From Opitutales bacterium (GTDB taxonomy: Bacteria > Verrucomicrobiota > Verrucomicrobiia > Opitutales > JABSRG01), in assembly GCA_028280845.1 (NCBI GenBank), contig JANQKZ010000034.1, forward strand, positions 62,001 to 126,000: a stretch of DNA of 64,000 bases. The letters run 5' to 3'. Both the position numbers and the translations under genes were made by a program. Shown in pieces: positions 1-64,000 of the stretch (positions are counted from its first letter, which is position 1; every line of letters begins with the position of its first letter). Under the pieces are notes generated by a model that did no database searches, was not told where the DNA came from, and saw only the letters and a list, made by a program, of their open reading frames with translations.

Positions 1-371
1 GCTTCCTCTCGGGATTTGCCCGTAATGATGCAGTGATCAATCCAATCCACCAGCCGCCGGTCGCTTTGCTTCATGAGATGCTCCCGTCGCTGAATCAGGT
101 CGACATGCTCGTGGAAGTAGTGGTCTACCCGGGTCTGGCTTTCCTGGGAAATCTGTTTTTGCATTTTTGTCCGGCAGTCCAGGCAGATGGCATATTCAAA
201 AATGACTTCATCTTTTTTGAAGGCCCGCTCGATGAGGTAGGGCTGTTCAGTGGTGTAAATCGGACACCCGCACACCTGGCATTGGCGAAACGGTCCATCC
301 TCTGCAAAGGACTCAAACTCCGGGGGAATTGGCCGGCTATCGGGTTGATCCTCATAATCAGGAAGGTCCAT
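1..371 (-). CDS. Hypothetical zinc-ribbon-like protein (3' end outside window)
   Basis: This is an open reading frame on the minus strand that runs off the left edge, so only the N-terminal ~123 residues are visible. It begins MDLPDYEDQPDSRPIPPEFE and an in-frame TGA lies a short way upstream, which supports the ATG at 371. Two CxxC pairs (CQVCGC near residue 33 and CLDC near residue 65) look like a zinc-binding knuckle. They are followed by a charged, probably helical stretch. I do not recognise the family. The overlapping ORFs on both strands have no such organisation. Confidence 0.6.
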   Translation of the reverse strand, partial: MDLPDYEDQPDSRPIPPEFESFAEDGPFRQCQVCGCPIYTTEQPYLIERAFKKDEVIFEYAICLDCRTKMQKQISQESQTRVDHYFHEHVDLIQRREHLMKQSDRRLVDWIDHCIITGKSREE

Positions 372-507
372 GAGGATAGTATGAAATCAGATTGATAAAA
401 TCAGAAGGAAGAAATGCAGGTGGGGAGTGGATATTCGGGATCTCCGGGGCCCTAAACTGGGAGGCAATAGGCTTGAGTGTGGCGGCGGGGTCTCCATTTT
501 TTCAAAA

Positions 508-1032
508 ATGGCTCAGGATCCCAATGAACTGTTTGATGTGGTGGATAGCTCGGACCGAGTTATCGGTCAGTCCTCTCGAGGGGAGGTGCATCGCCTGGGG
601 CTACGGCATCGTGCTATCCACATCTGGTTATTCAATCGGGATGGGCAGTTGTTTATCCAGAAACGGTCCATGCAGAAGGACACCGCAGCAGGCAAATGGG
701 ATAGTTCAGCTAGCGGCCACGTGAATAGTGGGGAAAGGTATTTGGAGTCTGCCGAACGCGAGTGTGTCGAGGAATTGGGGTGCGCCTTGCACGGGATGCT
801 GTGGCCTATAATCAAGGTTGATCCCTGCGCCGAAACGGGGAATGAGTTTGTCTGGGTTTACCGGGGGACGCACGAGGGACCGTTTACCTTGCACCCGGAG
901 GAGATTGAGTGCGGGGAATGGATTTCGCCCACAAGGTTGGAACAGCAGTTCGCGTCCTCCCCGGATGCCTATGCCAGGTCTTTCCGGTATCTGTGGGAAC
1001 AGGTGCAGGCCGCCGGAGTCTACCTCATTTAA
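508..1032 (+). CDS. Nudix hydrolase, IPP-isomerase-like type
   Basis: The 174-aa product has a canonical Nudix box (GHVNSGE, seven residues, then RECVEELG), the Mg-binding site of pyrophosphohydrolases. The N-terminal 'ELFDVVDSSDRVIG' and 'RAIHIWLFN..GQLFIQKRS' pattern is typical of the YfcD/isopentenyl-diphosphate-isomerase-like Nudix branch. The substrate cannot be read from sequence. I chose the ATG at 508 because the upstream in-frame extension (from 427) has no family-like sequence and the conserved domain begins right after MAQDPNE. Confidence 0.88.
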   Translation: MAQDPNELFDVVDSSDRVIGQSSRGEVHRLGLRHRAIHIWLFNRDGQLFIQKRSMQKDTAAGKWDSSASGHVNSGERYLESAERECVEELGCALHGMLWPIIKVDPCAETGNEFVWVYRGTHEGPFTLHPEEIECGEWISPTRLEQQFASSPDAYARSFRYLWEQVQAAGVYLI

Positions 1033-1045
1033 ATTTCGTTTGCTT

Positions 1046-1570
1046 ATGAAACCATACTCCCTCCCGCTCCTCATCCTCTCGGTCGTAACTCTCCCCTCCC
1101 TGCTGTTGGCCGAAGCCGAGGACGTTCCCAATGAATTTGATTTCTGGGTGGGTCATTGGGATCTGACCTGGAAGGGCGACTTGGGTGGGGGTAAGGGGAA
1201 GAATGAGATCCTCAAGATTTTGGGGGACCAGGTGGTGCAGGAGAATTTTACCACCATGGGGGATCAACCATTTAAAGGTCAAAGTTACACTGTTTTTAAT
1301 AAAACGCTTAAGGTATGGGAACAGACCTGGGTCGATAATGCGGGGGGGTATCTGACTTTCCAGGGCAAGATGGAGGGGGATACCATGGTGCTATATGGGA
1401 CTCGCCAGGCCAAGCGACCGGATGGAAGTATGGTCGACACCCGGATGGTATTTAAAGAAATCAAAAAGGATTCACTGACCTGGAGCTGGGAGGCTTCGGC
1501 AGATGAGGGGAAGACCTGGCAGGTGAATTGGGAAATCCGGTATGTTCGGAGGGGTAGCGGTGGGCGCTGA
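1046..1570 (+). CDS. Exported DUF1579-like protein
   Basis: A 174-aa protein with a Sec signal peptide (MKPYSLPLLILSVVTLPSLLLAEAE) followed by 'FDFWVGHWDLTW' and repeated beta-strand patterns ending 'DEGKTWQVNWEI'. This resembles DUF1579/lipocalin-like small barrel proteins of unknown function. It starts 13 bp after the Nudix gene, so the two may be co-transcribed. The start at 1046 is chosen because it coincides with the signal peptide; the longer frame upstream overlaps the Nudix gene. Confidence 0.7.
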   Translation: MKPYSLPLLILSVVTLPSLLLAEAEDVPNEFDFWVGHWDLTWKGDLGGGKGKNEILKILGDQVVQENFTTMGDQPFKGQSYTVFNKTLKVWEQTWVDNAGGYLTFQGKMEGDTMVLYGTRQAKRPDGSMVDTRMVFKEIKKDSLTWSWEASADEGKTWQVNWEIRYVRRGSGGR

Positions 1571-1760
1571 GCGGTGAGAGGAAAAGCGATGCGACCGGGC
1601 TCCGAGCAGTCTGAATTTTCTGAAACCTGAAAACACTGGCTCAGCCGGCAGCTTGTTGCCCCACCTCATCCTGCGTCTGCGGACCAGGAGTGAGCCGGGT
1701 TATCTGAACGTCCATGGTGTGTCGATTGCCTATCATTGGGCTTCGGTTTAAAAGACGCCA

Positions 1761-4523
1761 ATGAGGTCATTCTACCTGTTCACCTTCATCCTTACCTGGC
1801 TTTCCCAAGCCTTATCCAACCCGGTGTATGTTCCCGGTGCCTCCAGTATCTGGCATCTGGAAATCCAGCCGGGGGAGGATGTGCTGGTTGCGGATTATTA
1901 CGGAAACCTCACTTCCAAGGATCTCCAAACAGGAAGCGAACATTGGACTTATTCAGCTGGCAGTTTCATTTTTGATATGAAAACTGCGGATTTGGAAGGA
2001 GATGGGCAGTCAGAAACACTTTACGTGACGGCTGACGGCGACCTCGTTGTCCTGAGTCCGAAGGGTACGCCGCTCTGGTCTTTTAGGTCCGGGAAGGCTC
2101 TCTTCAATGTGGTGGTGGGGGATTTTACCGGGGATGCTCACCTTGAGGTTGCCTGTGGGGGAATAGACCGCTTGGTCCGGATATTCGACTACCGCGGAAA
2201 TCTGCTTGCGGTATCGAAGGAGGCCGAACGGGTCGTGCACCGCTTAGCGGCCGGAGATTTATACGGGGATAGCTATGATGAAATCCTGAGTATTGAGGCT
2301 CGGACGACGGCGCACCTCATGGGTATCGCTTCCGGCAGTCTGCAGACTATCTGGAAAAAGCCGCTCCAAGTTCCAGAGGAAATGATCAATTGGGAGAATC
2401 CCGGCGGATCGTTTATGCCCTTTTCCATTATCATCGAAGACCTTGATGCAGACGGAAAACCGGAAATCGTAATGGGAGACACTTATTTTAACAAGCAGGC
2501 CGTTATGGTAACGAATCATAGAGGCGACCCTATTTGGATTTCGGATCGTCTGCCTGCCTTTGAGCAGGTGGACGGGGCTCAAATCGACTTTTATTCGACA
2601 GCTTTTGTCAGAGCGGCCGATCTGGTTCCGGAGATCCACGGGAAGGAAGTCCTTTCGGTTGCGGGCGGAATGTTCAGGATATGGGACCAAAGGGGAAAGC
2701 TCATCGCTCAACAGAACGGAAAGATCGCATTCGCGGACTTTGAGATCAGGGGTAGGGACATTTTTCTCGCCTCGAATCCCAACGGTGACACGACCCTCTA
2801 TCGCATTTCCTTCGATGAAGATTGGACAGAGGCCGTTGCTTCCCTGGAATTCCAGGGAAAAATCCGTAGAATAAAAGAGAACACTGAAACCCTATTGAAT
2901 CAGGTTCTGGAGTATGCTGCTCCCCCGGTCCTTGAACCGGTGTACGACCTGACGATTGGATTCCGATCGATTCTCACCACTCCCGAGGGGTATGAAAATC
3001 ACCGAAAGCAGGTCGACTGGTTTCAAGATCGATTCCCTTATTCCAACATTCGCCTGACGAAGAGTCTTAAGGTGATGGAAGCGGAACCGGTGCTCGATGA
3101 GAATGGCGACCCCTGGTTTCCCTGGCGCTTCCATACGGATTCTCTTCGTGGGACCAATACGGTAGCTGAAATTATACAAAAAGCCCGATGGATAGAAGAG
3201 CACCAGATTCCAACACTGTTCGTGGTCGGTCACTCCTGCATGCCCTCCATCACCTTGGATACTGCCGAAGCGATCTTGCAGGCTGCTCCCAACTACTGTC
3301 TCGGTTTTATTACCAATGAGGATGAACGGCTTGAGGTCATTCCCCGCTATTTTCGCCATTTCATGCAGGGGTTGGCTGATCTCTGTCTCGAGTACGGAGG
3401 GAAAATTTGCGCCACGAAAAATAAGGGGCTCTGGTGGATTACATCGCCGGCAGATCCCTGGGTCTTTGAAGCGCTTTTTGAAGAGGGTCGACGCACGGTA
3501 ACCATGGCATCGACGGAGGATTCAAACTCCCGTACACCCGAGCTCAATCTCATGGGGCGGGGCGGGCTCTGGCAAGCCGGTCTACTCCAGCGCAATGAAG
3601 TTTCTACCCATGCAGACATCTTTTCCTTTAACCGCTTTCACCAATGGGAGAATATCAAGGTGGGCCATCCCTACCTGCGGCTTCTGGTGGCTCATACGAC
3701 CATGGGAATGACTATGGTCAACACCCGCATTCGCGAGGTGTTTCCATCCGGCGACTCCTTTGAATTCACCCAAATCGGCCGTGAATCTTCTGAGTTGTTT
3801 ATTCATCTGTTGGGGAAAGGACTTGTTCGGTCTCCATCTCGTGAGCAGGCCCTGGGCTATTCACCGATCGGAATTGTGGTCCACAAGCCCCCACCGAACT
3901 TTCTCGCTGACGCGCATAATGGCCATGCTCCCGAGCTCTGGAAAGATGAGGAGAATCTCCACTGGGCGGTGCTTCCTCACAATGGAAATTTATGGGGAAT
4001 GACGACCACACCAGAACATGCACTTACCCATGTCTTATTTAATAAGCGGGTTCAATTTGGGTACCAGGTTCCGCCTACCCCATATGGCTTGGTCGCATTC
4101 GTTCCCGAACACGCGGATCTCGAGGACGTCCATGGGGTCACCGACTGGTGGCATACCGATGGGATCTCCATCTGGAAAGAGGGGGGGGCAAAGCTGACGG
4201 GAATGGGCGCCGCCGAGCGTTTGCGCCAAGACTTTGACGCTGCTGCCGGACAGCTTCCCGTTCGGCATATAGATCCGGACGAGGCAGTCTTTATGAATAT
4301 TCACCAGTTGGATCAGGACCGTATTCGGCTTTACCTCGTAGACCCGGGTTGGCTTGATCCTGAGGCCCGTGAGGTTGAGTTAAAGATTCAATGGCCCGGG
4401 CGATTCACAGCTCTCAACGTTCTCACGAATGAACGCTATTCCATCAAGGATTCCAGCTTCACCGTGCCCGTTCCCGCAGGTTTATTCACGATTGTGGATT
4501 TGCAACGAGGGCGTGAGCGTTGA
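1761..4523 (+). CDS. Exported beta-propeller two-domain protein, candidate polysaccharide lyase/hydrolase
   Basis: The 920-aa product has a signal peptide (MRSFYLFTFILTWLSQALS). Residues ~25-370 hold FG-GAP/PQQ-like propeller blades such as 'DLEGDGQSETLYV', 'DFTGDAHLEVACGG' and 'DLDADGKPEIVMGD'. A large second domain (~390-900) contains 'VVGHSCMPSITLDTAEAIL', 'HNGHAPELWKDEENLHWAVL' and a beta-sandwich-like C-terminus. I do not recognise this second domain. The size and order (propeller, linker, unknown C-terminal domain) resemble what is described for lambda-carrageenase CglA (GH150). That is an architectural similarity only, not an established assignment. Nearby sulfatase and GH43 genes fit a marine glycan degrader. 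Confidence 0.6.
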   Translation: MRSFYLFTFILTWLSQALSNPVYVPGASSIWHLEIQPGEDVLVADYYGNLTSKDLQTGSEHWTYSAGSFIFDMKTADLEGDGQSETLYVTADGDLVVLSPKGTPLWSFRSGKALFNVVVGDFTGDAHLEVACGGIDRLVRIFDYRGNLLAVSKEAERVVHRLAAGDLYGDSYDEILSIEARTTAHLMGIASGSLQTIWKKPLQVPEEMINWENPGGSFMPFSIIIEDLDADGKPEIVMGDTYFNKQAVMVTNHRGDPIWISDRLPAFEQVDGAQIDFYSTAFVRAADLVPEIHGKEVLSVAGGMFRIWDQRGKLIAQQNGKIAFADFEIRGRDIFLASNPNGDTTLYRISFDEDWTEAVASLEFQGKIRRIKENTETLLNQVLEYAAPPVLEPVYDLTIGFRSILTTPEGYENHRKQVDWFQDRFPYSNIRLTKSLKVMEAEPVLDENGDPWFPWRFHTDSLRGTNTVAEIIQKARWIEEHQIPTLFVVGHSCMPSITLDTAEAILQAAPNYCLGFITNEDERLEVIPRYFRHFMQGLADLCLEYGGKICATKNKGLWWITSPADPWVFEALFEEGRRTVTMASTEDSNSRTPELNLMGRGGLWQAGLLQRNEVSTHADIFSFNRFHQWENIKVGHPYLRLLVAHTTMGMTMVNTRIREVFPSGDSFEFTQIGRESSELFIHLLGKGLVRSPSREQALGYSPIGIVVHKPPPNFLADAHNGHAPELWKDEENLHWAVLPHNGNLWGMTTTPEHALTHVLFNKRVQFGYQVPPTPYGLVAFVPEHADLEDVHGVTDWWHTDGISIWKEGGAKLTGMGAAERLRQDFDAAAGQLPVRHIDPDEAVFMNIHQLDQDRIRLYLVDPGWLDPEAREVELKIQWPGRFTALNVLTNERYSIKDSSFTVPVPAGLFTIVDLQRGRER

Positions 4524-4550
4524 GGAGATCTGAGCATGGAGATGGGGATT

Positions 4551-5138
4551 TTATTGTCGGTTTAACTGGTCTTCCAGCCTGGCTTTGATGGTGGGCCACT
4601 CCGTATCGAGAATGCTGTAGTAGGCCGTGTCTCTCCATGTTCCATCGGGGAGGAGGGTGTGCTTTCGAAAAATCCCTTCGAAGGTAGCGCCCAGGCGGAG
4701 AATGGCCTGGCGGGATTGTTTATTCTCACTGTGGGTTTTCAAAAATACGCGGACCATGCCCAAATCCTCAAAGGCATGCCTCAGCATGAGTCGTTTGGCC
4801 TCGGTATTCACGAAGGTCCGTTGCCAGGCGGGAGTAATCCAGGTGCGACCAATTTCCAATGAGCGGTTCCGTGGATCGATGTCGAGATAACTGGAGGTGC
4901 CGACGATAGTGGGGGGATTTCCACGCAGGCAGGTGGCAAAGGCGAGCTGGCGCTCCGGTTTTCCCTCCAGGGTCAGGGGGGAGGCATACTGAATAAAAGA
5001 AGCCTCTGAGTCTGGTTTGTCATCCGGAAGGAAGGTCCAGATGGAGTCTACATCGCTTACCTGCCAGAGCGGGATCAGGTGTTGTCGGGTCAGGGGTTCC
5101 ATCACCACTTGGTGTCCGGTGAGCGGTTGTGGATTCAT
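4551..5138 (-). CDS. GNAT-family N-acetyltransferase, RimJ/RimL type
   Basis: The 195-aa product has the organisation of ribosomal-protein-type acetyltransferases (Acetyltransf_3). It has a central 'SLEIGRTWITPAWQRTFVNTEAKRLMLRHAFEDLGMVRV' region, equivalent to the acetyl-CoA-binding strand and loop, then 'ENKQSRQAILRLGATFEGIFRKH' near residue 150. The substrate is unknown. It begins 7 bp after ruvB and is probably the last gene of that transcript. Confidence 0.85.
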   Translation of the reverse strand: MNPQPLTGHQVVMEPLTRQHLIPLWQVSDVDSIWTFLPDDKPDSEASFIQYASPLTLEGKPERQLAFATCLRGNPPTIVGTSSYLDIDPRNRSLEIGRTWITPAWQRTFVNTEAKRLMLRHAFEDLGMVRVFLKTHSENKQSRQAILRLGATFEGIFRKHTLLPDGTWRDTAYYSILDTEWPTIKARLEDQLNRQ

Positions 5139-5145
5139 GAGAAGC

Positions 5146-6183
5146 TTAAAACAAACGCTCCTGGTTTTCAGAGGGAGAGGTCAGTCCGATGGCACTCCAA
5201 GCAAGGGGGGTTAGAACCCGCCCCTGGGGGGTACGCTGGAGGTAACCCTCCTGAATGAGGAACGGCTCATGTACTTCTTCTATGGTGTGCTGCTCTTCCC
5301 CTACAGCAACAGCGATGGTGCTGATTCCCACCGGTCCGCCATTATATTTGGTCGCGATTACATTGATGATTCGCTTGTCGAGTTCATCCAATCCGTTGTC
5401 ATCGATTTCGAGGAGTTCGAGGGCCTGAGCGGCAATCCCCTTATTGATGCGACCATCGGCTCGCTGCTGGGCAAAGTCTCGCACAAAATTGACGAGGTTA
5501 TTTGAGATGCGGGGGGTTCCCCGTGCTCTGCCTGCGATCTCCCGTGAGCCTGCTCCATCGATTTCCACGTCGAGCAGGGAGCAGGTCCGGTTGACGATTT
5601 TGATCAGGTGATCTTTGGGATAGTAGTCCAGCCTGGTCTGGAGAGTAAATCGACTGCGGAGGGGGGCGGTGAGCAGGCCAACGCGGGTGGTCGCGCCCAC
5701 GAGGGTAAATCGCGGCACATGGAGGCGGACTGAGCGGGCGTTGGGGCCTTGGTCGATCATAATATCGATTCTGAAATCTTCCATGGCGGAGTAGAGGTAC
5801 TCCTCCACCGATTTGGGGAGTCGATGAATTTCGTCGATGAAGAGAATATCGCCTTCGTCCAGATTAGTCAGGAGGCCGGCCAAGTCCCCGGGTTTGTCGA
5901 TAACCGGACCGCTGGTGATCCTGACCTGAGTCTGCATTTCATGTCCGAGGATGAGGGCCAGGGTTGTTTTACCGAGACCCGGAGGGCCACTGAGCAGAAT
6001 ATGGTTGAGCGGATCGCCTCGATCTCGGGCGGCCCCGACCATTACTCTCAAACGCTCGACTGTTTTCCTCTGTCCGGTAAAATCGTCGAAGCTGGGGGGA
6101 CGCAGGGCGGCTTCCTGGTCAGGCCGTTCAGGTTGGTTTAAGGCCTGTTCAATAAAGTCGGAGCCGGTGGCAGGATCTTGCAT
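5146..6183 (-). CDS. ruvB: Holliday junction branch-migration DNA helicase RuvB
   Basis: The 345-aa AAA+ ATPase drives branch migration of Holliday junctions together with RuvA. Visible are Walker A 'GPPGLGKTT', Walker B 'ILFIDEIHRLP', sensor 1 'LVGATTRVG', the arginine finger in 'PLRSRF' and the C-terminal winged helix ending 'YLQRTPQGRVLTPLAW'. Length and motif order are those of the family. RuvA and RuvC are not in the window. It lies 62 bp downstream of murA on the same strand. Confidence 0.97.
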   Translation of the reverse strand: MQDPATGSDFIEQALNQPERPDQEAALRPPSFDDFTGQRKTVERLRVMVGAARDRGDPLNHILLSGPPGLGKTTLALILGHEMQTQVRITSGPVIDKPGDLAGLLTNLDEGDILFIDEIHRLPKSVEEYLYSAMEDFRIDIMIDQGPNARSVRLHVPRFTLVGATTRVGLLTAPLRSRFTLQTRLDYYPKDHLIKIVNRTCSLLDVEIDGAGSREIAGRARGTPRISNNLVNFVRDFAQQRADGRINKGIAAQALELLEIDDNGLDELDKRIINVIATKYNGGPVGISTIAVAVGEEQHTIEEVHEPFLIQEGYLQRTPQGRVLTPLAWSAIGLTSPSENQERLF

Positions 6184-6245
6184 GGGGAAAGAGAGTGGAG
6201 GTCGGTCGGGGTCAGGCGGTGGACGTCATTCGAAGCATCCTACTG

Positions 6246-7544
6246 TTACTTCCATTCGACATCGGCACCGAGCCGTTGAAGGTTTTCAACGAAATGGGGG
6301 TGCGCCCGGCGGATGGGGTCGGCATTTTTGACTCGGCTATTGCCCGGAATACTGGCCGCGACCATAAAAAGAGCGATGGAGGCACGGATAATGTAGGGAG
6401 ACTCCACGGTGGAAGGACGAAGGGGCCTATTGCCGAAAACGATAATGCGGTGGGGGTCACACACGACGAGATGAGCGCCAAATTTGGTCAGTTCGGGGAG
6501 CCAACTGAATCCTCCTTCATAGACTTTATTCCAGAACATCATGGAACCTTGGGCGCGCACGGAGAGGGCTACCATGATGGGAAGGAGATCGACTGGAAAG
6601 TAGGGCCAGGGGGCGGCTTCAATCTTGGCGAGCAAGTTGGTGGTAAACGGGTCCTGGACATTGAGTGCCTGGTTGGGACGGACAATTGCAATGGGCCCCG
6701 CCGGGTCATTTTGTTCTTCAACAATAACGCCCAGCTTTTCGAAGCTACGGCTGATGAGATCGAAGTGATGAGGGACGGCCTGTTCGACCTGGACCTCCCC
6801 CCCCGTGATGGCACCGAGTGCGAGGAAGGTGGCAATTTCGTGATAATCGGAGGCGATTTGTGTATCGGCGGCTCCCAGCTCGAGACCTCCCTGGACCTGG
6901 ATCATGCTGGTGCCGATCCCTTCGATGTGGGCCCCCATCGCTTTGAGGAACAGGCAGAGGTCCTGAACATGCGGTTCACTGGCAGCATTGATGAGAACGG
7001 ATTCGCCCTGGGCCATGACTGCGGCCATGAGAAAGGTCTCGGTGGCGGTAACCGACATGTAGTCGGACCAGTGCCGGCATGGTTTAAAGGTTCCATTGAT
7101 TTCGAGGCGAAGGGGGTTTCCCCGTCCGGCCTGAACGCCAAAGTGGCTGAGGATTTCAAGGTGGGGATCGAGTTCACGGACCCCCAGGGCACAGCCTTTT
7201 ACATTTGTGAGCACCTTGAGCGCACCCCAGCGGTGTAGCAGGGGAGCGAAGAGGAGCACACTGGAACGCATGCCGGCAGGCAAGTCTGCGGTTTGTGCAC
7301 CGGCAAAATTGGAGTGGTCCAGTTCAAGAATCTGGGCGGCTTTATCCCAATGGATTCTGGATCCCTGGGCTTCAAAAAAAGCGACCAACTTTTCAACGTC
7401 GGTGATGGACGGAACATTGGACAGCCTGACGGGGTGATTGGTCAACAGGCTTGCGCAGACGATAGGAAGGACGGCATTTTTATTGCCGGAGGGACGGATG
7501 GATCCTTCGAGTGGGGTTCCCCCGTTTATGATGAGGTCAGCCAT
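6246..7544 (-). CDS. murA: UDP-N-acetylglucosamine 1-carboxyvinyltransferase (MurA)
   Basis: This enzyme transfers enolpyruvate from PEP to UDP-GlcNAc, the first committed step of peptidoglycan synthesis in the cytoplasm. The 432-aa product has the substrate-contact pair K22-N23 in 'SGNKNAVLP' and the catalytic cysteine at C118 in 'KGCALGVRELDPHLE', the loop that is the fosfomycin target. The two-domain EPSP-synthase fold runs over the whole length. The catalytic Cys is retained, not the Asp of resistant forms. It lies 12 bp after the basic protein gene, so co-transcription is likely. Confidence 0.95.
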   Translation of the reverse strand: MADLIINGGTPLEGSIRPSGNKNAVLPIVCASLLTNHPVRLSNVPSITDVEKLVAFFEAQGSRIHWDKAAQILELDHSNFAGAQTADLPAGMRSSVLLFAPLLHRWGALKVLTNVKGCALGVRELDPHLEILSHFGVQAGRGNPLRLEINGTFKPCRHWSDYMSVTATETFLMAAVMAQGESVLINAASEPHVQDLCLFLKAMGAHIEGIGTSMIQVQGGLELGAADTQIASDYHEIATFLALGAITGGEVQVEQAVPHHFDLISRSFEKLGVIVEEQNDPAGPIAIVRPNQALNVQDPFTTNLLAKIEAAPWPYFPVDLLPIMVALSVRAQGSMMFWNKVYEGGFSWLPELTKFGAHLVVCDPHRIIVFGNRPLRPSTVESPYIIRASIALFMVAASIPGNSRVKNADPIRRAHPHFVENLQRLGADVEWK

Positions 7545-7555
7545 GGATGGCGCCT

Positions 7556-8449
7556 TCAGGCGTCGGGTTTGCTTGAATTGTCCTTGGGATTGGAATCCCC
7601 GTCCGGGCGTGGGCGGCGGTTTTGAGAGCGGCGAGGCCCGCGTTTGCGGCTGCGTTTTTTTGCCGGAGGCCGCTCGCCCTGTGGGTCACCCTCTTTACGC
7701 TCACCCCTTGGACCACCCCGGCCCTTTTGTTGCCCTTGTCCGCGGGAACGGTTTCCGCCTCCGCTACCCTTGCGATACCCTTTTTTGGCGGGCGGACGTT
7801 TTTTCTTGGCCGGAGGCCGACCGGATTCTCCCTTCGGGGCGGGTTTTGGTTCTGGTTCGCCAGAAAATACTTTGGAGATGGCCGATGTGATTTTGCCGAA
7901 GAGGGAAGCTTTTTTGGCCGGAGCTGCCTTTTTCGCCGGGGCCCGTCTTCCTTCCCTTTGCGGTTTTTTGGCGGGAGCATCTCCCCGTGGCGGGCGATCT
8001 CCGCCAGTCCGGCGCTTCTGGCCGGAACGTGGTCCATCGCCGCGGCGCCGCTCCCCAGATCCCGAACGGCTTCGATCGGAGTGTCGTCCGGAACGGTCTC
8101 CGGCGGGATCCCTGCGCCGATCGCTCTTTTCAGAGGAGGCATCGGTGGAGGGTGCCTCCAGTTTTTTCATTTTCGCCTTAAACTCACGCTCAGAAATGGC
8201 ATCGACCATTTCGGGGGTGATTTCTACTTCGCCCATGCGAGATTGTCCCTGGCCAGAGCTTTCGCCCTTGCCAGCCGGTCTTCCCCGGCGGGAACGCCGT
8301 GGGCCGGTCTCTCTCTCGGGACTGGTTTTCTCAGACTTTTTGGAGGAATCACCATCTGGATTAGACTCGGGTGAGGATTCGCCGGGTTTATAGGATAATT
8401 GAGAGTCGTCGTATGAACTGCTCTTTTCGTGTTCTTCGAATTTTGGCAT
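7556..8449 (-). CDS. Highly basic low-complexity PAKK-repeat protein
   Basis: The 297-aa product is dominated by Lys, Arg, Gly, Ser and Pro. Its N-terminal third is acidic/serine-rich, with a short ordered patch 'VEITPEMVDAISEREFKAKM' near residues 75-95. The rest is disordered, with repeated PAKK/PPAKK motifs and RGG-like stretches. This resembles histone-H1-like or RNA-binding tails. A short ordered insert, 'ASLFGKITSAISKVFSG', interrupts the repeats. I do not recognise a family. It is the first gene of the apparent cluster with murA, ruvB and the GNAT gene. Confidence 0.65.
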   Translation of the reverse strand: MPKFEEHEKSSSYDDSQLSYKPGESSPESNPDGDSSKKSEKTSPERETGPRRSRRGRPAGKGESSGQGQSRMGEVEITPEMVDAISEREFKAKMKKLEAPSTDASSEKSDRRRDPAGDRSGRHSDRSRSGSGERRRGDGPRSGQKRRTGGDRPPRGDAPAKKPQREGRRAPAKKAAPAKKASLFGKITSAISKVFSGEPEPKPAPKGESGRPPAKKKRPPAKKGYRKGSGGGNRSRGQGQQKGRGGPRGERKEGDPQGERPPAKKRSRKRGPRRSQNRRPRPDGDSNPKDNSSKPDA

Positions 8450-8798
8450 ACGGGTATTTGGGATAGGATGAGTCCACAGGCTCGCGGTGAGGTCCTTCCC
8501 CCTGTCGGCTGCAATAGGCGAGCGATGTTGTTGCTAGCGGTCTCATGCTTTTTAAGTATAATATGGTCTATTCCGGGGGGGGCGGTGTCAGACGGGGAAG
8601 GTTTGCGACATAATCCTTGTCTGGGCCGGACTGGGTTCGCTCTGAAGTGGAGCGAAGCGAGTCTGGAGCCGAACTCCGGAACTTCATTTATGTAATCGGG
8701 ATCAATCGGCGCGCAAGTCCCTTTTATGACAAAAGAAAGGGCTGTGGGGCAGGGGAATGCGCTTGCGCACCAAAGCAGAGACCCTTTGATTCCTGTTT
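8450..8798. other. Intergenic region between divergent genes
   Basis: A 349-bp stretch separates the leftward basic-protein/murA cluster from the rightward dUTPase gene, so promoters for both must lie here. I see no convincing gene. A weak hairpin (CCCTTT...AAAGGG, near 8731-8754) is the only structure noticed. Confidence 0.4.
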
Positions 8799-9170
8799 AT
8801 GGATAAACTGGATGAAATCTTCCATCTGCAGCATGAGCTCAATCAGCGTATCGGGGTGCACACCGATGCAATGAGTGAGGAAGAAAAAGGAAAATGGGTG
8901 TTAAATTACACCCGGGCCATGCAGCAGGAGATCGCCGAGTTAGTCGACTCCGTTCCCTGGAAATGGTGGGCAAAGTATCAGGAATTTGATGAGCAGAATG
9001 CCAAGGTGGAGGTCATCGATCTATTTCACTTTCTTATTTCAATCGCACAGGTGCTCGGCATGACCCCGGAAGATGTGCATGCAGCTTATGTGAAAAAGAA
9101 TGTGGTAAACCACCAGCGGCAGGATTCGGGCTATAAGGAGAAGGACCACGAAGACTCCAAACATATCTGA
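8799..9170 (+). CDS. Dimeric (all-alpha) dUTPase-like protein
   Basis: The 123-aa all-helical protein matches the dimeric dUTP diphosphatase/MazG-like fold: 'QQEIAELVDSVPWKWWAKYQ' supplies the first acidic helix with the WxxWW-type aromatic patch, and 'KVEVIDLFHFLISIAQVLGM' supplies the second metal-binding ExxD helix. Its expected role is hydrolysis of dUTP to dUMP, which limits uracil incorporation and feeds dTMP synthesis. It is unrelated to the trimeric Dut family. It appears to be a single-gene unit. Confidence 0.85.
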   Translation: MDKLDEIFHLQHELNQRIGVHTDAMSEEEKGKWVLNYTRAMQQEIAELVDSVPWKWWAKYQEFDEQNAKVEVIDLFHFLISIAQVLGMTPEDVHAAYVKKNVVNHQRQDSGYKEKDHEDSKHI

Positions 9171-9230
9171 TTTGGCGAACCAAACGAGGAACTCGCTCGG
9201 ACTATCGGAGAAGTGTGATAGAACAGGGGT

Positions 9231-9263
9231 GGGAGTTGCCTATTACGAGGCAAGATAGCTCCC
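9231..9263. terminator. Possible bidirectional terminator hairpin
   Basis: An interrupted inverted repeat (GGGAG-TTGCC ... GGCAA-bulge-CTCCC) lies between the convergent dUTPase and phasin-like genes. It has no good T-tract, so a terminator role is inferred from position and stem only. Confidence 0.35.
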
Positions 9264-9277
9264 TGGGCATAGGCCGG

Positions 9278-9598
9278 CTACTCTTCGGAGCTTTCGCCCT
9301 TGAGGTGCTGAATTTCGAATTCCAGGGCGGAGACACGAGCTTGTAGCCCCTTGAGATCTTCTGCGGTGGCTACGTTCGCCTTGGTCAGCATTTGTTGAAA
9401 GAAGCCGGAGGCATCGTCCTTCGCTTTATCAAATTCCTTTTTCCCTTCGGCCATCATTTTATTGGCGTATTCGGTGGCTTCATCAGAGGTAATTTTCCCC
9501 TTTTCGACCATGTCATCGAGGGTCTTCTTGACAGCCTCAGCCGTCGTCGCGGTGGCGCCGATCCCGGCGAGAAACAGTTTTTGAAAGGTATCGATCAT
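9278..9598 (-). CDS. Phasin-like coiled-coil protein
   Basis: The 106-aa product (MIDTFQKLFLAGIGATATTAEAV...) resembles polyhydroxyalkanoate-granule-associated (phasin-type) proteins. It has a short hydrophobic N-terminal helix, a long amphipathic charged helix ('KKTLDDMVEKGKITSDEATE') and a C-terminal heptad coiled coil ('LKGLQARVSALEFEIQHLKG'). Many bacteria carry this family without known PHA synthesis, so granule binding is not established. The ATG at 9598 follows an AGGGG-type ribosome site, so the 11-residue upstream extension is probably not translated. Confidence 0.7.
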   Translation of the reverse strand: MIDTFQKLFLAGIGATATTAEAVKKTLDDMVEKGKITSDEATEYANKMMAEGKKEFDKAKDDASGFFQQMLTKANVATAEDLKGLQARVSALEFEIQHLKGESSEE

Positions 9599-9737
9599 AA
9601 CAACCCCTATGTAGGCTAGCCAGCCTGGCAAGACAATGAAATAGTCGATGGAAAAGAAGTGTCCATTTAATACCTAACGACGAAAAACAGGGGTGACCCT
9701 TGAAAAGCGCGCAAATTCGATAGGTTGTAGAATAGTT

Positions 9738-10661
9738 ATGGTCACTATTAGTTCCCCCAAAGCAGATTCCGGAGCCCTCTACATGGGATGTCCGGTTTGG
9801 GCCTGCCGGGAATGGCGCGGGAATTTTTTTCCAGAGTCGACACGGCCCTCGGAGTATTTGGAAAACTACTCGGCTATCTTTAACTCGGTGGAGGGAAATA
9901 ATGTGTTTTACGGGCTACCTCGAAAGGAGACGGTGCAGCGGTGGGCTGAGCAAAGCCGGGAGGGGTTTCAGTTTACTTTCAAATTCCCGAGGGTAATCAG
10001 CCATGAACTGGGATTAACCCGTAGTCGGGAAGAGACCACGACGTTTCTCAAGTTGATGGAGCCACTTGCCGAAGAGGATCGGCTGGGTTTACTCTTTTTA
10101 CAACTGCCGCCCCTGTTCAGTCCTGAGCGTATCGATGAATTGGAGACCTTCTTTGACCAGTTACCGAAGGACTTTGATTACGGATTAGAGGTGCGGCACT
10201 GGGGATGGTATGATGGAGTTGGTAAGCCTGGATCGGCTGAGTGGTGTTTGAATGCGATGTTGGTGGAGCGGGGGATAAACCGGGTTCATTTCGACAGTCG
10301 AGCCCTGTTTTCGCGGGCAGCCGATGATGCCGCAGAGTCGACGTCTCAGAAGCGCAAACCCCAACTTCCTTACCGCAAGAATGTGACGGGCCGGCATCCT
10401 GTAGTCCGCTTTGTCGGTCGTAACTCTATCGAACAGACCCGGCCCTGGATTGAGGAATGGGCTCGCACGATCAGTGAATGGGTCATTGATGGCCTGGAGC
10501 CCTTTATCTTTTTCCACGCCCCGAGTGACCGCTATGCTCCAGATCTCGTCCGCCTCTTCCGGGAGGTGCTTCACAGCTATTTGCCGGGTATCGAACCGCT
10601 TGATCTCTGGCCTGGTGAACGGGAACGAATGGAGCGGCCCGAACAGCTATCCCTGATGTAG
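9738..10661 (+). CDS. DUF72 (YecE-like) TIM-barrel protein
   Basis: The ~307-aa product carries the DUF72 signature: 'MGCPVWACREWRGNFFP' at the N-terminus, 'YSAIFNSVEGNNVFYGLP', 'FKFPRVISHEL', 'LLFLQLPPLFSP', 'GLEVRHWGWY' and a terminal 'FIFFHAPSDRYAPDLVRLF'. The family has a TIM-barrel fold and no firmly established biochemical role. The ATG at 9738 is my choice; an ATG at 9783 would also keep the domain intact. Confidence 0.85.
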   Translation: MVTISSPKADSGALYMGCPVWACREWRGNFFPESTRPSEYLENYSAIFNSVEGNNVFYGLPRKETVQRWAEQSREGFQFTFKFPRVISHELGLTRSREETTTFLKLMEPLAEEDRLGLLFLQLPPLFSPERIDELETFFDQLPKDFDYGLEVRHWGWYDGVGKPGSAEWCLNAMLVERGINRVHFDSRALFSRAADDAAESTSQKRKPQLPYRKNVTGRHPVVRFVGRNSIEQTRPWIEEWARTISEWVIDGLEPFIFFHAPSDRYAPDLVRLFREVLHSYLPGIEPLDLWPGERERMERPEQLSLM

Positions 10662-10697
10662 AGCATGCCGTGCAGAATACTCCAGAGAGCGGATTGG

Positions 10698-11765
10698 TTA
10701 CTTGGAGATGGCACGGACCGTGACGGGGTCACCAATACTAAGGTCGGCTACCCGGGCTGCGCTACCCCGGTTAATCGCGACTTGTAGACGTTTGAATTCA
10801 TTGATGAAGGCAACCCACTCCCCCCGGGCCACCTCGCTGTATGACGTAGCCCACTTCACCTTATAGGTTTGGTCCCTGGTCGTGAACTCGAAGATATCTC
10901 CCTGAGCGATTCCCATAGCTTTGAGATCTCCCGGGGTGATGAAGACATCCAAATTCCCATAGGTGGGTGAAATGTCGATCACCTCTGAACGGGCGGATCG
11001 CCCATTTTTATTCAATTGAGCAATGCTAGTTGGTTCGAGAGCTGGGATGGAAAATTTACGGAACGGTTCGACCGGTTTGCCGGCGACCATCTCTAGCAAG
11101 GCCTGGGTAGCGGCAAGGATCTCTTCGGATGTGAAGAGGATATGTCCCGGTGTCTCGACAATCCAGAGTGCAATCGGAGCGTCAGGTTGCTCTTTCAAGA
11201 CCTGCTTTTTATAGGCTGCGGGCGCTTGGGTTTCGTCAGAATTGGTGAGCAGGAGAATGGGTGTTTCCGGGCGGAAGGTGAGGGGAGCACTCGAGGCGTC
11301 CGGTTCTATCAGGTCGAGACCGCGACCGAGAATAAGCGCACCGGCAAAACGACCGGGGGCGGCCTCAACCATACGAAGGGTCACCGCCCCGCCCATGGAA
11401 GATCCGATGAGGAGGAGGGAGTCGGGGGCTTTAAATGTATTGCTGAAGTGACGGATAAGTTGAATAACGTCCTCGGTAGCATCTTTCACGATGATCCCGT
11501 TTCGACGATAACTGGAGGCGGCCAGGGCCCATCCGGACTCAAGCAGAGTCTTATACGGTTCCCGGCGGACAGGAAGGTAGGCCTGGATGGAGTTCTCCTC
11601 GGGGATGTAGCCGTGGTTGTAGACGGCGAGCTTCCCGTTCCACGAGTCAGGGATGACGATGGTATATTTGGACTGGCCGAGTTCACCTTCAAACTGCTCC
11701 CAGGCCGAGAGACCTGGTATAGCCAGAAAGCTGGCGAGGAGGACTCGGAACATGTGAGTGACCAT
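10698..11765 (-). CDS. Exported alpha/beta hydrolase fused to a SAM_HAT-C-like domain
   Basis: The 355-aa product has a signal peptide (MFRVLLASFLAIPGLSAW). Next is an alpha/beta-hydrolase domain with nucleophile elbow GSSMGG (S123) and a likely catalytic His in 'TPGHILF'. Residues ~262-352 match the C-terminal domain of SAM hydroxide adenosyltransferases (DUF62): 'YGNLDVFITPGDL...GIAQGD' and 'LQVAINRGSAARVADLSIGDPVTV'. In DUF62 enzymes this domain helps bind the nucleoside. Its presence behind a hydrolase with no DUF62 N-terminal domain is unusual. The substrate is unknown; the signal peptide indicates a location outside the cytoplasm. Confidence 0.75.
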   Translation of the reverse strand: MVTHMFRVLLASFLAIPGLSAWEQFEGELGQSKYTIVIPDSWNGKLAVYNHGYIPEENSIQAYLPVRREPYKTLLESGWALAASSYRRNGIIVKDATEDVIQLIRHFSNTFKAPDSLLLIGSSMGGAVTLRMVEAAPGRFAGALILGRGLDLIEPDASSAPLTFRPETPILLLTNSDETQAPAAYKKQVLKEQPDAPIALWIVETPGHILFTSEEILAATQALLEMVAGKPVEPFRKFSIPALEPTSIAQLNKNGRSARSEVIDISPTYGNLDVFITPGDLKAMGIAQGDIFEFTTRDQTYKVKWATSYSEVARGEWVAFINEFKRLQVAINRGSAARVADLSIGDPVTVRAISK

Positions 11766-11790
11766 CGTGATGGGTGGATATCCGACGGGA

Positions 11791-13587
11791 TTAATAGACG
11801 TCCCGCTGATAGCGTTTTTCCTTTTGCAGATTCTTCACGTAGGCTTCGGCCGACTCCCGATTCTGGTCACCGTGAGTTTCGATGATTTGGATGAGGGCCT
11901 CGTGAACGTCCTTGGCCATGCGCGAGGCATCACCGCAGACGTAGAAGTGTGCCCCGGACTCCAGCCAGTCATACAGGGCCGCGCCCTCCTCGATCATACG
12001 ATGTTGGACGTAGATTTTGTATTCCTGGTCACGTGAAAAGGCCGTGTTGAGACGAGTCAGCAAGCCGTCTTTCAGATATTCCTGCCACTCCAACTGGTAA
12101 AGGAAGTCGGTCTGGAAGTGTTGATCACCGAAAAATAACCAGCTGTTTCCGCTGGCTCCGTGTTGTGCCCGCTCTTCGACAAAGGCTCGGAAGGGCGCGA
12201 TTCCGGTGCCGGGGCCGACCATGATGATGGGCGTGTCGTCGCTGTCTGGCAGGTTGAAACTCTTATTGGGCTGGGTGTAGACGGGTATGGTGTCTCCGGG
12301 GCTTATGCGGTCAGCAAGGTAGCTGGAGCAGACTCCGTGCATGGGCACGCCGTACCGCTCATAGCGGACCGCGCCGACGGTCAGGTGGACCTCACCCGGA
12401 TGGGCGGACAAGCTGGATGCAATGGAATAAAGGCGACCCGGCAACTTGCGGAGAAGTCCGGTGAGCAACTCGGGAGTATACTCATTTGCGGGATACTCAA
12501 AAACGAGATCCGCAATTCCCCTTCCATAGAGCCACTTCACCAATGCGTCCTTATTGGAGGGTTCCAGCTGTTCGAGGAGGGTTTCCTGTCGGGTCGCTTT
12601 GGCGTAGGCTTCAAAGAGGTTAGACGAAAGCGAGGTCAGCTCAAAGTCATCAATGAGTGCCTGGCGAAGCGGCTTGGAACCTTCTGCGGGACTCTCGACG
12701 GCTGCCTCTGGATCCAGGCCGGTTTTCTCCAGGATCGCATCGACGAGAACCGGGTCATTCGAGGGAACTACACCGAGGGAGTCCCCCACTTCATAGCTCA
12801 GTCCCGACCCTTCGAGAGAGAATTCTAAATGGTAGATTTCTTTTTGAGCGCCGGTCCCATTCAGGAGGATTCGCTCGGTGAGTTCGGCAGGAAAGGGATT
12901 CTTTTTTGAGTATTCCGCGGGAGAGGCCGAGGGAAGGGGGGCTGTAGTGATGCTGGCCGGGCCGCTCGCCTGGCCAGCAGGTTTGAAGGCTTCCAGGACC
13001 GCGGTTGCCCACGCTTCGTAGGCTTCATCGAAATCGACATCGCAGTCCTGGCGGGGATGAATACGGGAAGCGCCCAGTTCTTCCAGGCGTAGATCAAAAT
13101 CCTTTCCGGTTTTGCAAAATTGCTCATAGCTGGTGTCGCCCAAGGCAAGGACGGAGAAACGGGTGTTTTCAAGCTTGGGAGCGGCATCACTATGGACGAA
13201 CTCATAGAAATCGACGGCTGAGTCAGGCGGATCTCCATCTCCCCAAGTGGATACCAGGACGAGGAGGTTTTCAGCCGTGGCCAACTGATCTTCAGAATAA
13301 TCCGCCATGTTGTAGACCTTGGCCGGGAAGCCCTGAGCTTTGGCCTTTTTCAAGGTGGCATCAGCTAATTCCTCGGAATTCCCGGATTCCGTTCCGTATA
13401 AAATGGTGAGCTCGGGCATGGTTGCGGAAACGAAGACTGCTTCCGACGCTGTAGAACCGGCAGCCAGCCGGCCGGCCAGGTATCCGCTCATCCAGGTGGT
13501 CTGCTCAGGGGTCATCGAGGACAGCAAGGCATCCCAAGCCTGGCGTTGCTCTGGTAAAAAAGGTGCGTGATCGGGCAAGTGTGACAT
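11791..13587 (-). CDS. cysJ: Sulfite-reductase-type NADPH flavoprotein (CysJ-like diflavin reductase)
   Basis: The 598-aa product contains a flavodoxin domain (~70-215: 'ILYGTESGNSEELA', 'VSTWGDGDPPDS', 'LALGDTSYEQFC'), a CysJ-type FAD/connecting domain ('RLYSIASSL', 'GVCSSYLAD') and a C-terminal NADPH domain ('MVGPGTGIAPFRAFVEER', 'YVCGDASRMAKDVHEAL', terminal 'RYQRDVY'). It should pass electrons from NADPH through FAD and FMN to a partner such as the CysI hemoprotein. No cysI is visible nearby. The ATG at 13587 (MSHLPDHAPF) is preferred because the upstream 35 residues are not family-like. Confidence 0.88.
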   Translation of the reverse strand: MSHLPDHAPFLPEQRQAWDALLSSMTPEQTTWMSGYLAGRLAAGSTASEAVFVSATMPELTILYGTESGNSEELADATLKKAKAQGFPAKVYNMADYSEDQLATAENLLVLVSTWGDGDPPDSAVDFYEFVHSDAAPKLENTRFSVLALGDTSYEQFCKTGKDFDLRLEELGASRIHPRQDCDVDFDEAYEAWATAVLEAFKPAGQASGPASITTAPLPSASPAEYSKKNPFPAELTERILLNGTGAQKEIYHLEFSLEGSGLSYEVGDSLGVVPSNDPVLVDAILEKTGLDPEAAVESPAEGSKPLRQALIDDFELTSLSSNLFEAYAKATRQETLLEQLEPSNKDALVKWLYGRGIADLVFEYPANEYTPELLTGLLRKLPGRLYSIASSLSAHPGEVHLTVGAVRYERYGVPMHGVCSSYLADRISPGDTIPVYTQPNKSFNLPDSDDTPIIMVGPGTGIAPFRAFVEERAQHGASGNSWLFFGDQHFQTDFLYQLEWQEYLKDGLLTRLNTAFSRDQEYKIYVQHRMIEEGAALYDWLESGAHFYVCGDASRMAKDVHEALIQIIETHGDQNRESAEAYVKNLQKEKRYQRDVY

Positions 13588-13688
13588 CCGTCTTAGGGGC
13601 TTCCGTGAGTGGGAGAATGGAGAACTATAGAGTGGAATTCCGACAGCGCAAGGCCATTGGTGGAGACAGGGAATGCAGGTCAGGCGGC

Positions 13689-16682
13689 TCAATTCCCGGC
13701 TTCGCGGTCGATTTCCAGACCAGCCCGGATACCACCGTGGCGGAGGATCTCGATAATCCGGTTTTTATCGGCCAACCTGGACTTTTCGACGGCTGCAATA
13801 ATCCGTTTGGTTTCCTGGGCCTGCTGCAGATAATTCAAGGCCAAAGCCCCGAGGTCTTTGGCGGGGACCTCCTCGAGGAAGGCTATCCCCTCGCGATAAT
13901 TGATTCGGGCGGACAGGGTTTTAGCGATAATACGATTGAGGTAACTGGGTGGAAGCGCATGGATGCGGTCCTCCCCGGATGTTTTGATCAAGCTGTCGGG
14001 CAGGTGCTCTCTGACGGCCAGTTGAACCAGGGAAAGATCTTCTTTGGAAAATGAATCCAGTTGGTGGAGGATGATCTCAGAAGTTCGGTTGATCGCACGG
14101 CTGACCCGAATACTGGTTTCCGGGAGGATCTCTCCGGGGTGCGATTGATTTTCGCGCAGGAGGAGCAGGGCTTCCCGTTTTGCAAGGCTTCTCAGTTTGA
14201 CCAACACTTCCTCGACGAATTCGTTTTTGATTTGGAGGAATTCGACTTCATCCAGGAGCATCGCTGCAGCGATTTCGAAACTACTGCAAATGACCCCGGC
14301 TTTATTGGCTGAGCTATCCTTAATGATTTGCACTCCGGCTTCTTTGGACAACAGGCTGCGGGCTTCTTCCGTAATGAACAGGTTGGCCCCCTCCACAATC
14401 ATGGGACAGGACGGAGTGCCGTCGGCCTGGAGGAAGTCACGCCAGTTGACTGCGTTTATGGTGGCGGGCCGCCCGCCGCAGGGAAGGAAGGCATCGGTGA
14501 CCAGGCGGTTGTGCAGTGAGCCGCGGAGTTTCAACCCCTCAGGGGTGTCTGCGGAGACGACCTGTCCCTCCTCGCTGAGCTGGTTTTTATTGAAATGAGA
14601 AATGGGCAGGCCGGTTTCCACCAGGCGAAGCAGCTCCTGCCGGGATAATCCGCTGGGGTCCTCAGCCACACCGGTTCCATCGGCGATCCCAAGGATTTTT
14701 ACGTTATCTCCAAACTCCCGAAAGAGAATGCGGATGGCGTTGCCGCCGACGTCCCCGTCGGGGCCACCGGTCATCTTCAGGGTGAATGGGGTCTCCCGGG
14801 GGTTTAACCCGTTATGTTGCAGTAGGGTTTCGAGAAAGACGATGACCCCTTCGCTGGTGACCCCATATTCCTTGTGGTTGATGCCTGCCCCCGGCTTGGA
14901 GCTCATGAAGGCGTTGGCCACCGGATAGCCCCGTTTGATTGCCCGATTCACCAGCCATTCGATAAGGAAATTATTCATGTTCTCATCCGGACCCAGATAA
15001 ATGAGCTCTGGTTGCCCGTAGTAATCGACGAGATGGGGCTCCTCTTCGGGAACTGGCGCAATGAGATCGAGGAGCGCGTCGCCAAAGGCCATGACGGCCG
15101 GGACATGGTTGATCTTAGGCTCGACGACGATCACCCCCTTGGAACCACCCTCGGGGATATCTTTGTTTTTCAGGTGCTGGGCTGCGGCCAGACCATAGGC
15201 TTCATCAAAGTGCCGTTCGGACTCGATGGCGTGTTGATCTGGCCCTCGTGGAAGGACGACGCGCAGACCGCCGCGAGCAATATCGGAAAACCGGACATGG
15301 AATCCATTAAAGTGCTTTCCATGAATAAAGAAGAGGCCGAAGGCTCGATCTGCCTGGGGGTTAGTGGGCTCCCGCTCTAGATAATCGGGCTCCATGCGCA
15401 GGGCGAGCGCCTGCCGCTTGGAAAAGAAGAAATTGGTCCTCAAGGTAGAGGCGATCGCCCCCAGCATATTGCGCAGGATGAGTTTCTCGTCTTCCGTTTC
15501 CACGGACTGGTTGACGGCGAGCTGGATTTTTTCAAGCTGGCTGAGGAAGTGCTCCGTGTCGGACAGGGGTGATTCCGGGTGGAAGCGGACCGTAAACATA
15601 TTGAGGACCGCGCGGGTGAGGTCACCATTCTTCCTCGCGAGGCGAAGGATGCGTCCGCGCGTGAAGGCATACTCGTTGATCCTCGCCAGCTTCTGGTGAA
15701 CCAGGTCCACCAGGCAGACGAGGAGCTCGGCGCGGCTGAGTGGCCAGGAGGGGTCCTCGGATACGATTTGCACGACCCGGCGGTCTACCTGGGTGAGGCG
15801 ATACAAATCCTGAATCAGCGAATGATAGCGGGCGGTCCAAAGACCGAGAGCTTCCCCCGACTGTCCACGCACGATAAAGCTGAGAATCGAGATGGGGGAT
15901 AGGGTCTCGTTGGGGGAGGGGAACACATTGGTATAGGCCTGCAGGATATCGAACCCTCCGGTCGAGAGGCGGTAGGCCAACTGTTCGAACAAGAGGCGCT
16001 TGTCGGATACGCGGACGGCGATAGAAATGCGATCGATGGCCTCACCTGATTTGGCTCCGGAAAAATCTTCCTCCGCTTCGAGAAAGACCTGAGTGTTGTC
16101 GGTGGTGCGCACTTTCCGCACGAGGTTCCAATGCTGGAGGAAACGGCGACAACTTACGGTAAGGACATAATGGGGTGAGCATCTCTGTATGTGGTTTCGA
16201 ATGGAGTGCGCCGCATCGGCCAGACCCTCATTTTCAGCAAATTGAAGGATTTCATCGACTTTGTTTTGCAGGGATTCAGGGGAGCGAGGCCCGGATTCGT
16301 TTTCTTCGAATCGGAAGGTATCGATGACTAAGGAGCCATCCAGCGCGGTATGAATCTTGGCGGATTGCAGGACTTTGTCCTTGGGGAGCTGGCGAACGAG
16401 CTCAGCCAGGAGCCCTGTCCGGTTGGTTGCGTGGATAAACGTCCACACATTATCATTCTCACTTCTTAAGGTAACAGCCAGAGGGGAGTGAGAGGTGGTC
16501 GCCGAAATAATGGCGTTGATGTGACTCAGGCGCGTGGCGTGGTCGGTATCCTTAAAATAGCCATGTGGCATATTCTTAAGGAACTTCGGGATAACTTCTC
16601 GGGCTGCCTTGGAAAGGCTGTCAAGGACAGCGTTTTCCAGTTGCGACACCTCCTTGGAAATAGAATCGTCTGAAATGTGCAC
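13689..16682 (-). CDS. gdh: Large NAD-specific glutamate dehydrogenase
   Basis: The 997-aa product (about 110 kDa) belongs to the large, allosteric NAD-GDH group. An N-terminal regulatory region with ACT-like segments ('VTLRSENDNVWTFIHATNRTGLLAELV') precedes the catalytic core. In the core are 'GFHVRFSDIARGGLRVV', 'KDIPEGGSKGVIVV', 'NNFLIEWLVNRA', 'SSKPGAGINHKEYGVTSEGV' and 'TGGPDGDVGGNAIRI'. It interconverts glutamate with 2-oxoglutarate and ammonia and usually serves catabolism. The gene ends about 100 bp upstream of the cysJ-like start on the same strand. Confidence 0.92.
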   Translation of the reverse strand: MHISDDSISKEVSQLENAVLDSLSKAAREVIPKFLKNMPHGYFKDTDHATRLSHINAIISATTSHSPLAVTLRSENDNVWTFIHATNRTGLLAELVRQLPKDKVLQSAKIHTALDGSLVIDTFRFEENESGPRSPESLQNKVDEILQFAENEGLADAAHSIRNHIQRCSPHYVLTVSCRRFLQHWNLVRKVRTTDNTQVFLEAEEDFSGAKSGEAIDRISIAVRVSDKRLLFEQLAYRLSTGGFDILQAYTNVFPSPNETLSPISILSFIVRGQSGEALGLWTARYHSLIQDLYRLTQVDRRVVQIVSEDPSWPLSRAELLVCLVDLVHQKLARINEYAFTRGRILRLARKNGDLTRAVLNMFTVRFHPESPLSDTEHFLSQLEKIQLAVNQSVETEDEKLILRNMLGAIASTLRTNFFFSKRQALALRMEPDYLEREPTNPQADRAFGLFFIHGKHFNGFHVRFSDIARGGLRVVLPRGPDQHAIESERHFDEAYGLAAAQHLKNKDIPEGGSKGVIVVEPKINHVPAVMAFGDALLDLIAPVPEEEPHLVDYYGQPELIYLGPDENMNNFLIEWLVNRAIKRGYPVANAFMSSKPGAGINHKEYGVTSEGVIVFLETLLQHNGLNPRETPFTLKMTGGPDGDVGGNAIRILFREFGDNVKILGIADGTGVAEDPSGLSRQELLRLVETGLPISHFNKNQLSEEGQVVSADTPEGLKLRGSLHNRLVTDAFLPCGGRPATINAVNWRDFLQADGTPSCPMIVEGANLFITEEARSLLSKEAGVQIIKDSSANKAGVICSSFEIAAAMLLDEVEFLQIKNEFVEEVLVKLRSLAKREALLLLRENQSHPGEILPETSIRVSRAINRTSEIILHQLDSFSKEDLSLVQLAVREHLPDSLIKTSGEDRIHALPPSYLNRIIAKTLSARINYREGIAFLEEVPAKDLGALALNYLQQAQETKRIIAAVEKSRLADKNRIIEILRHGGIRAGLEIDREAGN

Positions 16683-16755
16683 GCGGGGTTTTTGGAAAAA
16701 GACAGCTAACTAGCAAAGCGAAATCAGGTCAAGCGAAGCGACGAAAGGTGCAGGA

Positions 16756-16947
16756 TTATTCGTTGGAGGTGGTCTGATTACGTGTCAATACCTTGTCCAT
16801 CAGGACATACCCGGCGGTCATACTGAGCAGGAGCAATCCTCCCTCCAAAGCAGTAGGTGCGGGAACGGGAATGGTGACCCAGTGGCAGGCGGCCCCAATC
16901 GTAAAAGCCAGGATCAATGCGATTGCTAATTTGATAGACTGGTTCAT
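16756..16947 (-). CDS. XapX-domain (DUF1427) small membrane protein
   Basis: A 63-aa protein with two hydrophobic helices around the XapX core 'AFTIGAACHWVTIPVPAPTALEGGLLLL'-type segment (P-P rich turn 'IPVPAPTALEGG'). XapX proteins are tiny predicted membrane proteins of unknown role. Its ATG overlaps the stop codon of a second XapX gene immediately upstream (ATGA), so the two are translationally coupled. Confidence 0.8.
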   Translation of the reverse strand: MNQSIKLAIALILAFTIGAACHWVTIPVPAPTALEGGLLLLSMTAGYVLMDKVLTRNQTTSNE

Positions 16948-17102
16948 GCTTGGAACAGAGTCTCCATCAGAAAGTATCCAAAGGTTATGGCAAAGACAAT
17001 GAAAGCGCCTTCGAGCTTTGGCGGGCAAGGGGCCGGCAACTTGAAATACCGACAGGCCGCACCGATGGCGAATCCAAGAAAGAGACCAAGAACAATCTTC
17101 AT
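16944..17102 (-). CDS. Second XapX-domain micro-protein
   Basis: A 52-aa gene found by reading the minus strand. It begins MKIVLGLFLGFAIGAACRYF and continues KLPAPCPPKLEGAFIVFAIT before a C-terminal FGYFLMETLFQA. The pattern IGAAC-x4-5-P-APxPPxLEG is the same as in its downstream neighbour, so the pair is an ancient tandem duplication of DUF1427. The two genes overlap by 4 bp. Function is unknown. Two hydrophobic helices predict an inner-membrane hairpin, and the pair may hetero-oligomerise (inference). Confidence 0.75.
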   Translation of the reverse strand: MKIVLGLFLGFAIGAACRYFKLPAPCPPKLEGAFIVFAITFGYFLMETLFQA

Positions 17103-17238
17103 AAGAGGTAGGCTCAAGCCATTTGAGATGCCTTGAGGATGAAGGCTTACCTTGTGGGGGCAATAGGAAATGGCTGGAGAGCGGAAGTCGGAAATCGGAT
17201 CACACTGCTCCGATATCTGATTTCCGGCTTCTGGCGTT

Positions 17239-17649
17239 TTAGTTCTGGAATCCGGGGATATGCTGGAGGAGACGATGTTCGAGCTCTTTCATGGAAACGG
17301 GCTTGACGAGGTAGTCAGCCGCCCCGTTATCCAAGCAACGCTGGATATCGGCTCGCTGGGACTTGGCGGACATGATAACGACGGGGATTTTTTGTAAATC
17401 AACTTCCGCCTTTAGCTCGGAAAGGGCGTCCATGCCGCTCTTTCCGGGCATCATTTGGTCCAACATGATGAGATCGGGCTGGATTTCCCGAGCCTTTTTC
17501 AGGATTTCCAAGCTATCTTCGAGGGAGATTACTGAGATTCCACTCTTCCCCAGGCTGATAGAAACCAGCTTACGCGTGACATAATCGTCATCGACCATCA
17601 ACACCACAGGGTCGCACGGCCTTACGGGAATTTGGGAGATTTCGGTCAT
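17239..17649 (-). CDS. Single-domain CheY-like response regulator
   Basis: The 136-aa product is a receiver domain only: acidic triad D20-D21-D22, phosphoacceptor D64 in 'DLIMLDQMMPG', S94 and K116 ('VKPVS'). No output domain follows, so signalling must go through protein contact. It is divergent from the hybrid-free sensor kinase at 17781 and is the obvious partner (inference). Confidence 0.92.
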   Translation of the reverse strand: MTEISQIPVRPCDPVVLMVDDDYVTRKLVSISLGKSGISVISLEDSLEILKKAREIQPDLIMLDQMMPGKSGMDALSELKAEVDLQKIPVVIMSAKSQRADIQRCLDNGAADYLVKPVSMKELEHRLLQHIPGFQN

Positions 17650-17780
17650 TTGTGTAGAGGTAGGTGCATAAATAACGGCACAAATGATTATTGCTTAAGG
17701 CCTTATTTGTAGCTGATATAGCATTTTTAATTAACGATCCTCGTTTCACGACCAGCAGGAGTTCCCAGCTCCATTGCTTC

Positions 17781-19799
17781 ATGAAAACGGACCCATTGCC
17801 ATCATCACATTTGCATTTTCTGGAGGGCTCCCCCCTCATGGGCCGACTGGTCACGAAGGGGCGGGATGGCACTTTTTATAATTCCCACTGGATGGAGTTC
17901 GTGGCGGAAACTGCCAAAACAGAGCGTGGCGCCGTGCTGGATAATTGGGTGCATCCCGATGACCTTAAGCGACTTAAACAGGAGGAAGAAACCGCGTTGG
18001 CCGTTGGGCGCACCTATCAGCTCGAGTATCGGTTGAGGCGGCAGGACGGGGAGTTTCTCTGGGTTACCGAGGTGGGTTGGGTGGACCAGAGTGGAGAAAC
18101 CCCACAACTCATGGCTCAAATTACGGATGTTGGGCGATTTCCACGTAAAGTGAGGGAGGCCAAACAGGAACTGACCGAGCAGCGACTGAGCAGCCTGTTT
18201 GAGATGGCGGGTCACTTTGGGGAGGATCCCAAACGGCAGGTTCGCTTCATCCTCGAGTCGGGGGTGCAACTCATGGGATTGGATTGCGGGGTACTTTCCC
18301 GAATTCAAGATGGGGACTACGAGGTGTATCAGGTTTTCGATCCGAATGGTGTCATCCAGGCTGGGGATCGGCATGAAGCCCAAAACAGTTACTGTCTTTC
18401 CACACTGGAACAGGAGGCGGTGTTAGCGATTGAGCAGATCGGGCGGGCGGAAAAACGGATCCATCCGTGCTACCGGGATTTCAAACTAGCCAGCTACATT
18501 GCAACCCCGGTTCATGTGGATGGGGTTCCTTTCGGAACCCTCAACTTCTTCGGGCTCTTTCCCAAGCCGCAACCTTTCAGTGAACTGGATAAGCAATTTC
18601 TCTCTACGATGGGGCGCTGGATTGGTAACCTGCTCTCCCGTCACCAGCTGAACCGCCAACTGCAGGAAAGTGAGGAGCGTTTCCAGTTGGCGGTCGATGG
18701 ATCCAGTGCCGGAATCTGGGACTGGCACATCAAGCCGGAACGGAGAATCTGGTGGTCGCCGCGATTCTATGAATTGCTGGGCTATGAGCCCGGCGAGGTT
18801 ACCGCATCTTTTACCGGATTTAAGCGCCTCCTCCATCCCGATGACTATGCAAAGGCTTTCAGCGCCCTGAAGATGCAGCTTAACGAGGGGCAGCCCTTTG
18901 TGGCGGAGTATCGGCTCAAGCATAAGTCAGGAGGATTTCGCTGGTATGAGGCCAGGGGCAAGATGCGCATTTCAGAGGAGGGGGAACCGTTGCGCATTCT
19001 TGGCTCCCTGGTAGATATTCATGACCGGAAACTGGCGGAGGCCCAAGTGGTCAAACAAGCGGTGGACCTGGCGGAAGCGAAAGATCGGGCCGACCGTGCC
19101 AACCTGGCGAAGAGTGAGTTTATTGCCATCACCAGCCATGAGTTGCGGACCCCGATTAACGGTATCCTCGGAGGCCTTGAGATCCTCGAACAGATGGATT
19201 TGCCCGCCGACTCAAGGGAGATCTTCAAGCTGGTTCACGACTGTGCGGATAGTTTGAAGCACATCATAAACGATATCCTGGATATCACTAAAATTGAATC
19301 GGGTCAGATCGGGGTAGAACTTGAGGAGATGAATATCGAAGCCAGCTTGGAGTTAATTGTATCTAGCTATCTGATACAGGCCAAGGAAAAGGGTATATCT
19401 CTGAGGTATGAAATTTCGGGCGGCTTTGGCATAAAGCCGATCTGGACTGACCCCCATCGGGTTCGGCAAATTCTCTTCAACTTGGTGGGAAATGGAGTGA
19501 AGTTTACGGAAACCGGGGAAGTTGTTATCCAAGCTGCCGACTCGAAGGATACCATCGTATTTGAGATAACCGATACGGGCAAAGGGATGTCTGAACTGGA
19601 GCTGTCCCAGGCCTTTGAGCCCTTCTTTCAGGGGGAGGAATCCGGTACCCGAATCCACGGTGGGGTCGGACTGGGTTTAACCATTGCCAAACGACTCTGT
19701 GATGCCCTGCAGGGCAAGATTGAAATTTCGAGCAAACTCGAAGCGGGAACTCGAGTGAGGGTGGAAATTCCGAAGATGGAGTTGGATCAACCCATCTAG
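17781..19799 (+). CDS. PAS-GAF-PAS sensor histidine kinase
   Basis: The 672-aa soluble kinase has no transmembrane segment. Domain order is PAS (~25-120, 'RLRRQDGEFLWVTEVGW'), GAF (~140-285), PAS/PAC (~295-425, 'WDWHIKPERRIWWSPRFYELLGYEPGE'), HisKA with H453 in 'ITSHELRTPINGILGG' and a HATPase_c domain with N box 'LVGNGVKFTETG', G1 'ITDTGKGMS' and G2 'GGVGLGLTIAKRL'. There is no receiver domain. The ATG at 17781 gives a cleaner start than 17691. It is probably paired with the divergent receiver protein. Confidence 0.9.
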   Translation: MKTDPLPSSHLHFLEGSPLMGRLVTKGRDGTFYNSHWMEFVAETAKTERGAVLDNWVHPDDLKRLKQEEETALAVGRTYQLEYRLRRQDGEFLWVTEVGWVDQSGETPQLMAQITDVGRFPRKVREAKQELTEQRLSSLFEMAGHFGEDPKRQVRFILESGVQLMGLDCGVLSRIQDGDYEVYQVFDPNGVIQAGDRHEAQNSYCLSTLEQEAVLAIEQIGRAEKRIHPCYRDFKLASYIATPVHVDGVPFGTLNFFGLFPKPQPFSELDKQFLSTMGRWIGNLLSRHQLNRQLQESEERFQLAVDGSSAGIWDWHIKPERRIWWSPRFYELLGYEPGEVTASFTGFKRLLHPDDYAKAFSALKMQLNEGQPFVAEYRLKHKSGGFRWYEARGKMRISEEGEPLRILGSLVDIHDRKLAEAQVVKQAVDLAEAKDRADRANLAKSEFIAITSHELRTPINGILGGLEILEQMDLPADSREIFKLVHDCADSLKHIINDILDITKIESGQIGVELEEMNIEASLELIVSSYLIQAKEKGISLRYEISGGFGIKPIWTDPHRVRQILFNLVGNGVKFTETGEVVIQAADSKDTIVFEITDTGKGMSELELSQAFEPFFQGEESGTRIHGGVGLGLTIAKRLCDALQGKIEISSKLEAGTRVRVEIPKMELDQPI

Positions 19800-19886
19800 C
19801 GTCCTCTTGTATGCGGCAGGCAGCAGAAGCACAGAAACAGTTTTCGGCTTTCATGGGGATTCCCCATTTGTTTATTTCATGAATCT

Positions 19887-20513
19887 ATGAATGAGGTGCT
19901 GCTTTTTGATCCTGTTTCCAAACTATGCGATGCGTTGGTGAAGGAGTTCGACCGGATTCACCTGGAGCGGAAATCTCTGCTCGAATCGGCGGCTGACTAC
20001 ATAAGGGATTCCCGGGAGCGTCGAGGGGTCATCCAGCTCAATTACATTTGCACCCACAATAGCCGCAGAAGTCATATGGGTCAGGTTTGGGCTCAAGTGG
20101 CCGCGGAGGTTTATCAGATTCCATCCGTGCGTACATTTTCCGGGGGAACGGAGGCCACGGCCTGCAATCCGCGCACGATCGCGGCATTTCAGCGTGCGGG
20201 TTTCCAGGTGGCCAAACCAGGCGAGGGAGATAACCCCATTTACGCCCTCCGTTATGCAGCGGCAGCTGAACCCTTGCGATTGTTTTCCAAAGTCTATTCG
20301 GACCCGATTAATCCTGACAGGGATTTTGCGGCGTTTATGACCTGTGATAGCGCCGATGCGGCCTGTCCGGTGGTTTTTGGAGCAGAGGCACGGTTCCCGA
20401 CGACCTATGAGGACCCAAAGGTCATGGATGACCAGCCAGGGGAATCGAGCCACTACACCGAACGCTTGCGTCAAATCGGGCGGGAGGCCCTTTATATGTT
20501 TTCCTGCGTTTGA
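19887..20513 (+). CDS. ArsC/low-MW protein-tyrosine-phosphatase-like protein
   Basis: The 208-aa product has the CX5R P-loop 'CTHNSRRS' (C55, R61) inside 'QLNYICTHNSRRSHMGQVWA', as in LMW-PTPase-fold arsenate reductases. 'MTCDSADAACPVV' near residue 155 provides further cysteines, and the DPKVMDDQPG segment provides the D-P acid loop. Length exceeds the usual ~140 aa because of an N-terminal helical extension (~50 residues). Whether it reduces arsenate or dephosphorylates protein is not decidable from sequence. Confidence 0.8.
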   Translation: MNEVLLFDPVSKLCDALVKEFDRIHLERKSLLESAADYIRDSRERRGVIQLNYICTHNSRRSHMGQVWAQVAAEVYQIPSVRTFSGGTEATACNPRTIAAFQRAGFQVAKPGEGDNPIYALRYAAAAEPLRLFSKVYSDPINPDRDFAAFMTCDSADAACPVVFGAEARFPTTYEDPKVMDDQPGESSHYTERLRQIGREALYMFSCV

Positions 20514-20578
20514 ACCGTTGGAGTAAGGAGTTTTTCCGTTGCCCGGACGCCTGAACTGACCACTGGTATAAGGACAGT

Positions 20579-21562
20579 TTGAATATCCTGACAGAATTTA
20601 TTCCCCTCGGACACAATTGGGGTCCATTGGCGGTACTGGTGGTGTTTCTGGATGCCTCTGCGCTAATGATCTGGCGGCTGGATCGTATGTCACGCCGTGG
20701 AGTGGAGGGCACAGTGCTGGGTACCCTGGTCATGCCTTACTGTTCCGGAATGGGTAATTTAATCTTCGCTATTCTGATTGCGTCTCAGGGAGGTCCGGGG
20801 ATGGAGGTAGTGATCAATAGTCTGGTCAACAATGTGACGAATCTGACCCTCCTGTTAGGGCTTCCTGCGCTAATCTGGGGCTTACGGGTCATTGGGCGCC
20901 GAGGGAAAAAAAGGGAGCGACAGATTCAGGAGATCAATCGACTTTCTCTGTTGCTGACGATTGTGGCCGGGATCTTTTTTACGGGTGTGCTATGGGCATT
21001 GGGTAGTGATGGCAGCCTGACCCGGGGAGACGGTATGGTGCTGATCGGGATATTCTTCTTCTGGCAGTGTTTCGAGGTGTTTGATGTGCTGAAAAGCAAT
21101 GTGAGGAAGAATCAGCGCTTTGATTATATCATATTGCTCGACCTCTTTCTTCTCCTCCTGGGGGCCTACGGGCTGTATTGCAGTATTGAGTGGTTGGTGG
21201 CTTGGATTGAGCAGCTGGATGGCGGTTGGTTGTCGGTGGATAATCTGGGCTGGCTGAGTGGCCTTTTAATGGTGCTCCCCAATGCGGGGATGGCGTTCTA
21301 CTACGCTTGGAGGAGTCGTCCGGATATCGTAGCCAGTTCCCAGCTGGGTGACGGGCATATCTGTATTCCGCTCTGTATTGGCATCTTCGCTGTGTTTCAC
21401 AACACGCAGTTACCGGATATATTTCAGGCCAGTATTCTGATCATTATGGGATCTCTCGTGCTCCATGGATTGTCCCTTTTATTCTTTGGGGGAATTCCCC
21501 GCATTCTGGGCGGGTTGCTTTCCATCGCCTACGGGGTGTTTCTTTTTGTCGGGCTGGTTTGA
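20579..21562 (+). CDS. Sodium/calcium-exchanger (CaCA)-like membrane protein
   Basis: The 327-aa polytopic membrane protein has about ten hydrophobic segments in two halves. The first half carries 'GMGNLIFAILIASQGGPG...VINSLVNNVTNLTLLLG', resembling an alpha-repeat (GNxxxNxxxVLG type). The second half has 'LSGLLMVLPNAGMAFYYAW'. It is divergent from typical YrbG. The start is a TTG at 20579 with a well-spaced AAGGA ribosome site. It lies 65 bp after the ArsC-like gene on the same strand. The transported ion is unknown. Confidence 0.7.
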   Translation: MNILTEFIPLGHNWGPLAVLVVFLDASALMIWRLDRMSRRGVEGTVLGTLVMPYCSGMGNLIFAILIASQGGPGMEVVINSLVNNVTNLTLLLGLPALIWGLRVIGRRGKKRERQIQEINRLSLLLTIVAGIFFTGVLWALGSDGSLTRGDGMVLIGIFFFWQCFEVFDVLKSNVRKNQRFDYIILLDLFLLLLGAYGLYCSIEWLVAWIEQLDGGWLSVDNLGWLSGLLMVLPNAGMAFYYAWRSRPDIVASSQLGDGHICIPLCIGIFAVFHNTQLPDIFQASILIIMGSLVLHGLSLLFFGGIPRILGGLLSIAYGVFLFVGLV

Positions 21563-21575
21563 GGAGGCTCCGGTT

Positions 21576-21995
21576 TCAGATTTGTACCGGTGTCATACGG
21601 AAGCGCTCGCTCAGACTGACGAAGGAAGCTTGGGCCAGCTTCCATTGGGGGTCCCGGGTAATATCTTCCATGTCCTTAACGGTGTGGTTGCAGAGGAGAT
21701 ACAAGTTCTCTCCGAGGACGATGAAGGCATCGAAGTCTGCTCCGCGGGCGTCTCGGACAAAGGAGAAGTCTCCGGGTTCGAGATCATCTTTGAGCATTTC
21801 TTGGCGCAGGGGAACCAGGTTCTCGAGAAAATCCTTCAGGAATTCAGCATGGCGGGGGCCACTGTACTCAAAGATCTGCCCCTGGATGGTAGTGAGGTCT
21901 ACGATGGCCCATTCGTCAAAAACGGGGCGGCCATAGGCTTCATTCATCCGCGTGACGGCCTTGTTAACGAGTTCAGTGGCTTGGGCAATCGTCAT
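21576..21995 (-). CDS. Conserved hypothetical protein
   Basis: The 139-aa soluble protein begins MTIAQATELVNKAVTRMNEA and has a mixed alpha/beta composition ('FDEWAIVDL', 'GPRHAEFLKDFLENLVPLR', 'GADFDAFIVLGENLYLLCNH'). I do not recognise a family. The longer frame starts at a TTG (22031); the ATG at 21995 is preferred. It is the last gene of a leftward group with the LolA-like protein and the SDR. Confidence 0.6.
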   Translation of the reverse strand: MTIAQATELVNKAVTRMNEAYGRPVFDEWAIVDLTTIQGQIFEYSGPRHAEFLKDFLENLVPLRQEMLKDDLEPGDFSFVRDARGADFDAFIVLGENLYLLCNHTVKDMEDITRDPQWKLAQASFVSLSERFRMTPVQI

Positions 21996-22067
21996 AGGTG
22001 GAGTTTTGAGAGGCTCTCGAACAAAAGACAAGGATTTGGAGGGGCGGGGGATTTTTTTAGTCTTTTT

Positions 22068-22946
22068 TCATGAGCTCCGTGCTTCCTTGAAGGGTTTGAG
22101 GAGCGCCTTGAGGGCGTCATCATCGGTTTTGCTCCAATTTTTTGCACGTCGTGTAGTGAAAATATCCTCAGGTAACTCTAAGTTAAAGGCGGCGGAGTGT
22201 TTGACGCAGATGGTCATAGAACCGCGCTGCTGGTTTACGATTTCGATGCGAGCAGGCCGGCTGAGGGGATGCTCCTCGGTCCCATGATCGAAGTAGTTGG
22301 CGGCGCGAATAGATTTCAGGAAATTGCCTCCTTGGTCATGCAGTTCAAGTTTGAGGAAGTCATTACCGGGAGCGGAGAAATAGTAGATCGCCTGGCCATA
22401 CACACTGAGTCGCTGGTCGGAGGGGTTTTTATACCGTGAGGTGATCTTCGTTGCGTAGGTGCCTTCGAGGACGACAGCCCCGTCCCGGAAAAAATCCATC
22501 CCTGCCTTGTCGTTATCCTGGATATCTTCCAGATGCCAATCCGTGTCACTTAGATATCCTCTGCGTTCCCGGGCGGAAAGTTTGCCTAAGTTACCGAGTT
22601 TCCGGTCGTAGAGAAAAAGATCCCCCGGGCGTTCATAGGGTTGGATATTCAAGAGAGTGGCGGGGGTCAGGTCTTCACTTTCCTCCAGGATTCTCCAAAG
22701 GCCGTATACCTTATCATCTTTGTATTCGTAAATCAGATACATCCAGCCTAGCTTTACCTCACCTGAGGCTTCGAAAACGTAGATCCGGTAAAGCTCCAGG
22801 TGGGAATTAACCAGAAAGGTCTCTTCGAACGCCCGAACGACGTCTCTTCCCTCGTTTTCGATAGGGCGGAACCCCAGCAGTGGGGTGGACAGCCCAGCCA
22901 GTAGGCCAAGCGTGAAGGATAGGGATTTAAACAAAGAAGTCTTCAT
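22068..22946 (-). CDS. LolA-like outer-membrane lipoprotein-sorting domain protein
   Basis: The 292-aa exported protein has a signal peptide (MKTSLFKSLSFTLGLLAGLS). The LolA_like/pfam17131 pattern is visible: 'RPGDLFLYDRKLGNLGKLSARERRGYLSDTDWHLEDIQ', equivalent to the '..YLP..KKVRRI..S.R.gsf.gtD.s.eDl' signature, then 'TKITSRYKNPSDQRLSVYGQ'. Such proteins are periplasmic convex beta-sheet carriers for hydrophobic or lipid cargo. Its start overlaps the upstream SDR gene by 20 bp. Confidence 0.7.
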   Translation of the reverse strand: MKTSLFKSLSFTLGLLAGLSTPLLGFRPIENEGRDVVRAFEETFLVNSHLELYRIYVFEASGEVKLGWMYLIYEYKDDKVYGLWRILEESEDLTPATLLNIQPYERPGDLFLYDRKLGNLGKLSARERRGYLSDTDWHLEDIQDNDKAGMDFFRDGAVVLEGTYATKITSRYKNPSDQRLSVYGQAIYYFSAPGNDFLKLELHDQGGNFLKSIRAANYFDHGTEEHPLSRPARIEIVNQQRGSMTICVKHSAAFNLELPEDIFTTRRAKNWSKTDDDALKALLKPFKEARSS

Positions 22947-23652
22947 GACGCGGTCGGAGTTCAATTTCGAAAGTCCAGGCCGTAGGCGGTTGTTGAGCGA
23001 GCTGGAAATAGGACTCGGCCATATCGTCAGGCCGCAGGTAGGGGTCGGAGGGATCCAGGGCCACGGATTCCGGCATGGTGTGATCTGAGGCAATCATCCC
23101 ATCCACGAGAATGTGTGCGACGTGGATATTGCGTGGCCAGAGTTCCCGCGCAATGGAGTCGGCCATTCCGCGCAGGGCAAATTTCGCGCTGCTGAAGGCC
23201 ACGGCATTGTCTTTACCACGCATACTGGAGGTAGCTCCGGTAAACAGCATGTTACCCTCGCCGAGTTGAAGCATGTCTTCGACGCAATGCTTGGCACAAA
23301 CCCAGGCCCCAAAGGTGGAAATCCGCCAAGTTGACTCGAAGTCTTCCGCTTCACCCTGGAGCAGGCCGGTCCACCGGGAATGGCTGGCATTATAAATCAG
23401 GGTATGAATCGGTCCCATCAATTTTCGAGCGATGGAAAGGGTTTCCGCAATCGATTCGGGCTGGGACAGATCGCAGGGAAAGGGGAAAATCTTATACGGG
23501 GCAGTATCGGGAACTTCGTCTGCAATGGCTTCCAGGAACTCGGATGAGCGGGCTAAGGCGGCGACATGGCAGCCTGCCCCGTGAAAACGGCGGACTATGG
23601 CCGCTCCCAATCCGGGGCCTACTCCGGCGACTAAGGTGTTCCCGATACGCAT
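22927..23652 (-). CDS. Short-chain dehydrogenase/reductase lacking the catalytic tyrosine
   Basis: The 241-aa classical SDR Rossmann protein has 'VAGVGPGLGAAIVRRF' (TGxxxGIG-like loop), 'YNAS' (NNAG-like) and 'FTGATSS'. The usual catalytic YxxxK is FSSAK, so the tyrosine is phenylalanine. A known SDR branch (SDR_c10-like) also lacks this Tyr, so the protein may bind NAD(P) without ordinary dehydrogenase chemistry. Translation of the LolA-like gene is coupled through the 20-bp overlap. Confidence 0.82.
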   Translation of the reverse strand: MRIGNTLVAGVGPGLGAAIVRRFHGAGCHVAALARSSEFLEAIADEVPDTAPYKIFPFPCDLSQPESIAETLSIARKLMGPIHTLIYNASHSRWTGLLQGEAEDFESTWRISTFGAWVCAKHCVEDMLQLGEGNMLFTGATSSMRGKDNAVAFSSAKFALRGMADSIARELWPRNIHVAHILVDGMIASDHTMPESVALDPSDPYLRPDDMAESYFQLAQQPPTAWTFEIELRPRHEDFFV

Positions 23653-23742
23653 CGCAAGCCAGTTTAACAGGAACTGCTCGGCGTGCAAGAGGACTTCGCA
23701 GCTTGATCGCTCAGCCGAACGCCAGGATGACGATGAAACGCT

Positions 23743-25215
23743 CTAACGTATCCGCAAGGCGAGGTAGCCGGCCTGGCCCTGATTATAGACGTATAACTTG
23801 TTCACCCCGCGTTGGAGGGCATTTTTGGCCTCTTCGGCGGTACGGACTTTGTTATCATTGATTTCCAGAAAGATCATGCCTGCCCGGAAATACCTGGCAT
23901 AGCTGGAATCCGATGCCACCTCGGTGATGATCACCCCGGAAATATCTTCAGGAACGGAATACAGGGTCCGGTTTTCTTCGGTAAGCCCTGAAACGGTTAC
24001 GCCCTCCAGAATGTCTTCGGTGGTCGAGTAGAGGCTTTCCTGGTCACCGAGGAGCACGCTGGTTTTGTAGCGTTGACCCTCCCGGTAGTAATCAAATTCA
24101 ATTTCGGTCCCGGGCAGGAGTTGGGCGACCTGTAAGCGTAACTCATAAGTGTTTTCAACGGGTCGACCGTCGATCCGGGTAATGACATCGCCTCGCTGGA
24201 TCCCGGCCAGTGCGGCCGGACCCTCTTCTTCCACCTGGTTGACGAGGGCACCTTTGGTGGTCTTCAGGTCGAAGGCTTCAGCCATTTCCGTGGTCAGGTC
24301 GGAGGTGCTAACGCCCAGGTATCCCCGGCGGACCTCTCCGAAGCGGACGAGCTGGCTGGCGACGGCTGAGACCAGGTTGGTCGGAATCGAAAAACCGATG
24401 CCGATGTTGCCTCCGGTTTGAGACAGGATGGCTGAGTTCACGCCGATGAGGCGGCCCTTGGTATCGACGAGGGCACCGCCGGAATTCCCGAGATTGATGG
24501 AGGCATCCGTCTGGATGAAGTCCTCATAGCCCTTTTCCCCATAAATGCCGATGGCACGCCCAGTGGCGGAGATGATTCCCTGGGTCACCGTCGTTCCTAC
24601 GCCGAGCGGATTACCGATGGCGAACACGATATCGCCGACCTCGAGGTTGTCACTATTGGCGAGGTTGGCGGTAGGTAGGCCTTGCGCGTCGATCTTTAAG
24701 ACAGCGATGTCGGTATTCGGGTCGCGGCCCACGATGATAGCTCCGTACTCGGATCCATCGGTGAGGCGAACGAGGACTTCATCGGCATCATTTCCCCTTT
24801 CGTCCGTAACGACGTGGTTGTTGGTTAAGATATATCCATCAGCGGTGACAATGACGCCCGATCCGACACCCTGGGGAACTTTGCGTTCCTCAATATCTTC
24901 CTCTGTGATGGGGCGACGCCGGGGAACAGGATAACCGAAGAAGCGCCGAAGCATTTCTTCCTCCCTGGTCCTTGGCCCTTGCTGGCGCACGAAGCGAACC
25001 ACTTTGGCAGTATATACCGAGACCACGGCGGGTGTGACTTCACGGAGCACCGGGGCATAGCTATTGAGCGACGGCATGAGGGCACGCTCGATGGAAGCCG
25101 CATCGATCTCCAGGGAAAAGTCGGGAGAGGTGCCGTCCCCGATAGGGGTTTCTGTTTGAGCCCAGAGGGCGAGCGGAATGCAAAGGGCGATGAAGGGAAG
25201 ACAGATAGACTTCAT
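23743..25215 (-). CDS. degQ: Periplasmic HtrA/Deg serine protease
   Basis: The 490-aa product has a signal peptide (MKSICLPFIALCIPLALWAQ) and a trypsin-like domain with catalytic triad H134 ('TNNHVV'), D169 ('DIAVLKI') and S245 ('GNSGGALV'). Two PDZ domains follow (~290-380, 'RRGYLGVS', and ~400-490). The arrangement is that of the DegP/DegQ quality-control proteases of the periplasm. The start at 25215 matches the signal peptide. It is divergent from the transporter gene at 25374. Confidence 0.93.
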   Translation of the reverse strand: MKSICLPFIALCIPLALWAQTETPIGDGTSPDFSLEIDAASIERALMPSLNSYAPVLREVTPAVVSVYTAKVVRFVRQQGPRTREEEMLRRFFGYPVPRRRPITEEDIEERKVPQGVGSGVIVTADGYILTNNHVVTDERGNDADEVLVRLTDGSEYGAIIVGRDPNTDIAVLKIDAQGLPTANLANSDNLEVGDIVFAIGNPLGVGTTVTQGIISATGRAIGIYGEKGYEDFIQTDASINLGNSGGALVDTKGRLIGVNSAILSQTGGNIGIGFSIPTNLVSAVASQLVRFGEVRRGYLGVSTSDLTTEMAEAFDLKTTKGALVNQVEEEGPAALAGIQRGDVITRIDGRPVENTYELRLQVAQLLPGTEIEFDYYREGQRYKTSVLLGDQESLYSTTEDILEGVTVSGLTEENRTLYSVPEDISGVIITEVASDSSYARYFRAGMIFLEINDNKVRTAEEAKNALQRGVNKLYVYNQGQAGYLALRIR

Positions 25216-25373
25216 GGTTGGAAGAAAGCAGGCATTGTTCAGAGATACAATCCCTTCTGCAATGACGGACTTCTGGAGTCGAATATTGGGGAAATTGTTC
25301 CTCATCTGGAATATTCATTTTGAGGTTTGCCTGGTGGACCACGCTTGGATTTCACTGAACGGGACGCGCCTCT

Positions 25374-27668
25374 ATGAAACCAGATAAGCAACAGGACACC
25401 GCCTCGAAAACAGAGGGGAAGGGATTCCGCATCCGGATGGGCCTGACTGGACAAATCGTTCTCGGCTTAGTCCTGGGGATCATTGTCGGGCTTTTTTTTG
25501 GGGAGATGGCCTCCTGGTTGGAAGTGGTGGGGATGGTCTACGTGCGTGGGCTTCAAATGACGATCCTGCCCTACATCATGTTTTCCCTTATTGTCGGGTT
25601 TGGGTCGCTGAGCTATGAACGGGCGTGGCTGTTGGCCAAGCGGGCTGGATTGTTGCTGGTGCTCTTCTGGACCATCGGGCTGTCCATGGTGGTGTTGATG
25701 ACGCTTACCTTTCCCGACCGGGAATCAGCGACTTTCTTTAACCCGGGGATGGTGGAGCCGAAGGAAGACGTGGCCTTGCTGGATATGTTCATTCCGTCCA
25801 ACCCCTTTGAGGCGTTGGCAACAAGCGCGATTCCTGCCGTGGTTCTGTTCAGTATCCTGTTTGGCCTGGCGCTTATCGGGATTCAGGACAAAGCCGGCCT
25901 GTTAGCCAACCTTTCCGTCGTGTCGAAAACCCTGCAGCGGGTCACGGCTTTTGTCGTGAAAATAACCCCTATTGGCGTATTTGGACTAACCGCCTCAGCC
26001 GCGGGGACCTTGAATATAGATGATGTCGTCCGTTTACAGGTCTATTTTGTAGCCTACATCGGGACCTGCCTGTTCCTGGCTTTCCTGGCTTTTCCGCTGG
26101 TGATGTCCACGCTTACTCCTTTCTCCTATATCCAGGTGCTTCGAGTTTCCAAAGATGCCCTGATCACGGCATTTACGACGGGTAATCTATTCGTGGTGTT
26201 GCCGATCATGATTCATGATTGCCAGCGGCTATTTAAAGAGGAGGTGCCTGAGGCGCAAGAGTCTGCCTTCTACATTGATATCCTGATCCCGGTCACCTTC
26301 AACTTTCCCAACATGGGCAAGTTGACCGCTCTGCTCTTTGTCTTTTTTGGGGCCTGGTTTATAGGCAAACCACTGGGATTCTCTGAATATCCGTCTACCC
26401 TTGCGACAGGGCTTCCCGTCTTCTTCGGAGGAATCGATCTGGCTTTGCCCTATATGCTCCAGATAAAGGGACTGCCGCCGGATCTGTTTTCTCTTTATGT
26501 GGTTTCGGGTATCATCAACGGGCGCTTTGCTACGCTCCTGGCCTGTATGGAGTTGCTGTGTTTTACCTTGGTCGCCGTGTCTTCGATCCTGGGTAAACTG
26601 AGGATCCATCCGGTTAAGCTTGGGATTGGTTCCGCGATTCTGGTGGTCTCTGCGATTGCCGTGGTGGTGGCTTGCCGCTCCTATCTTCACAGCAATGTCC
26701 CGACTGCCAATGACCAGGCGGACTTTGTTAAGAATATGTCGGTGGAGACCCTGGTTCCCTACGAAGTCTTTCAGGAACCTCCGTTTTCCCTGGAGGAGTT
26801 AAAGGAACAAGTCGAGGGCGGGGAGAGCCCGAAAAAGGGAAACTTTTTTTCCCGCATGTTTTCAGGATCGAATGCGGAAGATTCCCTGGAAATGGAGGGG
26901 AAACAAGAATCTGCAAAGACCCGGCAAGTGTTGCGTGTCGGCCTGTTCCCCGACAACCTTCCCTGGTCCTATTTAAATGGGGAAGGGGACCTGGCAGGGT
27001 ACGATGTGGAGGTGGCTCATCAACTCGCTTATCACCTGAATTGCCAGCTCGAGTTTTATTTTGTGGAGAAAGAGAAGGCTCCCCTGTTTTTAGAAAATGG
27101 GATTATCGACATCCTGATGTCGGGTGTTCCCATAACGACTGAAGATATTACACTCTACACGTTTACCGACCCGTATTTGCAGGTGAATTTAGGGTTCCTG
27201 GTGCCTAACCGGAAGGAAGTGCTCGATATTTTTCTGAATCCGGAACTACTCCGCAAACAGACGGATTTCACCATTGGTTATGTGCCACCCAGTCCATTTA
27301 TCCCACGATTGCGAGCGACGCTTCCGAACGTGGGGATCAAGCCATATGAAACGGCCCGTGACTTTTTTGCGGAAGCGGAAGGCAAGCCGGAGGCCTTCTT
27401 TACGTCAGCAGAGGCCGGGTCCGCTCTCTCCCTGATTGAGCCCAGCTATACGGTGGTCTTACCTCCGAACCGTATTGTTTTTAACCTGGCCTATCCCGTG
27501 AACCCTAACGATAAGGATTTTCTCTGGTTTATGAATCAGTGGTTGTCTGTTGCGAAAGACAGCCAGGAATTAACAAGCACCTATGATTATTGGATTCTAG
27601 GGCATCCCCGGGAAGAGCTGAAGCCCAGGTGGAGCATCATTCGTGATGTGCTGGGTTGGGTGGAGTAA
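25374..27668 (+). CDS. Dicarboxylate/amino-acid:cation symporter fused to a family-3 solute-binding domain
   Basis: Residues ~20-440 of the 764-aa product are a DAACS (GltP/DctA-like) transporter: multiple transmembrane helices, 'FGEMASWLEVVGMVYVRGLQMTILPYIMFSLI', the TM7-8 region 'TGNLFVVLPIMI' and 'TFNFPNMG'. After a Lys/Glu-rich linker (~450-515), residues ~515-750 form a periplasmic SBP_bac_3-type domain: 'LRVGLFPDNLPWSYLNGEGDLAGYDVEVAHQLA', 'GIIDILMSGVPITTEDI', 'TDPYLQVNLGFLV'. The usual stand-alone partners are thus one polypeptide. No ABC ATPase is adjacent. Likely substrates are acidic amino acids or dicarboxylates (family inference). Confidence 0.85.
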   Translation: MKPDKQQDTASKTEGKGFRIRMGLTGQIVLGLVLGIIVGLFFGEMASWLEVVGMVYVRGLQMTILPYIMFSLIVGFGSLSYERAWLLAKRAGLLLVLFWTIGLSMVVLMTLTFPDRESATFFNPGMVEPKEDVALLDMFIPSNPFEALATSAIPAVVLFSILFGLALIGIQDKAGLLANLSVVSKTLQRVTAFVVKITPIGVFGLTASAAGTLNIDDVVRLQVYFVAYIGTCLFLAFLAFPLVMSTLTPFSYIQVLRVSKDALITAFTTGNLFVVLPIMIHDCQRLFKEEVPEAQESAFYIDILIPVTFNFPNMGKLTALLFVFFGAWFIGKPLGFSEYPSTLATGLPVFFGGIDLALPYMLQIKGLPPDLFSLYVVSGIINGRFATLLACMELLCFTLVAVSSILGKLRIHPVKLGIGSAILVVSAIAVVVACRSYLHSNVPTANDQADFVKNMSVETLVPYEVFQEPPFSLEELKEQVEGGESPKKGNFFSRMFSGSNAEDSLEMEGKQESAKTRQVLRVGLFPDNLPWSYLNGEGDLAGYDVEVAHQLAYHLNCQLEFYFVEKEKAPLFLENGIIDILMSGVPITTEDITLYTFTDPYLQVNLGFLVPNRKEVLDIFLNPELLRKQTDFTIGYVPPSPFIPRLRATLPNVGIKPYETARDFFAEAEGKPEAFFTSAEAGSALSLIEPSYTVVLPPNRIVFNLAYPVNPNDKDFLWFMNQWLSVAKDSQELTSTYDYWILGHPREELKPRWSIIRDVLGWVE

Positions 27669-27706
27669 ACCAGACGCTGGATGCCCCCGAAAGATACTCT
27701 GGAGGT

Positions 27707-28825
27707 TTACCCTGATGGGGCGTCGGGATCCGGTGCGCCCGCTCCTTCTTGGGTCGCGCTGACATAAGTGTCGCGCTGGGTTTCCAGCTGTTCATAATTG
27801 AAGCTGCTGACCTGGAAGGCGAGATGGCGGCTCGGCTCTGCCCAGGGGTTGGTATCTCCGGCCGCAAATTCCAAGAAAAGATAGGGGTCTCCGGCTGGAA
27901 TGGTTTCCGTTTCCGGTTCATCCGGGACCCCGGTCTCGGGGTCATTCTCCAGAACCGTAGAAATCTCCTCAGAGGAAGCGGAAGGGATGACTTTCTCGGG
28001 ACGGCGCCCGAGATACAGATTGAACGGGCTACCCTCAAAGGGTTCGAGAACGAATTTCCGGCGGTGTTCCCAAGCCTCCCGGACATCCTCGTGACTCCGA
28101 TCTACCGCGTTGGTAAACCGGAGCTGTCCCAGGTTGCGTAACAAGGATTCCACCGCATCGGCGTTTAAGCGCTCACCCTCGGTAAGACCGGGGTTGGCAA
28201 AGGACTGATCCGCAGTTTCCCGGGAGGCGAGGAGGAATCCGCCGGTCTCCTCGCTCAGGGGAATGGAAACGGTTTTCACCGCTTGCGCTTCCAGGTTCAG
28301 GGGGGTCTTATCTTCCCAATATCCAGAGGTGGCATCGAGGGAGATGGATTCACTGGTCAGGTAGGCGGCGGCTGACTCGTCCAGCTTGACAAAGCTACCC
28401 CCGCTGCTTCCGGATTTTCCGATTTGGAGCGAGGTCAGGACCGTATCTCCTTCGCCAAGAAGCCGGAGGGCGAAACGTTCCAGGTCGAGGCGTTCCATGC
28501 GGTCTGGCCGCTCGGTTACCTTGCGGGCAATGTTGGCTTCAGCGAGCGAACTGACTAAGCTATTGAGCCGATCAAAGTTGACCGGAGTGTTGTGGGATTC
28601 TGGAAGCACCCATCGGCCTGTATCTGATAATTGAATACGTATGGCCTCGTCTTCATTGCTCTGGATCTCGAGGGCCCGGATAGTCCGTGCTTTTTCGGTC
28701 GCAAGCAGGGACTGCCCAACGAAGGGGTCATCGGACTCCCATTGGGGAGTTGTTCGGGTCTGGGAGAGCAAGAGCGCAATAAGGGCGAGACTGCCGACAA
28801 CAATAGATATGGTTTTCAGATTCAT
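27707..28825 (-). CDS. DUF4340 protein of a Gld-type ABC module
   Basis: The 372-aa product has one N-terminal transmembrane anchor (MNLKTISIVVGSLALIALLL) and a periplasmic region with the DUF4340 pattern 'WVLPESHNTPVNFDRLNSLVSSLAEANIARKV'. The C-terminal ~80 residues are acidic and proline-rich. It is the last gene of a four-gene ABC operon with the GldG-like protein, permease and ATPase. The module's substrate is unknown in general. Confidence 0.85.
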   Translation of the reverse strand: MNLKTISIVVGSLALIALLLSQTRTTPQWESDDPFVGQSLLATEKARTIRALEIQSNEDEAIRIQLSDTGRWVLPESHNTPVNFDRLNSLVSSLAEANIARKVTERPDRMERLDLERFALRLLGEGDTVLTSLQIGKSGSSGGSFVKLDESAAAYLTSESISLDATSGYWEDKTPLNLEAQAVKTVSIPLSEETGGFLLASRETADQSFANPGLTEGERLNADAVESLLRNLGQLRFTNAVDRSHEDVREAWEHRRKFVLEPFEGSPFNLYLGRRPEKVIPSASSEEISTVLENDPETGVPDEPETETIPAGDPYLFLEFAAGDTNPWAEPSRHLAFQVSSFNYEQLETQRDTYVSATQEGAGAPDPDAPSG

Positions 28826-28849
28826 GGCTGATGGAAACAGGGAGAATGG

Positions 28850-30736
28850 TTACTTTTTGAGGCGGCGGTTATTGCGGCGGGTAAAGAAGGTCACTCCGAA
28901 GATTCCCAGGAACAGAGGAACCGTGAGGAGGTTAAAGAGGGCGAGGGAAATTTCCATCGACTCGATATCTTCACGAAGTTTTTTCCGGATTTCGCGGCGC
29001 TCCTGACGGATCTGGGCCTCTTGCAGGCGGTAGTCTTCAATCGCCTGAAGCGCCTGCGGGGAGGCGACCAGGACTTGCTGGTTACCCTGTTCCTGTTGGA
29101 GTTGATTCAGGTTGTCACGCACATTGGACAACTTGGTCTCGAGGGAGTCCAATTCCTGTTGATAGCGGGTTTGGGCGGCCAATTCCATCGTTTCGATGCG
29201 GGTAAAAGGGCGGGCCACCCGGCCTTTACCGCGGATTTCCAGGAGATCCTGACTCCCGCCGATAAAATCAACGAGGTTGGCGGTAAAAGTCATGTTGTCG
29301 TTCAGGGGCTGGATAGCTTGCATCCCGAGGAAGTTCATGTAGCGAACACTGAAGGCGTCTGCGAAGACGTCACTGTCCGCGATAAAGAGGAGGGTGGTGC
29401 CGGGGGGCGATTGGGCCAGGGCTTGCAGCGGCTCACTGTTATCCTGGGTTGCGTCTTCACTTTCCCCATCTTGAGGCAGGCCATCCGGGAAGGCGGATTG
29501 AAACTGCCCGCGGATCATCCCAGCCAGAGTGCGCACCTGGTTATCGGAGGAAAACTGAGCCCCCACCATTTGAAGGGGGGTAAAGTTCAGGGATGAGGCC
29601 GCCACGGTGCCACCCTGTTCTGATGTTTGGATCAAGGGAATCAGTTCATGATCAATCCCGTCGTTGAGGGAAAAGCTTCCGGGTTCCATCAGCGTTAATT
29701 CATTGATCGCGGTGGTGGGGGGCAGATCCTTGTTAAAATCGGTGATGTCCAGCAGCGTGGGGAGTTGAACGGACCCTCCGGCAGGCCCACCGCCGATCAG
29801 GCGCCCGTTGGCCAGATCCCCGGCGACTTGGTTGCGGTCAAAAGCGACCCCGTAGGAGCTGAGCAGTTGGGGGAGATCACTGGCGGTATTCTGCATACCG
29901 CCCATCATCATCATCTGCTGCTGGTTGCGTTGTTGCTCCGAGCGCTGGACGTAGGAGGAGGGGTCTAAGGCGACCAGCATAGGGTTGCCCTCCATGAAAT
30001 ACTGGTCGATTTCAAAGCGTAGTTCCTGGGATAAATCACCGGGGTGGATGATGGCGAGCACATCGAGATCGGAGGAGAGGGAATCGCCGGTGATCTGGCG
30101 GACTTCCCAGGTTTTCCGTAACTCCTGGATGAAGGCCCACTCCTGGCTGGCTTGCGGGTTGGGCGGCATTCCTGGCATCTGGGGGCTACCAAAGGCAGGG
30201 AGAGCTGTGATAATGCCCACCACGGGCCGATCAAAAAGCTGAACCTGGTAGATCACCTGGGAAATATCATACTCCAGGTAGGGCTCGCGGTCCCGGTTAA
30301 AAAAGTCGATGACTTCCTCCTGGTCTGCCATGACGGCCTGAAGTCCAAAAAAGAGATTGTCCCCGTTGGATACGGGAACGGCCTGGATCCCGGCTTGAAT
30401 CGCTTCGCTCTCCTCGTCGCTATCCGGTTTCGGATCGATGATCGAGAGGCGGATGGCGCCCTTTCCTGCCTTTACATATTGCGCAAGCAAATCCTCAACC
30501 CGGGTAGCAAAGTTTTTCCACTCGGTGGGCAGGCCTTCCAGGGATCGACTGAAGTAAAACCTCAGTTCGATGGGCTCCTCCAGCTTCTCCAGAATGGCCT
30601 TGCTCCCCGTTGAAAGGGAGTAGAGTTTTTCTCCGGTCCAGTCAGTTTGTCCGGGGAGGTGTTTGGCGATGTAGTTGAGGAGCCCCAGGCCAAGAACAAG
30701 GAGGGCAATGGCAACGGTCTTTTTCCAGAAGGTCAT
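28850..30736 (-). CDS. GldG-like ABC-associated substrate-binding protein
   Basis: The 628-aa product has an N-terminal membrane helix (KTVAIALLVLGLGLLNYIA) and the GldG/ABC-type 'TGEKLYSLSTGSKAILEKLEEPIELRFYFS' opening. An intracellular/periplasmic IFT-like domain follows, then a C-terminal coiled coil ('YQQELDSLETKLSNVRDN') and a final transmembrane helix ('LFNLLTVPLFLGIFGVTFF'). It is 24 bp from the DUF4340 gene and 25 bp from the permease gene. Confidence 0.88.
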   Translation of the reverse strand: MTFWKKTVAIALLVLGLGLLNYIAKHLPGQTDWTGEKLYSLSTGSKAILEKLEEPIELRFYFSRSLEGLPTEWKNFATRVEDLLAQYVKAGKGAIRLSIIDPKPDSDEESEAIQAGIQAVPVSNGDNLFFGLQAVMADQEEVIDFFNRDREPYLEYDISQVIYQVQLFDRPVVGIITALPAFGSPQMPGMPPNPQASQEWAFIQELRKTWEVRQITGDSLSSDLDVLAIIHPGDLSQELRFEIDQYFMEGNPMLVALDPSSYVQRSEQQRNQQQMMMMGGMQNTASDLPQLLSSYGVAFDRNQVAGDLANGRLIGGGPAGGSVQLPTLLDITDFNKDLPPTTAINELTLMEPGSFSLNDGIDHELIPLIQTSEQGGTVAASSLNFTPLQMVGAQFSSDNQVRTLAGMIRGQFQSAFPDGLPQDGESEDATQDNSEPLQALAQSPPGTTLLFIADSDVFADAFSVRYMNFLGMQAIQPLNDNMTFTANLVDFIGGSQDLLEIRGKGRVARPFTRIETMELAAQTRYQQELDSLETKLSNVRDNLNQLQQEQGNQQVLVASPQALQAIEDYRLQEAQIRQERREIRKKLREDIESMEISLALFNLLTVPLFLGIFGVTFFTRRNNRRLKK

Positions 30737-30761
30737 ATTTATCTTCGCTTAAATCAAAGGG

Positions 30762-31589
30762 TTATCGTTGTAGTACGATCGCGTTCATCCAGAGCGTGAA
30801 CACGATAAACGCCAGGAAGAAGGCGACATCGGCCAGGGTGATGAGCCCTCGTACCATCGATTCGAAGTGAGGCAGGAAGCCCAGATTTGCCACGAAGTCC
30901 ACCAGGCCAACGGGGAATCCGATCGAATGCAACAGCTGGTTGAAAACACTCCAGCCAACGAGCACGAGGACCAGGCAGAGGATGAAACTGAGCACAAAGC
31001 CAATAACCTGGTTCCGAGTGAGGGCGGAGGCCAGCGAGGCAATGCCGAGGTAGGCCCCGGCGAGGAGGAAGGCTCCGAAATACCCCGTAAGGATCGGTCC
31101 CCAGTCCGGGGTTCCGAGAAAGGTAAGGGTGAACGGCATGGTGAAAGTAGCAGCCAGCGCGATGGCAATGAAAGCCCAGCCGGCAAGGAACTTGCCGACG
31201 ACCGCTTGAGGAATGGTAATCGGGTAGGTAAAGAGCAATTCCCAGGTGCCGCTCCGCTTCTCTTCGGCCCACAAGCGCATTCCTACCGCAGGAATAAGGA
31301 AGAGATAGACCCAGGGAAGGAAATTGAAAAAAAGCGCCAGGCTGGCGTCGCCACTTTCAAAGAAGCGGCCGATGAACCAGGTCATTCCAATTGAGGCCAC
31401 GAGAAAAACAGCGAGGAAGACGTAGGCCACGGGAGACCGGAAATAGGAGAAAAACTCCCGCTTGGTCAGGGTCCAGAGGACATCCATGAATTTTGCCTGA
31501 ACGATGTCAGGCCCGGAAAAAGACAGGCCGGGTGAAGGGGTGGGCTGGATTTCTGTGACAGGCTCGTTGGGAGGAAGCGGGGAACTCAT
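30762..31589 (-). CDS. GldF-like ABC-2 permease
   Basis: The 275-aa product has a short cytoplasmic proline-rich N-terminus and six hydrophobic segments. The ABC-2/GldF features 'TLTKREFFSYFRSPVAYVFLAVFLV' and 'LRLWAEEKRSGTWELLFTYPITIPQAVVGKFLA' (close reading: MRLWAEEKRSGTWELL) are visible. It lies 3 bp downstream of the ATPase gene, so translation is coupled. Confidence 0.9.
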   Translation of the reverse strand: MSSPLPPNEPVTEIQPTPSPGLSFSGPDIVQAKFMDVLWTLTKREFFSYFRSPVAYVFLAVFLVASIGMTWFIGRFFESGDASLALFFNFLPWVYLFLIPAVGMRLWAEEKRSGTWELLFTYPITIPQAVVGKFLAGWAFIAIALAATFTMPFTLTFLGTPDWGPILTGYFGAFLLAGAYLGIASLASALTRNQVIGFVLSFILCLVLVLVGWSVFNQLLHSIGFPVGLVDFVANLGFLPHFESMVRGLITLADVAFFLAFIVFTLWMNAIVLQR

Positions 31590-31592
31590 AAG

Positions 31593-32519
31593 TCAGGAAA
31601 TTTGGGTTTTCGTGAGTTGGTGGAAGACTTCGTCCAAAGGGACTTTGGTTTTTTCCAGGCTTTGGATCTTCCAGTTTTCGGCCCGGGCAAGGTCCCAGAG
31701 GGCTGGTTTTAATGAGGCTCCATCGGTAGGGTGAATGAGTAGTTGGTTCTCTCGACGATCTGCGGATTTGACAATATCGAGGGATTGGACGCGGCTCATG
31801 ACGGTGTCTTCAATGGGCAAATCCAGTTCCAGGATGACACTATTATGGTTCGGGTGGCGTTTCCGCAGTTCTTCGGGGGACTCGTCGGCAATCAGTTTGC
31901 CGCCTGCGATGATGATCACGCGGTTACACATGGATTCGACTTCTTCCAGGATATGGGTGGAGAGAATGATCGCTTTCTCGCTCGCCATCGAGGCAATGAG
32001 ATGGCGGACCTCTTTTTTCTGGTTGGGGTCTAATCCGTCGGTGGGCTCGTCCAGGATGAGACAGGAAGGGTTGTGCAGGATCGCCTGCGCTAGACCGACG
32101 CGCTGGCGAAATCCTTTGCTGAGTGTCTCGATGGTCTGGTGTTTGACCGGCTCCAGGTGACAGATAGCAACTACCCGGGCCAGTTCCCTGCCCTTCAGAT
32201 TCCCTTTGAGCCCCCGCAGATCCGCCGTAAACGAAAGAAATTCCCAAACGGTCATCTCGGGATAGAGGGGGCCGCTTTCGGGCAAGTAGCCCAACAGGCG
32301 TTTGGCCTGGATTGGGTGGTTCTGGATGTCGTAGCCCCCTACGCTGGCAGTTCCCGAGGTGGGGGGAAGAAAGCCGGTGATTATTTTCATGGTGGTCGAC
32401 TTCCCGGCTCCGTTCGGGCCGAGGAATCCGAGAATATCACCTGGTTTCACTTCAAAACTGATATGATCGACAGCCCGAAATGGACCGTAATCTTTGACGA
32501 GGTTTTTAACAAGGATCAT
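31593..32519 (-). CDS. ABC transporter ATPase, GldA-like
   Basis: The 308-aa product has Walker A 'GPNGAGKSTT', signature 'LSKGFRQRVGLAQAI', Walker B 'CLILDEPTDGLDP' and an H-loop 'ILSTHIL'. A C-terminal ~70-residue extension is typical of the GldA/CcmA-type ATPases that partner ABC-2 permeases. It is the first gene of the leftward operon. Confidence 0.95.
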   Translation of the reverse strand: MILVKNLVKDYGPFRAVDHISFEVKPGDILGFLGPNGAGKSTTMKIITGFLPPTSGTASVGGYDIQNHPIQAKRLLGYLPESGPLYPEMTVWEFLSFTADLRGLKGNLKGRELARVVAICHLEPVKHQTIETLSKGFRQRVGLAQAILHNPSCLILDEPTDGLDPNQKKEVRHLIASMASEKAIILSTHILEEVESMCNRVIIIAGGKLIADESPEELRKRHPNHNSVILELDLPIEDTVMSRVQSLDIVKSADRRENQLLIHPTDGASLKPALWDLARAENWKIQSLEKTKVPLDEVFHQLTKTQIS

Positions 32520-32880
32520 AATGGGAGTGTGAACATAGAAGTAGCTTCAGCCTACCTCCGACTGACCGAAAGCGGTTTTGTTCTGTAGAGGAAGGAATTT
32601 TTCACATGGGCAAGCGGTGTGTCAGCCTGTTGATTTTATTAAATGAATGATATTCAGTTTCTTATGGAAACTATATGCTGTTGGAGGCATGTTGATTTGA
32701 CCCAGATACACTCTTCTGATGCGTCGAGATGACGCAATTCATTGGAGTAGGAAAGACAAAGGTCCTAACTACCTGGAAATCTGCAAAACCGATCTACTGG
32801 TCTGGAGAATCGAGCCGGTCACGCAAGTCCGAAATGATATCCCGGGTAACGCGGCTATCTCAAACCCTGGATTTGAGGTT
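32520..32880. other. Intergenic region upstream of the ABC operon
   Basis: 361 bp without a convincing gene. It contains the promoter side of the ABC operon and the 3' flank of crcB. A TGCGTC-GAGAT-GACGCA hairpin near 32719-32737 has no T-tract. Two short overlapping plus-strand ORFs here look non-coding. Confidence 0.4.
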
Positions 32881-33288
32881 TCACGCTTGCAGGTTTCCTT
32901 GGTGGATCGTCTGACCAAGGAGTATTCCGAGCCAACACCCCAGGAGGCAGAAGATCACGGTTAGAGTTACGTTGAGGCCGGCACGGAAAAAATCTCCATC
33001 CTGGACCAGGTTCAGGGTTTGTAGGCTGAATGAGGAGTAGGTGGTGAATCCGCCCAAGACTCCGGTCATGAGAAAGTGGCGGCCTTGCTCGCCCAGCAGG
33101 TAGCGGCCCTCTGGTGAGGTAAAGGCATAGAGGAAACCGATTAAGAAGGAGCCGAGGACATTGACTAGGAAGGTGCCCCAGGGGAAAGCATCGGGTATGC
33201 CTTCGTCAGCGAGGCCTGCGAGGAGATAGCGGCTAACTGCTCCAAGACCTCCTCCGATCATGATCCATAGCCAAACCATGCGCTTCAT
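32881..33288 (-). CDS. crcB: Fluoride channel CrcB/Fluc
   Basis: The 135-aa product has four hydrophobic helices and the Fluc motifs: 'GGGLGAVSRYLLAG', 'WGTFLVNVLGSFLIG' and 'TGVLGGFTTYSSFSLQ'. The family exports fluoride through a dual-topology dimer. The start at 33288 is chosen because all motifs follow it; the longer upstream frame is arginine/proline-rich and non-conserved. I looked for a fluoride riboswitch upstream and did not recognise one. Confidence 0.93.
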   Translation of the reverse strand: MKRMVWLWIMIGGGLGAVSRYLLAGLADEGIPDAFPWGTFLVNVLGSFLIGFLYAFTSPEGRYLLGEQGRHFLMTGVLGGFTTYSSFSLQTLNLVQDGDFFRAGLNVTLTVIFCLLGCWLGILLGQTIHQGNLQA

Positions 33289-33440
33289 GTTGATGAGGGG
33301 CTGAGGAAAGGAAAGGGGAAAGTGTGTCTTTGCTATTTGCTGCTGTCCCTGGGCTTCGTTTCGGGTCTTGCATACGCTACGATATGCTGGATGCGTAGGG
33401 CCTATGTAGAGGTGTGGCTTGGATGGTGTTGGGGCGGACC

Positions 33441-33473
33441 AACAAGAAAGCCCCGGGGAGGTATCCCCGAGGC
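33441..33473 (-). terminator. Rho-independent terminator of the ArsR-SRPBCC operon
   Basis: On the minus strand a 10-bp stem (GCCTCGGGGA / TCCCCGGGGC, one wobble pair) with a TACC loop is followed by TTTCTTGTT. It lies about 20 bp past the stop of the SRPBCC gene. Confidence 0.8.
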
Positions 33474-33494
33474 TCGTGAAGGAGCAGGAGTAAA

Positions 33495-33959
33495 TTAAGA
33501 GAGATAGGTCTCCAAGTTGCTCAGACAACCATTCCAACCCTGGTCGTGGTGGCCCTGAATGACGGGATCGAGGAATCCTTCTTGCAGGAGATCTATCCGG
33601 GTTCCTTCCTCCACTTCGGTGAAGGTCACGGTCACGGTGGTTTCAGGCATCTCTCCCCCTTCAAAGGCCCAGGTGAAGGCCAGTTTTTCGGGGCGACTTA
33701 TTTCGAGGAATTTGCCGGTTGGGATGTGAACTTCGGCATCTTTGTCAACGCAGTCTCCCCCGCCGTGGATTTCAAAGCGGTAGGCTCCCCCGGCGACCGG
33801 ATCCATTTGGACGTCGGTCACTTGGGAATCTCCGGGGCCGAACCATTGCTTTAAGGCTTCAGGCTGTAACCAGGCATCGAACACCTGTTCTCGAGGGGCG
33901 TTAAATATCCGAGAGATTTTCAGTGCGAGTCCGGCTGGTGTGGTGGTTTGCATATTCAT
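33495..33959 (-). CDS. SRPBCC (AHSA1-type START-like) domain protein
   Basis: The 154-aa product has the AHSA1 pattern: 'ISRIFNAPREQVFDAWLQPEALKQWFGPG', 'GGAYRFEIHGG', 'EISRPEKLAFTW', 'TVTVTFTEVEEGTRIDLLQEGF' and C-terminal 'GHHDQGWNGCLSNLETYL'. This fold binds hydrophobic ligands. Such genes are commonly coupled to ArsR repressors, as here: its ATG overlaps the ArsR stop codon (ATGA). A GGAAG ribosome site supports the start at 33959. Confidence 0.92.
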   Translation of the reverse strand: MNMQTTTPAGLALKISRIFNAPREQVFDAWLQPEALKQWFGPGDSQVTDVQMDPVAGGAYRFEIHGGGDCVDKDAEVHIPTGKFLEISRPEKLAFTWAFEGGEMPETTVTVTFTEVEEGTRIDLLQEGFLDPVIQGHHDQGWNGCLSNLETYLS

Positions 33960-34315
33960 GGTGTCGTCTTCCTGTCGGGATTGAGGGTTGTGTGATTGTT
34001 TTCGAGGTAGTGGGTGAGCCCATCGAAGGAGCCCTCCCAGAAAGATTTCATGGCCTTCACCCACTTCATGGCTTGTTCGAGGGGTTCCGGATTCATCTTC
34101 ATCTGGTAGCATCGGCCTTCTTTTTCCCTGCTGACCAAGCCCGCCCGATCCAGGATCTTCATGTGCTTGGAGATGGCCGGTTGAGACATGGCGAATGGCG
34201 CCCCGAGTTCAGTGATGTTGGCAGGACCGTGTGAGAGCCTCTCTAAGATTTGTCTCCGAGTGGGATCGGCCAAGGCTCCAAAAATGGCGTCGAGGTATTC
34301 CGGATTAATTTTCAT
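33956..34315 (-). CDS. ArsR-family transcriptional repressor
   Basis: The 119-aa winged-helix protein reads 'IFGALADPTRRQILERLSHGPANITELGAPFAMSQPAISKHMKILDRAGLVSREKEGR'. No metal-binding cysteines are visible, so it belongs to the SRPBCC-linked subgroup and not to classical arsenic sensors. A perfect 11-bp inverted repeat 4 bp upstream of its start is the likely autoregulatory operator. Confidence 0.93.
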   Translation of the reverse strand: MKINPEYLDAIFGALADPTRRQILERLSHGPANITELGAPFAMSQPAISKHMKILDRAGLVSREKEGRCYQMKMNPEPLEQAMKWVKAMKSFWEGSFDGLTHYLENNHTTLNPDRKTTP

Positions 34316-34319
34316 ACCT

Positions 34320-34345
34320 AATATATAACCTATTGGTTATATATT
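34320..34345 (-). promoter_or_regulatory. Inverted repeat, probable ArsR operator
   Basis: Perfect arms AATATATAACC and GGTTATATATT are separated by TATT, immediately upstream of the arsR-type start codon. AT-rich palindromes of this size are typical ArsR operators, so autorepression of the two-gene operon is expected. Confidence 0.75.
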
Positions 34346-34565
34346 GGGAGTGTGTCAACTGTTTTCCCTATTGGCTGCTGCCTTTTGCCTGGGCTCAGGA
34401 GTATTGCTCTGGTTGGGGGATCCGCGTTTGCGCGAGGCTTGAGTGGCTGAGGGGGCTATGGCTTTGGCGGCCTGAGCCAGGCGTCTGCAAAATGGTCCGG
34501 GTGTGAGGCGGAAGCGGAAGAGTGAGTGTGGGCGCTTAAGAGAGGAATGAGGAGGAAGGGGTGGG

Positions 34566-35471
34566 TTAGTTTTTGAAGGAGACGCCTGCTTTGGTGGGTT
34601 GAACTTCCTGTATGGTTCCATCTTCATTGAAGACCAGATAGTCCGCATGGATACGGCGGGCCCTGGGGATATTGTCGTATTGGTGGGGTCGGTGGTAAAA
34701 GAGGATCCACTTTCCCTTGAATTGAATGATTCCGGGGTGATTATTTCCCTGGCCGAGCGTAGGCATGATGATGCCTGTATAGGTGAAAGGACCGTATGGG
34801 TTGTCCCCCATCCAGTAGGTAAACTCATTCCATTTTTCGGCAATGATCCAATAGTAAATATCCTTCCGTTTAAAGACCCACACGGCCTCTTTACGCTCTG
34901 GGAGTTCCCGCCCGATTAGCTGGAGTTCTCGGGGTTCCTCAGCGAGGGAGATGAGGTCCGGGTTGAGCTTTACAATGTTGGTTTGGCTGTAGAGATAGCA
35001 TTGCCCGTCGTCATCCTTGAAAACAGCCGGGTCATGCCAATGGTCGAGAAGGGGTTCGGTTCCCACGACTTTAAAGGGGCCGGTAGGCGAGCTGCTGATT
35101 GCGACCCCGGTGCTCAATCCCTGGCCAGGCCCACGACTGGCTGGATGGAAGAAATAATACATACCGTTTTCAAAGGCAGCATCAGGTGCCCAGGCTTTTT
35201 CTGTGGCCCAGGGGACATCCTTCAGGTCGAGGGCTGGCCCATGGTCGATCCAGTTGACACAATCTTCAGTGGAGAACACATGCCACTTGGTTTCATAAAA
35301 GGACCCGGTAGTGTCGTAGGTACAATACATATAGATCCTGCCGGGATGGTCTGGCCATTCATAGGGCGAAGGATCCGCGGTAAAGAAGTGGGGCGCGTCG
35401 ATGGCGGGGTTAGCCCCAATTAATGATGATATGACGGAGGTGAGGGGAAGGAGACACAAAAGAAAACGCAT
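34566..35471 (-). CDS. Exported glycoside hydrolase family 43-like enzyme
   Basis: The 301-aa product has a signal peptide (MRFLLCLLPLTSVISSLIG) and five-bladed GH43 features: 'HFFTADPSPYEW' (general-base Asp, D33), 'WAPDAAFENGMYYFF', 'HDPAVFKDDDGQCYLY' (pKa-modulating Asp), 'KEAVWVFKRKDIYYW' (candidate general-acid Glu) and 'NHPGIIQFKGKWILFYH'. GH43 enzymes cleave arabinan, xylan or galactan side chains; the exact substrate is unknown. It lies 65 bp downstream of the OMP gene. Confidence 0.88.
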   Translation of the reverse strand: MRFLLCLLPLTSVISSLIGANPAIDAPHFFTADPSPYEWPDHPGRIYMYCTYDTTGSFYETKWHVFSTEDCVNWIDHGPALDLKDVPWATEKAWAPDAAFENGMYYFFHPASRGPGQGLSTGVAISSSPTGPFKVVGTEPLLDHWHDPAVFKDDDGQCYLYSQTNIVKLNPDLISLAEEPRELQLIGRELPERKEAVWVFKRKDIYYWIIAEKWNEFTYWMGDNPYGPFTYTGIIMPTLGQGNNHPGIIQFKGKWILFYHRPHQYDNIPRARRIHADYLVFNEDGTIQEVQPTKAGVSFKN

Positions 35472-35488
35472 GACATGAGCGTCATGCG
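35467..35488 (-). promoter_or_regulatory. Inverted repeat overlapping the GH43 start codon
   Basis: Perfect 8-bp arms CGCATGAC and GTCATGCG, six-base spacer. The start ATG of the GH43 gene is within one arm, so the element could be an operator or a translation-modulating hairpin. Role not established. Confidence 0.4.
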
Positions 35489-35536
35489 TGAAAAGCGGTT
35501 TAGCGATGCCGGTGGAGCTTGTCCGTTCGGTGTGGT

Positions 35537-36670
35537 TTACCAGCGAATATTAATACCGAATTGGGCGTAGAAGGGATTCTCCAGGAGGATGACGGATTCT
35601 ACACCGGCCACTTCCTGAGAGAGCTGGGAGTTCATACTCACCCACTGCGCACCGACGAAGAAGCGGGTCACGCGATTGAATTCGTAGATGAGGTTGGCCT
35701 CTGCATAGGGGCCATGGAACCAATCCGTATTGGTCACCGAGTCGGAGTTGGTGATGTCCCGGTTTAAAATCGTGTTGGTCAAGCGTTGGTCGATGTCAAA
35801 CTGACTGTAGACATAGAAGGCGGTATACCCTCCTCCGATGTCCAGGGTAAGCCCTCTCCAGATGCGGTAGTTGATGTTCCCTCCGAGGCGCAGGCTGGTT
35901 GAAAGACCGCTGACATCAAAATTTCCATCTACATTTCCTTCAACGGGGACGATGGTCCCATCGGGCAATTCCTGGGTGACCAGTTCCTTTGCGTCAGGGT
36001 CAAAAACAAGACCGTTATTCAGGTCGATCACCGGTCCATCCACGGTGCCGGTGTAGGTGCCTCCCTCAACCGGGGAGATGCGGGAGTTATCCAGATTGAC
36101 TACGGCAAATTGTCGGAAGAGGTCTCCCTTTGTCGTCGTGGTATAGTTGGAGGAGATGTTGTTGATACCCAGACCCCCAACGAGCGCCAGGCGCATCCGG
36201 TCATTGAAGAAAGCTCCGGTTAAATATTGGCCCCCTATTTCAACTCCGTAGCTACCATCGACTTCTTCGTCGAGGAACTCACCGGCGGCCTCGCTTGAAT
36301 AGCGGCTCAATGTAAACGAATCGACAAACCCATCGGCATTGGTGGTGGAGTTGTCATACTCAAATCCAAAGTTGGAGGTAACTTCACTGCCGATCGGGTC
36401 GACGGAAATATAACCATCATCGAAGTTGAAGATTTGACCCGTTGGGCTGGTGATTTCGCCCTCTTGAAAGTCGACGGTCCCGATGTTGTCGAAACGAACT
36501 CCGATATTGAACATGGCACGCGTGGAGACGAAGCCACGCCATTGACTCGGAGGCGCGCCCTGGAATTCTTTGGGCAGGCTGGCACGGCCTCCGGTCTGGG
36601 CGGTCAGGAAGGGGGCCGAACCCAGGAGAAGGGAAAGGGCCAGAAAGCTAAAAAGTGAGCGTGTGAGCAT
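35537..36670 (-). CDS. Outer-membrane beta-barrel protein
   Basis: The 377-aa product has a signal peptide (MLTRSLFSFLALSLLLGSAPFLTAQ). Alternating amphipathic strands follow ('RTRAMFNIGVRFDNIG' region, 'LRLGGNINYRIWRGLTLDIGGGYTAF'-type stretches), and it ends with an aromatic C-terminal residue in 'FGINIRW', the usual BAM-recognition end. I do not recognise a specific family. It is the last of a three-gene surface-protein cluster, 8 bp after the Calx-beta gene. Confidence 0.75.
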   Translation of the reverse strand: MLTRSLFSFLALSLLLGSAPFLTAQTGGRASLPKEFQGAPPSQWRGFVSTRAMFNIGVRFDNIGTVDFQEGEITSPTGQIFNFDDGYISVDPIGSEVTSNFGFEYDNSTTNADGFVDSFTLSRYSSEAAGEFLDEEVDGSYGVEIGGQYLTGAFFNDRMRLALVGGLGINNISSNYTTTTKGDLFRQFAVVNLDNSRISPVEGGTYTGTVDGPVIDLNNGLVFDPDAKELVTQELPDGTIVPVEGNVDGNFDVSGLSTSLRLGGNINYRIWRGLTLDIGGGYTAFYVYSQFDIDQRLTNTILNRDITNSDSVTNTDWFHGPYAEANLIYEFNRVTRFFVGAQWVSMNSQLSQEVAGVESVILLENPFYAQFGINIRW

Positions 36671-36678
36671 GAAAGGGA

Positions 36679-39294
36679 TTAGCGTTGTAGAATCCGGTAT
36701 AACCGGAAATCGACGTCAGCGGAGGAAGTTTTTGTTTTGGGTTGACCGTTGTCGATCCAGAAAAGGCGGGAGCCGGGGACAGCGATCCGGCCCGGGTTGG
36801 CGGATTGCCAGCCGGATTCGGCATCATCCCAGTATTGAATCTCCAAGCCGGTGATCGATTGGGTGTTGATCTCGATCAAAATCGTTCCATCCGGTTGAGG
36901 CTGGACATTGATGGGATTGAGGGAAAGGCCACCGGAAATATCTCTCAAATCCGCTCGGGAGAGGACGATCTGGATGGCGTTTGGGTCTTGGGAAAGATCG
37001 AAGCGGGCGTTCGGAAAGTTGAGGTTTCCACCATGGGTCATCTCCACGAGGAAATCCATGGGGTCGTTGATGTCGAAAAATTCGGTTCGATCCGCTTCGT
37101 CTTCATCCAGGGGAGGCATATTCAGGCGTCGAAGGACGTAGGAGGCGAGCTCGACGATATCAGCGTTCTGGTCGATAAAGATTTCGGGATCACTTTGTGC
37201 TTCCCCCTCACGGAGGACAAAGACATCGGTTCCCGCTCCATATCGAGGGAAAACCGGATACTGGACCTGGAATTCGTAGGGGCTGTTGAGGGGAGGATCT
37301 TGAGGGTTTTGAATGAGGGAATCGTTATTCTCGTTATCCGGATCGTTCACATCATAGCGAGTCGGCCGGTAGAGGATTTTCCAGGAGCGATACCCGGGAT
37401 AGAGGGTGGGATCCAGGGCCTGGGTGAGCTCATGGAGGAAGGGGACTTCAAAAAGGCCGGTGATGCTGTTGACCGGAAGGTCTCCGGTGACCTGAGGCTC
37501 CAGATTGGAAAAGAAGGAAGAGAAGTCGATATCCGGAAGGTCGTGGATATTGAGCGTGAACTGCGAGTTGGCCCCCAGGGTGACAGAGGGATCATCGGAC
37601 TGGACATTAGAGATCCGCAGAGTCACGGTCTCGACCGGTTCAACTCCCTCGGGTGATAAATTGTCGGGGGTAACAATAGGCTCAGCGTCATTGTTCAGAG
37701 AGAGGACAACGTTTTGCACCTGTCCTCCGCGGAAAATCGACACCGATATCGGTTCATCTGGGTTGAGGAGTTGTTGTTGGCCCACGAGGATCCCGACGTC
37801 CCAATCTTCCTGCTCATTGTTGGTAAAGTCTCGAATGGTCGCAGTGGTAGAGGCCCCCACAATTTCCAGGTCAAAGGATATCTCCGCATTGGCAGCGCCA
37901 TCCATAAAAATGGGAAGATTCACTGTGAGGTCCGATTCCTCTACATCGGCTTCGTTGTCAGGAAAATAGAAATCAAACTCAGTGTCATCGGTGGGCGGGG
38001 TTTCGGGATTATTGCGCCCAAATTGAAGCTCTAGCGGGTCGTTGTCTCGAATGGTGAGATTGAACACTTCGGTTCCGACGTCGAGGGCGACATCTCCACC
38101 GGCATCAGTGTTGATACGAGGCTGCCCCAGTGTGACGATGATTGTTTCGTTTTCCTCGATATCGGCATCATTGTTCATCGAGATGGTGAAGTTTCCGCGG
38201 GTTGTTCCCGCTGTAAAAGTTACCTCGTTATTATCAAAGCCTTCGAGAAAGTAGTCCCCATTATCGTCGCCGGTTCCCAGGGTAGCTGTGCCGGACAACG
38301 TGAAGGGGATGATGATATCACTTTCGGAGGGACTGGATAAAACCAGCTCAAGAATAGGGGAGATGTGTTCGTCGACAAAAACATCATAGCGCCCAAAAGC
38401 CGAACTGAAACCAACCAGGATCGGATCATCATCCTGAATGATTCCGCGGAACTGCCGGTCATCGCCTGGGAGCGAAGTGTCGGTGTTGACAAATTTTGGC
38501 GTGCCTAAGGTGACGAAGAAATCTTCCTCAAAGGCTCCGCCGTTGGCAGCGTCTTCAACGTCGTCATCATTCACCTGAAGTTGAATAAATCCGGTGCGTC
38601 CGCCGGCCAGGATGATGAGCGGGGACTGGGTGGATCCATCAGCTCCGAGCAGGATATCCTCACCGGTGGCGGTTCCAAATGTCACGGTGAAGGGGACTTC
38701 AACGTCCTGAGTGGCCGGGGCGGACAAGCTGACCGGAATCCGCACGGGGTTACTCTCTCTGGTCACTTGAGTGATCGAATCGAATTGAACAAAGACGGCA
38801 TCATTATCTCCGATTTTCAAGACGTGTTGGAGGGGGTCGGTGCCGACGACGATGTTGGCGGCGTTGAGGGCGGCGGCGTCGATATCAAAAATAACGGTTT
38901 CGGGCTCTTCACCTTCTACGATGTCGTCCTGTGTCGTTTGGACTTGAATGGCGACACGAGTTTCACCGGGTTCGATAATGATTGGGCTTTCAAATCCAAC
39001 CTTGATATCGTCATCAGGGTCGGGATCAGTCTGGATCACGTAGTCGCCCTGGTTCTCATCATCCCCATCCACACCCGCAGTCGCGGTACTCATGGAAGAA
39101 ATGGTATAGGGTACTTCTACCTCGAGGAAGGAAGGTTCGGAGAGTTCAATATAGATGAAGGCCACATTGCCTTCCGGGACGCGCTGTTCGATACTCTCAA
39201 AGGAGAGGGTGATCGGGTCAGCCTGGAGCAGGCTGTTGCTTGCCAGCAGCAGGGCGGTGGTGCAAAGGATGGTTTGGAACGTCTTGAATTTCAT
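36679..39294 (-). CDS. Exported multi-Calx-beta-domain protein
   Basis: The 871-aa acidic secreted protein has a signal peptide (MKFKTFQTILCTTALLLASNSLLQA) and at least four Calx-beta-type Ca-binding repeats, each ending in the pattern 'DDxxxEgxExxxxxL/I' ('DDIVEGEEPETVIFDI', 'DDVEDAANGGAFEEDF', 'DADIEENETIIVTLG', 'EGVEPVETVTLRI'). The C-terminal ~120 residues carry a different domain ('INTQSITGLEIQYWDDAESGWQ') and no LPXTG or T9SS signature. A surface or matrix role is likely (inference). It is cotranscribed with the genes at 39344 and 35537. Confidence 0.85.
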   Translation of the reverse strand: MKFKTFQTILCTTALLLASNSLLQADPITLSFESIEQRVPEGNVAFIYIELSEPSFLEVEVPYTISSMSTATAGVDGDDENQGDYVIQTDPDPDDDIKVGFESPIIIEPGETRVAIQVQTTQDDIVEGEEPETVIFDIDAAALNAANIVVGTDPLQHVLKIGDNDAVFVQFDSITQVTRESNPVRIPVSLSAPATQDVEVPFTVTFGTATGEDILLGADGSTQSPLIILAGGRTGFIQLQVNDDDVEDAANGGAFEEDFFVTLGTPKFVNTDTSLPGDDRQFRGIIQDDDPILVGFSSAFGRYDVFVDEHISPILELVLSSPSESDIIIPFTLSGTATLGTGDDNGDYFLEGFDNNEVTFTAGTTRGNFTISMNNDADIEENETIIVTLGQPRINTDAGGDVALDVGTEVFNLTIRDNDPLELQFGRNNPETPPTDDTEFDFYFPDNEADVEESDLTVNLPIFMDGAANAEISFDLEIVGASTTATIRDFTNNEQEDWDVGILVGQQQLLNPDEPISVSIFRGGQVQNVVLSLNNDAEPIVTPDNLSPEGVEPVETVTLRISNVQSDDPSVTLGANSQFTLNIHDLPDIDFSSFFSNLEPQVTGDLPVNSITGLFEVPFLHELTQALDPTLYPGYRSWKILYRPTRYDVNDPDNENNDSLIQNPQDPPLNSPYEFQVQYPVFPRYGAGTDVFVLREGEAQSDPEIFIDQNADIVELASYVLRRLNMPPLDEDEADRTEFFDINDPMDFLVEMTHGGNLNFPNARFDLSQDPNAIQIVLSRADLRDISGGLSLNPINVQPQPDGTILIEINTQSITGLEIQYWDDAESGWQSANPGRIAVPGSRLFWIDNGQPKTKTSSADVDFRLYRILQR

Positions 39295-39343
39295 TTTTAT
39301 ACCTCGGCGGTGGGCTTACGGATGGATTGATGCCTTGAGCGGA

Positions 39344-40507
39344 TTATTGACCTAGGGATTCCCATTCGCCTGTGGAATAATTGTAGAGCCAGGACCGGCC
39401 CTCATTGTCCTTCTGATGATACATGATCTGCTGATCATCGGCCCGGTATACGTATGGATAGTCCTGGCGGGTGGTCCAGAACCACTTCAGGTTCCCTTCC
39501 GGGCTATAAAACCAATATCCTTTTTTTCCGTTTTCATCCATGGTCTGTTGGGAAGCCGGAGCATAGACCCAATTCATGGCTGTAGTATAATTCCAATTAT
39601 TGGCCACCGGGTAGACGGCGGATTTCATCCAGCTCGCATAGAACCAGCGCCCACCGATGGAGAAGTCGGAGAAGAAGGGGAAAAAGGTGGTTTGCAGGTC
39701 GGTGAAATCGGGGAGACCGTCGAAGTCAGCGTCATCGGTGTCGACCAGCAGGATAAAGGCACGGGTGTCATACCAGTTCTGGGGTTCTTCCTCATCGACC
39801 CGGATAAGGCGGCCGATGTAGAGGTTGCCGTCCCAGCGGTCGACATCGCGTTGAAAGTTAACCGTCTCAAAGCGAAAGGAGTCGAGGGAGGATACATCGG
39901 CAGTCCAGGCATTCAGCAGGGCGAAGTTCTGACCGGTGACGGTAGTCGTGGTGGGGGAAGAAAAGGACTCTCCTCCAGGGAGGGTGAGATTTACGGTGGT
40001 GCGCCGGAAGTTTTCATTGACCTCGTATTCCAAGGTTCCACTTGCCCCAGCCAGGGCGCCACCCAGTGGGGTAGAGGCGGTCCCTTTGACCGTGCCGGCT
40101 CGGCGCTTAAATCCGAAGACACCATCATTGTTTCCCTCTTCAGCTTCTAAGGCCGGGAAATCGAGGGCAATCGCGCCCAGGTCTGAGAAGGAGCCATCGG
40201 TGGAACTCACGGTACGATAAAACCCACCGAACAGTTCCTTTTCGGGTTCACCGTCATCATCGTCGTCGATGTCAATATTGGGAAAGAGTGTCTCAAAAAA
40301 GATTAGATCGGGGGTCGGATTTCCCGCGTCGACTCCGGTATCGTCGTATACAATGAAGTTAAATGCATCAAATGGGCCAAATTGGGTAGGATCATTTGCT
40401 GATTCGAATCCGACCACTTCAAATGACTTTACGAAATTCTGAGCGCTCAGGGTCGCCCCCCCCAGCATGAGGAAGGCGGCCGGGAAAACGGAAAAATAGC
40501 GTTTCAT
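39344..40507 (-). CDS. Exported protein with C-terminal 'WLYNYSTGEWESLG' module
   Basis: The 387-aa product has a signal peptide (MKRYFSVFPAAFLMLGGATLSAQ), a central beta-rich region with an acidic 'NIDIDDDDDGEPE' stretch and a C-terminal ~90-residue aromatic module: 'FFPFFSDFSIGGRWFYASWM', 'GYWFYSPEGNLKWFWTTRQ', 'YPYVYRADDQQIMYHQ', 'SWLYNYSTGEWESLGQ'. Such W/Y-rich termini recur on secreted Opitutae proteins and may be a sorting or cell-surface anchor, but the function is unestablished. It is the first gene of the cluster. The start at 40507 is supported by the signal peptide. Confidence 0.75.
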   Translation of the reverse strand: MKRYFSVFPAAFLMLGGATLSAQNFVKSFEVVGFESANDPTQFGPFDAFNFIVYDDTGVDAGNPTPDLIFFETLFPNIDIDDDDDGEPEKELFGGFYRTVSSTDGSFSDLGAIALDFPALEAEEGNNDGVFGFKRRAGTVKGTASTPLGGALAGASGTLEYEVNENFRRTTVNLTLPGGESFSSPTTTTVTGQNFALLNAWTADVSSLDSFRFETVNFQRDVDRWDGNLYIGRLIRVDEEEPQNWYDTRAFILLVDTDDADFDGLPDFTDLQTTFFPFFSDFSIGGRWFYASWMKSAVYPVANNWNYTTAMNWVYAPASQQTMDENGKKGYWFYSPEGNLKWFWTTRQDYPYVYRADDQQIMYHQKDNEGRSWLYNYSTGEWESLGQ

Positions 40508-41017
40508 ATAATTGGAGAAACCGATGAAATTTTCTCTAAAGCAAGGGGTTTGTTTCAGTCGGGTCAAAATACAGTTCATGGAAGAACGCAGGGCATAATG
40601 AACCTGAACACTCCGGTGATGTCGCCGGAGGGCGGAAAAATTAAGATACATGTGAATTTATGCAGGTCACGGGTTCAAGGGACATTAGAACCTAATTACG
40701 TATCCGAAGTTTCAAAAAAGGCAGGAAAGAGTGCCCCCAATCAACCTTTTTTTTAGAGGGATATGAAAAATGAGGGAGAACTGATTCCTGTGAAAGGGGA
40801 ACTGCATGGGTCAAATCTGCCCACTTTTCATGGGCTTGAATGTAAATCTTTTGCAAGTGACCTTGGTTCGTCAGGTAGAGACATTCCCTATTATCTGGAA
40901 TGCCCCGATTTGGATTGGGTTTCAGCAGGATCCCGTGGGGACTCTGGCAGGAGTAGGGCGCTTATTATGAGCCGCCGTAGGTGTTGGGAGGTATTGCTGC
41001 GGTAAACGACAGGACCC
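40508..41017. other. Intergenic region, no supported gene
   Basis: About 510 bp between the start of the surface-protein cluster and the 3' end of the cytochrome gene. It probably carries the cluster's promoter. A plus-strand 80-codon frame at 40763-41005 has no recognisable domain and unconvincing composition. Confidence 0.35.
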
Positions 41018-41485
41018 TTAGGGCATGGAATTGCCGGGAGCCTCTGGGAGCCCTACTCCGTAGTGCGGATGGAGAAATTCAACGAGATCGATCATCTGTT
41101 GGACCGTCATGCTTTCGGCAAAATCCGGCATGACGGAGTCGCCGGTTTCGTTGACGAACTCGCCTTGATATTTGGGATCTACCACGTGGTTCGGATGGAT
41201 AATGGAAGTGACCAACTCGGCATAGGATTTGACCTCGGTCACGGGTCCGCCAAGTTCAATCTGTAAATTCCAAACGCCTCGGTCCTGTGGAGGCAGTTCC
41301 GCACCCCGTACGGTATGACAATCCAGGCATGCCAATTCGACAAAGGCCGTTTTTCCCCGACCGGCGTCTCCTTCAGGCAGTCGAAACCCGCGTGGTTCAT
41401 GCGCAGAATCCGGTGCACAGCTCATCAAGAGCAGGGCAAAAGTGCCCAGGGCTATTGCGAGGCATAAGGGGTTGGCGGAGTTCAT
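41018..41485 (-). CDS. Lipoprotein c-type cytochrome
   Basis: The 155-aa product has a lipoprotein signal (LLLMSC, C23) and a single haem-binding CLDCH (C53, C56, H57). A candidate distal Met lies in 'GDSVMPDFAESMTVQQM'. The class I cytochrome c fold ends 'LVEFLHPHYGV'. It would be membrane-tethered outside the cytoplasm and carry electrons. Its redox partner is not visible nearby. Confidence 0.88.
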   Translation of the reverse strand: MNSANPLCLAIALGTFALLLMSCAPDSAHEPRGFRLPEGDAGRGKTAFVELACLDCHTVRGAELPPQDRGVWNLQIELGGPVTEVKSYAELVTSIIHPNHVVDPKYQGEFVNETGDSVMPDFAESMTVQQMIDLVEFLHPHYGVGLPEAPGNSMP

Positions 41486-41769
41486 CAGGGCTTCTCGGGT
41501 AGGAGCATAGTCAATCCGGGAGTAGGGGCAAGGAAATGCATCGGGGGTGTCCCATAATTGGGATTCGGCTGTCCCGTGTCCCTGACAGTGCGCCTTGAAT
41601 GATTAAATATAAATTTTTTTTAAAATTTATAAAATGTTTATTATTAGAATTTTAAGAAATATTGATTCGGAACTGGCATAGGTGATGCAGGAGTGTTGGC
41701 GACTCACGAATCTGACTTGGATTCATAAATCTGACACTTCACCACATCACACCCCAACCACTCACACCT

Positions 41770-42153
41770 ATGAAACGACCTCTTGCGACACTGACTCTTG
41801 CTCTCCTTTTCATCTCTGTTGGCGCCCTGTTGGCTTCGGCTGAGGATAGGGCAGCGAGCAACCACGCCTACCAATCTGCGGCCTCATCTCCGGTTCCGGT
41901 AGAAATCACCCAACCGAAAGTCTTTGAGCGCGAAATCGGAAAGACGGTGAAGCTCCGGATGAAGATCGACGCCCAGGGCAATCCGCACGCTGTGGAGGCC
42001 GCCGATCGATTCAACAATGACCCGGGACTGACGCATCGAGTCATCCAAGCGGTAGAGACCTGGAAATTTGAACCTGCCCGGAATGCGGAGGGTAAGGCCA
42101 TCACGCAAGTGGTCGAACTTCCCATCCGGATCAAGGACATGCGACGGGGTTAA
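41770..42153 (+). CDS. Exported TonB C-terminal-domain-like protein
   Basis: The 127-aa product has a signal peptide (MKRPLATLTLALLFISVGALLASAED). Its C-terminal half follows the TonB_C pattern: 'EREIGKTVKLRMKIDAQGNPHAVEAAD' and 'RVIQAVETWKFEPARNAEGKAITQVVELPI'. It has no N-terminal anchor or Pro-rich linker, so it cannot work as a complete TonB. It may be a periplasmic accessory. A strong terminator follows at 42209-42245. Confidence 0.75.
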   Translation: MKRPLATLTLALLFISVGALLASAEDRAASNHAYQSAASSPVPVEITQPKVFEREIGKTVKLRMKIDAQGNPHAVEAADRFNNDPGLTHRVIQAVETWKFEPARNAEGKAITQVVELPIRIKDMRRG

Positions 42154-42208
42154 GCGGACCCCAATAAAAACGAAATTCTTAGTAGATTAGAGCTCGTTTA
42201 GATGCAAG

Positions 42209-42245
42209 CACCCCGCCGGGCCTCAGCCGGTGGGGTGTTTTCTTT
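42209..42245 (+). terminator. Rho-independent terminator after the TonB-like gene
   Basis: An 11-bp stem (CACCCCGCCGG / CCGGTGGGGTG, one wobble pair) closed by GCCTCAG-type loop is followed by TTTTCTTT, about 55 bp past the stop codon of the TonB_C gene. Confidence 0.85.
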
Positions 42246-42337
42246 GGGGCAATTTTCCCTCAACGGCGACCATCCTGGCCTTGAAGTTAAGGCAGGTATG
42301 CGGGCAGGTTCACGCGACACCCCCCTCAAACTCCTCG

Positions 42338-43738
42338 ATGATCGGTAAATTCTTCTCCCCCCTGCCCTGCTTTCTCCTGGCTCTAAGCTGTATGCCCGTA
42401 GCGGCCAGTGACCGGCCGAATATCATTGTAATCATGGCGGATGATCTGGGTTACGGGGATCTCGGCTGTTATGGAAGTGAGGTCCATGCTACGCCCAACA
42501 TCGACCGGCTGGCTGCCGAGGGAATGCGGTTTACCCAGTTCTACATGTCGGCGAGTATCTGCACTCCATCCCGGGTATCCTTCATGACCGGCCGGCATGC
42601 CTACCGGACGGGGTTTATTGACTTGTTATGGCCTCATACGACGACAGCCTTACCGCAGGAGGAGGTCACGCTACCCGAAATCCTGAGCGCACATGGGTAT
42701 GTCACCGGCCTGGCCGGTAAGTGGCACATGGGACATGGTCAGGCCGAGGATTTCCCCAACGGGCACGGGTTTGATTCATGGTATGGCATGCCCTATCCCA
42801 ATGACATGGGTCCCGGGCATCCCCTGGCCGAGCGCCTGGGTTGGGTCTGGCCGGAAATGCCGATGTACCGGGACGGAGTGAAGGTCGAAGAGCCGATCGA
42901 TTCCAACCTGCTGACCCAGCAATACACGGCAGAGGCGGTGCGATTCATCAGCGAACACCATAGGCGCCCGTTCTTTCTCTTTGTAGCTCACGCGCAGCCC
43001 CATACCATCGTGGGGGCTTCCCCCGACTTTGTGGGCACGTCCGGAAACGGGTTGTACGGCGATGCGGTGCAGGAGATCGACTGGAGTGTGGGGGAAATCC
43101 TGCGGACCTTGCGGGCCTTTGGATTGGAAGGAAACACCTTTATCTTTTTCACCAGCGACAATGGGGCCGCGCTCCACAATCCAGGATTCAGTGAGGCGCA
43201 AAACCGATGGCTACACCCCGACCTGACCTATGGGAGCAACGCCCCCCTTCGAGGTGGAAAAGTCACCATGTTTGAGGGGGGACTGCGGGTGCCGGGGATT
43301 GCCTACTGGCCCGGCAGGATCCAACCCGGTCAAGTCGAGGAAGCTCCTGCGATTATCAATGATCTCTACCCGACTTTGATTGAGATGGCTGGCGCAGCCT
43401 TACCCCAGGATCGGGTCATCGATGCTGAGACCATCCTACCTGTCCTGACCGGCCAGGGGTCCCGGGTGGAGACCGACTTTCTTTTTGGGAACCATGGGAT
43501 TTCCGCGATACGATCGGGGAAGTGGAAATTGCATCTCCCGCCCCACACCCAGCGCCTGGGGGATCTGGGCGATGGGCCCTTGCTCTACGACCTGGAGGCA
43601 GACCCCGGCGAGCTGCACAATCTGGCGGAGGCGCATCCCGAGGTGGTCCAGTCGCTGGTCGACCGGGTGGAGGCCTATAAGGTAGCCGCCGATCCTCCCG
43701 AGCATTTAAAGACCTCCAGCTATTGGAGCCAGCCATAA
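42338..43738 (+). CDS. Exported family S1 sulfatase
   Basis: The 466-aa product has a signal peptide (MIGKFFSPLPCFLLALSCMPVAAS). The arylsulfatase signature follows: 'RPNIIVIMADDLGYGDLGCYG' (metal D35-D36 region) and the modification motif CTPSR at C75, the site for formylglycine maturation. 'GKWHMGHG', 'FFTSDNG' and 'LYDLEADPGELHNLAE' complete the family features. It should remove sulfate esters from marine glycans in the periplasm. No sulfatase-modifying enzyme is in the window. The ATG at 42338 is chosen because it begins the signal peptide. Confidence 0.93.
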   Translation: MIGKFFSPLPCFLLALSCMPVAASDRPNIIVIMADDLGYGDLGCYGSEVHATPNIDRLAAEGMRFTQFYMSASICTPSRVSFMTGRHAYRTGFIDLLWPHTTTALPQEEVTLPEILSAHGYVTGLAGKWHMGHGQAEDFPNGHGFDSWYGMPYPNDMGPGHPLAERLGWVWPEMPMYRDGVKVEEPIDSNLLTQQYTAEAVRFISEHHRRPFFLFVAHAQPHTIVGASPDFVGTSGNGLYGDAVQEIDWSVGEILRTLRAFGLEGNTFIFFTSDNGAALHNPGFSEAQNRWLHPDLTYGSNAPLRGGKVTMFEGGLRVPGIAYWPGRIQPGQVEEAPAIINDLYPTLIEMAGAALPQDRVIDAETILPVLTGQGSRVETDFLFGNHGISAIRSGKWKLHLPPHTQRLGDLGDGPLLYDLEADPGELHNLAEAHPEVVQSLVDRVEAYKVAADPPEHLKTSSYWSQP

Positions 43739-43833
43739 GCCGAATGAAAATTTGGAAATGGGAGATTGACAGCGGGATCTGAAAAATTCTTATTGATCCA
43801 CTTTGCTTGACCGATATTGGTCAAGGTGCCTGA

Positions 43834-43908
43834 TGCCCGGTAGCTCAGCGGTAGAGCAGGTGGCTGTTAACCACTTTGTCGCAGGTTCGATCCCTGCCCG
43901 GGCAGCCA
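43834..43908 (+). tRNA. tRNA-Asn (GTT)
   Basis: A full cloverleaf can be folded: acceptor TGCCCGG/CCGGGCA, D arm GCTC...GAGC, anticodon loop CTGTTAA (anticodon GTT), T arm GCAGG-TTCGATC-CCTGC, discriminator G and encoded CCA. Its last 21 bases are repeated at 55,550, showing that it is the integration site of the adjacent island. A TTGACA box at 43766 with an AT-rich -10 region lies about 65 bp upstream. Confidence 0.95.
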
Positions 43909-44021
43909 CGCTAAAAATACGAACTTTAGCCTGGCTGTTTAATTAATTCCGAACGTATCCACTGAAGTTTTGGGACTGTCTGCTCCCAGAAATAGCGGCT
44001 CAAGCCCTCGGTTCTTAGTCA
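43888..44021. repeat. Left attachment repeat (tRNA-Asn 3' end plus island end)
   Basis: The segment beginning in the tRNA T arm (CGATCCCTGCCCGGGCAGCC) is repeated at 55550-55690. The match covers 134 bp with three point differences and a 7-bp insertion (CTTCAAG) in the right copy. The first 21 bases are tRNA sequence and serve as the probable core; the other ~113 bp are non-tRNA and likely form the common left end of both islands. Confidence 0.88.
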
Positions 44022-44202
44022 GGGTTTGCTTTTTTCAGCCAAGAAATTGTTAACCACCCAACCGTACAGTTCCATTGGTTTTCTGCGATGATCTGTTTTT
44101 TTACTGCGGTTTTTACTACCTCTTTCACATAAACCCCAGCGGCAGAAAATTCAGGCCTGTTTCAGCAAGAGAAGGATTCTGGAACTTTTTGGGAAATAAT
44201 TC

Positions 44203-44670
44203 TTAGAGATTATACTTCTCCACGAATTTGACCCACAAATCCATATAACAATCAAACTGCTTTCTCCTACTCTGCTTATGAATTTCCAGCATTTTACGCA
44301 CGCTGAAAAACCTGACCCCATCTGCATCGTCAATTTTGTAAAGCTCCCTCTGGACCCTTGGCGCGAGTTCAAGCAACTTAAAAAGCTGAGTCACGCGTGC
44401 ACGACTCAAGTTTTCCTCCCTCGCAATCTGAGCCCTGGTTAGGGACGAATCCTTCGAGAGCCGTTTTTGCCATTCTCTGACTTTGTGGATGGGGTGTTTT
44501 ACGGGTCCCGCTGAAGCATCGTTCGAGGAAATTTTTTGCCAATCAATCTCGTGCTCCCATGGGTAAACAAAAATGGGATCTTTCCTACTGTTTGCGTGGG
44601 GAATCCCAACCAGGAATTTTACCGAAAACGTGGGACGTTTGAGCAGTTCCTCATATTCGTCTTCATCCAT
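44203..44670 (-). CDS. Small ParB/KorB-like HTH protein, island copy A
   Basis: The 155-aa product contains 'VGIPHANSRKDPIFVYPWEHEIDW', then 'HPIHKVREWQKRL', a strong helix-turn-helix 'LTRAQIAREENLSRARVTQLFKLLELAP' and a charged C-terminus. It is a diverged homologue of the two right-end copies (54935 and 59060). From memory, similar small HTH proteins often sit beside serine-recombinase genes; here none is present. It probably binds element DNA (inference). It is divergent from the Xre gene. Confidence 0.7.
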   Translation of the reverse strand: MDEDEYEELLKRPTFSVKFLVGIPHANSRKDPIFVYPWEHEIDWQKISSNDASAGPVKHPIHKVREWQKRLSKDSSLTRAQIAREENLSRARVTQLFKLLELAPRVQRELYKIDDADGVRFFSVRKMLEIHKQSRRKQFDCYMDLWVKFVEKYNL

Positions 44671-44740
44671 AGGAGATCTTCATTCTACACCAGCGTTCAC
44701 TGGGTGTTTTGTCAATTTGAAATACCCTATTATCGCTGGT

Positions 44741-45016
44741 GTGGCGGCACTTGAGAGACTATGCAAACGGCTCAAGGAATTGCGGAAACTCCATGGACTC
44801 ACCCAAGAGGAATTCGCAAGCGTCGCGGGATTCAGCTACAAATTCTATCAACAAATTGAATCCGGAAGGAAAAAGCACATTCGTTTGGATACGGTCGAAC
44901 GCCTGGCCGAAGCATACCAATTAGATGTCGCTGAAATTCTGGCAAAGTCATTTCCCGAAAGCTCAGTTCTAAATGATCTGAAGACCCCTTCTTCGGTCCA
45001 TTACAGAAAGAACTGA
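44741..45016 (+). CDS. Xre-family HTH regulator
   Basis: The 91-aa product has a GTG start at 44741 and a clear Cro/C1-type HTH: 'LKELRKLHGLTQEEFASVAGFSYKFYQQIESGRKKHIRLDTVERLAEAY'. An upstream in-frame extension exists to 44573 but overlaps the divergent copy A gene and lacks family features. It is probably the control gene of the left half of the island. Confidence 0.85.
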   Translation: MAALERLCKRLKELRKLHGLTQEEFASVAGFSYKFYQQIESGRKKHIRLDTVERLAEAYQLDVAEILAKSFPESSVLNDLKTPSSVHYRKN

Positions 45017-45353
45017 TCTTTCTAACAATAAAATCATCCAGGTGGCTGTAAAAAAACTCGTATTTAAGCATTCTCGGACAACATAATCAGGATGCGAACC
45101 TCGTTGTTGATCTAACAAACTCTTGAATACCCAGACAGTTAATATAGGAAATAACAGTCTCGCGATTTACCAGAAGAGCGGCTTAATCTTTGCACACTTC
45201 ACCAAATACCCAACGAACCCAAATCCGCGACTTTCATCCACTTACAAGTAAAAGGGGAAAATATAGAGATATGATGGTTTTCCCGTTGTTCCCAGTATTG
45301 GTTCGGAAAGAAGATTAGTACCACATGACTGGAAAAGCGCATCTAGTTTTTCT
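45017..45353. other. Intergenic region inside island 1
   Basis: 337 bp of AT-rich sequence between the Xre gene and the 3' end of the ImmA/IrrE gene. I found no credible gene, repeat or RNA. Confidence 0.4.
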
Positions 45354-46220
45354 CTAAACAGATGACCAACGTTTATCCAACACTTCGGCGAGTGATGTTA
45401 AGTGCTCTTCATTAGAACGAAGCAAAGTCAGGACTCCATAGTCCCCAAGCTTAATTGATTCTTCGAAGAAAATTACATTGGCATGGCAATTGTCTGGTAG
45501 ACGGAAAAGGTATTTTGCGGGGGCAGTTGTCCACTCACTCTCTTCATCCTTAAAGACTAAATCTGTAGCCCCTCGGGCAATAGGTTCTGCAATTATTGAT
45601 CTGAACCCAGCATTCCACATTTTCTTTGAAAAGAGTTTCCATTTAATCTGCTTTTTAGGAGAACGGAAAACCAAAGAGCATGGGACTTGATCTTCCGATA
45701 AATACCTTAGTGCAGCGCATTTGATTGAAACCTTAAATTGTTGGGAAAGAGAAATTACTCCTTTCAGACCTTCGGGTAGTTGCTTTAGTTTTTTAGCAAA
45801 CTCGTTGCTTGGAAGCAGTAAACGAGATGCGAATAAGTCAGCTTCACGCTCTATTTCAAGATCTTCGTTAGCATATTCTCCCAGCGACGGCATTCTTTGT
45901 TGGCTGATTGCTAGCCTATGTTCATCAATAAAAAAATGTCCAAGTTCGTGCGCGATGGTGAATCTCCCTCTTGGACTTGTTGGAATATTTCCGGCCGCAG
46001 TGTTTAAAAAAATAATAAATGCATCTTCGTGAAATTCTAGAAGCCCTTCAAAATCATCCCCAAAATCATCGCAGTACAGGTCAATCCCTTCATTATTTAA
46101 AATCTTATTTAATGACACAGAAGCTCCCTCAAATGCTGCTTCTCCTACTGAAGATGCGTATTCTTCGATTTCCCTTACGCGATGGGTAGACAAGGGGGTG
46201 AGTTTACTTCTTATTGTCAC
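45354..46220 (-). CDS. ImmA/IrrE-family metallopeptidase
   Basis: The 288-aa product has the zinc protease site 'FTIAHELGHFFIDEH' (H91, E92, H95) and the downstream third-ligand motif 'EREADLFASRLLLP' (E126 region). Residues ~170-288 form a C-terminal domain that I do not recognise. ImmA/IrrE proteases cleave repressors or anti-sigma-like proteins after DNA damage. Its start overlaps the small gene upstream by 17 bp, and that gene overlaps the sigma factor by 4 bp, so the three are one transcript. Confidence 0.9.
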   Translation of the reverse strand: MTIRSKLTPLSTHRVREIEEYASSVGEAAFEGASVSLNKILNNEGIDLYCDDFGDDFEGLLEFHEDAFIIFLNTAAGNIPTSPRGRFTIAHELGHFFIDEHRLAISQQRMPSLGEYANEDLEIEREADLFASRLLLPSNEFAKKLKQLPEGLKGVISLSQQFKVSIKCAALRYLSEDQVPCSLVFRSPKKQIKWKLFSKKMWNAGFRSIIAEPIARGATDLVFKDEESEWTTAPAKYLFRLPDNCHANVIFFEESIKLGDYGVLTLLRSNEEHLTSLAEVLDKRWSSV

Positions 46221-46557
46221 GTTTTTTCAGGATCTCTTTTCGGGCAGCGTTCATTTTGGCTTCTGATTCAGCAGATAGCTGTTTTCCTTTTCGCGCCACC
46301 ATCGCGTACATTTTCGCCTCATCATGGATACTAGAAGGTTTTTCGAATGGAAGAATCTTCGAGCACTTCTTGGTTTCAGAAAAATGCAATATCTGCTGAA
46401 CAGCCAGAATGGAGTCCTTCATCCCCTCTGGAAGTGGAGGAACAGTCGAATCATTAGGTGTCGAAAAAGCACCAGTCGGAATCTTCAGTCCTTTTTGCTC
46501 TAGTGCTTCGACTATTTTGAGGTCGATTTCATTAAAAGTATGTTTGCTGTCACTCAT
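46204..46557 (-). CDS. Small soluble protein between sigma factor and protease
   Basis: The 117-aa product has no recognised domain: 'EIDLKIVEALEQKGL', a mid-section 'PLPEGMKDSILAVQQILHFSETKKC' and a very basic C-terminus 'EAKMNAARKEILKKRDNKK'. Translational coupling to both neighbours (ATGA to the sigma gene, 17-bp overlap to the protease gene) suggests stoichiometric function. A natural guess is a sigma-binding repressor that the protease cleaves; there is no direct sequence evidence for that. Confidence 0.65.
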   Translation of the reverse strand: MSDSKHTFNEIDLKIVEALEQKGLKIPTGAFSTPNDSTVPPLPEGMKDSILAVQQILHFSETKKCSKILPFEKPSSIHDEAKMYAMVARKGKQLSAESEAKMNAARKEILKKRDNKK

Positions 46558-47201
46558 GTCTTCTCTCCTCTCATTCGCGATTCAACAAATGCTTCGATCT
46601 TGCGCTTAGCTCTGTGACGAATCTGCCTCACACCCTCATTTGAAATATTAAATTTTTTATACAGTTCCATTAGCAGGATTCGAGGTGTTTTCGATTGAGA
46701 ATTTCTTGGATCGTGGGTTTCGTAGTAAAGCGTAATAATATCTTTTTCGCGTTCGGTAAGGGTATCAAGCGCTTCTTCAAAATAGCGCCTCTCAAGAGTA
46801 TCTGCCGAGTCTTCAGCGAGCTCTACTACATCGTAGGCTTCATCCAAGTCATCTGTAAATTGGAAGTCAGTAAACCAGTCATGGACTACATTTACAGAAA
46901 TTTTGCCAATCCAACCTTTGAAGTTCGGGGTTTTATTTGTTTTTCCGAATTGGTCGGCTTTTTGCCATATTTTTAAGAAAACTTGTTGAGAAAGATCTTC
47001 AGCTGTTTCCAGGCTGGTGAATTTCAAGACTCGGTTGGTAATTATAGACCATACATAGCTTTTGTATCTTTCATAGAGGCAGGTAAATGCTTGCGGAGCA
47101 TCGGTATCTTTAAGTGCGACATACTCCATCAGCTCCCTATCTGATAGGTTTCCATATTCTTTAATAACGCATTCTACTGTGATGTCCTCCATTACCGGCA
47201 T
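46554..47201 (-). CDS. Sigma-70-family (ECF-like) sigma factor
   Basis: The 215-aa product has a region 2 ('AFTCLYERYKSYVWSII...AEDLSQQVFLKIWQKADQF') and a region 4 with HTH ('LTEREKDIITLYYETHD...ILLMELYKKFNISNEGVRQIRHRAKRKIEAF'). It is distinct from the FecI-like factor at 59876. The linker between regions 2 and 4 is longer than usual and acidic ('DDLDEAYDVVELAEDSADT'). It heads the operon and faces the CBASS genes divergently across 130 bp. Confidence 0.87.
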   Translation of the reverse strand: MPVMEDITVECVIKEYGNLSDRELMEYVALKDTDAPQAFTCLYERYKSYVWSIITNRVLKFTSLETAEDLSQQVFLKIWQKADQFGKTNKTPNFKGWIGKISVNVVHDWFTDFQFTDDLDEAYDVVELAEDSADTLERRYFEEALDTLTEREKDIITLYYETHDPRNSQSKTPRILLMELYKKFNISNEGVRQIRHRAKRKIEAFVESRMRGEKT

Positions 47202-47218
47202 CTATTCTTAATGACAGA

Positions 47219-47283
47219 AAACCGTGACACAATCCTAACTAGGTTTTCTTTAGCAGAGTTTGGGGCAATTCATGTCACGGTTT
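47219..47283. promoter_or_regulatory. Perfect 11-bp inverted repeat between sigma operon and CBASS genes
   Basis: AAACCGTGACA at 47219-47229 and its reverse complement TGTCACGGTTT at 47273-47283, 43 bp apart, sit in the divergent intergenic space. Related GTGACAC sequences occur twice near 54845-54860. The elements may be operators or symmetric promoter boxes used by the island sigma factor (inference). Confidence 0.5.
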
Positions 47284-47331
47284 CTCGTCTACTTTATGGA
47301 GCAAATTCTATTTTCCAAAATTTCCAAATAC

Positions 47332-47586
47332 ATGAAGAAATCTAGAGATACAGTGACATACGACCTGAAACAAGGTCGAAAGACCGTTTACCGGGGCATT
47401 ACCAATGACCCGGTCGCACGTGAAGCCCAACACCGGGCTCTGGGTAAAGTCTTTGATCGATTGGTTCCAACATCTCGACGTATGACGAAGGACGGAGCCA
47501 AGGCCAAAGAGCAACATTCACTCGAAACCTATCGCCGTAACCACGGGGGGCGTAACCCTAAGTATAATCGTGATTCTGATGGTTAA
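47332..47586 (+). CDS. GIY-YIG-like small nuclease-family protein
   Basis: The 84-aa product resembles compact GIY-YIG proteins: 'VTYDLKQGRKTVYRGITNDPVAREAQHR' supplies the paired strands (VTY at 8-10 and YRG at 20-22, R30, H34), 'TKDGAKAKEQHSLETYRRNHGGRNPKYN' supplies the Glu (E60) and Asn. It has no separate DNA-binding domain. It ends 35 bp before the HNH-SAVED gene on the same strand and may belong to its transcript. The ATG at 47332 is preferred to 47260. Confidence 0.72.
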   Translation: MKKSRDTVTYDLKQGRKTVYRGITNDPVAREAQHRALGKVFDRLVPTSRRMTKDGAKAKEQHSLETYRRNHGGRNPKYNRDSDG

Positions 47587-47621
47587 TTCTCAAACAGGGC
47601 CATGCATGGCGGGATAAATCG

Positions 47622-48785
47622 ATGGAGAAAAAGGGTAAGCCAATAATAGCACGAAATATAAGCAAGGAAGTCGAACGAGTTCTTTGGGGTGCTGCTGCCG
47701 CCCGCTGCGAATTTAACGGCTGCAATCGCCGGTTGCACATTTCGCCAGTAACAGCAGAGCCAGGCAACTACGCCCAGAAAGCTCATATTTACTCATTCTC
47801 AGCTGATGGTCCACGCGGACGTGGTCCATTTAGAGAAGATTCATCTGGTTTGAATGAAGCCGATAACCTGATGCTTGTCTGCTATGATTGCCACAAAAAG
47901 ATCGACAACGATAAAGATGGAAAGCGCTATTCGGCTGAGCTTTTGCAGCAATGGAAACAAGCCCATGAAGCAAGGGTGAGGATGGTGACCGAAGTAGCTC
48001 CACAAAAATGTTCTCATGTTCTCCTTTATGGAGCACGTATTGGTGAAGAATCCTGTCCTTTACATAAAATTCTGGCTTTCGAGGCAATGTTTCCAGACTG
48101 GTATCCAGCGGATGACAGGCCCTTAGACATCACTATGCGTTCGTTTTCCGATGATAGCTGTCGGGAATACTGGCGGCATCAACAACGCCACTTGGAGCAT
48201 GAATTTGACCGTTGTGTCGTGCGTGATATCGAGGCGGGACACATTAAGCACCTATCAGTTTTTAGTCTTGCCCCGCAGCCCCTTCTAGTCCGCTTGGGTA
48301 CGCTGATCACTGATAAGGTACCTGTGGTCGTCTACCAACTCCACCGGGAGCCTTGTACATGGAAGTGGCAGAACCATCCTGAAGGATTCGATTATATATT
48401 GAGGGAACCAAGGCACACGTCGGGAAAGCCTGTCTTGGTAATTTCTTTGAGCGCCAGTATATGTCCAGCGCGTATCGAAGCCATACTGGGTTCAGATATT
48501 TCGATATGGGAACTGACTCTGGCAGACTGTCATAATGACTTCTTGAGATCAAAAGCCCAGCTGGTAATGTTCAGGCGGGTGGTGCGTAGGCTGTTGGCCC
48601 AAATAAAGTTGGCTCAACCGAATGCTAACGAATTGGCAATTTTTCCAGCGATGCCTGTATCTTGCGCTATCGAGTTGGGGCGTGTCCGAATGCCGAAGGC
48701 TGATATGCCTTGGGTAATATATGATCAGAGCAATAAACAGGGCCAGTTTATTGAAACTATAACAATTGGAAGACCTTATGAATAA
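47622..48785 (+). CDS. cap5: CBASS effector Cap5-type: HNH nuclease plus SAVED domain
   Basis: The 387-aa product has an N-terminal HNH domain with zinc cysteines C29, C34, C87 and C90, catalytic H55 ('KAHIYSFSADGPRG') and 'NLMLVCYDCHKKID'. Residues ~160-385 form a SAVED domain that binds cyclic oligonucleotides ('VLVISLSASICPARIEAIL', 'LAIFPAMPVSCAIELGRVRMP'). In known CBASS systems the signal activates Cap5 to degrade DNA and cause abortive infection. The stop codon overlaps the next start by 8 bp. Confidence 0.9.
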   Translation: MEKKGKPIIARNISKEVERVLWGAAAARCEFNGCNRRLHISPVTAEPGNYAQKAHIYSFSADGPRGRGPFREDSSGLNEADNLMLVCYDCHKKIDNDKDGKRYSAELLQQWKQAHEARVRMVTEVAPQKCSHVLLYGARIGEESCPLHKILAFEAMFPDWYPADDRPLDITMRSFSDDSCREYWRHQQRHLEHEFDRCVVRDIEAGHIKHLSVFSLAPQPLLVRLGTLITDKVPVVVYQLHREPCTWKWQNHPEGFDYILREPRHTSGKPVLVISLSASICPARIEAILGSDISIWELTLADCHNDFLRSKAQLVMFRRVVRRLLAQIKLAQPNANELAIFPAMPVSCAIELGRVRMPKADMPWVIYDQSNKQGQFIETITIGRPYE

Positions 48786-49974
48786 GAGTAATCAACTGAA
48801 AATCGTAGATGAAATTGTTGAATCCTTACGGATTCCTGATTCTGCATATGTCAAAGCGGAGGCTCGTTACAAGTCTCTTGGCAAGTGGTTCGGTCGATCT
48901 GAGTCACTTTGTTCCGAATATGGCCCACACATCTATCCTCAAGGCTCCTTTCGCTTGGGAACTGTCGTAAAAGGTGATGAGTATGATCTCGATTTCGGTT
49001 GTCGTTTACAAACGGGGGTCACCAAGAAGACGCATACTCAGAAGGAGTTGAAGGAACTGGTTGGAGCCGACATGAAGGCTTATCGCGATGCACACGCGAT
49101 GGAGCATGAGCTAAAAGAAAAGCACCGTTGCTGGCGCCAGGAGTATGCTGATGAACTCAATTTCCATATGGACGGGGTTCCTTCTATCCCGGAGCATGAA
49201 GATGGTCGACGGCTTCTGAAGGAGGCAATGATGAGGGCTGGTTGGGATGCAAAATTTGCTGAAAATGTGGCGGCCCTTACTGGTGCGATTACCGATAACA
49301 GATTACGAAACTATAACCATATTGATGTTAACTGGCGCGTTAGTAACTCAGAAGGTTATGCTCTCTGGTTTGAGAGCCGCATGCAGAAAGGAATGACATC
49401 GGAGCAGGAACGAATCTTTCTTGAAAAGCGCGCTGCAGCTAAGGTCGACGATATCCCAGTCCAACAAGCGATTACACCGCTACAAAAGTGTGTTCAGATA
49501 CTTAAACGTCATCGCGATATAATGTTTGTCCGGAATGCTGACTCAAAGCCGATATCCGTGATCCTGACGACCTTGGCGGCCTGGGCTTACAACAATGAGA
49601 GGGATACTTCCAGTGCACTTAAAGCAATTCTTGAGAACATGGGGTCGTTTGTTAACAATGCTACTCCACGAATTCCTAATCCGGTTAATCCTGCAGAAGA
49701 TTTTGCTGATAAGTGGTATGACCCAAGGTATCAGCATCTTCGCCTGGAGGAGTCATTTTGGTCTTGGTTGGGACAAGCGCAGAAGGATTTTGATCTTATT
49801 CTCAAGTCCAGTGACCCGAAGTTCATTGGGGGGCAGGTCAAGGAGTGTTTCGGCTCTCAGATTAACGAAGATAGGCTGTCATCCAGTATTTCAAGTGGGG
49901 ACCATCCAAAGATTTACATGCCTAAGAAGCATAACTTGTCTCCAACCCCTGCGAAGCCTTGGTGCCACCAGTAA
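48778..49974 (+). CDS. CD-NTase (cGAS/DncV-like nucleotidyltransferase) of CBASS
   Basis: The 398-aa product has the nucleotidyltransferase core 'YPQGSFRLGTVVKGDEYDLDFGC' (G56-S57; D70 and D72) and a probable third carboxylate D132 in 'NFHMDGVPSIP'. It is expected to make a cyclic di- or trinucleotide on phage infection, which activates Cap5. The ATG at 48778 has a GGAAG ribosome site seven bases upstream; an earlier TTG at 48766 is less likely. The clade is not assigned. Confidence 0.9.
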   Translation: MNKSNQLKIVDEIVESLRIPDSAYVKAEARYKSLGKWFGRSESLCSEYGPHIYPQGSFRLGTVVKGDEYDLDFGCRLQTGVTKKTHTQKELKELVGADMKAYRDAHAMEHELKEKHRCWRQEYADELNFHMDGVPSIPEHEDGRRLLKEAMMRAGWDAKFAENVAALTGAITDNRLRNYNHIDVNWRVSNSEGYALWFESRMQKGMTSEQERIFLEKRAAAKVDDIPVQQAITPLQKCVQILKRHRDIMFVRNADSKPISVILTTLAAWAYNNERDTSSALKAILENMGSFVNNATPRIPNPVNPAEDFADKWYDPRYQHLRLEESFWSWLGQAQKDFDLILKSSDPKFIGGQVKECFGSQINEDRLSSSISSGDHPKIYMPKKHNLSPTPAKPWCHQ

Positions 49975-49975
49975 A

Positions 49976-50671
49976 ATGGAGTACCCCAAGGAGTGGCAGC
50001 TGGACGTATTTTTATCAGATTACCCCTGCATGAAAGTACGCCCCTCCTCTAATACATTTTTACGCCTGGTAGGGGATTTTGCCTTTACAGCCGATCATCC
50101 GGAGCACGGAGAATTGTCTGATATATTTCGATTAGAAATTAGTGTTCCTAGAGGATTCCCTAAGGATTTGCCCATAGTAAAAGAAATCGGTGGAAAGCTT
50201 CCTAACCTAAAGCATCCGGACAGAGAGGACTTTCATGTGAATCCTGATTGCAGCCTCTGTCTCGGATCTCCCTTGAGACTGTTAATGAAACTTGCAGAGA
50301 CACCAACATTACCCGGATTTGCTGTTTGTTGCGTAGTGCCCTATCTTTATGCTATCTCATGCAAGCTGAAGAACGGTGGAAATTTGCCTTTTGGAGAGCT
50401 AGCACACGGAAGAGATGGACTCCTCGATGATTATGCCCAGATCTTTGGGCTGACTAGTAGAGTTTCTATAGTAAAAGTACTATTTCTCCTTAGCTTGAAG
50501 AAAAGAGATGCAAACAAACGTCCTTGTCCTTGTGGTTGTGCAAACCGGCTAGGTCGTTGCAATATGCGATTCAAGCTCAACCGGTTTAGGGAAATTGCAT
50601 GCCGCGCATGGTTTAACGAACATGCAAAACAATTGTACCTCTCATTAGGAGAGGATAAAGTTCTTCTTTAG
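49976..50671 (+). CDS. CBASS E2-like protein (stand-alone, type II-short style)
   Basis: The 231-aa product begins one base after the CD-NTase stop. Residues ~25-150 fit a prokaryotic UBC/E2 fold: 'FRLEISVPRGFPKDLPIVKEIGG', 'LPNLKHPDREDFHVNPDCSLCLGSPLRLL' with candidate catalytic C95, then 'PYLYAISCKLKNGGNLPFGELAHGRDG'. Residues ~180-200 hold a cysteine cluster (C184, C186, C188, C195) in 'RPCPCGCANRLGRC', SEC-C-like and probably zinc binding. There is no E1 or JAB gene, so it resembles type II-short CBASS, where E2 conjugates or primes the CD-NTase. Confidence 0.8.
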   Translation: MEYPKEWQLDVFLSDYPCMKVRPSSNTFLRLVGDFAFTADHPEHGELSDIFRLEISVPRGFPKDLPIVKEIGGKLPNLKHPDREDFHVNPDCSLCLGSPLRLLMKLAETPTLPGFAVCCVVPYLYAISCKLKNGGNLPFGELAHGRDGLLDDYAQIFGLTSRVSIVKVLFLLSLKKRDANKRPCPCGCANRLGRCNMRFKLNRFREIACRAWFNEHAKQLYLSLGEDKVLL

Positions 50672-50680
50672 GAATTTACT

Positions 50681-51556
50681 ATGATACAAGTTAATGAGAT
50701 ATCGGGAATTCTGTTGTCTGCTATAGCTTTCCTTCAAAAGCCAGCTCAAGAGGGGATAAAACTTGCTGTAAAAGATTGCTATGAGGTCCTTAAGAAAAAA
50801 TTACTTTACAGTGTTAAGTCCTGTGAACCTATTGACGAAGCCATACAAGCAGTTGAAAAAAAGCCAGACTCTGAGGCTAGGAAGTTGGTACTGTGTGAAG
50901 AACTCGAAGAGGCGAAGCTCGAAATATCTGAGGATATTTTCGAAAAGGCCAAGCAGCTAGAATTGCTTCTGAAAAAAGCTGGTGCTTGGAAGCAGGAAAT
51001 TCATCTATCGATTAAACAATCAGGAAAGGAAAATTCGATTCAAGTTGCTGGAAGAGACATTATCACAACAAAAAAAATTACCAAGAAGAACGTCATCAAA
51101 ACAGACGAGAGACATATTGATGGCGAACAAGCGAGAGTTCTCAAAAATCTGGTTGGCAAACATGCCCCAAAGTTTGCAGGCGAAGATGGAAAACCAGATT
51201 TTCGAGCTGTTTACAGAATATTATACGCGGAATTTGATGTGCAATCATACAGGGAAATCCTAAAAGAAGATTTTGATCGAGCCGTGAACTATCTTCAGCA
51301 GCTCGGAGCTCGAAATCGCTCAAAATTAAAAAAATCAAATCCACCAGCCTATAGAAATGATTTATTCGGCGCAATTTATACCAAGTGGAAGAGCTTAGGT
51401 TATGATAAGGCAGAGATTTATAAATTTGCAGAAGAAAAACTCTCTTTGACTCGTCAAATTAAATCTTTAAAGCAGTTGGGACCAAACCAACTAAAGTGGT
51501 TGAACGAGGCTGTGGATAAAGAGATGTCGAAAAAACGCAGAAAGAAACTATTATAA
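50681..51556 (+). CDS. Fourth CBASS-operon protein: helical N-domain plus ORF6C-like domain
   Basis: The 291-aa product starts 9 bp after the E2 gene. Residues 1-105 are amphipathic helices ('EGIKLAVKDCYEVLKKKLL...ELLLKKAG') of the kind that precede 'AGRDI' motifs in bacterial effector-associated regions; here IQVAGRDI occurs at 120-127. Residues ~150-205 ('FRAVYRILYAEFDVQSYREILKEDFDRAVNYL') resemble the ORF6C/antirepressor domain of phages. A basic helical tail follows. I know no assigned role for such a gene in CBASS. It could be an accessory, adaptor or second effector. Confidence 0.65.
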   Translation: MIQVNEISGILLSAIAFLQKPAQEGIKLAVKDCYEVLKKKLLYSVKSCEPIDEAIQAVEKKPDSEARKLVLCEELEEAKLEISEDIFEKAKQLELLLKKAGAWKQEIHLSIKQSGKENSIQVAGRDIITTKKITKKNVIKTDERHIDGEQARVLKNLVGKHAPKFAGEDGKPDFRAVYRILYAEFDVQSYREILKEDFDRAVNYLQQLGARNRSKLKKSNPPAYRNDLFGAIYTKWKSLGYDKAEIYKFAEEKLSLTRQIKSLKQLGPNQLKWLNEAVDKEMSKKRRKKLL

Positions 51557-51601
51557 GTTCAAGCAGTTTTTAGGGGACGGTAAAAGATAACTTTTTGTTG
51601 T

Positions 51602-51885
51602 CTACCTTATCTTTAAGATTTCGATAGTTTCAGTCAATTTATCCACAACATTTAGTTCACCTTGAACAAGATGAAAACCCTTTGAAGTGAATGTCTCTTC
51701 AAGCTTGGCAAACTCCTTGATCTGTTGTCGGCGATTTCTTTGGTTGAAATCGCTGGATTGTTCTTTTGTACGGAGATTCAGAGGTTGAGCCGTAGCTTGT
51801 GTCAGTTTTCTGATTTTATTTCGGGAACGTAACGACCCTTTTTGTGAATGCGATCATTCAGTTTTTTTTTCTGCCCATAGCTCAT
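51602..51885 (-). pseudogene. Frameshifted small gene remnant
   Basis: On the minus strand an ATG at 51885 opens a short frame (MSYGQKKKLNDRIHKKG...) that stops after 27 codons. A -1 shift at an A-rich tract joins it to an open, coding-like stretch ending at 51602: 'LNLRTKEQSSDFNQRNRRQQ' through 'HLVQGELNVVDKLTETIEI'. Either it is a decayed gene or a shifted ORF; no family is recognised. It lies between the CBASS operon and the truncated PIN fragment. Confidence 0.35.
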
Positions 51886-51901
51886 AATTGAATGAAATGG
51901 T

Positions 51902-52121
51902 GCCATGATGTATGCACGGATTATCCTTAAGTTCTTACTCCGGCAGTTCCCATTCCAGGGCTTCAAGAATGTAGTCAACAAAAGCTGGTACTGATTTCCT
52001 TAAGTGAGCCAGATTGGTTTCTGGACGCTTCTGTCTTTTATCTGCTATTTTCACGGTCTTAGGCAGGACAACGTCAGGGCTCATTGAGCAATGCGTTTTC
52101 AGATAATCTTGAGGGAGAACC
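51902..52121 (-). pseudogene. Truncated copy of the PIN toxin 3' end
   Basis: About 220 bp matches 53633-53853, the C-terminal end of the PIN gene and its downstream flank, with scattered substitutions ('GCCATGATGTATGCA' shared at the outer end, 'CTTGAGGG' at the inner end). No intact frame remains. With the full gene it makes a direct repeat around the FRG gene, so the FRG gene was probably gained or moved by recombination in a PIN-TA copy. Confidence 0.72.
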
Positions 52122-52149
52122 TGCTTAGAACATCATTTACAGACGTGGT

Positions 52150-53619
52150 ATGCATGTTTATCAAAAAAGTAGCGTAACCGAAGCTGTTGAAATGGCGACG
52201 CAGTTTCGGAAAGAGGGACGCTATACTTGGTTTCGTGGGCAAACACATGTTTTACCACCAACTCCAACATTTTTACGTTTAAATGCCGACGATCAGCGTA
52301 AGGCTGAAGAAAGGCTCAAACGCTATTGCCATTGGTTATTGAATACACCTGGTTTAGGGGCCTTTCGTAAAGATATTGATGGGGCTATTGCAGTGGCACA
52401 GCACTATGGCTTGCCCACATCGTTCCTTGATTTCACCCGAACACCTGCTGTCGCTGGTTTCTTCGCTTCAACAGATGCCAAGAAATACAAAGTTGGAACC
52501 GCCTGCATTTATTGCCTCAATACTGATGATCTTGCAGAGGTATGGGGCTTTATTCGTAAGGCTCTGCCGCATTATCCAGATATTGAGCCAGTGGAAGTCG
52601 AAGTACCGAACTTATGGCGACTTGAAGCTCAAGATGGAACCTTTCTACGCTGTCCTCTCAACTGGGATCGGTATTACCCTATGGATCGTATTGAATTCCC
52701 TTTAGGCAACCGACCTTCATATCCTACTAGCGATCAGATTTATCCAGGACGGAAAAGCCCATTAGAAGAATTGCTTGATCACTACTTTAGCGCAGAACAA
52801 TCCCGGGAATTTAATGGAAAAATTAGAGAGTATTTCCCTGAAGCAAAAGTGCTGGAGATTCAATCGCCGACCTGCGGTTATCATGCCGAGTACTTTGTTC
52901 AAGGTGGGTTATCAAAACGTCTTGATTGGGCGAAATGTCGATTACAACCATGGCTTACTGTGTCACGGGAAAAGTTTCGTGCTACAGCTACGGGAGAAAT
53001 CACACTAAAACTCAAGCACCATTTGAACCCCAAGCAAATACGTTGCGAGGTAGCCTTTGCTGTGCGCCACTCTTTGCAGTCACAGCCTTCACTAAGGAAT
53101 CAGGCTGTGCGTTGGCGAATCGAACCAAGGGGACAGCCGCCTAAGGCGCTTAATAGCGCACTGGACAGACTCTGGAATGGTCTTCGACGTCTACCATTCA
53201 GCGATGATGACATTGCCGAGGGAATTGGCCTCTGCATTGCCCTATACTCTCTCAAGTTTCATAAGGGTGAACGGTCCTATAATGAGCAGACTGCCATTGC
53301 CGAGAGATGCCTAGGACCGTGCTTAGTCATAGAGATATCCTCATGGAGCGGAAGTCATGCTCGCGCCATAGTCGGTCAAAACGAATTAAGTATGGCTTTG
53401 CGACCAGACGCGCGGAAGAAACTGAAGTTCGAATATCGTAAATATGGAGAACATGTAGGAGCGCTCCTACAGTTATGCTGGGAACCTCGACGACTTTTCG
53501 TCTTTGAGCCGTTTAGCAGGTTGTTCGCCACGCAACTGGCTCCTACACAAGTCTTGATGTCGGAAACCGTACCGGACCATTTCTCTCCGGCTCGAATCGC
53601 CGGATTCGGCCTACCATAA
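52150..53619 (+). CDS. FRG-domain protein
   Basis: The 489-aa product has an N-terminal FRG domain: 'RYTWFRGQTHVLPPTPTFLR' near residues 24-43 and 'AIAVAQHYGLPTSFLDFTRTPAVAGFFA' near 79-106. A ~350-residue C-terminal region that I do not recognise follows ('HVGALLQLCWEPRRLFVFEPF'). FRG proteins are common in bacterial defence and toxin loci, but their biochemical activity is largely undescribed. It is the only intact gene between the truncated and intact PIN copies. Confidence 0.82.
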   Translation: MHVYQKSSVTEAVEMATQFRKEGRYTWFRGQTHVLPPTPTFLRLNADDQRKAEERLKRYCHWLLNTPGLGAFRKDIDGAIAVAQHYGLPTSFLDFTRTPAVAGFFASTDAKKYKVGTACIYCLNTDDLAEVWGFIRKALPHYPDIEPVEVEVPNLWRLEAQDGTFLRCPLNWDRYYPMDRIEFPLGNRPSYPTSDQIYPGRKSPLEELLDHYFSAEQSREFNGKIREYFPEAKVLEIQSPTCGYHAEYFVQGGLSKRLDWAKCRLQPWLTVSREKFRATATGEITLKLKHHLNPKQIRCEVAFAVRHSLQSQPSLRNQAVRWRIEPRGQPPKALNSALDRLWNGLRRLPFSDDDIAEGIGLCIALYSLKFHKGERSYNEQTAIAERCLGPCLVIEISSWSGSHARAIVGQNELSMALRPDARKKLKFEYRKYGEHVGALLQLCWEPRRLFVFEPFSRLFATQLAPTQVLMSETVPDHFSPARIAGFGLP

Positions 53620-53666
53620 CTCAATGAAAGAGAGCCATGATGTATGCATTAACTACACTTAAGTTT

Positions 53667-54239
53667 TCATCCTGGCAATTCCCACTCTAGTGCCTCAAAA
53701 ACATAATCGGCAAAAGCAGGGATAGATTTTCCCAAGTGAGCCAGAATAATCTCCGGGCGCTTCTGCCTTTCCCCTGCTATTTCTACAATTTTAGATAAGA
53801 CAACATCAGGGCTCATTGAGTATAGGGTCTTCAGGTAATCTTGAGGGTGCACCGCGTTAATCTCCCAGGGGGCCAATGCTTTCTTGGGGAAATCCTTGAG
53901 ATTGAATGTGACGATTACCGACGCCTGAGCTTTAATTGCTGTCGCAAGGACATGCCGATCTTTCTCATGATTGGTAAGAACGGCTTTTATGGGTTCGTAA
54001 CCTTCAACAATCGATTCCGGAAAATGCTTTTCGACTTCCGAACGCCAAGAGTCAGCTAAGTGCTCAGGCCAAGGTCGACTTAACTTTTCTAATTGTACGC
54101 TACGAACTTCATTCAATATTTCGTGGGACCAAATTGGTAGATAAAGGCGTGGAGGCTCGGCCAGGCGAAGGAGCAAATCGCACAAACCGAAATTTGCTAA
54201 GACGCATGCATCGATAACAACTTTAAAATCTGCCCTCAC
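53667..54239 (-). CDS. PIN-domain toxin
   Basis: The 190-aa product has the PIN-domain acidic residues D10 ('VVIDACVLANFG'), E40/E44, D94 ('HEKDRHVLATAI') and D116 ('TFNLKDF'). PIN toxins usually cleave RNA. Its start overlaps the upstream HTH antitoxin gene by 4 bp (ATGA), the standard antitoxin-toxin order. A truncated copy of its 3' end lies at 51902-52121. Confidence 0.88.
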   Translation of the reverse strand: MRADFKVVIDACVLANFGLCDLLLRLAEPPRLYLPIWSHEILNEVRSVQLEKLSRPWPEHLADSWRSEVEKHFPESIVEGYEPIKAVLTNHEKDRHVLATAIKAQASVIVTFNLKDFPKKALAPWEINAVHPQDYLKTLYSMSPDVVLSKIVEIAGERQKRPEIILAHLGKSIPAFADYVFEALEWELPG

Positions 54240-54709
54240 TCCTCGCCTGTATAATCCGCATTGTAGAGGCCCTCATCATCCACCGATTGGGCCAGCTGCT
54301 TTAATGCTTGATGGCGTTTGTTATCCCTTTGCTTTTGATAGGCGAGCAAATCCCTAAAATAGACGCGGCGATGAGCTCCCACACGATGAAAAGGGATTTT
54401 TCCTTCCTCCAGCAGGTTAACCAGGAACTGGCGAGACATACCAAGGAAGTTAGCGGCTGCTTGTGTGGTGAACGTCTCTTCTTCAGGAAAAAGAACGATG
54501 GCTTTGCCCTCACGCATCATGTTGATGACCCGGACCAGGTGATGAAAAATCGGGTCAGGTAAATCGATCCTGACTCCCTCCCGGCCGACCAGGGCTGGTC
54601 TATCTTCCTCAATGACGAGTTCGGCCAATTGATCCAGCTCTGCCGGAGAAAGCAAAGAAGGATCTATGCGATTTCCTGTGGTTGCATTCATATATTCATA
54701 ATCGGTCAT
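54236..54709 (-). CDS. HTH (excisionase-type) antitoxin
   Basis: The 157-aa product has an excisionase/MerR-like HTH 'TFTTQAAANFLGMSRQFLVNLLEEGKIPFHRVGAHRRVYFRDLLAYQ' at residues ~78-124. The N-terminal half is acidic and may bind the toxin. The arrangement matches known HTH-17/PIN toxin-antitoxin pairs. An inverted repeat just upstream (54744-54765) is the likely operator. Confidence 0.85.
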   Translation of the reverse strand: MTDYEYMNATTGNRIDPSLLSPAELDQLAELVIEEDRPALVGREGVRIDLPDPIFHHLVRVINMMREGKAIVLFPEEETFTTQAAANFLGMSRQFLVNLLEEGKIPFHRVGAHRRVYFRDLLAYQKQRDNKRHQALKQLAQSVDDEGLYNADYTGEE

Positions 54710-54743
54710 TTTATGAATGAAATCAACATCATAATCGCTATAT

Positions 54744-54765
54744 TCGGTTTAGTCGCTATAACCGA
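54744..54765 (-). promoter_or_regulatory. Inverted repeat upstream of the PIN/HTH operon
   Basis: TCGGTT and AACCGA arms, 10-bp spacer, within 35-60 bp upstream of the antitoxin start. A partial direct repeat of TCGCTATA surrounds it. It probably binds the HTH antitoxin for autoregulation. Confidence 0.5.
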
Positions 54766-54798
54766 CAAGATCTCACTTGGAGAAACAAATATGCTTAG

Positions 54799-55516
54799 AA
54801 TTTTAGATACATAAGCAATTCTTTATCAATTATTTATGAATCGTGACACGTTGTGACACGTAATTTGCAGCGTTTTTTGACCGAAAAAGTGTGCCACATC
54901 ACTCATTTTCCTACACCAGATGACCCGTTTCAGCCTATTTTGAGACGTTGGAGTTCTTTAATTCTCGGAACAAATCCATCTGTTTTTCTGGGGGTGCCTT
55001 TGCGATCATGGCTAATTTTCTCAAGCTGAATGCACGGATCGATTTGGGATCTCTAAGATCGCACAAATAGTGCTTTGCCTCCTTGGGAAGTTCAGCGAGT
55101 TGGAATAGCTGAGTAACACGTGCTCTCGTAAGTCTCTCTTGTTCAGCAATATGAGACTTCTTTAGGCCTGGCTCTTCAGATAGACGTTTTTCCCATTTGA
55201 GAACCCTGTGAATCGGATGGAGCTTATCCTCCGCTTCGGGTTCAACGACTTTTACTGCCCTGACTGCGTCAATAGGATAAGAAAATGGGTAGGATACGAA
55301 GGGAGTTGCACCCCAACGGGAGTGCGGGATTCCAACGACCAGGGTCAGAGTGAAAAAAGTTCGTATTTCAATATCTTCGGGCAGCCACGCATTTTCTCTA
55401 AGCTTTGCTTGGTTAGAAAATGGAGTGCCCTCCATAGCCTTCGGCGACGGTGGGCTGTCTGCCCTTCAGCAGGGCTCTCCCCTGCGACAAAGTGGTTTGA
55501 AGTGTAGCAGGTGTTC
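54799..55516. repeat. HTH-gene end module, copy B (direct repeat of 58923-59641)
   Basis: A 718-bp segment almost identical to 58923-59641. The conserved central part contains the HTH gene. Similarity begins at TTTTAGATA and ends at GTAGCAGGTGTTC. It forms the right end of island 1; the copy at 58923 forms the right end of island 2. Confidence 0.85.
54935..55435 (-). CDS. Small ParB/KorB-like HTH protein, island copy B
   Basis: The 166-aa product has the organisation of copy A: 'LVVGIPHSRWGATPFVSYPF', 'KLHPIHRVLKWEKRL', HTH 'LKKSHIAEQERLTRARVTQLFQLAEL' and C-terminal 'SIRAFSLRKLAMIAKAPPEKQ'. It is nearly identical to copy C at 59060 (only a few substitutions, mostly conservative), but clearly diverged from copy A. 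Reading direction is inward from the right end of the island. Confidence 0.75.
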   Translation of the reverse strand: MEGTPFSNQAKLRENAWLPEDIEIRTFFTLTLVVGIPHSRWGATPFVSYPFSYPIDAVRAVKVVEPEAEDKLHPIHRVLKWEKRLSEEPGLKKSHIAEQERLTRARVTQLFQLAELPKEAKHYLCDLRDPKSIRAFSLRKLAMIAKAPPEKQMDLFRELKNSNVSK

Positions 55517-55549
55517 GGCTTCGCCGGCATGTCGCTACGCTCCATGAAA

Positions 55550-55690
55550 CGATCCCTGCCCGGGCAGCCACGCTAAAAATACGAACTTTAGCCTGGCTGT
55601 TTAATTAATTCCGAACGTATCCACTGAAGTTTTGGGACTGTCTGTTCCCAGAGATAGCGGCTCAAGCTTCAAGCCCTCAGTTCTTAGTCA
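55550..55690. repeat. Right attachment repeat (tRNA-Asn 3' fragment), start of island 2
   Basis: Begins CGATCCCTGCCCGGGCAGCC, the tRNA-Asn 3' end without the rest of the gene, and continues through 141 bp homologous to 43888-44021. This shows that 43888-55549 is bounded by direct repeats and that island 2 begins with the same left-end sequence. Confidence 0.88.
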
Positions 55691-55842
55691 TGGGTTTAGG
55701 TCTCATTTCTAGAGATCCTTCCCAACCGGGCTAGACTAACACTCCACCTGTCTAAATATCAGTGGGCAGGTCGAGGTGGCTAAAGTTCTGAGCCAAAGCG
55801 CAAGACCAATTAGCAGTTCCAATCCTGAAATTACTAAAGAGT

Positions 55843-56547
55843 TCAATCAATTCCTAGGTATTCGAGTGCCCTCTCAGGGAATAAGGACGGATTGTAGTTT
55901 GAAAAGGAAGCTAGAAACCCCAAGAACTCATTACCAAATACTTTGCCGCGCTTTTCTATATCTTTATTTACTAATTCTGACTTAATTGAGTACTTCAAGT
56001 TTTCGCGCTGAAAGGAATCCATCTTTTCTTTTGGTGTTGGAGGACTGTTTGCGTAAACTTTCCATGCTTGAACAGATTTTTCGGTGATTGTCCGTTTGGC
56101 TACATTCCACTCTGACTTGGAAATTTTATCCGAAAACTCAGCGTAATATAGCTCATCTGCACTTTCCGGGTCCATTAAAAAAAGCTCGTACAATGGGATC
56201 ATTGATCGAACATGGTCTCTCCTTTTTCTGTCATGTTCCGGTGAGTACTCTGTGGAACCGTAAGCTTCGAGGTAATATTCCTTCATCCTCTCTTCAATCA
56301 ATTCAGGAGGAATAATAAGATCATGCTCTTGAAAGTAGCTTTCGATGAACATGTTTTGTGCGAAGCGCATAAAAGCTGAATAGAAAACGTCTTTATCTAT
56401 GCTATCAAAATCGACATCTTCAAATTGGTAAATTTCCTCAGCATAGACTGGTTTCTCTAAATATTTAACGGCTACTATTTTTGAGCAATACCCTTGCTGT
56501 GTAAGACAAAAAAATGCACAGATTGGGAATAAATAAATGTATTTCAT
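55843..56547 (-). CDS. Exported hypothetical protein (island 2)
   Basis: The 234-aa AT-rich gene encodes a signal peptide (MKYIYLFPICAFFCLTQQGYCS) and a helical, charged periplasmic region: 'MFIESYFQEHDLIIPPELIEERMKEYY' and 'HDRKRRDHVRSMIPLYELFL'. The helical content and 'xxIIPPExIxER' pattern weakly recall the N-terminal regions of SurA-type peptidyl-prolyl isomerases, but no PPIase domain is present. Function unknown. Confidence 0.6.
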   Translation of the reverse strand: MKYIYLFPICAFFCLTQQGYCSKIVAVKYLEKPVYAEEIYQFEDVDFDSIDKDVFYSAFMRFAQNMFIESYFQEHDLIIPPELIEERMKEYYLEAYGSTEYSPEHDRKRRDHVRSMIPLYELFLMDPESADELYYAEFSDKISKSEWNVAKRTITEKSVQAWKVYANSPPTPKEKMDSFQRENLKYSIKSELVNKDIEKRGKVFGNEFLGFLASFSNYNPSLFPERALEYLGID

Positions 56548-56560
56548 TGTATGTCTTTGA

Positions 56561-57724
56561 TTAAAAAATTTGGTCTGGAGCTTCTACGTCAGTATCATTT
56601 ATCGGTCCTGGTAGAGGCCCATTTAAACCAGAATAAAATAGAGTGGCTTCAGCTATACCATATTCAAAATCCCCCAAGAAATCGATTAAATTTACCCATC
56701 TTTTTGTATGACCTTCAAAGTAAGCATGGCCTTCTATAGGTAAAGGCTCGGGAATGGGATAAGGCATCCCAATTTGATATTGGTTTGATGGCCCTACGAT
56801 TCTGTGACCCATGGTAAAGGATTCTGCTCCCCAAATAGGCTGATAAGCTCTGCTGTCTGCTATAACAAATGATCTATGGATGTAGTACAGTTTCCCAGTT
56901 GAAGTAACTGATGGACTGCTTACTTCAACATAAGTATCGACTAAATCCATCTTAAAGAAAATATCGAACGAAACTGCCGCGCCTCCTTCACCAAGCAGAT
57001 AAAGCATCTTATAGGTGTCATCTCCAGTTTCTGTTGTGAAGTCGATTTCGATTGGGACAGATTTAGAAAATATAAAACCTGTTCCTTCTATTACGACATC
57101 AAGATTAAAACTATTCGGGGTGGACAATTCATCGCTGATTGGATCGATATTTAACACATCATCAGACAAGTTTAACGGCAAACTAAATGAGCCTCCCGGA
57201 AAATTGTTAATTGAAGAGATTTCAACGCCATTACGCTTTAATGAAATCTTAGCATATGTGCAAATAGGATTGATTGATCCTTTTACTTCTGCATTTCCAA
57301 TTTGGTCTAACCCCTTGAGTTCGGTGATTTGAAAATTGGTTAGCACTTTTCCTAATTTAACTAAAACTAAGGCCGCGGGTTGAAAGCTCGTAAACGGAAA
57401 AGCTGGTCCAGAAATAGGTCTAGAATAGGAATAGGAAAAATTTGAATTTGTTCCTACCATCTGAGGGGATAAGGGAAGCAGAGAACCAGTTTCATTTTCA
57501 ATGTATATTTGGTAATATGCGCCACAATTTCCGTACCAATAACCTATTGTTAAAAGGTGAGGAGGTATGGAATCACAATATTCCCACTCAATTGTAAACC
57601 CTCCTTCTCCGGGTTCATACAAAGTGTCTGTTAATCCATCTCCATCAATATCCTGATAGGAGACTGAGAAAATTGGGTTGACTGTAATGACAAGAAATAA
57701 CGCTAGGAATCCAACAAACTTCAT
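56561..57724 (-). CDS. Exported hypothetical protein with FG-GAP-like N-terminus (island 2)
   Basis: The 387-aa product has a signal peptide (MKFVGFLALFLVITVNPIFS), an opening 'DIDGDGLTDTLYEPGEGG' (calcium-binding-like loop) and beta-rich later segments. It ends 'DTDVEAPDQIF'. I do not recognise a family. It lies 2 bp after 57726, so it is coupled to that gene. Confidence 0.6.
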   Translation of the reverse strand: MKFVGFLALFLVITVNPIFSVSYQDIDGDGLTDTLYEPGEGGFTIEWEYCDSIPPHLLTIGYWYGNCGAYYQIYIENETGSLLPLSPQMVGTNSNFSYSYSRPISGPAFPFTSFQPAALVLVKLGKVLTNFQITELKGLDQIGNAEVKGSINPICTYAKISLKRNGVEISSINNFPGGSFSLPLNLSDDVLNIDPISDELSTPNSFNLDVVIEGTGFIFSKSVPIEIDFTTETGDDTYKMLYLLGEGGAAVSFDIFFKMDLVDTYVEVSSPSVTSTGKLYYIHRSFVIADSRAYQPIWGAESFTMGHRIVGPSNQYQIGMPYPIPEPLPIEGHAYFEGHTKRWVNLIDFLGDFEYGIAEATLFYSGLNGPLPGPINDTDVEAPDQIF

Positions 57725-57725
57725 T

Positions 57726-58406
57726 TTATTTCTCCTTCAATTCAACTGGTTTATATACAACAATGTTAAGTAATTCTATCTTTGAATTTTTTAACCCTGT
57801 AATTTCAAAAGTAACGGGAAAGTTTGATGTATTAGATTTTTCGGTAATATCGAAGTGATCTAATTTAGATTTTATTACCTTCATTTCCCCTCCCTCAGTC
57901 ACATCTACATAAAGATAGAGAAAAGTGTAGGGTTCAATTGCTTGTGTGGACTCCTCGATGTCGTAATATTGGTTGGTTCCTTTCCACGGCTCACCAAATT
58001 TTAATCCAGAAAAGGTATTAACAACAAGATGTGCTGCTGCTAAGTCTGATCCAAAATAATCATATCTAAAAATTGTATCGTTTAATATGAAATTTATTTG
58101 TTTTTGGTTGCCTGGTCCTAGTGTGGACCTGAATGGAAGTGAAACTAAGTATAGGCCATAATCAAGGTCGGGATCTAGGAGAATCTCATGAGTTGCATTT
58201 GAATGAAATTCTAATCTTACCCCTGATTTTTTTGATAATGGTTCTGCGGTGATATTTTCTGAAATAATGTTAGCAGCTTTAATTTCCTTAGTTTTAAACA
58301 GCTCCCATTCAATTGACTCTAAATCCTGATCTCCTAAGGAATGGTTTCCAAATGACCATGAGATCAGTAGAAAATTGGTTATTATAAATAAATTCCCTTT
58401 TTTCAT
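57726..58406 (-). CDS. Exported hypothetical protein (island 2)
   Basis: The 226-aa product has an N-terminal signal-like hydrophobic segment (GNLFIITNFLLISWSFGN) and a beta-rich body ('GVRLEFHSNATHEILLDPDLDYGLYLVSLPF'). No family is recognised. With its two downstream neighbours it forms a probable three-gene operon encoding exported proteins. Confidence 0.6.
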   Translation of the reverse strand: MKKGNLFIITNFLLISWSFGNHSLGDQDLESIEWELFKTKEIKAANIISENITAEPLSKKSGVRLEFHSNATHEILLDPDLDYGLYLVSLPFRSTLGPGNQKQINFILNDTIFRYDYFGSDLAAAHLVVNTFSGLKFGEPWKGTNQYYDIEESTQAIEPYTFLYLYVDVTEGGEMKVIKSKLDHFDITEKSNTSNFPVTFEITGLKNSKIELLNIVVYKPVELKEK

Positions 58407-58922
58407 ATTATTCCCTTTAGCATTAGTTTTTTATAAAGTTTGTAGTTTTTTTCACCTAAAGTGCTAACTTAAATTATTATTATTTTTAGTAATAGTTGTC
58501 TTTTACGGCTTTATACCCTCAACTATCGACTCCAACTTGGATTTTCGATTAAAACTAAAATCCTCCCTGGCAAGTTGGAATAGGAGATTTTTGCATGACA
58601 CCTCCTTTTCCGAGACCATTCAAAACGGCAGTTTACGCCGAATAGGCTTTTTTTACATCCATCCTCCTTTGCTCAATTTTTGATTGGTTAATCTTGCCCC
58701 ATTGATCATCAGCAATGGTTATGATTGGATTATATGAAATTAGAAAAACTATTCAACAAAAATCAAAACTGCACGTTGAAAGAAAACACCCTAGTTGATC
58801 TAGTTCGACTAGGGGAGGCTTAAAGAGTCAGCGCTAGGAAATAGAATTCCGAGCTAAACCTGTAAGGACAAAATAGCTCAACTCTGGGATTTTCGTGAGA
58901 AACAAGCAAAATCCAATTCTTC
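58407..58922. other. Intergenic region in island 2
   Basis: 516 bp of AT-rich sequence upstream of the three exported-protein genes. A hairpin-like inverted repeat (CCCTAGT...ACTAGGG, 58789-58814) has no T-tract. No gene recognised. Confidence 0.4.
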
Positions 58923-59641
58923 GATTTTTAGATATATAAGCAATTTTCTATCAATGACTTATGGGATATTACACCTTGTGACACGTATTTTACAGTGTTT
59001 TTTGAGGCTCAAATGCCTCACATCGATCCAATTCGCTGCATCAGATGACCCGTTTCAGCCTATTTTGAGACGTTGGAGTTCTTTAATTCCAAAAACAAAT
59101 CCATCTGTTTTTCTGGGGGTGCCTTTGCAATCACGGCTGGTTTTCTCAAGCTGAATGCACGGATCGATTTGGGATCTCTAAGATCGCACAAATAGTGCTT
59201 TGCCTCCTCATGCAGTTCATTGAGTTGGAATAGCTGAGTAACACGTGCTCTCGTAAGTTTCTCATTTTCAGCGATATGAGACTTCTTTAGGTTTGGTTCT
59301 TCAGATAGACGTTTTTCCCATTCGAGAACCTTGTGGATCGGATGGAGCTTATCCTCCGCTTCAGGTTCAACGACTTTTACTGCCCTGACTACGTCAATAG
59401 GATAAGAAAATGGGTAGGATACGAAGGGAGTTGCACCCCAGCGGGCGTGCGGGATTCCAACGACCAGGGTCAGAGTGAAAAAAGTTCGTATTTCAATATC
59501 TTCGGGCAGCCACCCATTTTCTCCAAGCTTTGCTTGGTTAGAAAATGGAGTGCCCTCCATAGCCTTCGGCGACGGTGGGCGGATTTCCCTAGGCCTAGGC
59601 TCTCCTGTGCCTCAAAATGGTTTGAAGTGCAGCAGGTGTTC
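58923..59641. repeat. HTH-gene end module, copy C (direct repeat of 54799-55516)
   Basis: A 719-bp direct repeat of the segment at 54799-55516, carrying a near-identical HTH gene. It marks the right end of island 2. The flanks beyond GTGTTC differ between copies. Confidence 0.85.
59060..59560 (-). CDS. Small ParB/KorB-like HTH protein, island copy C
   Basis: The 166-aa product is nearly identical to copy B, with HTH 'LKKSHIAENEKLTRARVTQLFQLNEL'. The two differ mostly in a few positions of the HTH region and helix 1. The high identity implies recent duplication or frequent gene conversion, or both copies have been kept because they act on island ends. Confidence 0.75.
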   Translation of the reverse strand: MEGTPFSNQAKLGENGWLPEDIEIRTFFTLTLVVGIPHARWGATPFVSYPFSYPIDVVRAVKVVEPEAEDKLHPIHKVLEWEKRLSEEPNLKKSHIAENEKLTRARVTQLFQLNELHEEAKHYLCDLRDPKSIRAFSLRKPAVIAKAPPEKQMDLFLELKNSNVSK

Positions 59642-59875
59642 TGTGGTTTCTCCGATCCGAAGTTTGCTGCTTTCCAACAGGCGTTTGGCCTCGATCATTT
59701 TACAGTTAAGGGGAAATCTGCGTCCCTCAGTTATCTATGAGCAAATGAGGAAAGCCGCTGTTTTCTTTGAAAGAAAAAACAGCTGAATTTACCAGAAAGC
59801 TGAAATAATGAAGAAATCCTTAATCCTTTTCTTTGACTCAGGTGTTATCAACGGTAGCCCTTGCCTCAGGTTTTA

Positions 59876-60418
59876 ATGGAAAGCGATCGCAATACTAGTG
59901 ACCAGTGGTTTGTCGACGAAGTTCTGCCATACCAACAGGAAATTCGCAGATGGCTGGCCGTGCGTTTTCCGGTGATCCGGGATGTCGATGACATCATTCA
60001 GGAAACCTTTTCCCGTGCGATCAAGGCACATGAAACTGGCCCGATTGTAAATGTTCGCGCCTTCCTTTATGTAACGGCCCGAAACCTTGCGCTAAATATT
60101 ATTCGCCATTACCAATACGAACAACCTCCAGGTGAACAAGAGCTCAATGAAGTCAGTGTGGTGGATGAAATTAATTCCCCTCTCGAGTCCCTTGAATTGG
60201 GAGAAGAACTGATCCAGTTAAAGAATGCAATGGCCTCCCTGCCTATTCGCTGCCAGCAGATCATGACCCTGAGAAAGATTTACGGATTATCCCAAAAGGA
60301 AATTGCTCATCGGTTAAATATCGCCGTGCCAACGGTAAAAGCCCAAATCAGCATCGGCATGCGGAAGTGCATGCAGTATTTTCGTGAGCACGGCTATATA
60401 GAGAAGTATCAACCATGA
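59876..60418 (+). CDS. FecI-like ECF sigma factor
   Basis: The 180-aa product has region 2 ('WLAVRFPVIRDVDDIIQETFSRAIKAH', 'VRAFLYVTARNLALNIIRHYQYE') and region 4 ('LPIRCQQIMTLRKIYGLSQKEIAHRLNIAVPTVKAQISIGMRKCMQYF'). Its stop overlaps the FecR start (ATGA). It should transcribe the receptor genes when the FecR signal is relayed. The ATG at 59876 is preferred to an in-frame TTG at 59861. Confidence 0.92.
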   Translation: MESDRNTSDQWFVDEVLPYQQEIRRWLAVRFPVIRDVDDIIQETFSRAIKAHETGPIVNVRAFLYVTARNLALNIIRHYQYEQPPGEQELNEVSVVDEINSPLESLELGEELIQLKNAMASLPIRCQQIMTLRKIYGLSQKEIAHRLNIAVPTVKAQISIGMRKCMQYFREHGYIEKYQP

Positions 60419-61464
60419 CAGAGCCCTCACATTATTCCAATGATGCTCAGATTGAACAACAGGCTGCCGACTGGCTTGCCAGGTTGGATGATGGTTTGAG
60501 TGGCAATGAGCAGGATCAATTCCTCGAATGGCTTACAAAAGATCCAAAGCACCGGGAAGCCATGGAACTTTACCAGTGGGGCTGGGGTGAGTTTGACCGG
60601 CTCGCGGGAGTTCAGCTTACACAGTCTGCGGAGATTGAGCCGGATTTACTGTCTCATCGTGGTAAGAAAAATAGAAAGATTTTTAACTTCATCGGAAAGC
60701 AATCCCTAGGTGCAGCAGCCTTGATTATGATTTGCATCGGGGTGCCATTGGGCCTTTGGGTCACCAATCATTCCGAAAATACAGATGCGGTTCCTGCCTA
60801 CCAGTTAATGGAGCGTCTGGAACGGCAGGAATTGCCTGATGGATCCATGGTGGATTTGAATCGTGGTGCTAAAATAAGTGTTCACTTTTCTAAACAGGAA
60901 CGCGTGGTGTTCTTGAATGGAGGGGAAGCCAATTTTTCTGTGGCAAAGGACACGGAGCGACCGTTCTTGGTTTCGGTCGGAGGGGTTAACGTCCGTGCTG
61001 TCGGAACGGTTTTTAACATTCGCTACGTGGGAAATAACGTAGATGTAGTCGTTTCTGAGGGCGCGGTCGAAGTTGGATTGGACACGCAGCCTCACCAAAA
61101 CAGTCAGCAGCCTGATTCCTCCAAACTCCTAAAAGTCGGCCAGAAGGTGAGGGTATCATTGAATGAAGGTCGGCCGGAAATGAACATTATAGACCTCACT
61201 CCTGAAGCGATGGCGGAAGAACTTCTATGGCAGCCTCGTCTTTTAAAGTTCGATTCCGTTCCGCTCACCGACATTGTGGAAACTTTTAATCGTCATAACC
61301 AGATTCAAGTTGTGGTGGATGATCCTGCCCTGGAATCTATCGTTTTGAGCAGCGCATTCTGGTCCGATAACGTGGAGGGTTTTCTCCGTCTGATGGAGAA
61401 CAACTTTAACATGCAAATCGAATGGATCGATAGTCTCACGATTCGCTTATCTAAATCTTCATGA
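60415..61464 (+). CDS. FecR-like anti-sigma factor/regulator
   Basis: The 349-aa product has an N-terminal DUF4880 anti-sigma domain ('QAADWLARLDDGLSGNEQDQFLEWL'), one membrane helix (~95-120, 'LGAAALIMICIGVPLGLWV'), the periplasmic FecR domain (~135-260, 'RLERQELPDGSMVDLNRGAKI') and a C-terminal STN-like domain ('LTDIVETFNRHNQIQVVVDD'). It relays the receptor signal to the ECF sigma factor. The next gene overlaps by 4 bp. Confidence 0.92.
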   Translation: MTEPSHYSNDAQIEQQAADWLARLDDGLSGNEQDQFLEWLTKDPKHREAMELYQWGWGEFDRLAGVQLTQSAEIEPDLLSHRGKKNRKIFNFIGKQSLGAAALIMICIGVPLGLWVTNHSENTDAVPAYQLMERLERQELPDGSMVDLNRGAKISVHFSKQERVVFLNGGEANFSVAKDTERPFLVSVGGVNVRAVGTVFNIRYVGNNVDVVVSEGAVEVGLDTQPHQNSQQPDSSKLLKVGQKVRVSLNEGRPEMNIIDLTPEAMAEELLWQPRLLKFDSVPLTDIVETFNRHNQIQVVVDDPALESIVLSSAFWSDNVEGFLRLMENNFNMQIEWIDSLTIRLSKSS

Positions 61465-61832
61465 TGGTTGGATGGCTGACCCCTCCTTTGAACAACCGAC
61501 CGCATCAGGCTTTTATTCAAGAACCTCACAACCCAATCAGCCTTAAGGCTAGTGGATTTATCCTTCTATGTCTCCTTTTTGGCGCTTGCGGTTCTACTAA
61601 CCATATTTTTTTTGATATCCCTGCCGGTAAAGCTGAGAAAACGCTCGAGGAGTTTGTTGTCCAATCCTCAGTGGAAGTTGTGTATGAACGTAGGGAGGTA
61701 GAAGGGGTAAGGACGAATCCTGTCTATGGTAAAATGAGCAAAGTAGAGGCTCTGAAAACCATGCTGGCTGGAACTAATTTGGAATTGAGCGTGGATCCCC
61801 CTTCAGGGGCAATTGCGATTCATCCAAAGTAG
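61461..61832 (+). CDS. Stand-alone STN-domain lipoprotein
   Basis: The 123-aa product has a lipobox LLFGAC (C43) preceded by a ~30-residue N-terminal extension, then an STN domain (~50-120): 'FDIPAGKAEKTLEEFVVQSSVEVVYE' and 'MSKVEALKTMLAGTNLELSVDP'. STN domains normally form the N-terminus of signal-transducing TonB receptors. Here the domain is free and lipid-anchored, between FecR and a receptor that carries its own STN. It may be a decoy, a duplicate or a separate signalling piece (inference). Confidence 0.75.
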   Translation: MMVGWLTPPLNNRPHQAFIQEPHNPISLKASGFILLCLLFGACGSTNHIFFDIPAGKAEKTLEEFVVQSSVEVVYERREVEGVRTNPVYGKMSKVEALKTMLAGTNLELSVDPPSGAIAIHPK

Positions 61833-61875
61833 TCTTTCTACTTCTTTTAGCCCTTTTTGTGCCCCCAGGTTTCAT

Positions 61876-64000
61876 ATGAGTAACCAACACCCCTTACCCC
61901 TGATTTCCTCAGAAAATGTATTCACGGAATACAAACCTTCTGAACTGGATACCCGCTCATATAAACGAATTCTGTTCTTTGCCCTGATAATGGGAATATA
62001 CCTACATGCCTCGGCTGAAAACGTGCGTAACTTTGACCTGCCTATGGGAGATGCCAAAGAAACTCTGTTTCTCTTCGCATCCCAGGCCGGAGTGAGTGTC
62101 GTTTACGACCCAGGTGTTGTTGGAGGGAACCAGACCAATCTTGTCCAGGGATCGTTGGTCCCCAGCGTTGCTCTCAAGCAAATGCTGGAAGGCACTGTGC
62201 TCAGCTTTGAAACAGACAATCAGAGCCAGGCCTATGCCGTCGTATTGTCCAGCAAAAACGCGACGGTGAACAACTACGAACTCAAAGATCCCAATACTAT
62301 GGATAATCCAACATTGATGCCTGAATCAAAGAAGAGAAAAGGATTTAGCCTGCTTGCCGGCGTTTTATCCTCATTTGTCGCGGTAAATCCTGCCTTAGGT
62401 CAAGAGCCGGAAATTGAAGAGTTATCTCCTTTTGAAATCACGGCCGATGAAGACGACGGTTGGACGGCCGGAACGACCCTCACGGCAACCCGCACCCGCC
62501 AGTCCATCCGTGATCTGCCGATCAGTATCGATGCGGTGACGGAGGAATTCCTTGACGACATAGGCGCTTACGATCTGGGCGAGGCGGGAAATTGGATCGC
62601 GGGCCTCGATTCGGAGCGCGGTACTGATTTTAACCTGGATTCCAATCGGACTTCATTTCGTGGTATGGAACTGGGCGACCGCGATAACCCTCAATCTTCC
62701 CGAAATCTCTTTAGCTGGTTTCCGCGCACAGACAGTTACAATGTGGAACGGATCGACTTCAACAAAGGGTCCAATTCGTTGATGTTCGGGGAGAGTTCCC
62801 CCGGAGGACTCGCTGCGGTGTATACAAAGCGGGCGCGAGCACAGAATTTCGGGAAAGTCTTTGCCATGGTCGACGGCTGGGGTGGACATCGGGTCACCTT
62901 CGACCTGAATCGAAAGGTTACGGACAACTTCTTCGTTCGGCTGAATGTGGTAGACCGGAACCGCAGTTCCTACCAGGACGGAACGGAGGACAAATTGACG
63001 GCCTACAGCATCGCTGCTACTTTCCGCCCCTTTGAAAAGACGATAATCCGGGCCGAATACGAGGACATGGATTTTGAAAGAAACCGGCCCGGCCGAGTGG
63101 AAGTCAACCAAAGAGCCGCCCGTGCCCGTGGGTTCAGCAGTTCTTCACGCCAATATTACACCAGTGATGGCGAATATTACGACGCCAGCAGCCGTATGTT
63201 TTACCCCTCAGACGGCCAGGGAGGCTTCCTTGACCCTTTTCAGATAGACAATGATGATCGCCGCAACGGTCCCACGGGGGATGACCTGTCGCTGGCCAAA
63301 GACTTGGTTCAGCAGGTGAGGAATCGTGATACGGATGAGCCGGAGTTCACCATTGGCCCGATTCCGATCGAAGTCAGTCCGAACGATCGCAATACCAACC
63401 GCCCGGTCGAGAATTTTTCGCTATGGATCGAGCAAGGTATCGGGGATTTGACCATGGAACTGGCCTTTAACCGCCAACAACAGGAGCAGACCTGGATCGG
63501 AAATAGTTACCGTCCGTTAAGCTTTGAAGGTTCGGGGCGCATCTTTTATGAAGAAGATTACTCCTCAAGCCAGTTTGGCAATGAGGTGAATAATGCGCGC
63601 TTCACGGTCGCCTATCCCGTGCGGACCAAGTGGTTTAACCAATATCTGGTCGGCAACATTTCCTACATGGACGATCTGGCCTCCAGTTTCCGGCAACGCC
63701 TGGTCAACCGAGCGAAAGCCTTTGATCCTGCGACTGGGGAATACGATTTCACAGAAGACTTAAATGAAAGACACCGTATCCGTTATCGTACCTATTTTGA
63801 TTCGAATGATCTCGTCGCTGAGCTGCAGGATTCAACCTGGATTGAGAACGGGCGTGCGGCGAATTTGCCTACCATTCCGGGCATTTTTGAGCCGATCTGG
63901 GTGGAACGGACCACGGCAAACCGGCCGTTCATCGACAAACGCTACACGCGAACGGCTTCGTTTACCTCTTCGGGGAACCTCTTCACCAACAGGCTTACCA
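61876..64000 (+). CDS. STN-containing TonB-dependent receptor (3' end outside window)
   Basis: The visible 708 residues start with a signal or hydrophobic segment ('YKRILFFALIMGIYLHASAE'), an STN domain (~50-105, 'FDLPMGDAKETLFLFASQAGVSVVYDP') and then a second signal-peptide-like segment at ~148-176 ('KKRKGFSLLAGVLSSFVAV') before the TonB box 'ELSPFEITADEDD'. The plug ('RDLPISIDAVTEEFLDDIGA', 'RIDFNKGSNSLMFGE', 'SPGGLAAVYTKR') and part of the barrel follow. An in-frame ATG at 62317 would start directly before the second segment. It is the last gene of the sigma-FecR-STN-receptor group. Confidence 0.9.
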   Translation, partial: MSNQHPLPLISSENVFTEYKPSELDTRSYKRILFFALIMGIYLHASAENVRNFDLPMGDAKETLFLFASQAGVSVVYDPGVVGGNQTNLVQGSLVPSVALKQMLEGTVLSFETDNQSQAYAVVLSSKNATVNNYELKDPNTMDNPTLMPESKKRKGFSLLAGVLSSFVAVNPALGQEPEIEELSPFEITADEDDGWTAGTTLTATRTRQSIRDLPISIDAVTEEFLDDIGAYDLGEAGNWIAGLDSERGTDFNLDSNRTSFRGMELGDRDNPQSSRNLFSWFPRTDSYNVERIDFNKGSNSLMFGESSPGGLAAVYTKRARAQNFGKVFAMVDGWGGHRVTFDLNRKVTDNFFVRLNVVDRNRSSYQDGTEDKLTAYSIAATFRPFEKTIIRAEYEDMDFERNRPGRVEVNQRAARARGFSSSSRQYYTSDGEYYDASSRMFYPSDGQGGFLDPFQIDNDDRRNGPTGDDLSLAKDLVQQVRNRDTDEPEFTIGPIPIEVSPNDRNTNRPVENFSLWIEQGIGDLTMELAFNRQQQEQTWIGNSYRPLSFEGSGRIFYEEDYSSSQFGNEVNNARFTVAYPVRTKWFNQYLVGNISYMDDLASSFRQRLVNRAKAFDPATGEYDFTEDLNERHRIRYRTYFDSNDLVAELQDSTWIENGRAANLPTIPGIFEPIWVERTTANRPFIDKRYTRTASFTSSGNLFTNRLT

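Follow-up and report, generated by a model that had tools for sequence, protein, structure and literature searches.

An ECF sigma factor, a small HTH-less protein and a CapP-family protease encoded opposite a CBASS operon: a candidate activating counterpart of CapH–CapP

The locus and its genomic island

The 64,000-nucleotide stretch of DNA analysed here (the window, at its full length) carries on its minus strand three tightly packed genes, encoding an ECF-type sigma factor, a small protein and a CapP-family metalloprotease (Table 1). The sigma and small-protein genes overlap by 4 bp (ATGA), the small-protein and protease genes by 17 bp. This trio stands head to head with a divergent operon in which HNH-SAVED, CD-NTase and E2 genes were identified with PADLOC. 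The layout agrees with the original prediction, which had placed three genes with these same overlaps at 45354–47201, had called the first product a sigma-70-like factor and had noted the divergent CBASS genes.

Table 1. Features of the trio, of the facing operon and of the surrounding island (window positions).
Feature	Position	Strand	Remarks
Direct repeat of 95 bp, left end of the island	43888..43982	+	starts in the 3' end of tRNA-Asn
CapP-family metalloprotease	45354..46220	-	288 aa, GTG start
Small HTH-less protein, putative anti-sigma and CapP substrate	46204..46557	-	117 aa
ECF-type sigma factor, first gene of the trio	46554..47201	-	215 aa, ATG start
AAACCGTGACA, candidate -35-like element toward the CBASS operon	47219..47229	+	
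Small ORF, GIY-YIG-like by eye, first gene opposite the sigma gene	47260..47586	+	homologue in the same place in locus L095
AAACCGTGACA, second perfect copy, toward the sigma operon	47273..47283	-	
CBASS effector HNH-SAVED (Cap5-like)	47622..48785	+	PADLOC 1e-140; Pfam SAVED 3.7e-48
CD-NTase (DncV-like cyclase)	48766..49974	+	PADLOC cyclase 1.2e-112; Pfam DncV-like NTFase 1.1e-10
E2-like protein, short type II CBASS	49976..50671	+	PADLOC E2 1.2e-79
ORF6C-like domain gene, next after the E2-like gene	50681..51556	+	Pfam ORF6C 3.4e-7
Direct repeat of 95 bp, second exact copy, right end of the island	55550..55644	+	

PADLOC recognised both a CD-NTase and an effector in the facing operon, which on its gene content is a short type II CBASS. 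The reading frame of the E2-like gene is listed from 49595; the PADLOC match covers residues 132–347 of that frame, and the domain begins at about 49976. In the GIY-YIG-like frame nearest to the sigma gene, the conserved portion begins at the ATG at 47332. A match of this frame to mad1 (0.009) was taken as due to chance.

Trio and CBASS operon sit inside an 11.7-kb island between the exact 95-bp repeats, with a G+C content of 44%, as compared with 54% in the left flank. No integrase was seen at the island. Its further cargo comprises a gene for an FRG-domain protein (52150–53619) and a PIN/HTH_17 pair (53667–54709). Three related small ParB-HTH-like proteins, all encoded on the minus strand, lie just within the two island ends (44203–44670 and 54935–55435) and outside the island on the right (59060–59560); they may be part of the island's mobility.

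The three proteins

The protease matched Peptidase_M78 (2e-11), and the PADLOC capP model matched its residues 27–267 at 7.3e-41. When a sequence profile built from ten relatives was compared with solved structures, CapP (7t5t) was matched at 1.6e-22, with IrrE/PprI far behind (about 3e-5). The AlphaFold (AF2) model of the protease, with a pLDDT of 83, aligned with 7t5t over 232 residues (Z 19.4, rmsd 3.1) and with ssDNA-bound PprI (8sln) at Z 17.1. The protein consists of a zincin domain with an HELGH motif (H91, E92, H95) and a distal EREAD motif (E124, E126), and of a C-terminal PAS/GAF-like sensor domain. All of the numbered residues were invariant in our alignments A2 and A4, and the metal ligands are conserved.

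By sequence, predicted fold and HMM matches, this protease is a CapP. It had originally been described as an HExxH protease of the ImmA/IrrE type; the HExxH motif stands, while the generic label was replaced by the sharper one on the strength of PADLOC and of the profile and structure comparisons. Single-stranded DNA (ssDNA) switches on known CapP, which then cuts its substrate, the repressor CapH (PMC13373217; PMC10904395); this cut de-represses CBASS and Bub operons (PMC13373217). By analogy with known CapP, the CapP of the window may be ssDNA-activated, too. Plasmids and phages yielded only distant matches to CapP, found in plasmids and in one phage.

The sigma factor matched Sigma70_r2 (1.9e-8), Sigma70_r4 (8.6e-7) and TIGR02937 sigma70-ECF (2e-17) in Pfam and NCBIfam, and it possesses regions 2 and 4 but lacks region 3, the architecture that defines an ECF sigma. 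Its family profile also matched solved ECF sigma factors in the PDB, SigW among them at 3e-10. No relatives of this sigma were found in viral contigs.

The small protein matched no family in Pfam or NCBIfam, and no HTH was detected in it by the Pfam, NCBIfam or PADLOC HTH models; canonical CapH proteins, by contrast, match HTH models strongly. Alignments of the small proteins revealed a motif close to either end, G-x(3)-P on the N-terminal side and A-A/V-R-K-G..L on the C-terminal side. The AlphaFold model, of low confidence (pLDDT 66), comprises four helices and a better-predicted C-terminal hairpin; the helices form no tri-helical HTH, and a fold search with this same low-confidence model returned no match among solved folds. 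Pfam and solved folds likewise revealed no known anti-sigma domain, anti-sigmas being too diverse for this to amount to an exclusion. A search of plasmids found no relatives of the small protein.

In the genome, the small protein holds the position of CapH, directly upstream of capP. The PADLOC capH model (PDLC04142) matched the window small protein at 0.0039; several HTH-less small proteins of sigma-linked loci were matched along their full length, at 2e-10 to 5e-15, and HTH-containing CapH proteins at 6e-25 to 5e-32. Apparently, the seed of this model mixes both kinds of protein, so that the database labels HTH and HTH-less proteins alike as capH, and leaves the accompanying sigma unregistered. 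Since the model matches both kinds, we dropped the PADLOC match as proof of CapH ancestry and built a separate profile from the C-terminal 42 residues of 20 canonical CapH proteins.

With this CapH-tail profile, the C-termini of the small proteins scored above shuffled sequences (P 1.6e-4, or 5e-4 after thinning of the set). The corresponding values for the controls were 0.10 for sigma C-termini, 0.24 for small-protein N-termini and 0.66 for CapP C-termini, none of which stood out from shuffles. The likeness is statistical and weak for each single sequence, and when the small proteins were compared with CapH over their whole length, profile against profile, the match was not significant (E 0.04). 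The best reading of these comparisons is that the small protein would be an anti-sigma that kept CapH's tail but not its HTH, and that it presumably binds the sigma factor and is cleaved by CapP.

Distribution of the trio and the operons that it faces

CapP relatives were present in 12 of the 388 sampled genomes of the phylum Verrucomicrobiota, at 13 places, 12 of which showed the sigma, small-protein and CapP genes in this order. In 84,980 species genomes, our scan picked up 80 loci, including many canonical HTH–CapP pairs, and here the trio order recurred in Bacteroidota, Balneolota, Planctomycetota, Chloroflexota and Alphaproteobacteria. Within the Bacteroidota phylum, 36 of 395 genomes encoded CapP; where the protease was readable (29 loci), its partner was a sigma in 21 cases, an HTH protein in six and neither in two. 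The HTH partner was dominant in the Pseudomonadota sample (16 of 23, against a single sigma). The trio is a conserved set and no chance grouping, with the same gene order in several phyla.

In a CapP tree of 88 rows, the window-type CapPs formed one clade (support 100/98), and only five changes of partner type were counted, against 39.5 in shuffles. So few changes imply that the partners were inherited with the protease, yet exchanged a few times. Trio types 1 to 4 were set by sigma and small-protein profiles built in this analysis; the sigmas of some types other than that of the window fall below Pfam detection.

We examined what lies opposite 46 trio loci. In 29 of them the sigma gene stands head to head with a recognised immune operon, CBASS in 12 cases and Bub-type in 17; the other 17 loci have no recognised CBASS or Bub operon opposite. 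The first 26 loci, among which L022 and L023 are near copies, accounted for six CBASS operons with differing cyclases and effectors (HNH-SAVED, 2TM, NucC) and for ten ubiquitin-like Bub operons (Multi_ubiq, JAB, E1, E2). Among the 20 further loci, six face CBASS, and in seven the operon opposite is of the E1/Bub kind, in a few cases on weak matches to profiles built in this analysis. The same range of operons, CBASS and Bub, is served by CapH–CapP (PMC13373217).

In place of CBASS or Bub, some trios have a lamin-tail-like domain gene opposite (L024, 8188–8697; L032, 8118–8642), and the trio of L101 faces a Tle1-like phospholipase (11785–13194); these may be further immune operons. No recognisable CBASS or Bub operon lies opposite the sigma in L171–L175, which form one type-1 clade of the Bacteroidota sample. 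The first ORF opposite the sigma is often short, basic and conserved, as in the window (47260–47586), in L016, L054, L106 and L108, and in L019, L107 and L109. It is GIY-YIG-like in the window and L095, and in Bacteroidota it belongs to a family of 57 aa (MATNPPKDNSRKGAV...) or to one of 41 aa (MAKDSSGKKFNRIP...).

The divergent element and the proposed switch

Between the sigma and CBASS genes, the 11-mer AAACCGTGACA occurs in two perfect opposed copies. With 8 occurrences, the string AACCGTGACA is about as frequent in the genome as chance predicts, so that this genome search showed no excess of further regulon sites; the only close opposed pair is that of the window. Variants of the element occur in related loci, where the two copies often share one variant (L018 has GCGGGACA, L096 GGCGTTACA). 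From eight loci we built the profile AAASCGTKACA, which scored above shuffles in 12 held-out type-1 loci (Fisher P 4e-4, or about 0.003 without L017 and L019, which had been inspected before the profile was built) and was missing where the sigma is of another type (P 0.92).

Inverted repeats exceeded shuffles in both groups of loci (175 versus 160.2 ± 2.6 in type-1 loci), the excess over other divergent intergenic regions being marginal (P 0.03–0.04). A cross-locus permutation of the inverted repeats left composition uncontrolled and was set aside in favour of the shuffle test. Across loci, the gap between the two copies of the element ranges from none to about 44 bp, and in L019, L111 and L017 the copies abut to give a tight palindrome. 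Such variable spacing is easier to reconcile with a pair of independent promoter elements than with a single dimer operator. Because inspection by eye revealed no -10 consensus, we can only infer that the element is a promoter part read by this sigma.

We consider it fairly probable that sigma, anti-sigma and protease together form a switch for CBASS, acting as the activating counterpart of CapH–CapP. In the resting state, the ECF sigma would be kept inactive by the small protein. Infection or other damage would give rise to single-stranded DNA and thereby to active CapP, which would cut the small protein within the C-terminal tail that resembles CapH's. Once released, the sigma would bring RNA polymerase to a divergent promoter pair in the intergenic region 47202–47331, driving both the CBASS operon and its own operon, so that the response would be amplified. 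Much of this had been anticipated by the original prediction, in which the small protein was a possible cleavable anti-sigma and the operon a possible controller of CBASS; the parts of that proposal amenable to computation held, some of them weakly. Control of CBASS is suggested by the CBASS and Bub operons opposite 29 of the 46 loci and by an intergenic element present in both orientations, while a cleavable partner is suggested by the CapP family membership of the protease and by a CapH-like C-terminus found in the small protein and not in the sigma.

Alternatively, the small protein could be a chaperone, adaptor or inhibitor of CapP, with the protease destroying or processing the sigma itself. 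Such an arrangement would suit a locus where all three genes overlap, the small gene overlapping both of its neighbours, and a small protein devoid of any recognised anti-sigma domain. We find it unlikely, given that it is the small protein, not the sigma, that carries the CapH-like tail, occupies the place of CapH directly upstream of CapP and, in several loci, is matched full length by the PADLOC capH model. The inverted elements, for their part, might be operators for a repressor (the small protein, a sigma–small protein complex or an unlinked regulator), in which case the CBASS operon would be derepressed much as by CapH–CapP and the sigma would serve only its own operon. Inverted repeats are typical of dimeric operators, the copies do form a tight palindrome in the three loci named above, and CapW binds palindromes at CBASS promoters (PMC9122588). 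However, a spacing that varies from none to about 44 bp is beyond the tolerance of a rigid dimer, the small protein shows no HTH and the element tracks the clade carrying this sigma type, which makes operators an improbable explanation.

More doubtful still is the notion that the trio has no control over CBASS, being an unrelated stress or mobile-element regulator that co-travels on defence islands. The tRNA-bounded island of the window, with its other cargo, and the 17 of 46 loci facing no recognised CBASS or Bub operon are what one would expect of such a passenger. Against it, trios stand head to head with CBASS or Bub operons in several phyla, beside unrelated effectors and cyclases, and the protease family is known to control such operons (PMC13373217).

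CapH–CapP, described by Lau et al. in 2022, is reportedly a CBASS regulator that lifts repression upon DNA damage. The trio shares with it the protease family, the CBASS and Bub neighbours, a small substrate-like gene immediately before capP and a similar C-terminal tail. It differs in that the HTH repressor is missing. In its place stands a small protein devoid of an HTH, with an ECF sigma gene ahead of it, which points to activation through release of the sigma and not to derepression. The logic of the switch would be that of Calp (CalpL–CalpT–CalpS, associated with type III CRISPR): an alarm-activated protease, CalpL, cleaves an anti-sigma, CalpT, and a sigma, CalpS, is set free for immune transcription (PMC12751052). 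However, CalpL is a Lon-SAVED protease activated by cA4, whereas the window encodes a non-homologous M78 zincin of the CapP type, and the window small protein matches no Pfam family; we claim no homology with Calp.

IrrE/PprI–DdrO and ImmA–ImmR have in common with the trio the zincin and PAS/GAF-like fold (Z about 16–17 to IrrE/PprI), and PprI senses ssDNA (PMC10904395). Their substrates are Xre-type repressors, in contrast to the sigma and small protein found here, and by sequence the window protease is nearer to CapP than to IrrE. CapK–CapS and CapW/BrxR are also damage-responsive controllers located beside CBASS, Bub and other immune operons (PMC13373217, PMC9122588), but the former is a kinase/STAS repressor and the latter a WYL repressor, neither being accompanied by a protease or a sigma. 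In the literature that we searched, whose reach did not extend to the original CapH–CapP paper, no description of a sigma-linked CapP was found. What is new here is probably a true CapP with a partner set other than CapH, representing an activating form of a known switch.

On a wider scale, we lean slightly towards the view that such trios are widespread and apparently undescribed controllers, in which CapP destroys a dedicated anti-sigma and CBASS or Bub operons are turned on by a sigma of their own with positive feedback, CapP having switched more than once between HTH repressors and pairs of sigma and anti-sigma as partners. Sigma-linked CapP loci explain why a defence database calls HTH-less proteins capH. 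If the proposed switch is real, it would also explain how CBASS and Bub operons are regulated in Bacteroidota and Verrucomicrobiota, two phyla whose typed CapP genes mostly come without an HTH partner, and it would mean that the damage-triggered control of suicidal immunity does not proceed by derepression alone, but can also be activating, with an amplifying loop.
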